Part shown: positions 1 through 64,000 of the stretch, one piece after another
How the letters are laid out: every line of letters starts with the position of its first letter
How positions within the stretch are numbered: position 1 is the first letter of the stretch
DNA from: Chrysogorgia sp. JL179-B06
Lineage: Eukaryota; Cnidaria; Anthozoa; Scleralcyonacea; Chrysogorgiidae
Length of the DNA stretch: 64,000 bases
Reading direction: 5' to 3'
NCBI GenBank assembly: GCA_035772405.1
Contig: JAYKKM010000337.1
Coordinates: 2,169,501-2,233,500 of the forward strand
Notes under the pieces: generated by a model
Databases searched by the model: none
What the model was told of the DNA's origin: nothing
What the model saw: the letters and a program-made list of their open reading frames with translations, nothing else
Position numbers and translations under genes: made by a program

Positions 1-179
1 CAACATTTACCAGACAAGAGTATAACCACACTGCGACATTGTTCTGCAACGACCACATCGAAAATTTAAACGTTTACGTCACAAAGTTAACTATTAAAAT
101 CAAAATCAAAATTAAAATTAAAATCGAAATATTAAAATAAAAATAAAAATCTGTTGGCTAAGTTTAACCTTGACAAACT

Positions 180-345
180 GATTTATTTATTGACAAATTA
201 AAGGAAGCGATGTCATAACGTCATCATCGGTTCCATGAGGGTATAAATAGGGATCCTAACTTTACAACGATCACCCCTGATGAAGACACTAGATTGGAGT
301 GTCGAAACGTTGGGTCATGGACAGTAACTTTCAAAGTTACGTTCA
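180..345 (+). repeat. Dispersed repeat with hammerhead-like core, copy 1
   Basis: About 115 bp here (from the GTCATCATCGGTT stretch to GGACAGTAACTTT) recurs almost unchanged at 60,507-60,620 inside PSMA5 intron 9. It contains TATAAATAGGGATCC followed by CTGATGA, a six-pair stem (GACACT/AGTGTC) and GAAAC at 277-308, the order found in hammerhead ribozyme cores. One extra A lies between CTGATGA and the stem. The element is non-coding, and its full boundaries are not visible. Confidence 0.75.
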
Positions 346-378
346 AAAATTTTTTTAAAGCCAGAGTAGCGTCAAACT

Positions 379-696
379 ATGTCTGATTTATCACCTGGTT
401 GCGTTGGGAAATTATTTGTTAGTATACACCAAGTTACTGTTGGCCCTACGTTGATTCATGCAAGAGCTTTGAAAGTTACGAGGCTTCGTGGAAGCTTCTA
501 TGGCCCCAAACAAGTTACAATCAGAGTTCCTTCAGACACACCAAAGACAACGCGGATAGCAACGCGATTTTTCAAGATCATACTGAAAGAGATGAAAATT
601 AATGTTCTAGAAAAAAAACATTTGAATCAGCGACGTGCACTTGAAGACGAGATAAGAAAGGCTTTCATTGCGTTACTGCAGAGCGGATGGTTTTAA
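379..696 (+). CDS. Unrecognised 105-codon ORF
   Basis: This open frame starts at an ATG just after the dispersed repeat. The product would be basic and lysine/arginine-rich in its second half, with no signal peptide, membrane segment or domain that I recognise. No splice signals or neighbouring exons support it. It could be a chance ORF or a remnant of the mobile element that supplied the preceding repeat. Confidence 0.12.
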   Translation: MSDLSPGCVGKLFVSIHQVTVGPTLIHARALKVTRLRGSFYGPKQVTIRVPSDTPKTTRIATRFFKIILKEMKINVLEKKHLNQRRALEDEIRKAFIALLQSGWF

Positions 697-1911
697 ATCG
701 CAAACTCTAAGAGGTTTATTTATAATTAGTAATGCGGGAAAAACAAGAGGAAACTCCACTATCGTATACACGAACACCGCATCTCCACAATATTTCTCTG
801 GCTTTCAGTCTTGAATATTTTCTGTATTGATTAATTTGTTATACAGAATTTTAAATGATTAATCAGACATTGCTTCGTTATCAGAAGCAATTAATTTATA
901 GACGTAATATCCAGTACATGTCCAAAAAAAATTCACTATATTGTGATAAAATATTGTGACCCCAAAATTGTAAAATGACCCGTTGATTCATTGGATATCT
1001 TTGAAAAATCTCTTTTGGAACAAATTAACAAAAAAATCCTAATTCTCATGAATGTCAGTTGAGAGACATTACGCTACGTTTTGAGACATTGCGCTAAATT
1101 TAGAGACATTGTACTAACTTTGCAGACATTGTGCTAACTTTGAAGACATTGAGACACCGAATATTTGGAATATTTAATCGATTTCTTATGTGTCTGACAT
1201 GATCAATTAATACTAAAAACAGGAAATTGGTAGTAGTTTTTGAATTGGTAGTGTTGCTTGGGAATTATAATTAGCACTAGACAGACGTGTTGTTTACAAT
1301 GGGAAACTTATAAATACTTCTTGAGGGTATTAATAAAGAGTATACGATGGCATTTCCTGTTAATAAATGTTTTAAACTCACACCTGGATACAATGAATCC
1401 AAGAGTGACTGCAGAAGCGAAATATAAGTAATAATTACAGACAATAATTGCAATAAATGCAGCTGAATGACTGCTAGAGTAAAAATATTGTGTGGTTTAA
1501 ATGAAGAGAAATTATTAACACTAACTTTGACTAAAGCCCTTTTGAAAAATAAATTATATTTAACCCTTTAATACCACAGCAGTGAATCAGTGATCAGCAC
1601 GTAACTTCTCCTAATAGTATCAGTAGTTAGCCAAGCAGAAGAGGTAATGAGAATAAAGAAAATTATCAGTGAAGACAATACTAGTTGTGACTAGTTCCAT
1701 AAGAAAGGTATGGAGTCACCAATAAGGACATTTTGTCCAATATTTTACAATTTTTAGATACAGTAAATTACCTGACTTGTAAATATGAGACTTGTAAATA
1801 CAAGCAGGGTCCGCTGTAATTGGCATAAATAAAAGCAAAAAATTGGCTTTACCATAATCTTTATTTCTAGATCTTTATTATTATTATCATGATAACAAAT
1901 CATGCCAATGT
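697..1911. other. Gene-free AT-rich stretch with a short tandem repeat
   Basis: No coding exon is recognisable. At 1,063-1,155 a unit of about 22 bp built around GAGACATTG/AGACATTGTGCTAAC is repeated imperfectly four to five times. The rest is unremarkable AT-rich DNA. Confidence 0.6.
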
Positions 1912-2223
1912 TTGTACCAGTCCTGCTGAGAGGGAGTAGTCAGGGCAACTGCCCCAGGGTCAAGTAAGGGGCATGAAACAATAACCATACTGCAAATCCT
2001 ACACATAGAATGAAGCTTCTAGAACATTTAGCGGCACCTTCTCCTGGTGTTATGGTCTTTCACGGTGATTATGGTCTTTCACAGGCCCCTAAATGCCCTA
2101 GAAGCTTCATTCTATGTGTAGGATTTGCATGATGGTTATCATTTGGGGCCTTTATTTGGCCTGGGGCAGTTGCCATAGCTACCACTGCCTATCTTGGCTC
2201 TCAGCAGCCCTGGTTTGTACAAT
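1903..2223. mobile_element. hAT-type foldback MITE with 8-bp target duplication
   Basis: Long imperfect inverted repeats run inward from CAGTCCTGCTGAGAG (left) and CAGGGCTGCTGAGAG (right end, read in reverse). They include the perfectly paired AGAATGAAGCTTCTAG arms around 2,008-2,118. The element is flanked on both sides by GTTTGTAC, an 8-bp target site duplication as expected for hAT transposons. There is no transposase ORF, so it is non-autonomous. A degraded relative lies at about 59,795-59,875. Confidence 0.85.
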
Positions 2224-2924
2224 AGGTGTACAGTACTGTATGTGTTAATATGCACACTGCTGTAGTGAATGTGGGAGAGCTTGGAGTAGACAGACGATCA
2301 TCCCAGTTTCCTGTCAACTCATTATCTTAGTAATATTACCATGACACAGAAATAGCAATGGGAAGAATTTCAGGAAAAAGGAAAGAGTTCATGTCGAACT
2401 GATAATAGTAATCAATCAATTTAACACCTTGGGCATTAACTTTCAACTTTGTTGGTCCTTGTAACAAAGAATAATTTGAACAGGGAAAATGTACTTGAGT
2501 ATTTCAATAGCAAATAAACTGACTATAGCTTTGCCCACATGAACTGTAGCTTCAGAAACATATGGCAAAGGATCACTTATTATAGCCTTTATGAAACAAT
2601 AGTCCAATATAAAATGAATAAAAGTATCATAATACTACATACAAATGCTGTTCAAACACAGTTCATAACTGATCCTTTCATTCTTACTGTGCTGTGTAGG
2701 GTAGTATGGAAAAAGACTATTAATAGTATTAATAAACATAATCATTTCCTGAAACGTTGTCACTTGTCAACGGAAACACATAAATACTTCTATTTACCTA
2801 TAACAAGTTACGTGCTGCATTCCTTCGCGAAGATTAAGGTCTGTAGTTTTACACGTATGTCTGTTTTACGATCATGTTTTAAGCGTTCAACTATTCAGTT
2901 TATCACTCTTACTGTAGGTGAATG
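2216..2924. other. Gene-free stretch
   Basis: An open frame at 2,539-3,093 runs across this stretch into the SINE fragment that follows. Its composition is not protein-like and I treat it as spurious. Nothing else was recognised. Confidence 0.5.
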
Positions 2925-3066
2925 GAAAACCCAATTGATAGGGATTCCGAGGGCCTACGATTTAAGGTTGTTTTCTGAGAAGACCAGAAAGTCTTACCAT
3001 TTGCTGGTGTTGTTGCAAAGGCAGCACTTTCTCCTCAATTATTTTATTGAGTGGTGGTCTGAAAAG
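2925..3066 (-). mobile_element. 5'-truncated copy of the 'GGTCTAGTGG' SINE family
   Basis: Read on the minus strand, this matches the body of the SINEs at 30,010-30,340 and 48,090-48,325: CCACTCA...AATTGAGGAGAAAGTGCTGCC, then CAGCAAATGGTAAGACTTTC and GGCCCTCGGAA. The tRNA-like head with the Pol III boxes is missing, as is common for truncated retroposed copies. Confidence 0.8.
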
Positions 3067-3204
3067 TTTATAACTGCATGGAAATTGATATAAAAATAAA
3101 AAAGGAAAGAAAAAACATAATTATATAGACTTTTGACAAAACCAGTAAGGCGTTGTTGATGGTGTGGTATTCAAAAAAATAATGGTCAGAAAGACATTGA
3201 GGAA

Positions 3205-3290
3205 AATTATAATATATTATAAAATTATAATATATTATAAATATAAAATTATAATATATTATAAATATAATATATAAATATTTTATCACC
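3205..3290. repeat. AT-rich tandem repeat (ATAATATATTATAAA)
   Basis: Units of about 20 bp (AAATTATAATATATTATAA) are repeated three to four times. Non-coding. Confidence 0.8.
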
Positions 3291-6061
3291 ATTAATTGTA
3301 AGTTTTGTCATATTTTTAATGCGATAATTAAAAAAGAAAATTGATGACCTGCATGTTAAGGAATTTGACGCTGGCTCAATTTGATAAATTAGAATATTCC
3401 CATGCAAGTTACATTCTCACACAACATTGTAATATTATTGAAGTATTCTCATTGAAATATAGCTGCTGAGCAAATAGGAAGCATATTCTGCTACTTATAA
3501 AACAACAACTTGCTTAAGAGATATGTTAAATTTCCGATGGTCACTGACAAGGTGACTCCTTGACTAGCCATCTTCAACTTCACTTGTCTGTCAATATTGC
3601 AATGTTGTGTCAGAATATTACAATGTACTATCCCGCAAAAAAAACATATCATACATAATATCAACACATAGAAGCCTACATACAAGCCTACCTCTCTTCA
3701 ACTTCAATTTTCTAACAACTTCTGTCTAGTGTCTGTGTCACCACGTTGAAATTATCTTTGCACGTGCGGCTGTCCAAGTTGGCCAAATATTCACGGATAA
3801 ACGCTTAATATACTAGCACAAATACAGAACAAAAGGCGAATATTGCTTCTGTAACTTGTTTGCCACTTGTACATATTAATTTGACGTTTGGTTGTCGGTT
3901 ATTTTGCTGGAAAGGCAGCGATTTATAAGTTGAAAATGCAAGTCAACAAATGATGTCTTCACGCTACACTGCATATGTGAAGTTTTTTAATTAACCCGCC
4001 AAGAAGCGGGCAGGCTTGGTAACCCGGGCTCTCTTCCCGTCGTCCACCGCGCGCCTCCGATTTTCCTCGATCCACTCCCCGCGCGCTTCCCCATTGTTAG
4101 TATACATGATGATGATATGACTTCATTTTCCTTCTTTTTCCTTTAAATTTTATCTTTTTATTACACTTTATTTCATTATAATACTTATAGCTATGTACAA
4201 AGGTGTGACGCATCCAAATATGGGCCAGTTGCGGACGCAGGGTTGTTTAAAAGGGGGAACATTATGATTTAAGTGGTTGTCAGGAAGCTGTGGTGTACGT
4301 TCTGGTTTTCGAAGTGCATTTCCAGCAATTTCTGACTGAATTTCTGTGAAAATAGTGCACCAAACCATTCCTAAAATATGTAAGATTACAAAGCGAGCGT
4401 CTGTACATCAATACAAACAACTCAGCACTCAAACTGAACTTCATTTTTCAACATTATTTTATAAAAGAACTACAAAACCTCGTCTCGGTTGCATATGTTT
4501 TTCATGTTTACTTGCGTTCCTTATATTTTTTGTGTTCCTTATTTGGTCCTGACGTTAAAAAGCCAACCAAAAATTGTATACAACCGGGACACACTAAAAA
4601 CTTGGCCGCAAAACTAGCGTTTTTTCTTAAGATCTACTCAAGTAAAGCGCCTCTCCATCGAAATAATTACGGAGCCAACGAGAACCTGCGACGTGGACAC
4701 CAATTAATGATGTGCAAGTTGAATTTTACGACCTTAAACTGAACAACAGATCAAGCAACAGTGAGAACGTCAAGGCCATCCAGTTCTCTTAAACGTTTCT
4801 AAGTAATTCAAGTCACTATAATACGTTAAGCGGTACAAATAGAAAGCTATTTGTGTTCTCGGTGTCAACGTCAACGCTGACACGTAAAAATGCTCTCAAT
4901 AAATACCCAAGGCACAGGAATGATTAATTTCTTTTGCTTTAGAAGAAACTGGACTGCAAGGTCTCATTACCAATGAGCTATATCACCAAAAAGTGTCGTA
5001 AACCACAATTTAAATAGTTCTAAGTTAGCACTTAAGACTTTTCTTTTGTCGAATTAATAGTTTTTGTAGTGTAGTAGCTTTAATTTTATAATGAAATATA
5101 ATTAGTTTTATAAGTAACTTAAGTAACTTTAAGAATATATTGTTGTAAGAGCATTGAGACTATTGTATAATGTTCTGAGACTATTGTATACGTCTTTATT
5201 ATTATTATTATTATTATTAAAAAGATGGCGTCATTATTATTAAAAAGATGGCGTCAGCTGCAGTCCTGTTTCTCAAGGACTCCAGGTGACGTCATCCTTT
5301 TTACGACAATTTTTGGGCAGACCCCGCAGTCCAGTTATATATCGAGGTCAGCGGTGTAAACACTCATCGCTCGTGCCTATTCTTGCCTATTGTCTATTCT
5401 AGAAGCTCTAAAATGCACGCGAGAAACGCATTTCTATAGATACAAATGTCTTCAAAGGCATCTGAACGCGTAGAGGACATGAGTCCTCTATATGTTGAAA
5501 GGGATTCTGGGTAATGACTTCAACACGACGTTGCTCAAGATGCAACGACTTACGGCTTCCAAAAACCAGAAATAGGGTTCACGTCAATTAGATTGGAATA
5601 GACGCGTACCTATAATAAAGAAAAGAGAACATTCATTTCTTCAAACTATTCGAAAACTGTAAATGGTTAGTGTAATGGCAAAATAGTAAGTTCATGTAAT
5701 GGTCTTATTAACAGACACAACAGACCTGTGTCTTTACAAATTATTTAGCTCGAACGTGGCCGAGTCGAAGGTATATGTCAAAGGCGACCACGGAGCACAG
5801 CTAAGATCTAAGTGTTGATTTTACTGAAGGAGGAAAACCGGAGACCCCGGAGGAAAACCCTCAAAGCACGGGAGAGATCAACTAATAACTCTACTCACAT
5901 AAGTTCCAAGCTCGCGAATCAACACAAGGTTATTCCCAGATGGTACTAACCCCGTCTGACCGGGCTTGACTAAGAGCATGCACACGCTATTACAGAGATT
6001 TAAAGTAGTATGAATAGGCAGTACATATATCACAAACATCGAACACATCATTGTAACCTTC
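3291..6061. other. Gene-free region with a GC-rich island
   Basis: No coding exon was identified. At 3,990-4,095 the base composition switches abruptly to GC-rich with many CpGs (CCCGTCGTCCACCGCGCGCC), unlike the AT-rich surroundings. It could be a promoter island or part of a repeat. An ATT triplet run lies at about 5,199-5,222, and a direct repeat of AAAAAGATGGCGTC follows at 5,219-5,257. Confidence 0.5.
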
Positions 6062-6067
6062 ACTCTC

Positions 6068-6152
6068 CATCTGAGTCTTGGTAGCTCAATGGTTAGAGCG
6101 TCTCACAGGCAATCAGAAGGTTACAGGTTCGATTCCTGTCTGGGACTCAGAA
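6068..6152 (+). mobile_element. tRNA-derived SINE head (tRNA pseudogene)
   Basis: The segment folds as a tRNA. The acceptor GAGTCTT pairs with GGGACTC, the D arm is GCTC/GAGC, and the T arm ACAGG-TTCGATT-CCTGT is perfect. The A box (TAGCTCAATGG) and B box (GGTTCGATTCC) are both present. The anticodon stem has a mismatch and position 33 is not T (loop CAGGCAA), so this is more likely a SINE head than a working tRNA. A reverse-strand relative is at 13,870-14,010, and head-only tandem copies lie at 21,360-21,735. Confidence 0.75.
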
Positions 6153-6206
6153 ACATTTTCTGAGGATTTGACTTTGAGAGTCCATGGAACCATTGTAACG
6201 TCACAC

Positions 6207-9200
6207 TTACTTTGGTTCATCTGAAGCTTCTGGAACATCATAGATATTCTTCGATGTCGACGTCGCCTCTGATTCTTCGTCATCAGTTTTCTGAGCTTGG
6301 TAATTTTCCTGGAGTGAAAAGGAATATTTCCAAGTTCATTGTAAACCACGATGTTGCTACAGACAATTAACAATTATTGAACAATGTTGACTAGCATGAT
6401 ACCAAGAAATATCATCAAGCCAAGGTTGTGTTATCTACCGAAGCCGAAGTGTATGATTCCTTATCAAAAACTCATTAATAATTCATGAAGAAAAAGCAAA
6501 GAAATCAGTGTCACGACGGAGGTTTTAAATCAGATAAAGATTCCTCCTGATTTACATAAACGTTTCCTTCGATTTCCTCAGCTAAAACAGCTTGTATCTT
6601 CAAGATAGTATAGGTAGAACATTTATGTGTATTCATTTGATATAAAATATTCGCGTTCGATCTTTATCTGATATACAAACGCTCGTCTTCGGCTTTGTAG
6701 AGAAACATTTTCAGTTAAACAACGTTGTAGTACATAATTAGTTTTTAGTATTAGGTTATTTAAAATATAATATAAACTGTTACTATTGCAAGGGAAGTGC
6801 TGCCTTGAAATCCAAGGCAGTTGTGATATTGTGCAAATTGCAAAAATAAGTGGTGGGCTTATTGAAGTCAAAGTCGCAGTGGAGGTAGTACAGCCTCGTA
6901 CCCATGCGGTTATGGTTTAGGTAATACCAGAGCAGTGAGTTCTACATAAAGCTCATAATGAGCTTGCTTACGTAAGTCATCTAATTAGACAAGGTCTACA
7001 CACAGCCATGGGCCCCGGACATTTAAATCACCAGCGGCCTTATTGAGAGCATTAACGTTTTTTCTGCCAAGATTACTCATAAAGTTGTTATATCATTATC
7101 AGTCTTAAGAAAGATATTAAAGATAGCAATACAAACAAAACACAACGTCGTATACCTTTATATCACTCATAGTGGTGTACAACGGATTTGCTTCGACAAA
7201 AACTGCATCATTGTCCACAGGTTGCGGATTTTTTAGTGGATCATTGTTACGTTCGAGGACGGAATAAACGTGTTTTGATGGATCATCAGGAGTGGTTGAG
7301 TTCTAAAAATCAAAGATATACCATTATCCAGTAAACGATTTTATTGAAACACGAAACAGAGAGAGAACTGAGATGGTTAGAAAGCGTAGTTTTTATTTTA
7401 AAGGAGGGCTGTAGTCTAAAAATAACAGATCTTCAAGTGTGATGTTTAGAAATATTAATAATTTAACGATATCTGCTCTTGTACTCGAGAAATAACGTGA
7501 AGATCCGAAATAAAATGTCCTATTAATAACTGCTGCGTAGTGTATAAAGGCAGTGTATAAATACAAATCCAATACTCTAAAAGGTTGGTGTACTACCGAA
7601 ATAGTGTGCAGGAGGTCTAACGATTCAAACGAATGCCCTTCGTCAGAGAGGAAAGTCTACCTTGGAGAGAAGGTGTCCGTTAGTACAGGTTCCCCTGTAC
7701 AATTGTTCATAAAAAATAAATTTACAAATAATTTACCTTTGTGGGTGTAGTTATGAGAGTATAATCAGCTTCAGGAATGTTGTAAATTGGATTGACTTTG
7801 TTTTCTCCTGGACTTTCCGCGACACTATCGTAGAAATTATCATCCATATCAGCTTTCTTCTCCGAAGTTATAGCACTTGGACGGTTTGCGACAGCGCTAT
7901 GGTTACCATTCGACATTTCCATCGATTCGCCAACGAAGCCTAGGTTGGTCATCTTTCGCGTAGTAGGTGGGGTATCACCTTGTAGGGAGGCGTATGGGGC
8001 GTCTAAGGAATTAGAGGAAATTACGTGAAATAATGCCGAGTTTCTTTAGAGATATTGTAGCTTGTGATGTGATTGACTGATGTAGTGAATGTGGAAGACC
8101 TTGGAGTAGACAGACGACACATGGACGATCGTTAAGATCGTCATATTTTCCATTAGATTCCCTATCTTCACATCCAAACACCCACTCAGCCAACCATCCA
8201 CCGATTCATGCATTTATCCATGCATCCATGCATGCATACAAACCACCCACCCATCGATCGATCCATCTATCCGTCCGTCAGTCCGTCCGAGTCTGAGATG
8301 TATTTACTTGGGAAATGTTTCCCATATGCACGTAATTCGTGTACATATAACGAGGGTCACAGGTAAGGTAAGGGAACTAGGGAAGAGAAGGGAATGGAAT
8401 CGGATGGAAGAAAAAGAAAGAAATTGGGGAAAAAAGGAAAAAGAATGGAAGGGAATAGAAAAGAGTGGAATGCGAGGAAAGTGAAGGGAGGAAAAGGGAA
8501 GGGAATAGAAAATAATGGGAGAGAAGTGAAGAAAGGGGAATGGTAGAGAAGAAAAGGGAAGAAAGGGGATGCAAGGGTACCTAATGTTTTCAGTTGTGTA
8601 ATCATGAATAGATATTTCCTCACCATCAACCAATTCTCCCCGTGAGACGCCTTTTTGACTTGATCTTCTGTGATGAAGAAAAATAGAAGTTAATGATTAT
8701 TAATCTAGTTTTATGAACAATTGTGCGCCTACGATAAACGTCACCACGAGGTTTCCACATTTGCATAAGTAGCGACCGTAACTAGGGCGACCTGTGCTTT
8801 ATGAACAATAGATAATAGACTTTAAGCTACACCGTTGGCAACCTGCGACGAAATAAAGCCATAAATAAAAATATAAAACTTTCCTAATTACGTATCACAC
8901 GAAGCTCAGCTTGACTGAACACCAAACTCAATATTTGCACTTACTTTTCTTGTCCATTTCGACGACGACGAAGGTAGATAAAAACGATAAGAACCACGAT
9001 CATGAGTAATACAAGTAAACCTACGACTACAGCCACAATGAGAGCAACATTCGTATCAGATCCTCGACTTGATGACTTTGGTGATCCATTGTCTGGTGGT
9101 GCCATAGTCGTCGTGGTGTTTCCCATAGGTGGGAAGGCGGAAGCTGTCACGAGAGAAGTAGGAGATGGTGTCTGTGAGTGATAGATTGCAGGGTGGGTAG

Positions 9201-12200
9201 GAGTACTGATTGGCTGCAAAGATGGCCTCTCTTTTTCAACAGTTGACGCTGCTAACGTTGGTGATGTGTTTGTCGTTGTTGGGTGCAATGTTGGAGTTGT
9301 TGAAGGTGGAGTTGTTGAAGGTTGAGTGCCTGAAGGGAAAGCGGAGTGTATTGAGGGACTGGGGTTTAAAGTAAAGATACAAAGGGCAACAAACCAACTA
9401 TATTTGGTTTTCATTCACCCACCCATCCACAACCACTCATCCACACAACCACCCATCCAAATACCTACACACCCAACTATCCATTCGTCTATCCATCCAT
9501 CACTTTACATTCCACTCTTTAACGTCGAGCATTAGATTCCCTACACACTATCTTGGCCGGCATTACACAACCAAATACCCATTCAACCAACCATCCACCG
9601 ATCCATGCATGCATACAACCCACCCATCGATCAATCCAATCACGCATGCATCTATCCGTCCGTCCGCCCCTCCGTCCATCCGTCGGTCGGTCGGTCGGTC
9701 CGTCCGTCCATCCGTCGGTCGGTACGTAGGTCGGTCGGTCCGGCCGGCCGGTCGGTCGGCCGGTCGGTCAGTCGGTCGGTCGGTCGGTCAGTCGGTCGGC
9801 CGGCCAGCCAGCCAGCCAGTCGGTCCGTCCGTCCGTCCATCGCACCACCCATATATGTTCCTCCGTTTAAACAAGCTTCACTTACCTTGACAGTTAGCCC
9901 GCCATTTGTGGTTTCCTTCAGTTATTGCAGAATTTAAACTCACAGCACACCATGGTCCCTTCATCTCATCATTTGTCGTGATGCAGTCGCTATATAGAAC
10001 CCCATCGTTGACGAACGGAAGAACGCAGCATCGACCATCCACTGTGCGACGTCGGCAGTTCTCAGGAGCTAAAAACAACCAGAAACAAAAAAGTTCAAAT
10101 ACGAGCAATTTGTAAAATATAGCATGATCTCTATAACCATTGAGACACTCTAACCATTGAGACACTCTAACCATCGAGACACTCTGCTGTAGTGAATGGA
10201 CAGATAATGTAGTGCTTGGAGTAGACAGATAATACATGGACGATCGTCATGTTCAGTTTTATTACCTGTATATGTTCCAGCAATTTTAGTCATGATGCAA
10301 TCGATTTTGTTGTCTTGTAAACATGGAAAGAGATCAAGTCTCATAACCAAGCCTTGGTGAGCGTAAATATCGTTGCTGTTTGATGTCCACTAGAATAGAA
10401 TAACCGAAAGAGAAAAAGGCAAGGAAGATTAGTTACTTGTGGATTGATGTGTATGCAGATTTGTCCAATTTCGACGCCATATTTGTTTCTCAAATATGAT
10501 ATCACTGAGTGCTTCCATCTCGTATTATGCCTAAGCAGCTCATCTACTTTCCTACTTTAGTTTATTTCGACTAATAGTAATTCTCCTCCAAAGATCATTC
10601 ACAACAGCTATCACTATGTGATCGCCATCAAAACAACTCCACCACCGATAAAGAAGCACTCAATGACGTCATATTTTCAAAATCAATATGGCGGTCAAAA
10701 TCCTCAAATTTTCAACTTCAACTAGCCATATCTTCTTAACTAAATTGATAGGAATACTGAAACTTTGGAAATAAACTAAAGTCAGTAAGATCTTTTATAT
10801 GAACTTCATTTGTATTTTGGCTGGAGTAAAACCATATAATAATTCCAATAATTTTATAACATTACATCGAAATCACAAGTAATCTTGGTAAGATTAATCT
10901 TGGTAAGATTGTGAAAGGGGTGTTGGTGGCACAGTGGGTAGCACACGTGTCTTTCACCTCTGCAATCTGGGTTCGATTCCTGCTCAGTGCAGTTATCAGA
11001 TCAAATATTTCGCCTTGGTCGCAAGTGAGAAGAGTGCTTCCAGTTTGACTCTACCAAACACCGCAGGTTTTCTCCGGGTACTCCGGTTCCTCCTGTAATA
11101 ACACTCATGGACCAATGAGGGTGGCCCTTACTGGACCTCTAGGGAGAACAGTTTAATGACTGATAGGGTTATGCAGTATAAATAAAAGTTAGTTTAGTTT
11201 AATGTTACCTGCAGTAAAAATAGTGGACCTGTCGAGTTGAATACAGCATTGAGTTGAAATTCAATCCCAATTTTCTTCCACTGTTTTGTGCCGGGTATTT
11301 GAACGAAAGCGACAATCTCAAGACATCCGGGATTAGGAAAGTGGACACCAACTTGTAAAGTTATGTTGCCAGAATGAGTCAAGTCAACTATGATAGGTGA
11401 AGGGAACCCACGTTTTCTATATTTCTCCTGATGAATACTGCGAAGACCACGACATCCTAGAAAGATATGATTAGAAATGTGAAGGTCCAGGTTACAGTCA
11501 TAGTCTTGAGAGAGAGTGTTGATGGTGACAGATGTTTCGGCGGCCTGTGGTCAGAGTCAAGTGAAAAGTGTTGTTCAGGTTCGCTTATATCTGGTTCATT
11601 AGGTCGTATTTTGTAACATGTAGGTTGTTGCGTCACTGATCTCAAAAATAGGACTGGATTGAGCTTTCTATTGTATCTGATGAGCTGATTTTAAAGCTTG
11701 CATATTTGCATAATAAATTGACGAGAGATCATTAGAAGCTCCGAGTTTGCAAGCAAATCAAACTGTGACGCTCGCGAAATTGGTTTTGTGTTTGGCCAAT
11801 ATAGTTTCTTTGTTAACATTAAATGCATAAAATCTTGAACCTAATTTGACGTCTCATATCAGGCTTCTCTCACTGGATAATTAGAGTCAACGGCGGCCAT
11901 TACTAAGGGACCAAAGTCGCAGTAAATCTGTAGGTAGGCCATGAATCGTTTTACCCAGTAATTTGAAAAATGTCTTCTGGTCCTCTTTATAGTAAAATTA
12001 TTTTATTTTGTCGATGGTAAGAACACACTCGTTATACTGAATTCCCAATCCCGACGCAGAACGCGTCATTTTGACGCGCAGTCGACATTATACGAACTGG
12101 CTTAATAGGCTTACAATGGACTCCTAACAACATCAAGGACATCACCATTTTTTTAACATCAAGGACATTACTATCAAAATTTATAACAAACAACGTTTTT

Positions 12201-13050
12201 GCGGTGTTTAAATTATATTTGGCACTATTAAACTATATTTTATAATTACTAATATTCGTATTATTCAAAAGTTTCAGACCCCCTGCACAGATAACACAAC
12301 ACTGAAGGGGCTCACTCTACACATAAATATCAATTTAAATGAAATACAGACATATATCGAGACATAAAGACCCAAGGAGTCATGCATATGTCACATTACG
12401 AACCGGTATTATCATGGACTTCACTTTGTCATCGGTTCCCGTGTATCACCCAAAAGTTAGGCCGCGGGCAGCTTTACGATCTCCATGCATTTAGAAGATT
12501 GTGAGATGGTTTCTCGAGTCCCGCTTGAAATATAGCAAGTTTACATGCACATTTTTAAAAAGTCCTTATTTATTCTTTCACTCACGATAACATATCCTTG
12601 TAATATAAGTCTATACAACGGAGAAATTTCATCATATGACTATAGGACAGATACATTTATCCGACGGATAACGACTGAACCGGATTGTGAGTTATCCAGG
12701 CTTCGTAAAAACATGTCCCTAGTAGGCAATATATAGCTTTTACCTTCATGATAATTAGCATACCAGACACATCCTTTCTCGCCATCTATATACCGATACT
12801 TGCTTCTTTGGAATTTTATGTACGGATCGCGATAAGTTACGTATCCTTTCTTACATTTACATGTGCATTGTCTTTGGTCGCCCGTACGACTGGCGAAAAC
12901 CTCGTGACAATTTAACCTTTCTCTATTGTGTCTTGAACAGTTGGAGAACTGGATTAGATCGTAGGTATCTCGTGTTATTATAGGGATGCCAATCGCTGCC
13001 GTAACACTGTGCCATCGGAGAACTACCAAACACACGAACAATGTGAGCAT
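6207..13050 (-). CDS. Single-pass membrane protein: FN2 domain, mucin stalk, multi-tyrosine cytoplasmic tail
   Basis: I infer nine exons: 12744-13050, 11209-11456, 10266-10389, 9886-10068, 8945-9329, 8624-8667, 7737-8002, 7156-7302 and 6207-6308. Phases join to 601 codons plus TAA. The protein begins MLTLFVCLVVLRW (signal peptide) and a cysteine-rich first exon with CTCKCKKGY. Two exons of unrecognised, probably beta-rich ectodomain follow. Exon 4 encodes a fibronectin type II-like module (CCVLPFVNDGVLYSDC, GPWCAV, WRANC). Exon 5 encodes a Ser/Thr/Pro stalk, a hydrophobic helix (VALIVAVVVGLLVLL) and RRRR stop-transfer. The tail carries YASL, YDSV, YNIP, YTLI, YSVL, YTTM and YDVP tyrosines, the kind bound by SH2 domains. 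FN2 modules usually bind collagen or gelatin. Receptor function is inference. Exon 6 has two possible donors; the GTGAGG one preserves frame. The final TAA overlaps a good donor (GTAAGTG), so the gene may continue. I do not recognise the whole protein. Confidence 0.72.
7390..7500. repeat. Fragment of the ACTCGAGAAATAACG foldback family
   Basis: The run from TGTTTAGAAATATTAAT to CTCGAGAAATAACG matches both arms of the large foldback element at 50,590-51,165 in PMPCB. It lies in an intron of the FN2 gene. Confidence 0.7.
7540..7660 (-). repeat. 'GGTTGGTGTACTGCC' repeat with hammerhead-like end
   Basis: The segment carries AAAGGTTGGTGTACTACCG and then AACGATTCAAACGAATGCCC. Related copies are at 50,325-50,410, 62,120-62,345 (interrupted by a MITE) and 63,440-63,515. 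On the minus strand the end reads CTGACGAAGGGC...GAA, a decayed form of the hammerhead-like motif. Confidence 0.75.
8205..8290. repeat. CATC/CCGTC short tandem repeat
   Basis: Tetranucleotide-type repeats (CATCCATGCATGCAT, then CCGTCCGTCAGTCCGTC) in an intron of the FN2 gene. Confidence 0.8.
8360..8575. repeat. Purine-rich GGGAA/AAGGGAATGG tract
   Basis: More than 200 bases with almost no pyrimidine on the plus strand, irregular GGGAAG/GGAATG repeats. It lies in the intron just downstream (minus sense) of exon 6 of the FN2 gene. The overlapping open frames rich in Pro/Phe/Ser are artefacts of this composition. Confidence 0.85.
9415..9850. repeat. CATCCA and CGGT/CCGT microsatellites
   Basis: CCAC/CATC-type repeats at 9,415-9,510 are followed by nearly pure CCGT/CGGT repeats at 9,655-9,840. 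They lie in the intron between the FN2 exon (9886-10068) and the stalk/TM exon (8945-9329). The open frames reading as Ser-Val-Arg-Pro are artefacts. A similar CCGT array lies at 26,430-26,695. Confidence 0.9.
10445..10860. mobile_element. TTAA-type foldback MITE, degraded copy
   Basis: This shares the internal sequence of the elements at 16,803-17,297 and 54,076-54,560 (TATCACTATGTGATCGCCATC; AAAGTCAGTAAGATC). The left terminus is lost and the right end is degraded (GGCTGGAGTAAAACC instead of GGCCGGAGTGTCCC). Confidence 0.75.
10918..11200 (+). mobile_element. tRNA-derived SINE with CTCCGGGTACTCCGG core
   Basis: A tRNA-like head has an A box (GGCACAGTGGGTAGC) and B box (GGTTCGATTCC). It is followed by a body with TTTTCTCCGGGTACTCCGG, a conserved SINE core that I recognise from V-type/Nin-type SINEs of fishes and invertebrates, and an AT-rich tail. 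Its tail ends within about 10 bp of the splice donor of FN2-gene exon 2. Confidence 0.8.
11640..12012. repeat. Interspersed 0.35-kb repeat, copy A
   Basis: The run from ATCTCAAAAATAGGACTG to TTATTTTGTCGATGGTAA is about 90% identical to 15,644-15,975. This copy has about 50 extra bases (TTGGTTTTGTGTTTGGCC...AATGCATAAA) near 11,780-11,835. No coding potential was seen. It lies in FN2-gene intron 1. Confidence 0.85.
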
Positions 13051-15640
13051 CTTGACAGAGAAGAGAAAATGAATTACTCGCTGGGTAGTTACTTGGGATG
13101 ACAAAACCTCTCAGTTAATCGAAGACAAAGACTGTTGCATACGAGGCAACAGTCTCGGGTAAAAATAGTCTTTTGTGGAGCACCGCTTGGGCATACACAG
13201 GCTAAAGAATCAAAGACAACGTAGTCAGTAACTTCTCAGTGTTGTTTTCGTCGTAAAGATTGCTTATCGGCGTGTGAATATAGTCCTCTTTCTTGAAGCT
13301 ATACGTAGCGTGAATGTGAAAATGAATCGCTCCGAGTTAGGATTTCGATGACGATATCTGCCCCAGTTTTTGGCACTCAAACACAGGATGTTGACCGTGA
13401 GAGACAATCGTGATTTTTCTTATTTTTTAAAATTTCCGTTTCCATATCTAAAATACACAACATTTGTGAGTGTCTATGTGATATATATACATAAAAGAAT
13501 AAAAACCTCCAAAAAGATTTGGTTTCACCAAAGGCTATTGTTTCGTTAAATGTGGGCAATGAAACTATATAATTGCTAATTGTTTTAGTCTAATATATAT
13601 TGAGATGCATGAATAAGTAATGACTTTGCAAATCTACAATGAACTTTATAACTTAGAAAAATAAACAGTAATTGCAAGCGATATAATATGTTCGTCGTGC
13701 AACTCAACTTTTAGCTTTGATAGAAACAGCCATGTGAAATGTACTAATGTATAAAACTGAAGACAAGTCTAGAGTTAGGACTAACCACATCATGCACAAC
13801 CAATCAACTATAAGCAAGTATATATCTCACTCAAATAGCTACGTTTTTATAAAGACGATATATGGTGACGATAGTCAAGCTCAAATCCTCAGAAAATGAT
13901 TCTGAGTTCGGACAGCTATCTGGTAATCTTCTGATTGCTGGTGAAATGCTCTTTAAGCATTGAGCTACCGAGACTCAGATGGAGAGCGAAGGTTACAATG
14001 ATGTATTACAGGTTCTATACTATGTGCATGTACTGCCTAATGCGGCAGTCACTCTATATATATATCATAATGCTTTTTACGTTCAATTACCCTCTGACGA
14101 AGGACTTTGGTTCGAAATCTTAGATCTTCTACACACTTTCGGCATGCAGTGTACACGAACCTTTCAGTGGTTTCAATTAGTTGTATTTCTATACAGTCGA
14201 CGCAGCACAACTTCAGAGAGAGTTCCTTTTTGAATTCTAAGAAGCGACTTTGTGTCGATATTCTGTATTAAATTACTAAAAGCAAAAGGAAGAACGTATC
14301 GCTTGATGAACAAAAGGACTTGGTTTGCCTTGCGGTTTCCAAATATGAATAATCTAACACCCCATGAATAAGCATATATACATGTATGAGCCTATTCTAG
14401 CTCGTGCGTGTGATTTTTTTAAGTTCTGTTTCCGAGTGCGTGGGCAAGAGGAATATATACTTGTATGAAGTTCACGATTATTAATTGGAATCATGGATGA
14501 ATATGGTGCATGCATGGATATTATGGATCTTAGACTGTCGACGACCATCGTGCATTGCACGTTTGTATTTGTTTTCACACGAGATCGAAGTGTTTTGACA
14601 TGCTTCGTAGCCAACTTGACGTGGGAAGTACTGATCAATGAATACGCTGCATTGAGACTTCTCAGAAAATCCAAAAGATGCTTTTTTCTACTAATTCACA
14701 ACCCAAATTTATACGTTGACTTGTAACCTGCTTGTTTTGATTTGAACCTCGTACCAAATTTACCTGGATGGTTTCATGACCCATGCAACTATATACATTT
14801 TGTTTTAGTTTCGTGGCCTAGCACATCTTAAATTTCCATTCATATAGTCTGCCAGCCGGGTTTTCGCATTCTCGAACCAATGAAATCCAAACAATCAACT
14901 TTGTTTTCAGCTGGGTTTTCGCATTCCTGAACTCTTAGTCTTCTTTGGCTGTGATATGGATATTTCTTGGACTTACATAGCGTATATCATTTCCTATGTG
15001 ATACTAATCAAAAAGGTTTCATGGCGCATCAAAGGTTTTCCAAATGTTTTAGTAGCCCCACCAACTTTTGATTTATAGTTTCATGGCCCAGCACTTATAG
15101 TTGTACAACTCAAATTACGGTTAAAAAACTGCTAAGTCCTCAAAGAAGAGGATATAGTATAGAATAACGGGAAAATGTATGAAAGAATTTCACGAAGTGA
15201 GTATACAAACAATTCCCCCAACGCAACCAGTTGGAATACCAGACATAGTTAAAAATGTATTGAATGCAACTTAAAGAGTTTCAATAATTCACAACCCAAC
15301 GTAAAGTTTCGTTTTAGTAAGAACAGGTTCCGTGTAAAGTTTCATTTTAGTAAGAACAGGTTCCGTGTAAAGTTTCGTGGAGAAAAAGTGCATAAAGTTT
15401 CGTGAGAACATGCAGGTTCACATGTAAAGTTTTGAATTTCTCTTCAATGTATATCACCACAAACTGTTGAAAATGCGTTTTTAACCGGATACTTACCTCC
15501 AGCGGATATCAGGATCGACATCCATTATACCTAAAAAGGCAATAGGTGTTTGAGGAAATTGGCACGGCCATAGTGATACTTGTCAACGTCAGCGTCATAA
15601 CGGAGAATAGTTAAGGCCTTGACAAGTTCCTCCCCACTGA
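13051..15640. other. Gene-free region upstream of the FN2 gene
   Basis: The promoter of the FN2 gene should lie just above 13,050, but no clear core element is visible. A reverse-strand tRNA-derived SINE copy with a decayed head lies at about 13,870-14,010. At 15,296-15,400 a 38-bp unit (GTAAAGTTTCGTTTTAGTAA...) is repeated about 2.5 times. The small open frames do not look protein-like. Confidence 0.5.
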
Positions 15641-15643
15641 TCT

Positions 15644-15980
15644 CAAAAATAGGACTGAATTGAGCTTTCTATTGTATCTGATGAGCTGATTTTGAAGTTT
15701 GCATATTTGCATAATGTAAATTGACGAGAGATCATTAGAAGCTCCGAGTTTGCAAGCAAATCAAACTGTGTCGCTCGCGAAATAGGAAATCTTCAACCTA
15801 ATTTGACGTCTCGTATTAGGTTTCTCGCACTGGATTAGAGCCAACGGCGCCATTACTAAGGGACCAAAGTCGCAGTAAATCTGTAGGTAGGCCATGAATC
15901 GTTTTACCCAGCAATTTGAAAAATGTCTTCTGGTCCTCTTTATAGTAAAATTATTTTATTTTGTCGATGGTAACAAAAAA
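15644..15980. repeat. Interspersed 0.35-kb repeat, copy B
   Basis: Direct repeat of 11,640-12,012 without the 50-base insertion. Both copies carry AAGGGACCAAAGTCGCAG and GGTAGGCCATGAATCG. The family lacks visible terminal inverted repeats or an open frame. Confidence 0.85.
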
Positions 15981-16802
15981 CCTCATAGGATCCTCAGTTG
16001 GTCCCTTAGTAATGGCGGACTTTCGGCTTCATTTTCTGAACAATAGTTTCTCGATCCAGTCTTCTTTCGAAATCAGTGTTCCTCCCTAGCTTGAAATAAT
16101 GACTTTATTTAAGAAGGTAAACACTATCACTGCTAATCCAGTATAGTTTACATAATGGCACTCGTAAGTTATATTAAAGGTCATTGGCAACAAAATAAGT
16201 ACGTTCACACGAGAGCATAATCATAATCATAAGGACAAGACAAAAGGCAAAGACAAAAGCCTGCGACATAAAGATGCACATCATCATAGTCATAAGAAGC
16301 ATAAGGCAAGAGCAAAACAAAAGAGGAAACAAAGAAAAATTCTCGTTTTGTCTTCGTACGTCCCAGAGGAAACGTCATGCTTTGTTTTCGTTGCTTATGC
16401 TTATGTCGTTCGTGTGAATCAGGCTTATTTCTACACTGCCTACGCAGCAGTGCAGCACAACACGTTATATTACTCGTTTGTTTCTTACAGACAGGACGGT
16501 TACTGTCATCCCAGAGACGGATATGGAACTGGCCTGAAATATTTTAGTTCGTGACATTCTCTTAGACGTTGGCATGACAATTGCGTTTTTTGACTGCTGC
16601 TTTGGTTCGTGGTACTCATGAATATCTCTATGATATTATTGCTTGTGCGGTCGACGGACAAGTTAATATAATTTGCCTACGGCCCTAGCAATGTACTTGG
16701 CTAAGACACTCTGTTCGCGATATCCAACTCTAACATAATGTTGGACTAAAATCTATTCATGTTGGAGCACATCCTCGACATATTACTAATTGAAGGATCG
16801 TA

Positions 16803-17297
16803 CTTCAGTTAAAATACAAGTGTAGTTCATATGAAAGATCTTACTGACTTTAGTTTATTTCCAAAGTTTCAGCATTCAAATCAATTTAAGTTAACAAGAT
16901 ATGGCTAGTTGAAGTTGCAGAGTTTGTCCAACTTTCGACGCCATATTGGTTTCTCAAATATGACGTCACTGAGTGATTCTATCTCGTATTATGCCTAAGA
17001 AGCTCCTCTACTTTCCTGCATGAGGAACTAAATAGTTTATTTCATCCAAATTTTCGTCCAAAGAGCACTCACAACAGCTATCACTATGTGATCGCCATCA
17101 AAACAACTCCACAACCGATAAAGAAGCACTCATTAATGGCATCATATGTTTAAAACAAATATGGCATCAAAATCCTCAATTTCAACTCGCCATATCTTCT
17201 CAACTAAATTGATAGGAATGCTGAAACTTTCGGGATGAAGTCAGTCAGATCTTTCAGTAAGAACTTTATTTGTATTTTGGCTTGAGTAGTCCTTTAA
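16803..17297. mobile_element. TTAA-type foldback MITE, nearly full-length
   Basis: Arms beginning AGTTCATATGAAAGATC and ending GATCTTTCAGTAAGAAC are inverted repeats of each other around a centre near 17,060. The right end (AGTAGTCCTTTAA) finishes in TTAA. The same family is intact at 54,076-54,560. Confidence 0.8.
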
Positions 17298-17654
17298 ATG
17301 AGGGTACAGTATGTCTAATAATAATCACAGGAAGTTCAGGAGATGTTGATGAGGAAATAGCAAGACATTAGGGATTACTTAGCAACTACAGTGATTGTTC
17401 ACACAACAGCAGTCCCAACACAAACACAAGTCAAGCAACCTTTTAAACTTGGAGAAAGTCTACAACGAAATTTCCTTACACTTACCATGGGGATAATAAA
17501 AACACTTTCTACTATCTATGCACTTACACCACCAAAAGACCAGGAGCGACGGAGCAGGGGCCCCCAATGAAACAGAAGTAACATCTCATATATATCTCAA
17601 ATCTACAAGCCAAAAAGTCCAACTGTTTGTCCACAACTAGTATTATATATATAT

Positions 17655-17871
17655 ACAGTGAGAGAGTGAGAGAGTGAGTGAGAGAGAGTGTGAGAGAGAG
17701 TGTGAGAGAGAGTGTGAGAGAGAGTGTGAGAGAGAGTGTGAGAGAGAGTGTGAGAGAGAGTGTGAGAGAGAGTGAGAGAGAGAGAGTGAGAGAGAGTGAG
17801 AGAGAGTGTGAGAGAGAGAGTGTGAGAGAGAGAGTGTGAGAGAGTGTGAGAGAGAGAGTGTGAGAGAGAGA

Positions 17872-17935
<64 letters not shown>
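17655..17935. repeat. GA/GAGT microsatellite
   Basis: About 280 bp of GAGAGAGTGTGAGAGAGA-type repeat ends in a pure GA run (17,880-17,932). The open frames of Ser-Leu repeats on the minus strand are artefacts. Confidence 0.95.
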
Positions 17936-17937
<2 letters not shown>

Positions 17938-19350
17938 CATACACATGGATTTTTTTGAACCGACACATTCAGCTAAGTCGAATATCTGTTGATTGGCACT
18001 TACGAAAACGAGTGTAATCATAACTGCGCACAGATTCAATATTCGAATGCTCGCAACTACGCTCGCAACTACGACATTGTAATTTACTGGATATGATAAT
18101 CACCTGAACTACACAGCTCAACACCACCCCACTTTGTTGTACTGTTTTAACAGCGTGGCTATTACGACTGAAGTGAACAACATTGTTGAACATATGGTTA
18201 TAACAATGTCGTTCAGCGTTGCTCGACCATGACCACGGTTGTGCAGTTGGTTATCATTGTTACTCAACTTTGTTATAACAAGTTATCAAATCTAAGTTGT
18301 TAACAGTATCAATGGCTGAACAGGGAATAACACTGTCATATCATGGCTAGCCATGGCTGAACAAACTTGCTGTCGATGTGAATCTATACGTACGCGTGTT
18401 CCATTACCGAAAGACTTTCTTGTCCCCAACAATCTGTACTCACTCACATATGATTCGTTAACCAAATGTCTTCAGTCGTTTCTCGTTTTTCTATATGAAC
18501 AATACGCTACGATATAATACGATACGGTAACCTATGCAATAAACAATCGAAGAATACCGTCTAAATTTAAAGATATATACTAAGAAAGTAAAGCAAACAA
18601 GTACTTACAAAAACATTGTAACAAGCGATGACAAATACAGCTATCTACTGAATCCAATGCTATAATCGAGCGTCGTTTCGTTGTTCGTTTGCCTTCGCCC
18701 TTTACCCGTTTTAACTAAATTACGCATATTACTCCTCCTATTTATTCGTTTGCAATTCACGAGGGAATATTTTATAACAAAGAATACTAATTATTTAATA
18801 ACACTTGCTGACAACATTGTTTACGCCTGTTAACAAAACGCAACCAGTTGCGCGGTTTGGAGGGATTTTCGGCTTGAATATATATATACATAAACACAGG
18901 GAACATACATGAACATTTATTTACAGATGTACATGTGATGTTATAGGTGCATCTGTGTATTAAATATTTCTTATCCATCCATGTGTGTAATATAGGTGTA
19001 TATGTGCATTAGTACATAAAGAAAAACAGTAAAAATAACATTACGGTTTTGCCTTGTAATTCATGAGCAAAAATTGAGTCAATTTATTGAATATACAGAT
19101 ACGAAGTTCATCCAATTCACTAAGTTTCATGGCAATACATTACAATTAGCTTATAATTTAATTATTTCTCGTTCACGAACCAGCGAAACAAAATTATATT
19201 GAGTATGTACCTTGGGTAAACACAACTATTAATAAAGCAATTGTTATACTACATTGATTGTCCAATATATGATTTGCAGCAATATATGTCGTATATAATA
19301 TATAATATGTAAGATCGTTTGTATTAAAAACAATCTATATGATGAAAATT
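17936..19350. other. Gene-free, 3' flank of ALDH1L
   Basis: No exon was recognised. The sequence nearest 19,351 should be the 3' UTR of ALDH1L (minus strand), but I see no unambiguous AATAAA in the first bases. Confidence 0.5.
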
Positions 19351-32390
<13,040 letters not shown>

Positions 32391-34232
32391 TGACGGCTAA
32401 AGTACTATTTGAAACAAACGACGGTAAAAACTAATGATACTATTAAAAAGAAACAGCAGGCGAATGGCGTTAAAAAATCGTGACTGCCTTCCATAAAAAC
32501 ATCGGACTGGACTAAAAATAAAACAGGAAATGAACAGGGACACAAACTTGTTCGCGCGTTAACCAATCAAAATGCTTGTTAGTCATACAATCGACACACC
32601 CCTAAACCGCCCAACACGCACGCAAATTCTTCTATTTTTTCCCTTTTGACGTCCCAGAAAAGTGCTTCAACGTCCAAGCGTTTCGAGCGAAGGCCCTTCG
32701 ACAGAGAGCGAAACGAAATGTTAATAAATAAACTCCTTGATTACTTAACTTATGTGGGAAACTTGAACCGGCTACTGGTGTCGACCCCCCCTGTCTTAAG
32801 ACGATGTTTATACATTGCGCAACTTGTCTTGTATTACGAAACAAGTTACATGAACCATTCATTACACAGTGTTGCAACGGCGGAAATTGGTGCGACACAA
32901 GTTGCTGTAATCGTTGCAGAAAGAAGAACCGAGTCCTACTTAATTCTGCAATGATTCCAGGCTTCCAGAAACTTTTTTCATCGGCAACTTGTCTCATAAT
33001 TTGGCGACTCCGCACGCATGCGTCACAAACACAAAGATGGCGAAAGAAACTTTGTGCCTTCAAGATTCCCAGAAAGTTGCGTGACCCGAATCTCGTGCCA
33101 CTTCAACACAACACAGTCACCCGTTGAGAGACAAGTTGTATGATGTAACAGTACCTTTATTATCTCAAGAATATAATGAAAATCTTATTGTCATTCTTAC
33201 TGATGTTGGAATGCACCAATAGATAATATTTTTGGAATTCGCCGAATGCTTAAAATGGCTAAAATTGGCTTAAAATGAGGTTGTGTCTGCCTTATTTCTC
33301 CAGACCTTGCCTCTGTTAACACATTCACACTGTACATTTCAGGAAGCGTCTGAGCACTTCGATACGTTGAACGCCATTGATTTTAAGACTCGGGTCAAGA
33401 CTGATAGAGAACATGCATCTCACCTGCTCTAGCAGGTTTTGTCAGGTTTTGCGGCTTGTTTGGACACCAGAATTAAAAAGGAGTATTCCAGACAAACAGG
33501 TTACTTGTTGGACTCGTTCGACTAGTTTTAGCGACTTTTCGGTTTGAAGGATCCAAATATGATATACATTAAATGTTGAAATACAAATAAAAAACTCTAG
33601 GTTGTGGAGGGTCTTTGCACGAAAGTAATTCGACCTCCTGTAGTACACTAGCCAGCTGCGTGCAGATGTTCTAAGACCAAAGAAAACAGATCCAAGGACA
33701 ATCACACTGGCTAAAATAGGGTTGATATTTTAAATGATACCATTTTACGCTTTGTAATATTGTTTGCACATGCTGAACCTCGTGGCCACAAGCTCTAGAG
33801 GACATCAGAAATTGGGGAAATCCGCATTCGAACTATTTAAACACGAACAATAAATGTCTGCAACTCGTCTTGCAACAATGCTACGTTTAAGCACAGGTTT
33901 AGGTTACTCGCACACGTGAAACATGTCACTGAACACCTTATTTTTGTTACAAGTCGTGACAAAATGTTTAGTTTAGTAGATTTATCACTCTTTTAGGTAA
34001 TGCCGAGATTATCTGTTGTTATATATTATAACGTATATGTTAATTATAATGTATATGATGATGAACTTGCACAAATTTGTTGCGAAAATTAATCACGGAA
34101 TCCAGATCAACTTTTCCTATAAAATGCTAGTGAAACTTGAGTTTGTTGTTTTACGATGCGGGATGGCGTTCGGCCTTTCAGAGAAAAACAACTGAACATA
34201 ATGAACAATATATATATTTTTAATTTAAACAA
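32391..34232. other. Gene-free region between ALDH1L and the SxIP protein gene
   Basis: The ALDH1L promoter should lie just above 32,390. At about 32,682-32,710 is GCGTTTCGAGCGAAGGCCC, a relative of the hammerhead-like motif (minus strand). CAACTTGT and ACAAGTTGC recur several times between 32,815 and 33,000, suggesting a decayed element. The open frame at 33,442-33,705 shows no recognisable domain. Confidence 0.5.
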
Positions 34233-35477
34233 TTAAACTGCTGTTCGTCTTTCTCTCGTCTTCTTCAACTGTTCTAAGTCGCCACGAATTCTATAAATCC
34301 TCATTCTTAGTACTGAAAAATCTTCCATATTTTGAAAGGCTACGATTTTGCAATTCCCAACGTCCGCTTCTAATTTCTCCAGCAAGTCTTCTCGGAATTT
34401 ATCGTCTCTCTTAGAAACTGACGAGGTTTTTCCTGGAACCACTGCATTCCTCAACGATGGATTCTCTTTTGATGTTGCGTCCGTGTCAATATTTCCACGA
34501 TTTTCGTTTTCTAAAAAATGTTGTTTTTTCGGAGAGGTCGCTTTCGTGAGTAGAGCATTTGTTTTCGCCATATGCGAGTCATTAATATTGGGGTTAACAT
34601 CGAGATTTTTAGAAGTAATTTTATCGATGGACATGCCGGGATTCGGGGTGGTTTTTGTTGATAAACTTGCATTCTCTTTACTGTAGTTAATAGAAAGTGA
34701 GGCATTTATATTAACTATGCCATTGGCTTTATCCAGCTCACCATTTCCATGAGATATCACCGCACCTTTAACGCCGAACAAGGGTACTTCTACCTTCTTT
34801 TTTTGGAGTGAATTGGAAAGAGTTGTGGAGTCTTTATCATTCACGGTTGTCGTTGTTCCATTGGAATTGCGGAAGCTTTTATCGGGATTTATAGTCTTGT
34901 TTCCGTTTCCGGCCATTGTTGGTCGACCGGCACGTGCAGTTGGCTTTGGGGCAGGCGTCCTATCTGGCCTAGGAATTGCAGATTGCTTCGCGTTAATGGT
35001 CATCCCAGACGCCACCCTGCTGCTCATTAAAGCACTTAACAACGACTTTTGTGAATCTCGCTTGCTCAAATCACTCGTTCCACTTCTTAAATTGCTGCCA
35101 CTTTTTGCCTCAATCCCGTCACTATTCCTCGCTTCCCCGCCATTGCTGTTTCGTATCGGCTTTTGAAACGAGATAGCTTTTGTGTTCAACTTACTGTCGT
35201 GCTGTTGCTTCCTCTGTAAGAGATAGCCAATGCCTCTATTGTTATTATTAATTGCCGACCTTCCCTCTCTGTTTGCTGCTGCTATCTTGGCGCTGACAGC
35301 AGAAGCCAGTCTCTGTTTCAATTCCACAGCGTTCTTTCCTTTGTCAAAGGTAATTTTGGTCGCCCCAGACGAAGGTATCTCTTTTCGGACGCCATTGGCA
35401 TTGTTGCCTTGCGGAGTAGGGATTCTACTTTTATTAAATGTCACGGAAGAGTTTTTGGCAGCGGAGTTCATTCTCAT
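34233..35477 (-). CDS. Uncharacterised intronless basic protein with two SxIP motifs
   Basis: 414 codons from ATG 35475-35477 (MRMNSAAKNSS) in one exon; a TTG-initiated frame extends five codons further and was not used. Most of the protein is low-complexity, rich in Ser, Asn, Lys and Thr, with no hydrophobic segment, so it is probably disordered and soluble. KSRIPTP (residues about 16-22) and QSAIPRPD (about 165-172) fit the SxIP motif by which microtubule plus-end proteins bind EB1. The last 60 residues (REDLLEKLEADVG...GDLEQLKKTRERR) are charged and predicted helical. A link to microtubules is inference. I recognise no family. The long uninterrupted frame and biased but protein-like composition argue that it is real. 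Confidence 0.62.
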   Translation of the reverse strand: MRMNSAAKNSSVTFNKSRIPTPQGNNANGVRKEIPSSGATKITFDKGKNAVELKQRLASAVSAKIAAANREGRSAINNNNRGIGYLLQRKQQHDSKLNTKAISFQKPIRNSNGGEARNSDGIEAKSGSNLRSGTSDLSKRDSQKSLLSALMSSRVASGMTINAKQSAIPRPDRTPAPKPTARAGRPTMAGNGNKTINPDKSFRNSNGTTTTVNDKDSTTLSNSLQKKKVEVPLFGVKGAVISHGNGELDKANGIVNINASLSINYSKENASLSTKTTPNPGMSIDKITSKNLDVNPNINDSHMAKTNALLTKATSPKKQHFLENENRGNIDTDATSKENPSLRNAVVPGKTSSVSKRDDKFREDLLEKLEADVGNCKIVAFQNMEDFSVLRMRIYRIRGDLEQLKKTRERRTAV

Positions 35478-36276
35478 CGAATGAATCCACAAAATGGATG
35501 AATGAAACAGTAATTCACAAAAGCGAGGCTAATAGTTAAAATCGACCAGAGATAGCTTTTATACTGCACAACAAAATGTGGTAAAGGAAGCTATTCCACA
35601 GCAAGTTGATGCCACAACAAAAGCTTGGTTCGTATTACAAGTAATTTGGGAGTTAATAACAATGCTTTCAGTCAGTTAATATTCACCGCCCACAAAGGAA
35701 GCAGCGTAATATGATAAGATTGCTGGTCCATGAGTGCATTCTTGTGCAAGGAACGGTACAGGACGAAGCCTTTCTCGCCTATACTTTAACACAGTTTAGT
35801 GTTCAAACACAGCAATACTAGCATTAATTTCAATGATAAATATTTACCCTCAAACTTTGACTTTCCCGATCAATTTATTCAAGAACCTAACACAGCTATC
35901 GAAGTCAACAACCATATTACCATAATGAGGAATGAAGTATAACTAATTAACCATGCAATGGCTTTGTACCATGCCACGTATGTATATACACAGATTAGCA
36001 AATACATTTAGAGGCGACTTCATATCTCGAGGTAAACTTTGAAAAGACAAGGACTCCAGGATGGAATAAATTGCCGCTTACTGATATTTCGTACTATAAA
36101 GTGGACTGGTTCATTCGTAAACTGCTTTGACCATGTTCATGTTTGTCATTGAATACGTGTCAATAAGCAGAATATTTGGTTAATCATGTATTGACATATT
36201 GAATATTTAATTGCAAACAAACAGGGAAAACAACAATATTACTTAACTTTATAAAGTAGAAACTACTCGACCTTCT
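35478..36276. other. 5' flank of the SxIP protein gene
   Basis: AT-rich, with no recognisable exon. It may be intron if the candidate exon at 36,277-36,478 belongs to the same gene. Confidence 0.4.
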
Positions 36277-36478
36277 TACCTGTACTCACAGCTGGACCAT
36301 ATTGTAACAGACGGAACTAAGACCACAGTACGATTAATCCCGACTCCAGTCCCTCTGCGAACTGCTCCAACACAGCGGTAAGTCTGTGTCGAAACAGCTC
36401 TGTCAGTACCGTCGTCCTGAAAATGCTCAGTGGCGTCGTGTACACAACGTTGACATTTACTCTTGGGAATAAACATCA
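36277..36478 (-). CDS. Candidate exon with strong 5' splice site
   Basis: An open frame on the minus strand (KSKCQRCVHDATEHFQ ... VTIWSSCEYR) ends exactly at CAG|GTAAGAAG, a near-perfect donor. It holds CQRC and further cysteines. No upstream exon was found, and no downstream exon could be proven; the intronless gene at 35,477 would be the nearest partner. It might also be a 5' UTR exon. Confidence 0.28.
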
Positions 36479-37004
36479 CTCATTGTTTCCCCCCAACACT
36501 ATGTGACGTGTGAATTCTACCTCCTTACACGGACCCTGTCCCCCCAAAAAAATGCTGAGTTAAAGTGGTTACGATCAGTTCTTGTGTTCTTTGTGTGGTG
36601 TGAAAAACTTTTAAATTTATAGAAAAAGATGAGGAAGTCAAAAAAGCATCATTTGAACAGATTATTAGATTAGATTTGAACAGATTTGAATGCCTTTGTT
36701 GAGATTTGAGACTACTAAGAACGTCGTAAATCAAAACATCATCTGGCAGGTTTGAATAGACTTTGTATTTGAGGCAATGCGAGGAATGTATAAATATATT
36801 GAATAATAATTGTTTACTAGTGCTATTTCGGATGAAGTCATATGCACACCGATGAAGTTTTTTCATCATTTTCATGTCTTGTCCACACGAAACAAACTTG
36901 AGTTTTCGTTTTTCATGTATATGGAAGATAGTGAAAAAGGCAGAGTGCTGCGTAGACAGTGTTTTGGATATATAAAAAAGTCAGAAAACTGCCAAGATTT
37001 TTAG

Positions 37005-37400
37005 TGAATACTGACGTTTCATCTGACCATAGTTAGTAGAGGGGATGGTTTGGAAGGTCCGCAAAAATCATTGTTCTATGTTATTGTGCACTTTCACGGT
37101 CACTGAACGTATTGTATTTTCTGTATAATGAAGCAGTCATCCAATAACAACGTTCGGATTTAATTAGTGTAGTCCTTCATCGTCACGTGTTGTGAGTCGT
37201 TCGCCGTCACGTGTCCATAGAATTTCCTTTCTCCAACCAATAACAAACGCTTTCTCCAAAACAATAACATGATCATTGCGTCATCTTGAAAGACAATGGA
37301 GCTTCCAAACCATCCCCCTCTACTAACTATGATCTGACGAAGGGCTCCGCTCGAAACGTCAGTATTTCGTTCCTAAAATCTCAGAAGTTTTCCGATGGCG
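37005..37400. mobile_element. Foldback element with hammerhead-like right arm
   Basis: Inverted arms: AATACTGACGTTTCATCTGA and AGTTAGTAGAGGGGATGGTT on the left pair with AACCATCCCCCTCTACTAAC and GAAACGTCAGTATT on the right. The right arm holds CTGACGA-AGGGCTCCGCTC-GAAAC at 37,334-37,357. Confidence 0.75.
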
Positions 37401-38068
37401 GATAGTGCCGGGGGGACACTATAAGTGGGGATACTTTCCGCGGGGGACAGTATCGGAATCTATCGTGCGCAAATACAACTTTCGGCATAAAATTCTTCTC
37501 GTAAAAAGACGTATTGTTTTTTGAATTTCCCATTTTATTTTTTTCACTATTTTTATATTTAATTATCTTATACCCTAGTGGTACTATGAACAGAAAACGA
37601 CGCTATATATACGCTCAAGTACATTTACATGGCAAATTTCCAGCCCTCCTAGGCGAGATCTTGGGTAGTCAATAGGGTCAAGGAGGGCTGGCTCTCTTGA
37701 CGGTGAGTTTACATGGCAAATATCCTTCTAGCTAGGCTACACCTCTGGTAGTCAATAGCGATATCTTGGCAAAGACAGCTAGCCCTACCAAGAGAGCTTG
37801 CTCACCTACGCTTAAACATCCCCTTCATAAGATGCACGACTGGCTGTTTGGCTTGTTCCAATACCGAACTATACGGGACCTGATTAGAGTTGTTATTCTC
37901 TGAGACTTTCATTTTTTCCGTATTTTCTATTATGTCCAGTTCTTTTGAGAACTTAGCAGCGTCTTTAGTTATTTATCAATGCTGAATTGCCACTGGCTCG
38001 CAGCTAACTCAAAATTGTATAACATTAATGATTAGTAAATTCCTCCAGCATATTTTAGTCAGTCTGTT

Positions 38069-41000
38069 TCATTCGTCATTATCAGGGAGTATAAGCCGTG
38101 AGGCTCCGTGATCGAGAGTAAAAAAGTCTTCTTTTCGAAATTCCATTTTCGTCTAATGCTTTCTTCAGTTCCTTAGGTGGCTCCATGTAATGCTAGTCAA
38201 GGAAAAAGATCGTGGTTAAACTTAAAGTGAACACTGGAATGGAAATGAAATGACACTCAGACAAGATCCTGCAAGACTATTTATCAGTTGGATGCTATCT
38301 AAGATCCTTGTAGGATCCTGCTTTATCCTGACTATCTAAGATCTTTGTAAGATCCTGCTTGATCCTGAACTATCTAATATCCTTGTAGGATCGTGCTTGA
38401 TCCTGACTATCTAAGATCCTTGTAGGATCCTGCTTTATCCTGACTATATAAGATCCTTGTAGCATCCTGAAAAGATCCTGCTTGATCCTGACTATCTTAA
38501 AGATCTTGCTTGATGCTGACTATCTTAAAGATCCTGCTTGATCCTGACTATCTTAAAGATCCTGCTTGATCCTGACTATCTTAAAGATCCTGCTTGATGC
38601 TGACTATCTTAAAGATCCTGCTTGATCCTGACTATCTTAAAGATCCTGCTTGATGCTGACTATCTTAAAGATCCTGCTTGATGCTGACTATCTTAAAGAT
38701 CCTGCTTGATGCTGACTATCTTAAAGATCCTGCTTGATGATGACTATCTTAAAGATCCTGCTTGATCCTGACTATCTTAAAGATCCTGCTTGATCCCAAC
38801 TATCTTAAAGATCCTGCTTGATGCTGACTATCTTAAAGATCCTGCTTGATGCTGACTATCTTAAAGATCCTGCTTGATGCTGACTATCTTAAAGATCCTG
38901 CTTGATCCTGACTATCTTAAAGATCCTGCTTGATGCTGACTATCTTAAAGATCCTGCTTGATGATGACTATCTTAAAGATCCTGCTTGATCCTGACTATC
39001 TTAAAGATCCTGCTTGATCCTGACTATCTTAAAGATCCTGCTTGATGCTGACTATCTTAAAGATCCTGCTTGATGATGACTATCTTAAAGATCCTGCTTG
39101 ATCCTGACTATCTTAAAGATCCTGCTTGATCCCAACTATCTTAAAGATCCTGCTTGATGCTGACTATCTTAAAGATCCTGCTTGATGCTGACTATCTTAA
39201 AGATCCTGCTTGATGCTGACTATCTTAAAGATCCTGCTTGATCCTGACTATCTTAAAGATCCTGCTTGATGCTGACTATCTTAAAGATCCTGCTTGATGA
39301 TGACTATCTTAAAGATCCTGCTTGATCCTGACTATCTTAAAGATCCTGCTTGATCCTGACTATCTTAAAGATCCTGCTTGATGCTGACTATCTTAAAGAT
39401 CCTGCTTGATGATGACTATCTTAAAGATCCTGCTTGATGCTGACTATCTTAAAGATCCTGCTTGATCCTGACTATCTTAAAGATCCTGCTTGATGCTGAC
39501 TATCTTAAAGATCCTGCTTGATGCTGACTATCTTAAAGATCCTGCTTGATGATGACTATCTTAAAGATCCTGCTTGATGCTGACTATCTTAAAGATCCTG
39601 CTTGATGCTGACTATCTTAAAGATCCTGCTTGATCCTGACTATCTTAAAGATCCTGCTTGATGCTGACTATCTTAAAGATCCTGCTTGATCCTGACTATC
39701 TTAAAGATCCTGCTTGATGCTGACTATCTTAAAGATCTTGCTTGATCCTGACTATCTTAAAGATCCTGCTTGATCCTGACTATCTTAAAGATCCTGCTTG
39801 ATGATGACTATCTTAAAGATCTTGCTTGATCCTGACTATCTTAAAGATCCTGCTTGATGATGACTATCTTAAAGATCCTGCTTGATGCTGACTATCTTAA
39901 AGATCTTGCTTGATCCTGACTATCTTAAAGATCCTGCTTGATCCTGACTATCTTAAAGATCCTGCTTGATGCTGACTATCTTAAAGATCCTGCTTGATGC
40001 TGACTATCTTAAAGATCTTGCTTGATGATGACTATCTTAAAGATCTTGCTTGATCCTGACTATCTTAAAGATCCTGCTTGATGCTGACTATCTTAAAGAT
40101 CCTGCTTGATGCTGACTATCTTAAAGATCCTGCTTGATCCTGACTATCTTAAAGATCCTGCTTGATCCTGACTATCTTAAAGATCCTGCTTGATCCTGAC
40201 TATCTTAAAGATCCTGCTTGATGCTGACTATCTTAAAGATCCTGCTTGATGCTGACTATCTTAAAGATCCTCAAGAGATCCTGAAAATCCTTTAGGGAAG
40301 GTCATACTTGATCATGACTGAGATCCTTGGGAGATCCGGTCAAGATCCTGAAGAGTCCTTTAGGGAGCTTGACATGCTTTCTCTTATCCTAACATCCTGG
40401 CGTGATCCTATCACTATCTTGATCCTGAATGCTACAGACTTAATACCTCGTAGGTCAATGCAAATGTTCCCCAATGAATGCCGAGCGATTTCTTTGCCCT
40501 AAGATCCTGATGGATTTTCACAGATTCTTCTGGATTTACATGTTGTTTTTTCATCATTTTCCTGAACAAAAGAAAAGAGATAACATTGACATGCCAATCG
40601 CTTTTGATGAGAATTAACATTGCAGTTACAAGCTTTGAGCTTCAAAAAATTTACATTGTTAAGCTTAATAAGTTTTAATACCTGGGTTCATAAGCTCCTA
40701 TAGGTATTGCTGCTAGGTCGATAGGACCAAAGCGATGACCAATTTGCTTAAAAGCATCACAGTAGCCAGTATCGCCAGCAAAGTAGTATCGATATCTTGC
40801 ACCTAGTATAGTCCAACTACCCCAGAGTACTTTATTGGTATCAAACAGACCACGATTACACCAGTGCTTTGTGGGTGTAAAAACAAATCTCATTGACACA
40901 TTCTTGCCATTTTCCAGTCTTTTTTCCAGCACTTTTTCATCCCACCAATCCATCTCAATGACATTAGTACAGCCTGTATCAATCATCCACTGCTTCAAAC

Positions 41001-41579
41001 CCATTGGGATAAACCAACAAAGGCCGTCACCGAAGCGATCATTTAAATCTTTGACAGTCCATACATCCAAGTGGTCGTAGTGGTTATGGCTAATGCAAAC
41101 AGCATCAATATTAGGTAACTCTGAGACATTGCACGGTGGTTGACGATACCGTTTAGGACCAAGGAATCTTATCGGTGAACAACGGTTGCTGAAAATAGGA
41201 TCAGCTAAAATAGTAAAGTTGTCAAACTGAGCAAGTACAGATGCATGACCAAGCCATGTGATTAGGATGCCTGTCTCGGGTGGATTCGATACATCGGAAC
41301 TTAGTCTTTGAACTGGAAGAGTGTTGTTTAATTCCTCCTGATAAATAATTAGAAAGAAATTGAGATGTTACGTATTGTCAAGTACCGGTAACTATAAGTT
41401 CTATAAGTGCTTACTTCATTGTTTGGGACATTACATCTGTTCTTTTCCAAAATGAAATGCCTGACTTCAAGTAATGCAGGAATATTACCATCACCCCAAG
41501 GGTTTTGATAAACTGAACCAATCTTCACTGAATGTTGGTAATTAACTTCATCTTCATCTTTCTTGCCACCTTCAGCCAT
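38069..41579 (-). CDS. NAPEPLD: N-acyl-phosphatidylethanolamine phospholipase D, four exons, frameshifted last exon
   Basis: Zinc hydrolase of the metallo-beta-lactamase fold that releases N-acylethanolamines (for example anandamide) from membrane N-acyl-PE. Exons 41415-41579, 40682-41337, 40447-40561 and 38069-38192 give about 352 residues; human NAPE-PLD has 393, the difference being mostly a shorter N-terminus. The zinc motif SHNHYDHLD (HxHxDH), [28 protein letters not shown] and IGAYEPR are all present, then [10 protein letters not shown]. The last exon starts [17 protein letters not shown], then needs a one-base shift inside the AAAA at 38,132-38,135 to continue as [12 protein letters not shown] and reach TGA 38069-38071. 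Unshifted, it stops at 38082-38084 with an unrelated tail. The start ATG lies inside a MITE target duplication. Confidence 0.95.
38283..40275. repeat. 28-bp minisatellite with 12-unit higher-order repeat
   Basis: About 64 tandem 28-bp units built from TGACTATCTTAAAGATCCTG plus CTTGATNN, preceded by a longer, more variable unit (38,283-38,480). Variants differ mainly at the two bases after CTTGAT (CC, GC, GA, or CCCAAC). The order GA, CC, CCCAAC, GC, GC, GC, CC, GC, GA, CC, CC, GC occurs twice in succession from 38,734 and from 39,070, a 336-bp higher-order unit. It fills most of the last intron of NAPE-PLD. Confidence 0.97.
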
Positions 41580-41737
41580 AGCCAGTGGCGAAGCTCGCCA
41601 ATAGCAACTGGCATGCTATGCAAATTTTATGATGTTTACATTATTCAAATATTTAGAAATGTATTGTTTTCGTGGGATGTTGATAAATTAGCATAGCATG
41701 ACCAGTTGCTAGGGCCAGCTTCGCCACTGGCCGTAGC
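41575..41737. mobile_element. hAT-type MITE abutting the NAPE-PLD start codon
   Basis: A 147-bp element (41583-41729) has terminal inverted repeats of about 40 bp (CAGTGGCGAAGCTCGCC / CAGTGGCGAAGCTGGCC). It is flanked by GCCATAGC (41575-41582) and GCCGTAGC (41730-41737), an 8-bp target duplication with one mismatch. The left copy contains the CAT that is the NAPE-PLD ATG (minus strand). The upstream copy has ACG in the same place. Confidence 0.9.
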
Positions 41738-42872
41738 ACATGTAACTGATTGGAAATGGAAAGCAACACGCAGAATCCTCAAATTGAAATGCAATCATTC
41801 AATCGAAAACAGCGTATAAATTGCTTCTTAACGTATCGATCTCCAGCACAAACTGTGAGACGAATCTTGGTTATAATGGTTAAAATTCATAGAAAACTTT
41901 GTCAAAAATTACAGAAACTTAGTTAGGCAGGGGATAAGAGGGACCAACGGGAAGGAAATGTTTTTTAGTATAACAATTGCACTACTTAATTAACCACTAA
42001 CCCCAAAACAACTTCACCTAATCAGTTTTCTAACCCTAACCCCAGCCCTTGAGATGCCATCATAATTAGTTGAATTACTGTGATTGGTCAGGAAACAGAG
42101 AGAAATGAGAAGTACCCAAAACAACAAAATCTCCATTGTTTTGAGACTGCACTGTATAGCTTTACGCTCGTTTGCCATTGCAAAACAGCAAAGATTTTTA
42201 CCATATCTGTACATAAGTACAGACATAATAAACTTAAGATGCTTTTGTGCAACAAGTCTGACCCAAAGTATATAAAAGTATCAAAATACAAACATAACAC
42301 ATAATCAACATTCTCATCTCTTGGTTTCATTATTTTTTCCTTTAATTTTTTCTTAGGTGTATCATCATCAGAAAAGTTTCTTTCAATAGCAACTTCACTT
42401 GAAGTCTTCCTAAATTACTAATAACCAGTTAATAACAAATTACAATGTATAACAACAACAACACTGCTCACTCAATTATTGACTGGATGGTTTATGTAAT
42501 AATCAATATTACATAATTTCATTCAGTCTGTTAGAAAACCCCTGAACGCAAATAGGGATAGCTTTCCTATAAATTACTATAAACGTAGATAGGCATGTTG
42601 CCCAGAAAAATAATGTAAAAACAATGTGTTAAATTGCGAGGGAAATAGTCCATTGGAAAAATCACCACATCAGGTAAAGTGCACAATTACTGGAGTATTT
42701 CTCTATTAACAATGTTAGTGAATTTAATCATTAAATTTACAAAAGCCTACAGTTAGTCGCATTTGATATTTCATGGGCGGCACCCAAAAGACTGGGTAAT
42801 GCTGTACAGCAATATCAAATGACATACAATGTTTTCTTGAAGGAAGGGTCGATGCACAGCTTTCTTTATCAA
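41738..42872. other. Gene-free interval between Rho and NAPE-PLD
   Basis: Holds the 3' UTR of the Rho gene and the upstream region of NAPE-PLD. No exon or clear repeat was recognised. The small overlapping open frames around 42,014-42,330 are not protein-like. Confidence 0.5.
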
Positions 42873-43474
<602 letters not shown>

Positions 43475-44061
43475 TTAGAAAACATAAATTATTAAAAATA
43501 TTATGAGCACGAGGGGAATTAGAAGTGAATAAGTTAGTGATCAATCAAATAAGTGGAAAAGAGGGAATGAAATTGTAATGTTGGAAAGTCACTTGCTATA
43601 TTTATCATTGATCAACAGCTAGGGGAGGGAATGGATGACTGACAAAGAAAAGAATAAAAGCCAATATAGACATAAAAATATTGAGGGAAAAATAAATATA
43701 TCTATGACTAATATATATATAATATATATATATTTAGAAGAATTTTACTTGGTTCTCATCTGATATTTTATAAGTATTTTTAGAACCATTTGAAGAAGTT
43801 TGGCTCCTAACCATATGCATATACAGATAAAGTATATAGTGTTTCGGGCTGAAATGTTGATTGAATAAAGTTTTTATCATGAAATGATAAATATATATAT
43901 ATTATCATATATAGATACAATCATGTGACTTATATACGTATTTTCATTGGTTCTTGCCCATGATCTATTAAAGGACATCAAATCACGTCAGCAGCTGTGT
44001 TTTTCTTTTTTCATGCCCCAACAGCTTTGTTAAACCTTTGGGGTTATTTTTTATTGTATAA

Positions 44062-44228
44062 AACAAATAGATTCCATTTTTTGTTGTCTGGTCAGTTATA
44101 GATACACAGAGGACGTCAGAACGTGGTAAGAACATCAGTGACCCACTTTTTTGTTCTTACCACATTCTGACATCATCTGCGCATCTATAATTGAACAGAC
44201 AATGGCAAAATGGAATCTATTTGTTAAA
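44062..44228. mobile_element. Foldback MITE in the presumed Rho 5' UTR intron
   Basis: ACAAATAGATTCCATTTTTT at the left pairs with AAAATGGAATCTATTTGT at the right. Further in, GGTAAGAACA pairs with TGTTCTTACC around a loop of about 17 bases. Confidence 0.85.
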
Positions 44229-45497
44229 TATAAATATATATAAATAATACAAAAGTAGAGTGTTAATATAATATTATATAACGTATATGTATATGACACA
44301 CACACATACAAACATACCATACATATACAATACATACAATAGATTCACTTGATGTTTAAATATATGGTATAGATTATATTTATACAAATACATAATTATA
44401 TATGTATTTTGCATCTAATGGTATGTGGTATATACATACAATAATAAATATTTCATAATCCTTAATATAAATCACATTTTTCAATCTAATTTCAGGGACC
44501 ACTGACTTAAATCAAAGACCTAAACAGCAATTATCACTGATTAGATTTAGAAATGTCAAAGATCTCGAAGTGTGGTGGTACAAAAGGGGTATACATTAAT
44601 GTCTAACATGCTTTCCAAAACATCCTTATTCTTCACCAATATGCAAAGTTAAAAGTTCCTGAGTCTGGTCATAATTACACGAATGCTAGCAGTGATAGGC
44701 GATTCATGCCCTGACTAGAACGTCTACTGATTTTCTAACACCTACGATAGCTTCATCATAAGAGCAAGTCTGTGTTGAAACGAATCAGAAATTTCACGTA
44801 AGCTCTTGATAGCAGTACACTTTGTACAGGCTTGGCGAAGCCACATCGAAAGCTGCTAAATTTATTGATTTCTAACCGAAATAGCTACCCGAAGGCATGA
44901 GAAACGACCTTGTTTAAAAGCAGACGGCAAAACCTTACGGCTCGGAGAGATTTCGGCGCCCTCGGAGGCGAAGGTTCGAAGGGGAAAATCATATGGCGAG
45001 GCATCATGTCACAGGGAAAAAAAACAGCCAAAGGAAAACCAACAAGCTGGTGTTTCGTGATTACTATATAACAGGCAAAAAGAAGCCGATGTTCTGCCGT
45101 TGTAGGCTTCGTTCTTGGGTCTCGAGACGCTCGTAACGAAGCTGCTTCGTGTTTGGTTTGTCGTTGGAAGTATGCATAGCTTTCCTTTTGTGAACCACTC
45201 TACGAGCCTTCTTCAAAGTCACCAACTCTAGTTGACACGTCAATACTACAAATAATGTCATCGAGACAGCCAAGTAGTTACCCAAAACGGTCGAGGAAAC
45301 GCAACAGGCAACTCCCCACTAATGAACCGACTACAAGAGTGCGGAATATCGAAGGTTTCCAACGATCGAACAGTCACAATACGATTTCAAAGAGGCGGTG
45401 CAATGGCGGCTACTTCTTCGTGAACTTTAAGCTGCAAAACGCAAACGCGAAGCTCCTGCAACGTGATAAACACACGGATACGTAGCAGAGGACTTAC

Positions 45498-45600
45498 CTG
45501 AACAAAGGAAGCTCGATAAAATAAGATACTATCACTTTATCCCGAACTATTACAGCAATTGCTTCGTGCCTGTTCAAACGAACCAAACCACACCTTTGAA
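45498..45600 (-). promoter_or_regulatory. Probable 5' UTR exon of the Rho gene
   Basis: On the minus strand, CTTCCTTTGTTCAG|GTAAGTCC gives a strong donor at 45,496-45,497. It would splice to the acceptor CCTAG at 43,460-43,464, eight bases before the Rho ATG, creating an intron of about 2 kb. The upstream limit (transcription start) cannot be seen; 45,600 is arbitrary. If correct, the intronless coding region is not a processed copy. Confidence 0.45.
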
Positions 45601-46241
45601 TAACTCCTAGAGGGGCTTATTAAAAATGTGAATTCGACGGAAGTGACACCCCGATAGGCGACACACGTGACAAGCATTCGCCCTTTTCTCGTACGACGAT
45701 TGGCTAACCGAGACACATCTTTCGATCGACTCTACTTTGATAATGTGGTGAAAATTTTTAACAAAGGGAATAGCAATTTCCGCCTCAGTCGAAGATGGTT
45801 TTAATCTAAACGAAACCCTCCCACAGCACTTCACAACCATCTCTTGTCTGTTTACATCGTTTGTTTTGGCCGACTCGACGCCCACGTTGACAACAAGGTG
45901 GTCAGCGTACACGTGTTCTAAAAATAGAACGCATCTCAGACAATATAAAAGCTATATATGGCCCGCCCTTTCACTTTTATCAAGACAGTGGCCAAGGTAT
46001 GACCACTGTGGTATGACCAAAGATCCGCCTAGAACAGTGAGAGGCGGGATTTCCTTAGAAATTAAAAATAACACAAAACGAATTAGTTTAGATTATATCA
46101 TATGTAAAATTAGACCGCTTTTGGATATTTGTTATAAAATATTTTGGACACGGCGCGATGAAAAGCAATTTTTATTTGAATTTTACCATTTTAATATAAG
46201 TTGAAAGGTTTCCGTGTGTGTAAATAGGATGAAGCGAACGT

Positions 46242-46640
46242 CTTGTTCCCTTAAGGCTTACTAGATCCTCCGCAAATGCCAATGCAATCTCATTCCGTCA
46301 ACGTAAATGTAAAACAACTACTTTCAATCGCTCATTTCTTATTAGAACAACTAGGATTTGGAACTCTCTCCCTGAACACTTATGGGAACACTTAAGGTTA
46401 GATCATTTAAACTTTAAAAAATTTAATAAGTCACTATTAGACTATTATAATAATGCTCTATTATCCTGTTACAATGTTGACGATCCTCGAACTTGGAAAA
46501 CTGTCTGCCTAAACTGCAACACATCGCAAAGCCTCACTCAACCCATAACTTGCTGTTATTAGTTATTGACCTTGCTTCTTCTATGTATTTTTAAGAGGCG
46601 AAGCTAAATACATAAATAAATAAATAATAAAATAAATAAA
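46242..46640 (+). mobile_element. 3' end of a non-LTR retrotransposon (LINE)
   Basis: A continuous frame reads RSFLIRTTRIWNSLPEHLW, later DPRTWKTVCLNCNTSQSL and a CCY stop. This is the C-terminal end of a reverse-transcriptase ORF. A tail of AATA repeats (TAAATAAATAAATAATAAAA) follows. The 5' part is missing. It belongs to the same family as 24,165-24,440. Confidence 0.8.
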
Positions 46641-47054
46641 TAAATAAAGTAGATAAATACTTCAACTAAAATTTATACGATTTCGAGAGCATATATATCA
46701 ACTTCAGAATATGTTTTAGCTAAAAGTATATTATCTATAAGTATAGTAACTTTCTGCTGGAGGCCGGGGGGAAGTCACACTATTCGGCGATATTTAAAAT
46801 AGATTGTCTACCGGAAATACCAGTTATTATCAATTATAGAGAGCACAGACTGACGCATATATGACGTACACAGATGACGCAACATATCGATGTTTGTCGG
46901 CATTATACCAATAGTCATAAACAATAGGAAATGGGTCATTTGGGAATTCTCTTCAAGTCCGCATGTGGGTTTAAAAATAGAATTTGTGCGTCCCGCTATT
47001 CAGCGGACAATTCAACTAGGCATGCGCAGCGCGATTTTCGAAAAGCAAATTACG

Positions 47055-47435
47055 TTAAGGTGGCTCGATAGTCTAAATCATGAGAAATTGCATTTTTCCC
47101 ATAAAAAGTTTTGTAATGCAGATCTGAGCTTTATTTTGGTTCATTGTATGCTCTAGCGGTGGTCTTGATTACTGAAACGTTTCACACTTGTAGCATTTGT
47201 ATATCTAGATAAATTGTGTTTACGATAAGCGGCAGATTTTATGCAAATTAGTTTTCTGATTTATTGGAAACACGATTTCTCCACTCAGGTAAACTTTGAG
47301 GGTGTAACACGTTTCAGTAAACAAGACTACCACTAGAGCTATGCAATGAACCACGATAAAGGTCAGATCTACATTACAAACATTTTCATGCGGAAAATAC
47401 AATTTCTCATGATTTCGACTATCGAGCCACCTTAA
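47055..47435. mobile_element. TTAA-type foldback MITE
   Basis: The ends are TTAAGGTGGCTCGATAGTC and GACTATCGAGCCACCTTAA. The arms pair over most of the 381 bp. TTAA at both ends suggests a piggyBac- or Kolobok-like target duplication. It lies about 260 bp downstream of the PMPCB stop. Confidence 0.9.
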
Positions 47436-47697
47436 GTTGAAGACGTACTTGCAACTTTTTGCACAATCTATTTTTGTAATTTTCTGTAGAAAAACGCAAG
47501 AAAAACTCGAGATTTTACAGTAAACGATTCAGCCTTAACTAGACAAGAATCGGATCTTTACTTTATCTTACAACTTTCAACTGAGAAAAGACGAGAGATT
47601 TCCTTTAGAACAACGTAAAAAAGCAATAAAAGTTGTTATCAATGTGTTGTTAATTTTTCAAAGAAATCTTCTTATTCAGTAAAAATATTTCATGGTT

Positions 47698-49682
47698 CTA
47701 CAGTCTTGTCCAGTACATGCTACCACGTATCCGATTGTAGTCTGGTAGTTGTTCCACTGGTCCTGTAGAGAAAGATATAATGACATAGTATAGCAAAGGG
47801 GAAGCATATAGCATAGATAACGTAGGTGTGATGTAACAGCGTATTTATAAAGCTCATTGGATTATGGCAAAATGTAATATGAATTACGTAATGTAACGTA
47901 ACATAATGACGTATGTAATGTAACATAATGACGTATGTAATGTAATATAATGACGTAATGTAACGTAACATAATGACGTAATGTAATTTAATATTACCAA
48001 TAGCAGCAATAGCAGGACAGCGGTCGTACAGATATTTCGTCGCGACTTCTCTCACAGTTTTAGAGTCAATCATCTAAAGGAAATATATCAATATCAAGAG
48101 TGGTTTAGTGGTTACCACACATGTCTATGAGCTGGGAGACACAGGTTCAAATCCTGGGTCGGACCACCACTCAGGGTCTTAAAAATAATCGAGGAGAAAG
48201 TACTGCATTTGTAATAATATCAGCAAATGGTAAGACTTTCGCATAGGCCCTCGGAACCCTTATCATACATAAGGCTTCTAGCCTGTTGGGGATTCCGTTC
48301 ACCTAAAAGAGTGATAAATCTGAAAAACTAAAAAAAATAAACATTATACTTATTCTCTCGCACTTACATCCAGCCTTTTATCCAATTCTGGCAGAGGAAT
48401 TCGCCGACCATAGGTTAGCATTTGTCTAAATACCGAAAAATACTGCGAAATTGAGAAATCGTGAACCCAAGATTTGAGTAAGAAGAAATATGAAATCAGC
48501 TAAGTTCTCAAAAGAACTGGATATAATATGAAAAGGAGTCTTCAATGACGTGTCGGAAAATATTCACGAACCTTCCAATGTCTTCACAAATGGGCGTTGA
48601 ACCTGAAGTTACAAGAGTAGGTTTGTTTACTTGGATTACTTCGGCTGATTAATCGGAATGTGTAAAGGTAGTATTATCTGTGTGAATCAGATGAAGGGTG
48701 CTTACCGTCAAGTTGAAACAGCATATTTGTCTTAAGAATATTACGAGCTCTTTCGACTTCCGCGTCAGTGATACTGGTACAGATTCTCATCCTAGAAAGT
48801 TAATTATTGAAATAATTAACACTCAGCTCCCCTCACTTCGCCCCACGATGCTTTGAATTTTTCTAGTTGCTATTTTTCTAGTTGTTATTTCTAGTTGCCA
48901 TCAGTACATACCAATCTTTTTGGACGGCATAGACAAGATTATCAATGGTCATTCTATCACACACCATATATATACCCCTACGAGAGATATAGATAAAAAT
49001 TTTAAAGAGCTTTAGCGATAAAAAAGATACCTTCTTTTATCAAATCGTTTGGGGAATGTGGATCTTCCTGAGCAAAATCATAATATATCTTGTCAGCAGA
49101 ATATTTCATCTTCATGGACTTTTTTGCTGTCAAAGGTACCGGATGTAATGTCACAAGAGGCATTCCAAACCAGTTTTCTTTTGTTACTTGCCACAAAAAT
49201 GCCTCTTGTGGCATCACATCCGGTAACTTTGACAGCAAAAAAAGTCCATGAAGATGAAATTTTCGGCTGAAGATATATTATGATTTTGCTCAGAAAGACC
49301 CAAATATTACGGATATGTAAAGATAGAGAGAGATAGATAGAGAGATATAGAGCGAGAGATAGCGAGATAGATAGAGAGAGATAGAAAGAGAGAGAGATGG
49401 AGAAAGAGAGAGATAGAAAGAGAGATAGGGAGAGATAGAGATAGAAAGAGAGAAAGGGAGAGATAGAGAGAGAGATAGCAAGATAGATAGAGATAGATAG
49501 ATAGAGATAGATAGATAGATAGAGAGAGAGATAGAGAGATATAGAGCGAGATATAGAGAAATATAGAGCGAGATATAGCGAGATAGATAGAGAGAGATAG
49601 AAAGAGAAAGAGAGAAAGAGAGAGATAGAAAGAGAGATAGGGAGAGATAGAGAGAGAGATAGCAAGAGAGAGATAGATAGAT

Positions 49683-49719
<37 letters not shown>

Positions 49720-52700
49720 GAGATAGAGAGATATTGAGCGAGATATAGAGCGAGATAAGAGAAAGAGAGAGATAGATAGAAAGAGAGAGAGAGCGAGATA
49801 CAGAGAGATAGAGAGAGAGATAGAAATAGAGAGATATATTTCTCAGGGAGAAACAGAGAGATAAAGAGAGATAGACAGAGATAGAAAGAGATAGACAGAT
49901 ATAAATAGAGAGAGATAGAAAGAGATACAGAGAGATCCCCAAACGTGAGATAAGCACTTTAATGCCAACTTTAGTATAACCGTATCAACGAGTTTCAAAA
50001 TCATACTTTGCAATTTTTCACTTCAAGATATTGTTCACTTCAAGATTCACTTCATTTTTGAACAAGATAAGTACTTCATTCTGTTACTTACCACAGCCCT
50101 GTATCAGTGTAACATGTGTTGAATGACATAAAACTGTGAGCTAAATTATGGTGCGCCACATCCTAGGAAATGACAAAGATAATATTGAGTGCATCAAATT
50201 TTGATGTTAAAATTCATAAAAAGTTACTTAGGGGTCTTAGGCCCATTTCAAACGTTGAACTAAATGTAAATTCAAGCTTATTTACAAGTAATAAAACGTG
50301 TTGTGCTGCATAGGTAGTGTAGAAATACAAATATCTAAAAAGGTTGGTGTACTGCCAAAATAGCATGTAAGTTTTTAAGTCTAACTTTTTGAGCGAAGGA
50401 AAACGTAGTTTGAGATTTGAAATGGATCCTAACCGATATTGAATTCATACCTGTGATAACTTGCTGGAAATATTATGTGCACCACTAAACGAACGATCCC
50501 AATTACCAACCAACTAAAAACAAACATAGGGGACTCAGAATAATGAAAAATTGCTTTGTTATTTCAATAAGGAAAAAATCTGACTTCTAAGGGAACTGCA
50601 GTAAAAATAAATTACTTTTAAATAAAAGGCCTTTAAGTATAATGTTTAGAAATGTTAATGGTTTTAAGGTATCTGTTCTCGTACTCGAGAAATAACGTTT
50701 TCATTCTCGTATTTTATGCTCTCCACACCGCTATTTCATGGCCCGTTTACACAGGTGATTTTTCCTGCGACTTTTCTCTTTTTAACACATGCGATCGAAT
50801 GGATTGTCATACAAATGTATTGATTCCCAATTTGTGCAGATCTATGACATTCAATACTTTAGTGAGTCATCCACTATATCGCATACGTGAGGGTCAGAAA
50901 AATCGTAGCAAAAATCGCCTGTGTAAACGAGTCTTTAGAGTTTGATATATACTGTAGCTGTGTGCTTTTGCTTCTTACATTCAATGATGTCAAAATAGAA
51001 AAGAAACCCCCACTGTACTGTTAATCGAGTTTGAGCGGTCAAGCATCCAGAAGCATAACATACGAGAATGAAAACGTTATTTCTCGAGTACAAGAGTAGA
51101 TACCGTAAAACTATTAACATTTCTAAACATTATACTTAAAGGTCTTTGATTTAAATTTATTTTTTATTACAGTTTCTCATGCTGTATGTAATGCTGGGTC
51201 AGAGTCAGTTGAACTCACCACATTGGCCACCATTAAAGCAAAATAATCTGGATGTGTCCAGCCACACCCTTCAACAGCCATTGCAATATGTGCAAAGGGC
51301 ATATCATCATTACGAAGACGAATCTAAGACAATAAAAATATGCTGATAAGTCTTATTCTATTACATGTATGACCAAAAACCATCTATGTTTATCAAACAA
51401 GGTACTCAGTACCTCACTGCCAGTGAATCTGCAAGGTTCTGGAACATCGGCTTCCTCGTACGTTGAACGTAGTCCACTAAATTGTTTCTCAGCAAGTTTC
51501 ACTAATGCATCATGATCTACCCCTAAACAGAATGAGATAATGATAACTAAGTAAACTATCAAAACACATGTACTGTAGTTAGTAGTACTGGTGTATCACT
51601 TATAGACTGCATCTTGTATGATTGTTAAAACCTTTAATTACCTCCAGCGGCTGCTAAAACCATTCTTGGTGCACTGTAGTGTTTGTTGATATAGGCCAAA
51701 AGATCATCTCTTTTTATACTCCTGATAGAAAAAAAACACATTATAAATGCCGGAAGTTTTTAACATTTGTTTCAATATTCTTTTTCAAAGATCTGTTTCA
51801 ATTGCAAAACTAAAAACTACAATCTCCAGTCCTCTGTAAGTCCTGCCAGGGGTAGCATCAAAACTGTAACCTGACTAGCTAACTCTCATTTTTTCAAATA
51901 CAGTTTGTATACTGTATATCAATCTCCAATCAAGTAAAAGTTTCAAGACCTGACTGCTGTAATGTATACAGTATGTCCCATGGAAAGAAGAATAAAATAA
52001 TGCTTCAAAATGTCACTATTTTCCAATGTTTCAGGGTGTTGCTCTGAAATTTCCCAGGGGGGTGTTATCTTGTAATTGTAATTACTTACAGTACTTGATA
52101 TTTTCAGTTGTTCCTAAGATAGTTCTTCCCAGGGGGGTGTTAGCTCGTAATTCTTTACTTACTTGATATTTTCAGTTGTTCCTAAGATAGTTCTTCCCAG
52201 GGGGGTGTTAGCTCGTAATTCTTTACTTACTTGATATTTTCAGTTGGTCCCAAGATGGTTCTTCCCAGGGGGGTGTTACCTTGTAATTATTTACTTACTT
52301 GATATTTTCAGTTGGTCCCAAGATGGTTCTTCCCAGGGGGGTGTTACCTTGTAATTATTTACTTACTTGATATTTTCAGTTGGTCCTAAGATGGTTCTTC
52401 CCAGGGGGGTGTTACCTTGTAATTATTTACTTACTTGATATTTTCAGTTGGTCCCAAGATGGTTCTTCCCAGGGGGGTGTTACCTTGTAATTATTTACTT
52501 ACTTGATATTTTCAGTTGGTCCTAAGATAGTTCTTCCCAGGGGGGTGTTACCTCGTAATTATTTACTTACTTGATATTTTCAGTTGGTCCCAAGATGGTT
52601 CTTCCCAGGGGGGTGTTACCTTGTAATTATTTACTTACTTGATATTTTCAGTTGTTCCTAAGATAGTTCTTCCCAGGGGGGTGTTAGCTCGTAATTCTTT

Positions 52701-55700
52701 ACTTACTTGATATTTTCAGTTGGTCCTAAGATAGTTCTTCCCAGGGGGCTGTTAGCTCATAATTATTTACTTACTTGATATTTTCAGTTGTTCCTAAGAT
52801 AGTTCTTCCCAGGGGGGTGTTAGCTCATAATTATTTACTTACTTGATATTTTCAGTTGGTCCTAAGATAGTTCTTCCCAGGGGGCTGTTAGCTCATAATT
52901 ATTTACTTACTTGATATTTTCAGTTGTTCCTAAGATAGTTCTTCCCAGGGGGGTGTTAGCTCATAATTCTTTACTTACTTGATATTTTCAGTTGGTCCTA
53001 AGATAGTTCTTCCCAGGGGGCTGTTAGCTCATAATTATTTACTTACTTGATATTTTCAGTTGGTCCCAAGATGGTTCTTCCCAGGGGGGTGTTACCTTGT
53101 AATTATTTACTTACTTGATATTTTCAGTTGTTCCTAAGATAGTTCTTCTCAGGGGGGTGTTACCTCGTAATTCTTTACTTACTTGATATTTTCAGTTGGT
53201 CCTAAGATAGTTCTTCCCAGGGGGGTGTAACCTCTGTTTACTTACTTGATATTTTCAGTTGGTCCTAAGATAGTTCTTCCCAGGGGGCTGTTAGCTCATA
53301 ATTATTTACTTACTTGATATTTTCAGTTGGTCCTAAGATAGTTCTTCCCAGGGGGGTGTTAGCTCGTAATTCTTTACTTACTTGATATTTTCAGTTGGTC
53401 CTAAGATAGTTCTTCCCAGGGGGGTGTTAGCTCGTAATTCTTTACTTACTTGATATTTTCAGTTGGTCCTAAGATAGTTCTTCCCAGGGGGGTGTTAGCT
53501 CGTAATTCTTTACTTACTTGATATTTTCAGTTGGTCCTAAGATGGCTCTTCCCAGGGGGGTGTTACCTCGTAATTCTTTACTTACTTGATATTTTCAGTT
53601 GGTCCTAAGATAGTTCTTCCTAGTGCAGTTCCTTGGTAAGCTGTAGCATGTAGATGATCAAATATTACTTCTTCTAATTGAGTATCAACTTCCTGTGAAA
53701 AAGATGAAATATATTGTAAGGCTTCCAAAGGTTTTATAGATATTAAGTGGTTTACTGGTCATATATAAAAGCAGTGCTCAAAATAATTTTGGCAAAGTCG
53801 CCTGTCAGCATGACCAGTCAGACATGAATTCAGGTGGTCAGATCTAAAATTTGGATGGTCAATTATTTTTTCTTTAATTTGTGCATTAAAAACAAAAATC
53901 TTCTTTCCTTCTATAACTTTGTATCAGTAAAGAAGGCCATGAACGTTCGATCATCATTTCTGCTGCCGCCATTTTGACAGCAACTTCCATCCCAGGGCTT
54001 TTGTTTAAAGTTGAAGTCAACCCCCGGTGCGACAGCTTGGCATCAAATGAAATATAATTTTCAAGTTCTTATTTCCTTGTTTAAAGAGACACTCCGGCCC
54101 AAATACAAATGCAGTTCATATGAAAGATCTTACTGACTTTAGTTTATTTCCAAAGTTTCAGCATTACTATCAATTTAGTTGAGAAGATATTGCTAGTTGA
54201 AGTTGAAAATTTGAGGAGTTTTACGCCATATTGGTTTTGAAAATATGACATCAGTGATTCTTTATCGTCAGTGGAGTTGTTTTGATGGCGATCACATAGT
54301 GATAGCTGTTGTGAATGGTCTTTGGACGAAAATTAGTCGAAATAAACTATTTAGTTCATCATGCATACGAGATCACGTCACTCAGTGACGTCATATTTGA
54401 GAAACAAAATGGCGTCGAAATTGGACAAACTCTCCAACTTCAACTAGCCACATCTTCTTAACTAAATTGATAGGAATGCTGACACTTTGGAAATAATCTA
54501 AAGTCAGTAAGATCTTTCATATGAACTACATTTGTATTTGGGCCGGAGTGTCCCTTTAACCAATAAAACTAAGCAGCCTTTTAAAACCTTTTTAAGGTGC
54601 CACCTGTTAAAGCCATTTGCTGACTTTAGTTCATAAATTAATGATATAAACAACGTTTACAAGGTACTGTAAAAGAAAATGAGTTCACTGATAAAAATAA
54701 TCTGACCAAAATAATTTGACCGCAAATCAAGAAAATCAGCAGTCAGCTTATCTCCCGTTATTTTGAGCACTGTAAAAGTATGCATTATTCAATAAAACTC
54801 ACCTGCATTTCACGTAAAATAACACCTCTTTCCCTCTCGATTTCTGGTTCCCCCAGTTTGGAATGTTGAATGATATCAGCCAAGATATCAACAGCTAAAA
54901 AAAATAATAATTGATTGAAATTGTTGAAAACAAAAATGAACATTTGTAGGTTACATATGATGGACATAATTTTTGGAGATATGGCGGCCACACTAACTTT
55001 GTTCCATATCTTTCTCAAAACATTTTGCGTAATAAACAGTTTGTTCCCTTGATGTGTATGCATTAAGGTGTGCACCGGCATTTTCTACTTCCAGTTCTAA
55101 TTGCATTTGGCTTCTTCTTTGGGTTCCTTTGAAAGCCATGTGCTCAAGGAAATGGGCAACGCCATTATTTTGCTCTGATTCAAATCGGCTACCAGCGTCA
55201 ATCCACAAACCAACCTGTAAAACAAAAGTGGCTGCACTTCATTTGCCAGCCAGGGTACGGAATGTACCCCCAGCATGGTCTCACAGAAATGGTTGATGTG
55301 TCCGCATAAGGTCGTCAAACTATAACTGATTGGCATAGCGGTGCGTGTGCCAAAAAGTGATTGGTGTTTCTGCTTTATTTTGTTACTTGTTTATATTACT
55401 TTCAACCTCGTCATAAGGGTCTTGTGTGTTTTAAAATTAGCCACAGGAAGGCACCTCGATTTTCAAATGCCTATAATTACACAATCTCGGCATGTCCTCG
55501 GTTCTTATGTATTGCATAATGTTGGCGTGGCGTTTCGAAGTATTTGGCGTGTTTACATGGAATAAGCTTCTGTATAGCCAAATGCTGATACCACCAGTGT
55601 GGAGCATACATGGAATCCAGGGTGAATACATGTAAACTTTATGCCGGACATACGCCGAATACTTCCGAACGCCACGCCAAGATTACGCAATATAAAAATG

Positions 55701-56516
55701 GGGGTCTGGGGAGAGTGATAGTCACACTGAGATTTTAGGCATTTGAAAACTGAGGAAATAACATGCCTTCTTGCTGCTTAATTTCTAAACACACAAGAAC
55801 CTGAGGACGAGGTTGAAACCACTATTGATATGCCTAAACAAGTAACAACATAAAGCAGAAATCACTTTTCGGTGCCGTGCTGCTATGCTAAGCCCTTATA
55901 GTTTGACGATCTTACGCCGGCACGCCAACCATTTTCACAAGTCCACCCCCGGAGATCTCCAGTGTGGAGTACAGGGACGTAGCCCTAAGGCCATGATGGT
56001 TGTCTTTGACAAGTGAGATAACCTGCCATAGCACAAGAAAAATAACAAAAGGACTGTGTCTGTCATAATGTACAATAAATAAATTGTCTTCAAATACATG
56101 CAACAGTTCCTGGAAGTACTTATTTGACTCACAGTAGCTGTTGGAATTCCTGAATTTTCTGAAGCCACTTTCAAACCATTTGTAAGAGTTGAAACTTTCG
56201 TCTCGGGAACATTATACAACGACTATAATTTTAGCAAAAACAAAAAGTTAGAAACTCCACTAAAACACGTAATAACGATTCTTTTCCAATATCTAAACGT
56301 GTCTTACTTCTTGATAGGCCGCCGAAGTACTGAGATATCGTGCCACGTTAACCTGCGAAATACGAGCAAAAATACTATTTTTCTAACAGAATTACCAACT
56401 TAGATACGTAGAAAAACATATAAAGAAGCGTCTACCGTTAACAAATGTACCTTTTGGTTGTGACGGAGCAAAGAAGTAACAGAAAGGCTTCGTAAAATGG
56501 GAATTTTCGACGCCAT
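47698..56516 (-). CDS. PMPCB: Mitochondrial processing peptidase beta subunit, complete 17-exon gene
   Basis: Catalytic beta subunit of the matrix protease that removes presequences from imported proteins. Exons: 56451-56516, 56308-56352, 56133-56222, 54998-55214, 54803-54894, 53586-53692, 51642-51721, 51413-51522, 51219-51323, 50451-50513, 50092-50162, 48912-48977, 48706-48791, 48572-48602, 48368-48425, 47998-48073, 47698-47762. These join in frame to 475 residues (human 489). The N-terminus [15 protein letters not shown] is a presequence of its own. Exon 4 has the inverted zinc motif [11 protein letters not shown] and [13 protein letters not shown]; exon 5 has [13 protein letters not shown]; exon 6 has [18 protein letters not shown]; exon 10 has VGNWDRSF. 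The last exon ends GSMYWTRL. Several introns carry MITEs. Intron 6 holds the 68-bp splice-site array. It is divergent from PSMA5. Confidence 0.97.
47880..47992. repeat. TAATGTAACATAATGACGTA minisatellite
   Basis: Units of about 25 bp combining AATGTAACGTAACATAATGACGT, four to five imperfect copies, in the last intron of PMPCB. Confidence 0.85.
48090..48325 (+). mobile_element. tRNA-derived SINE, compact copy
   Basis: A box TGGTTTAGTGGTTACC, B box GGTTCAAATCC, then the body shared with 30,010-30,340 (AATAATCGAGGAGAAAG; CAGCAAATGGTAAGACTTTC; AAGAGTGATAAATCT). It lies in PMPCB intron 15. Confidence 0.85.
49024..49960. mobile_element. Foldback MITE split by a GATA/GAGA microsatellite
   Basis: The left arm (TTTTGCTGTCAAAGGTACCGG; AAGAGGCATTCCAAACC) and right arm (GCCTCTTGTGGCATCACATC; TTTGACAGCAAAAAAAGTCC) are inverted repeats. 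The terminus should read ATGTAAAATCCCCAAACGTGAG as at 62,915-62,932. Here GATATGTAAA is followed by about 620 bp of GATA/GAGA repeat (49,320-49,937) before CCCCAAACGTGAGATAAGC resumes. It lies in PMPCB intron 11. Confidence 0.88.
50325..50410 (-). repeat. 'GGTTGGTGTACTGCC' repeat, degraded copy
   Basis: AATATCTAAAAAGGTTGGTG and TACTGCCAAAATAGCATG match the copies at 62,120 and 63,440. The hammerhead-like end is decayed (TTTTTGAGCGAAGG). It lies in PMPCB intron 10. Confidence 0.7.
50590..51170. mobile_element. Large foldback element (0.58 kb)
   Basis: The left arm AAGTATAATGTTTAGAAATG...CTCGAGAAATAACGTTTTC pairs with GAAAACGTTATTTCTCGAG...CATTTCTAAACATTATACTT. It lies in PMPCB intron 9, about 50 bp from exon 51219-51323. 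A fragment lies at 7,390-7,500. Confidence 0.88.
52040..53585 (-). repeat. 68-bp exon/splice-donor minisatellite in PMPCB intron 6
   Basis: On the minus strand, 22 tandem units of 68 bp follow exon 6 directly. Each begins with the last 35 bases of that exon (GGAAGAACTATCTTAGGACC...AATATCAA), continues with GTAAGTAAA, the same 5' splice site, and ends in AACACCCCCCTG. The real exon end at 53,586 is the 23rd copy of the motif. GTAAGT is retained in nearly all units. The outermost copy near 52,095 has a few extra bases before it. Reading past any donor gives an immediate in-frame TAA (AAG TAA). Confidence 0.96.
54076..54560. mobile_element. TTAA-type foldback MITE, intact
   Basis: Left TTAAAGAGACACTCCGGCCC and right GGGCCGGAGTGTCCCTTTAA termini, arms pairing for about 190 bp (TTCATATGAAAGATCTTACT; TCAACTAGCCACATCTTCTT). 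TTAA target duplication. It lies in PMPCB intron 5. Related to 16,803-17,297 and 10,445-10,860. Confidence 0.92.
55265..55915. mobile_element. Large foldback element (0.65 kb)
   Basis: TTTATTTTGTTACTTGTTTA...TTTCAACCTCGTC on the left pairs with GACGAGGTTGAAA...TAAACAAGTAACAACATAAA on the right. Inside, GGCGTGGCGTTCGGAAGTAT-type arms form a second inverted pair (55,520-55,680). It lies in PMPCB intron 3. Confidence 0.85.
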
Positions 56517-56689
56517 TTTGAAAAGGGGAGGGAGATTTGAAAAAAATTCCTGGAGACTAGTCAAACAGAGCATGACAACAAATAAACATCCGCTGACTCA
56601 TCGTGAAGTGTGTTGCATGCGCAGTGTGGTGTAGTGTCAGATATATAAGATACATTTTACCACTTTTTGCCCTCATTTTTGTCCAAATC
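56517..56689. promoter_or_regulatory. Bidirectional PMPCB/PSMA5 promoter
   Basis: Only 173 bp separate the two divergent start codons. The interval holds GCTGACTCA (56592-56600), which fits the CNC-bZIP/small-Maf (NFE2L1/NFE2L2-type) half-site, and TTGCATGCGCAG (56613-56624), close to the NRF-1 palindrome (TGCGCATGC on the other strand). ATATATAAG at 56641-56649 could act as a TATA-like element for PSMA5. Which site serves which gene is inference. Confidence 0.7.
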
Positions 56690-59600
56690 ATGTTCTTAAC
56701 GCGTTCAGAATACGACAGGTAGGTTGTACTTTTTCTCAGTAGTGTCAAAGTCTTTCAATTGATATTTGCACTTAATATATCTTGTATCTCTTTTCCCAGG
56801 GGGGTTAATATCTTCTCTCCAGAGGGTAGGATCTTCCAAGTTGAATATGCTATTGAAGCTATAAAGGTAATGCGTGTAGAAGTGTGAAGTATAAGTCTGA
56901 CTTCTTCAGAGTCAAGCTAACGCTGTTGAAACATCAATCACCAACAATAGTTAGTCTTGAGAAAGACTATTGTTGGTGACTGAAGTAGCAGACTGTCATC
57001 TTCAGAGTCAAGCTACGGCTGTTGAAACAGTCACCAACAATAGTTAGTCTTGAGAAAGACTATTGTTGGTGACTGAAGTAGCAGACTGTCATCTTCAGAG
57101 TCAAGCTACGGCTGTTGAAACAGTCACCAACAATAGTTAGTCTTGACTCTTGAGAAAGACTTAGTTGTTGGTGACTGAAGTAGCAGTCATCTTCAGAGTC
57201 GAGCTACGGCTGTTGAAACAGTCACCAACAATAGTTAGTCTTGAGAAAGACTTAGTAAGACTTAGTTGTTGGTGACTGAAGTAGCAGTCATCTTCAGAGT
57301 CAAGCTACGGCTGTTGAAACAGTCACCAACAATAGTTAGTCTTGAGAAAGACTTAGTTGTTGGTGACTGAAGTAGCAGTCATCTTCAGAGTCGAGCTAAG
57401 GCTGTTGAAACATCAGTCACCAACAATAGTTGCTCTTGAGAAAGACTATTGTTCGTGACTGACATTTTGATGGCCTTAGCTGTGCAGTTATCTTCACAAA
57501 CAACTTCTAAAGTCAACTTTACTCTGCTGAATGGCTTCCATTACTTTCTTTTAGCTTGGATCAACGGCCATTGGGATTCAAACATCTGAGGGTGTTGTGC
57601 TAGCAGTGGAAAAGAGAATTACCTCCCCTTTGATGGAAGCATCGAGCATAGAGAAAATTATTGAAGTAGATAGTCATATAGGTAAAGCATTAGGCTTTAA
57701 ATAAAGATTGGTTGGCACTGGTTGGAACCATTTTAATCATATGTTTCATCAATTCTAGGTTGTGCTGTTAGTGGTCTTATAGCAGATTCTAGAACTATGG
57801 TTGACAAAGCAAGAGTGGAAGCACAGGCATGTAATATTAAAACAAGGATCAAGCATGATTCTGTTCTCCTTCACTTTTATGCCCCAGGAGTGATCAGCAT
57901 CCAACTTCTCCTAATAATATCAATGGTTAACCAAGCACAGAAGTAATGAGAATAAAGGAAATGATCACCAAAGATAAACTGATACCCCACGATGCTTGTG
58001 AGCTCCAACAACATCTTTAAAACAACTTCTCCCAACTAGTACTATAAGAAATGTTTCCATATTGTATTTAACACATCTCTAAAATTTTAATTTATATATA
58101 AATGTTGTTATAAATGTGCTATGCGAATTATATTCCCTGGATTGAGTTATTATAAAGCTCTTGAACTCTCCACTCTCCCAAGATTAGACATTAGACGCTC
58201 CAAACTTTATGATACGTAAACCAAGTAAACACGATTCAAAATTTCTTTTTCATTTAATACCGCCATCTAGAGAGCAGGTGCATAATCGTAACTTGCTAAA
58301 TAAAGATCGTCCATCACTTTTTAAATGCCGCACCAACTGTTTTGGGAAATTGTTTTTTTGCTTCAATGAGCTTTTAGAACTGCTTTTATACTGTAGGTGT
58401 ATTATAAATCTTTGTATATATTCTTATATAATTATTACCTCTTTCTACATTTAATTGATATTGATGTTTAAGGATCCTTCATCTCTTTTGTAAACGTATT
58501 GCAATTCACGGTTCACCGTGCGATATGTATTTTTTAATAAAACCTTCATTAGTATTATTATGTTTAGAATCACTGGTTTACTTTCAATGAGCCAATGCCA
58601 GTGGAAAGTGTCACCCAGGCTGTTTCAAATGTTGCCTTAGAATTTGGTGATGACAATGCCAAAGCTGGAGCAATGGTTTGTCATTAATTTCATTTCCTAA
58701 TCTACCAAGCTGAATAGTGAATTAACAATATATATATATATATATATTATACCTCAACTATAAATTGTCCAATCAAAGAGCTAGATTTGTACCACGTGAC
58801 CAGTCAATTTAAACTCAAATTTCCCGCTTTAACCTCGAATTCCCCGCTGATGACGTCATCAGCAGGTAATTTGAGTTCGAATTCCCCGCTGATGACGTAA
58901 TCAGCGGGGAGTTTGAATACCCCTCTCGTACCCAGTACTCGCACGTAAACCAAGACGAGCCTGTAAACAATGGAGGAACAACAAGACGTTTCTAGACGTT
59001 TCAAGACAGCATTCAAGATTGTTTCGGTATAATATATCATTTATAGACCCTCCGCCCGGGGAATTTGTTGAAATATTACCCCTCGGGATGATATATCCCT
59101 CGGGCTTCGCCCTCTGGATATATCATCCCTCGGGGTAATATTTCGTTGAATTCCCCTCGCTCCGGGTCTATAAATGATAAATATACCACTTAACGCTCAT
59201 GCATAGACATTTAATATATGTAGGTTTATTTGTGATATGATAATACAGTATTGTATGGTAGACAATACATACAATTATGGTAAATAATCTTCAGCTAACA
59301 CCCCAAAGTCTACCAAACATGTATTGAAATATCGGATATTTTTATTAGAGTCGACCTTATGGAGTTGCATTGCTGTTTGGAGGTTTTGACGAAAATGGAC
59401 CTCAATTGTAAGTGTTAATTATTAAATGTTGCATTTGGAATGCCTCTTGTGACATCACATCCAGTAACTTTGATGGCGAAAAACTTCATGAAGATGACAT
59501 TTTCAGCTGATAATATATATTATGATTTTGCTCAGGATGACCCAAATATTATGGATATGTAAAATCCCCAAACATGAGATAGGCTCTCTAAAACCCACAC

Positions 59601-60765
59601 CATATGTACAGGTAGTTCGATATTACTGTACATAATCTAAAGTGTTTTGTTTTCCCTATTCTAGATATCACCTTGATCCCTCTGGGACATTTATTCAATA
59701 TGAAGCCAAAGCAATTGGTGAGGGAATGTCAATAGTTACAGTAGAACGTCTCATCCAAACTAAAAAGAGAATGTTTACTAAGTGATATAAATTCAGGGCA
59801 TTTAGGGGGCCTGTGAAAGACCATAACCCCACCTTTCCCTGGGCGTATCTCTGGCAGCCCTGACTATACCACTACATCGATGCTATGTGCTGTTGAATCT
59901 GTTTTTAGTCAAACTCCATGATCCATTTTAGGCTCTGCTTCCGAAGGTGCTCAACAATCCTTAAAAGAAGTATATCACAAAGTAAGGGTTCACAATACGA
60001 AATGTCTAAAGAAAGTATTTCAACCACATCACGATTTTCAGTAATAGTATTGTAGTTGCATCATCGTTGTATCATGATAACATCAGTGCTTTTGACAGTG
60101 AGGTTTCTAGGTAGATATTGCCTTCATAGTTTCATTTATTTTGTAGTCCATGACATTGGAGGAAGCTTGTAAGCAAGCATTAACTATTCTTAAACAAGTT
60201 ATGGAAGAAAAATTAAGTTCAACAAATGTTGAAGTAAGTAAGCATAGCATTCTCATATATGTGATTTTTGGCAAAGAACTGCTGTGTTCTACTCTGCTTT
60301 TCTGTATCATACTCTAGCTCAACAAATAATTTCCTGCAACAACCAGGTGATAAATAAGACATAGTTTGATGTTACTCTGGCTTTAAAAAGTTTTGTGAAT
60401 TGTAAAGTTGTCTGGAGGCTTCGCATATCAATAGCGCCCACGCCCCATTGAATCGCGATGACGGTGGTTTATTACCATAAGCTTATTTGCATTAGTTAAT
60501 AGATAACGTCATCATCGGTTCTATGAGGGTATAAATAGGGATCCTAACTTTACAACGATCACCCCTGATGAAGACACTAGATTGGAGTGTCGAAACGTTG
60601 GGTCATGGACAGTAACTTTTAATGTTACAGTACGACTACATACTCTATTAATCTTTTATACTCTCTCTGATTTTTTCACTCTAGCTTTGTACAGTTACGC
60701 CTGAGACCAAATTCAAGATGTTTGAAAAGAAAGATATCGAAGCTATTGTTAAAGACATTAAATAG
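56690..60765 (+). CDS. PSMA5: 20S proteasome subunit alpha type 5, complete ten-exon gene
   Basis: Non-catalytic outer-ring subunit of the 20S proteasome. Exons 56690-56718, 56800-56866, 57555-57681, 57759-57826, 58568-58675, 59349-59407, 59665-59717, 59932-59981, 60147-60233 and 60685-60765 join in frame to 242 residues (human 241). It starts [20 protein letters not shown] and has the alpha-subunit signature [60 protein letters not shown] and [17 protein letters not shown]. Intron 4 uses a GC donor (CAG|GCATGT). AATAAA signals lie at 60,993-61,002. Introns carry a tandem inverted-repeat array, a LINE remnant, MITE fragments and the hammerhead-like repeat. It shares its promoter with PMPCB. 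Confidence 0.97.
56905..57465. repeat. Tandem repeat of hairpin units in PSMA5 intron 2
   Basis: About six units of 95-115 bp. Each contains CATCTTCAGAGTCAAGCTA, GCTGTTGAAACAGTCACC and a hairpin AACAATAGTTAGTCTTGAG/CTTGAGAAAGACTATTGTT. The reverse complement matches the single copy at 28,960-29,035. Units differ by small indels. Confidence 0.92.
58140..58470 (+). mobile_element. LINE reverse-transcriptase remnant
   Basis: [19 protein letters not shown] then, after a frameshift and stops, [16 protein letters not shown] and [16 protein letters not shown]. These are typical of the C-terminal region of non-LTR reverse transcriptases. Disrupted and non-functional. It lies in PSMA5 intron 4. Confidence 0.7.
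58795..58935. repeat. CCCGCTGATGACGTCATCAG repeat
   Basis: Three variants of TCCCCGCTGATGACGT(C/A)ATCAG with inverted symmetry, each containing TGACGTCA or TGACGTAA (CRE-like). It lies in PSMA5 intron 5. Confidence 0.7.
59030..59195. mobile_element. Palindromic 'CTCGGGCTTCGCCCTC' element
   Basis: A near-perfect inverted repeat: GGTATAATATATCATTTATA...GATGATATATCC and GGATATATCATC...TATAAATGATAAATATACC around the loop CTCGGGCTTCGCCCTC. It lies in PSMA5 intron 5. Confidence 0.88.
59435..59590. mobile_element. Half copy of the ATCCCCAAACGTGAG foldback MITE
   Basis: GCCTCTTGTGACATCACATC through ATGTAAAATCCCCAAACATG matches the right arm of 62,620-62,935. The left arm is absent. It lies in PSMA5 intron 6. 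Confidence 0.8.
59795..59875. mobile_element. Degraded fragment of the GTTTGTAC-flanked hAT MITE
   Basis: GGGGCCTGTGAAAGACCATAA and CTCTGGCAGCCCTGA match parts of 1,910-2,216 in reverse. It lies in PSMA5 intron 7. Confidence 0.65.
60500..60625 (+). repeat. Dispersed repeat with hammerhead-like core, copy 2
   Basis: Nearly identical to 210-325, including CTGATGA-stem-GAAAC at 60,565-60,596. It lies in PSMA5 intron 9 in the sense orientation. Confidence 0.8.
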
Positions 60766-61394
60766 TCTCACGACAAAAACAGCTCTTATACCGTTGCACG
60801 TAAAAAACGTAAAGGACAACTATACCTGTTCTTGTCAGAAACTGTACAGAACTGTTGAAGAGTAGAGCGACTGTAGCAACTTGTATTTTTTCATTTGCTG
60901 GAATGCAGCAACAGAAAAACACTGGAATACAGAAATTCAGTTAATTTGGATATCTATTTCATGCAGAGTTTATTCTTGTGATATTATTATAAAATAAATA
61001 AAACTCATGATGCACGTTTGATCCTTGCGTTTGCGTCAGTGCTTGTGCTTGCGTCGAGTCTGTTTACACGGCGAAGTTCAAGCTATATCTTTGCGGCGAA
61101 TAACTTCGTATACCCAGGGTCCTGCATGTCGACAAAATTAACAAGTAAGAACATTTTAATAGTGATTTAATACAATTATTGTGTAAAAAATACCAAATAA
61201 ACCCACTTTACTGTTAAACTCGCTTCGCTAATAGACGTTACGGCTCCCTGTGCCCGAGCCAAAAGGAACGCACCAAAACTCGGTGAGCGAGAGATGGAAA
61301 TAAATGGTGACGAAACACTCTTGCCCCAACCTCGTACCCAGGGTCTTATCTCTGCTCCCCCTGTTTCAAAAAATAATCTACACGACGACTATAG
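60766..61394. other. PSMA5 3' UTR and flank
   Basis: AATAAATAAA at 60,993-61,002 is the likely polyadenylation signal. Beyond it lie CCCAGGGTCCTGC and CCAACCTCGTACCCAGGGTC (61,115 and 61,328), short repeated motifs. No exon was seen. Confidence 0.55.
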
Positions 61395-61662
61395 TAGTAT
61401 ACCTCAAGGAACCTTCGACAACATCCGCGCCTTCCTTCTCAGAAGTTAGCCCAATCAAAAATTGAAAAACCTCAATCCTGAAGCCGTTCCTTAATTATTT
61501 TTCAGCATAATTAATATCATCATGGATAGTAAATAGATAATTTACTATTTATGATATCATGGAGCTGCTACCATCAAGCTGCGAATGACGGAAACAACCA
61601 CACCAGCGAAGAATTTCAAGTCGACGTTTGAGGCGACGAACGAATCGCGATGAGTCGAAATA
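61395..61662. repeat. Dispersed repeat, copy 1 of a 0.27-kb pair
   Basis: From GTAGTATACCTCAAGGAACC to ACGAATCGCGATGAGTCG. The same sequence, with small indels, is at 63,130-63,412. No open frame. Confidence 0.85.
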
Positions 61663-61664
61663 TA

Positions 61665-62115
61665 TAGCCGGGGGCGGCTACTTTCGAAATTAGTGACCTC
61701 TAAGGGCGGCTACTTTCGGAGGGGCGGTTAAGTCAAGAGCCATGCCTTAATACCGCTGAGAGGGCGCTTACTTTTAGCACCGGCCAAGTTTTAACCACTA
61801 TACTACAGTTCATTTTGCGCAACGTTTCAAAGTATTGTTTTATTTTGATTAAATTACATAAGAGTTGTTGCTTATTATCTAATGCTAATAATTTGCCGTA
61901 CTCGATAAAGCTAAGGCTGAAACAGGCCAGGCCATGCCATTCCAAATACATTGTTAAACAGATGTTACAACTTATTTATACAATAGTTATAGACAGGGCT
62001 ACTTATGAGGGGCGGCTACTTACGGGGGCTTTCGGGTTTTCGTAGTAATTGTTTAAAAAAGCGGCTACTTTCGAGTGGGCGGCTATTTTCGGGGGGCGCG
62101 GTTACTTTCGAGATT
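61665..62115. repeat. GGGCGGCTACTTTCG-rich region
   Basis: The 15-base motif GGGCGGCTACTTTCG and close variants recur about eight times in two clusters (61,670-61,785 and 61,995-62,115) that flank about 200 bp of plain sequence. This resembles subterminal repeats of a DNA transposon. Confidence 0.7.
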
Positions 62116-62119
62116 CCAC

Positions 62120-62345
62120 GGTATCTAAAAAGGTTGGTGTACAGTAAAAACCCACTAACAAGAACCTACATTTTACCCAAACAGCCTGGGATTGGTTCTT
62201 ATATTCTTATATGTTCTTATATAAACAAATTCTTAATTTCAGCCTGTGGTTCTTATAATGCTAGGTTCTTGTGAGCGGGTACTGCCGAAATAGCGTGTAA
62301 GTTGTCTAACGTTTCGAGCGAAGGCCCTTCGTCATGAGAGTGCAT
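62120..62345 (-). repeat. 'GGTTGGTGTACTGCC' repeat carrying a nested MITE
   Basis: The repeat unit (AAAAAGGTTGGTGTAC...TGCCGAAATAGCGTG...CGTTTCGAGCGAAGGCCC) is interrupted after GTAC by a 137-bp insertion. The uninterrupted form is at 63,440-63,515. The minus strand end reads ATGACGAAGGGC...GCTCGAAACG. Confidence 0.88.
62139..62284. mobile_element. Nested short MITE (AGTAAAAACCC...GCGGGTAC)
   Basis: The inverted ends CCCACTAACAAGAACC and GGTTCTTGTGAGCGGG are 16 bp with two mismatches. GTAC is present on both sides but once in the empty site at 63,440-63,515, so the duplication is GTAC or a part of it (for example TA). Confidence 0.85.
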
Positions 62346-62619
62346 GTGGTCCCGTTTCAAAATAGTAAAGCACACAGATGACATAAACATATATATATTG
62401 TCGATATTTGTCCACTTTCATTAAATCTCAGTCATAAACAATAGGAAATGGGTCATTTGGAAGTTCGTCAGCGCGTTAACTTTCAGTATCAATTCCTATA
62501 ACATCCTTTCTACATTGACGCCATCGAAAAATTCGACATTGACGAAAATCCGTTTTCGTAATTGGTCATTGGAAAAAGTTTGATTCCTCAAATACAAATA
62601 ACCATTAATTTAACCTATC

Positions 62620-62935
62620 TCGCGTTTGGGGATTTTACATATTCGTAATATTTGGGTCTCACCCTGAGCAAAATAATAATATATATTGTCAACCGAAAAT
62701 TTCATCTTCATGGAGAGTTTCACTGTCAAAGTTACCAGATGTGATGTAACAAGAGGCATTCCAAACCAGTTTTTTTTCTTACTTGCCACAAAAATGCCTC
62801 TTGTGACATCACATCCGATAACTTTAACAGCAAAAACCTGCATGAAGATGAACTTTTCGGCTGACAAGAAATATTATGATTTTGATCAGGAAGACCCAAA
62901 TATTACGGATATGTAAAATCCCCAAACGTGAGATG
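62620..62935. mobile_element. Foldback MITE, complete copy
   Basis: Ends CCTATCTCGCGTTTGGGGAT and ATCCCCAAACGTGAGATGG are inverted. The arms run through CCGTAATATTTGGGT-type sequence, GCAAAAT and AAGAGGCATTCC/GCCTCTTGTGACATC. This is the reference copy for 49,024-49,960 and 59,435-59,590. Confidence 0.88.
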
Positions 62936-63129
62936 GACACTTTAATATTGTATATGTACTTATAGGCACTTTAAGTATGACAGCCAAGGCCAAACGAAAA
63001 CATGTAAACATTAAAATTGGTGGATTTTCTTTTCGTTTAAAGATAAATTTAAGAAACAGAAAATTGAAAAAGTTGATTTGATTCATCTACCTATATTTCT
63101 CGTTCAAAATCTCTGCAGGTCGACCCAAA

Positions 63130-63412
63130 AGTAGTATACCTCAAGGAACCCTCGACAACATAAGCGCCTTCCTTCTCAGAAGCTAGCCTAATCAAAAATT
63201 GAAACATCTCAATTCTGAAGCCGCTCCTCGATTATTTTTAGCATAATATCATCATGGATAGTAAATAGACAATTTACTCAGGATCGGTGAATTGCCTATT
63301 TTCTCTCCAGCTGCTACCATCAAGCTGCGAATGGCGGAAAGAACCACACCAGCTGAGTGTCAATTCGACGTTTGAGCTGGCGACGAACGAATCGCGATAT
63401 GTGTCGAAATTT
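63130..63412. repeat. Dispersed repeat, copy 2 of a 0.27-kb pair
   Basis: Matches 61,395-61,662 from GTAGTATACCTCAAGGAACC to ACGAATCGCGAT. This copy has CAATTTACTCAGGATCGGTG where the other has a different spacer. Confidence 0.85.
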
Positions 63413-63434
63413 ACTAAAGTTAAACTATACAAAT

Positions 63435-63525
63435 AAAATATCTAAAAAGGTTGGTGTACTGCCGAAATAGCGTGTAAGTAGTCTAACGTTTCGAGTGGCC
63501 CTTCGTCAGAGAGAATGAAAGTTTT
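63435..63525 (-). repeat. 'GGTTGGTGTACTGCC' repeat, uninterrupted copy
   Basis: AAAAAGGTTGGTGTACTGCC, GAAATAGCGTGTAAG and CGTTTCGAGTGGCCCTTCG. On the minus strand the end reads CTGACGAAGGGCCACTCGAAACG, a hammerhead-like motif with a very short stem II. Confidence 0.85.
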
Positions 63526-64000
63526 AGATATTTGATTTGTATTTCTATATACACTACATCCTACGCAACACAACCCGTTTTAATGTGAAACTATATAGTT
63601 GTTCGTGTTGTAAACTGTCTTTACGGTTTTGTTGCTGTTCTGTATTATAAACGCGAGCAAGATTTTGCTCGTTGCTCGCAACTGTGGCGGGAAATTGTAG
63701 CCATTGTGTTTTGAGCTTTTTTGAGTACGTCATACTGAAGAGGGAGAGTGCATTTCCGCCATGGTCCGCTTGGCCGGCACTCGACAGAAATAAATCGATT
63801 AAGGTGAGAAAACACCATTTCTAAACGACGTAAGATCATTTTGGTGAAGCTAAATCACAGATAACCACATATAAAAATCACAGATAACATGGAGGTTTCT
63901 TGTTTGTGTTTTTGCTTCGATAAATATGCCAAACGACGCTAAATAGGTCTGCCCAATGTCCTTACAAAGTCTAGTGGAGGATGTTAATTCGCCGGATATG
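63526..64000. other. Gene-free right edge
   Basis: No exon was recognised. A gene start could lie beyond the window, but nothing here supports one. Confidence 0.4.

Follow-up and report, generated by a model that had tools for sequence, protein, structure and literature searches.

The PMPCB gene and its exon 6 to exon 7 segment

The window, by which we mean the whole 64,000-bp stretch of DNA that was analysed, carries on its minus strand the gene PMPCB, whose product is the mitochondrial processing peptidase beta subunit (MPP beta). Its series of exons, which descends from position 56213 to position 47704, was found by tblastn of the window with a human PMPCB sequence as the query, and reading of the exon flanks gave 16 donors for the gene. 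Among the best 120 of 7,649 protein matches, the assembled PMPCB protein is closest to P0001 of Xenia sp. (88% identity, 100% query coverage), which is from an octocoral, and the matches listed after it include proteins of Porites, Nematostella and Exaiptasia; an octocoral is accordingly the likeliest source of the window. The query protein had S at the exon 4/5 junction, for which the splice reading gives T, a difference that leaves the identification unchanged.

The segment of concern here is exon 6, intron 6 and exon 7. Exon 6 encodes 35 residues and the first two bases of a lysine (K) codon, and it ends with CAA directly before the donor GTAAGTAAA, with the junction in phase 2. The features of this segment, all on the minus strand, are as follows.

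53586..53692, minus strand: PMPCB exon 6, 107 nt (tblastn with human PMPCB; spliced translation of exon 6 and exon 7)
53577..53585, minus strand: first donor, GTAAGTAAA, in an uninterrupted frame with exon 7 (spliced translation; Xenia P0001 has the same protein context)
51722..53585, minus strand: PMPCB intron 6, 1,864 nt, GTAAGTAAAGAA...TTTTTCTATCAG
52051..53623, minus strand: 68-bp minisatellite, comprising the exon copy, 21 units with intact donors (one of them 63 bp), a distal 75-bp unit with an altered donor, and a terminal CTGGGAA (TRF and unit listing)
52154..53517, minus strand: total span of the 21 additional intact GTAAGTAAA donors of intron 6
52056..52130, minus strand: 23rd and distal unit, 75 bp, whose altered donor reads AAGTACTGTAAGTAATTAC (unit listing)
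52044..52057, minus strand: distal edge of the array, where CTGGGAA is followed by the unique intron sequence ATTTCAG; CTGGGAA resembles the CTAGGAA of the exon edge (53617-53623)
51642..51721, minus strand: PMPCB exon 7 (tblastn, reading of the flanks and spliced translation)

Architecture of the array

The minisatellite begins at the end of exon 6 and fills approximately the first 1.53 kb of intron 6, and each of its units consists of the end of exon 6 (35 coding bases), the donor and the start of intron 6. TRF reports the array with a 68-bp period, 22.8 copies and 94% matches (52078-53620), and it is no chance match. By exact counting, GAAAATATCAAGTAAGTAAA occurs 22 times, with 20 of the 21 spacings equal to 68 bp and the other equal to 63 bp. 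Intact GTAAGTAAA donors likewise number 22, with starts that run from 53585 down to 52162, and one of these is exon 6's own whereas 21 are extra donors within intron 6. The consensus donor is therefore present in 22 of the 23 units, the first being that of the exon itself, and the donor most altered in the array is the one at its distal end, where the 23rd unit lacks GTAAGTAAA at the equivalent place. Homology on the exon side begins with CTAGGAAGAACT, on the intron side it ends with CTGGGAA and then ATTTCAG, and CT(A/G)GGAA is common to both edges.

An initial annotation of this locus had correctly named the gene, the exon number, the donor, the unit and the stop codon, and the 35-base exon part that it proposed is borne out by the unit listing. 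The row of equivalent donors that it described is likewise present, but its count of about 23 should read 22, given that the donor of the distal unit is altered.

Predicted outcomes of splicing from each donor

When exon 6 is joined to exon 7 from the first donor, the translation reads ...GPTENIKSIKRDD... without a break, and the counterpart in Xenia P0001, ...GPTENIKSINRED, has no insertion. On the basis of this uninterrupted reading frame, splicing from the first donor is predicted to give normal MPP beta. Splicing from the later donors has a different outcome in translation, with a stop directly after ENIK in 21 of 21 cases. The same is true of reading past a donor, where an in-frame TAA is met at once (AAG TAA), as the initial annotation had claimed. 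An alternative product with a premature stop, which is a feature of poison exons, is thus obtained from every one of the 21 later donors, and a transcript made from any of them would be expected to be degraded. Some use of the later donors probably occurs, at a level that would be tolerated.

Variation among the units

Column counts and distances between units were obtained from the 21 units of 68 bp, out of 23; these exclude the 63-bp unit and the distal 75-bp unit. Among these 21 units, 11 of the 68 columns are variable, and none of the variable columns lies within the donor (columns 37-45). Given only 11 variable columns, which affords low power, invariance of all nine fixed donor columns would arise by chance with P = 0.18; for six columns the chance is P = 0.33. 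The longest stretch free of variation, columns 21-45 (25 columns), takes in the exon end together with the donor and includes 16 coding bases; its probability is borderline (P = 0.066, or 0.105 without the exon copy). Variable columns are divided evenly between the exon-derived part (6 of 36) and the intron-derived part (5 of 32; Fisher P = 1), and the six changes in the exon part, read by eye from the columns, comprise three synonymous and three non-synonymous ones.

The earlier proposal that the donor is kept while its flanks vary is therefore literally accurate for 22 of the 23 units, but invariance is no less complete in the 16 coding bases that precede the donor. Its stronger form, in which the donor bases are more conserved than the rest of the unit, is not supported within the array at the P values just given and at the low power that they carry. 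At this power the units yield no positive evidence of selection on the donors, and some selection may yet act on them.

Neighbouring units resemble each other more than units in shuffled order do, with a mean of 3.0 differences for adjacent units versus 3.7 for all pairs (P = 0.027, 21 units). The exon copy differs from unit 6 at one base.

Origin of the array and alternative explanations

We consider it likely that the array is a passive minisatellite, produced by tandem duplication across the boundary of exon 6 and intron 6 and subsequent local expansion, and that it has no role of its own. Exon CTAGGAA and intron CTGGGAA would have formed a 7-base near-repeat, with some 70 bp originally between its two copies. 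Either slippage or end joining at this near-repeat could have duplicated the exon end, the donor and the intron start, after which unequal exchange or slippage on a local scale would have raised the unit to 23 copies. Duplication at the boundary would imply an ancestral state with a single donor followed by ...CCCCCCTGGGAAATTTCAG. The model builds on three observations, namely the repeat units themselves, the match between the two array edges and the greater likeness of adjacent units; the presence of CT(A/G)GGAA at both edges of the array is what would be expected from duplication between short near-repeats and later local expansion. Neutral expansion in tandem from a seed at the exon boundary had been offered in the initial annotation as the simplest alternative, and it proves to be the best fit. 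Tandem repeats are also common in this stretch of DNA, since 7,359 of its 64,000 bp lie in 14 TRF intervals that measure 100 bp or more after merging, the PMPCB array among them (the intervals were chosen and merged manually from the TRF output). A search for a dispersed source of the unit within the 64,000-bp window gave short or weak matches only, none of which spans the unit; the best match outside the array is 25 bases at 84% (59280-59304), and an exact 14-base match to the array edge lies at 56792-56805. Two points count against the passive origin, namely the borderline 25-column invariant run at the exon end and donor, and the little power that the tests have with only 11 variable columns. 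Furthermore, sequence alone does not explain an array that is free of cost, because competition with the first donor would be expected from 22 identical donors that share its exon context.

This expectation is the starting point of an alternative in which the later donors take a share of splicing, their products stop after ENIK and are degraded, and the length of the array sets the output of MPP beta. The 22 intact and identical donors and the stop that follows ENIK from all 21 later ones are in accord with such an arrangement. The copies should also be recognisable to the splicing machinery, given that U1 pairing of the array donor (-5.1 kcal/mol) is tied for 9th-10th among the 16 PMPCB donors, with eight stronger and one equal over the nine bases compared. 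However, the donor bases exhibit no significant excess of invariance, and we regard this arrangement as unlikely; it is kept open mainly because equal donors normally compete in splicing. A copy-number-dependent drag on productive splicing may exist. The more specific idea that natural variation in array length determines what share of the PMPCB pre-mRNA is productively spliced is, in our judgement, rather improbable; if it were true, presequence processing in mitochondria would be a quantitative trait under the control of a minisatellite. The same row of donors might instead act as a platform for U1 snRNP, which would suppress premature cleavage and polyadenylation within PMPCB or titrate U1. 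We consider this highly improbable, despite the clustering of 22 U1-type sites in about 1.4 kb and the presence of AGTAAA, a weak variant of the polyadenylation signal, inside each donor. Among ten polyadenylation hexamers sought on the gene strand of intron 6, nine are absent, AATAAA and ATTAAA among them, and the tenth, AGTAAA, is present 22 times as a component of the donors. In addition, the nine-base U1 pairing of the array donor falls below that of eight other PMPCB donors, and titration by a single gene seems too small to matter. Of the functional roles proposed in the initial annotation (poison exon, U1 titration and protection from polyadenylation), what endures is the stop codons, and the present analysis adds no further positive support.

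Two further readings concern what the unit itself encodes. Were AAG/AACT of each unit to serve as an acceptor, the array would hold a repeated micro-exon that adds in-frame insertions of 30 nt, or 10 residues. The consensus unit does have one AG, preceded by CTAACACCCCCCTGGGAAG, at 30 nt upstream of the donor, and when the typed consensus unit was compared with 14 PMPCB acceptors by pyrimidine fraction and context, its value of 0.625 equalled the lowest of the 14 (0.625-0.8125). Yet GGGAA directly precedes this candidate AG, splicing between consecutive units would excise only 38 nt, and the insertion would fall in a highly conserved segment, with TILGP found twice in none of the 120 listed homologues. 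The best internal AG is thus weak by both pyrimidine fraction and context, the unit offers no other than weak candidates, and we give a repeated micro-exon almost no credence. The other reading holds that the unit includes a longer, diverged copy of the exon, in which AAC ACC CCC CTG encodes NTPL, and that the array derives from a version of the exon that was older or otherwise different, rather than from intron sequence joined at the near-repeat. A 16-residue in-frame stretch of the unit aligns with the human PMPCB query at 15 of 16 positions, and LG is preceded by TP in 46 and by TA in 61 of the 118 homologues with the site found (of 120 listed). Against this, the window's own exon and that of Xenia have GTAL, NTPLG occurs in 0 of the 120 listed homologues, the identity between unit and exon drops abruptly upstream of CT(A/G)GGAAG, and the same stretch continues into unique intron at the distal edge of the array. 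A diverged copy is accordingly very unlikely in our view, and it would be contradicted if an array-free octocoral intron 6 were found to have AACACCCCCCTGGGAAATTTCAG shortly after a single donor. Since GTAL is present in the window's exon and in Xenia and NTPLG is in none of the 120 homologues, we think that the in-frame likeness of NTPL may be put down to coincidence at a C-rich stretch. Even so, an origin by duplication at the boundary does not explain why the unit's upstream part resembles PMPCB proteins in frame (TPL).

Comparison with known systems

Human IFI6 (6-16, G1P3) has minisatellite units of about 12 bp, which give rise to small in-frame extensions. Set beside the human case, the PMPCB array is unusual in the length of its unit, which is 68 bp with 35 coding bases, and in the immediate stop that follows from every extra donor. 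A unit of 68 bp nevertheless falls within the range of roughly 10-100 bp for minisatellites of the IFI6 kind. In both genes the minisatellite units supply multiple donors, which in PMPCB are recognised from the sequence alone and in IFI6 are used in mRNA; PMC4526556 describes two downstream repeat units of IFI6 that serve as splice donors, with three mRNA species as the result. Turri, Cuin and Porter 1995 (Nucleic Acids Res 23:1854), by its title on an IFI6 minisatellite that supplies multiple splice donors, is cited in PMC2572611 and in PMC4526556. Judged by its array and donor features, the PMPCB array is best filed as the same kind, with IFI6 as its closest precedent.

The duplicated segment in PMPCB crosses an exon/intron boundary and carries a splice signal, which is a feature of intron gain by tandem duplication. 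For a potato RdRp gene, PMC4974935 describes a new intron that arose by tandem duplication of a segment spanning the intron 1/exon 2 boundary, and there too splice signals were copied along with the boundary. The potato gene gained an intron, whereas PMPCB, as read in genomic DNA, has about 22 added units across a donor boundary. PMC4974935 also cites the fission yeast genes SPOG_01682 and SOCG_00815, in which 24-bp exonic repeats with AGGT came to hold introns, and intron gain in the same fission yeasts is, by its title, the topic of PMC3629103. These cases share with PMPCB the multiple tandem copies of a short segment with a splice signal, but the yeast repeats are purely exonic.

The PMPCB array offers a natural experiment in the choice of 5' splice site, with 22 identical donors and one acceptor. 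Their contexts are near-identical over 35 nt of exonic sequence and are mostly 68 nt apart, such that the effect of position alone could be assessed among equal donors. The array also illustrates how an exon boundary may seed a minisatellite.

Other repeats and features of the window

Several further repeats lie in or near PMPCB. A 22-bp minisatellite of about five copies (47874-47986) starts about 11 nt past the donor of PMPCB exon 16 (near 47997), and no exon sequence was seen in its units. A 93-bp tandem array of about six copies (56903-57462) precedes the predicted start codon of PMPCB by a few hundred bases. Within PMPCB intron 5, the stretch at 54068-54573 can be aligned with its own reverse complement at 75%, and sequences related to it lie at about 10460-10827 and 16812-17298; together these are possibly a MITE-like family.

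Elsewhere, a minisatellite at 38295-40271 repeats a 28-bp unit about 64 times with great regularity, and a 37-bp array is present at its left edge. At 21495-21674 a 91-bp unit occurs twice and includes the tRNA-like stretch GTAGCTCAATGGTTAGAGCATC, for which ARAGORN makes no tRNA call, and for this reason the unit may be SINE-derived. ARAGORN does call a tRNA-Ala with anticodon GGC at 6075-6148, an anticodon that is unusual for this tRNA in an animal nuclear genome.
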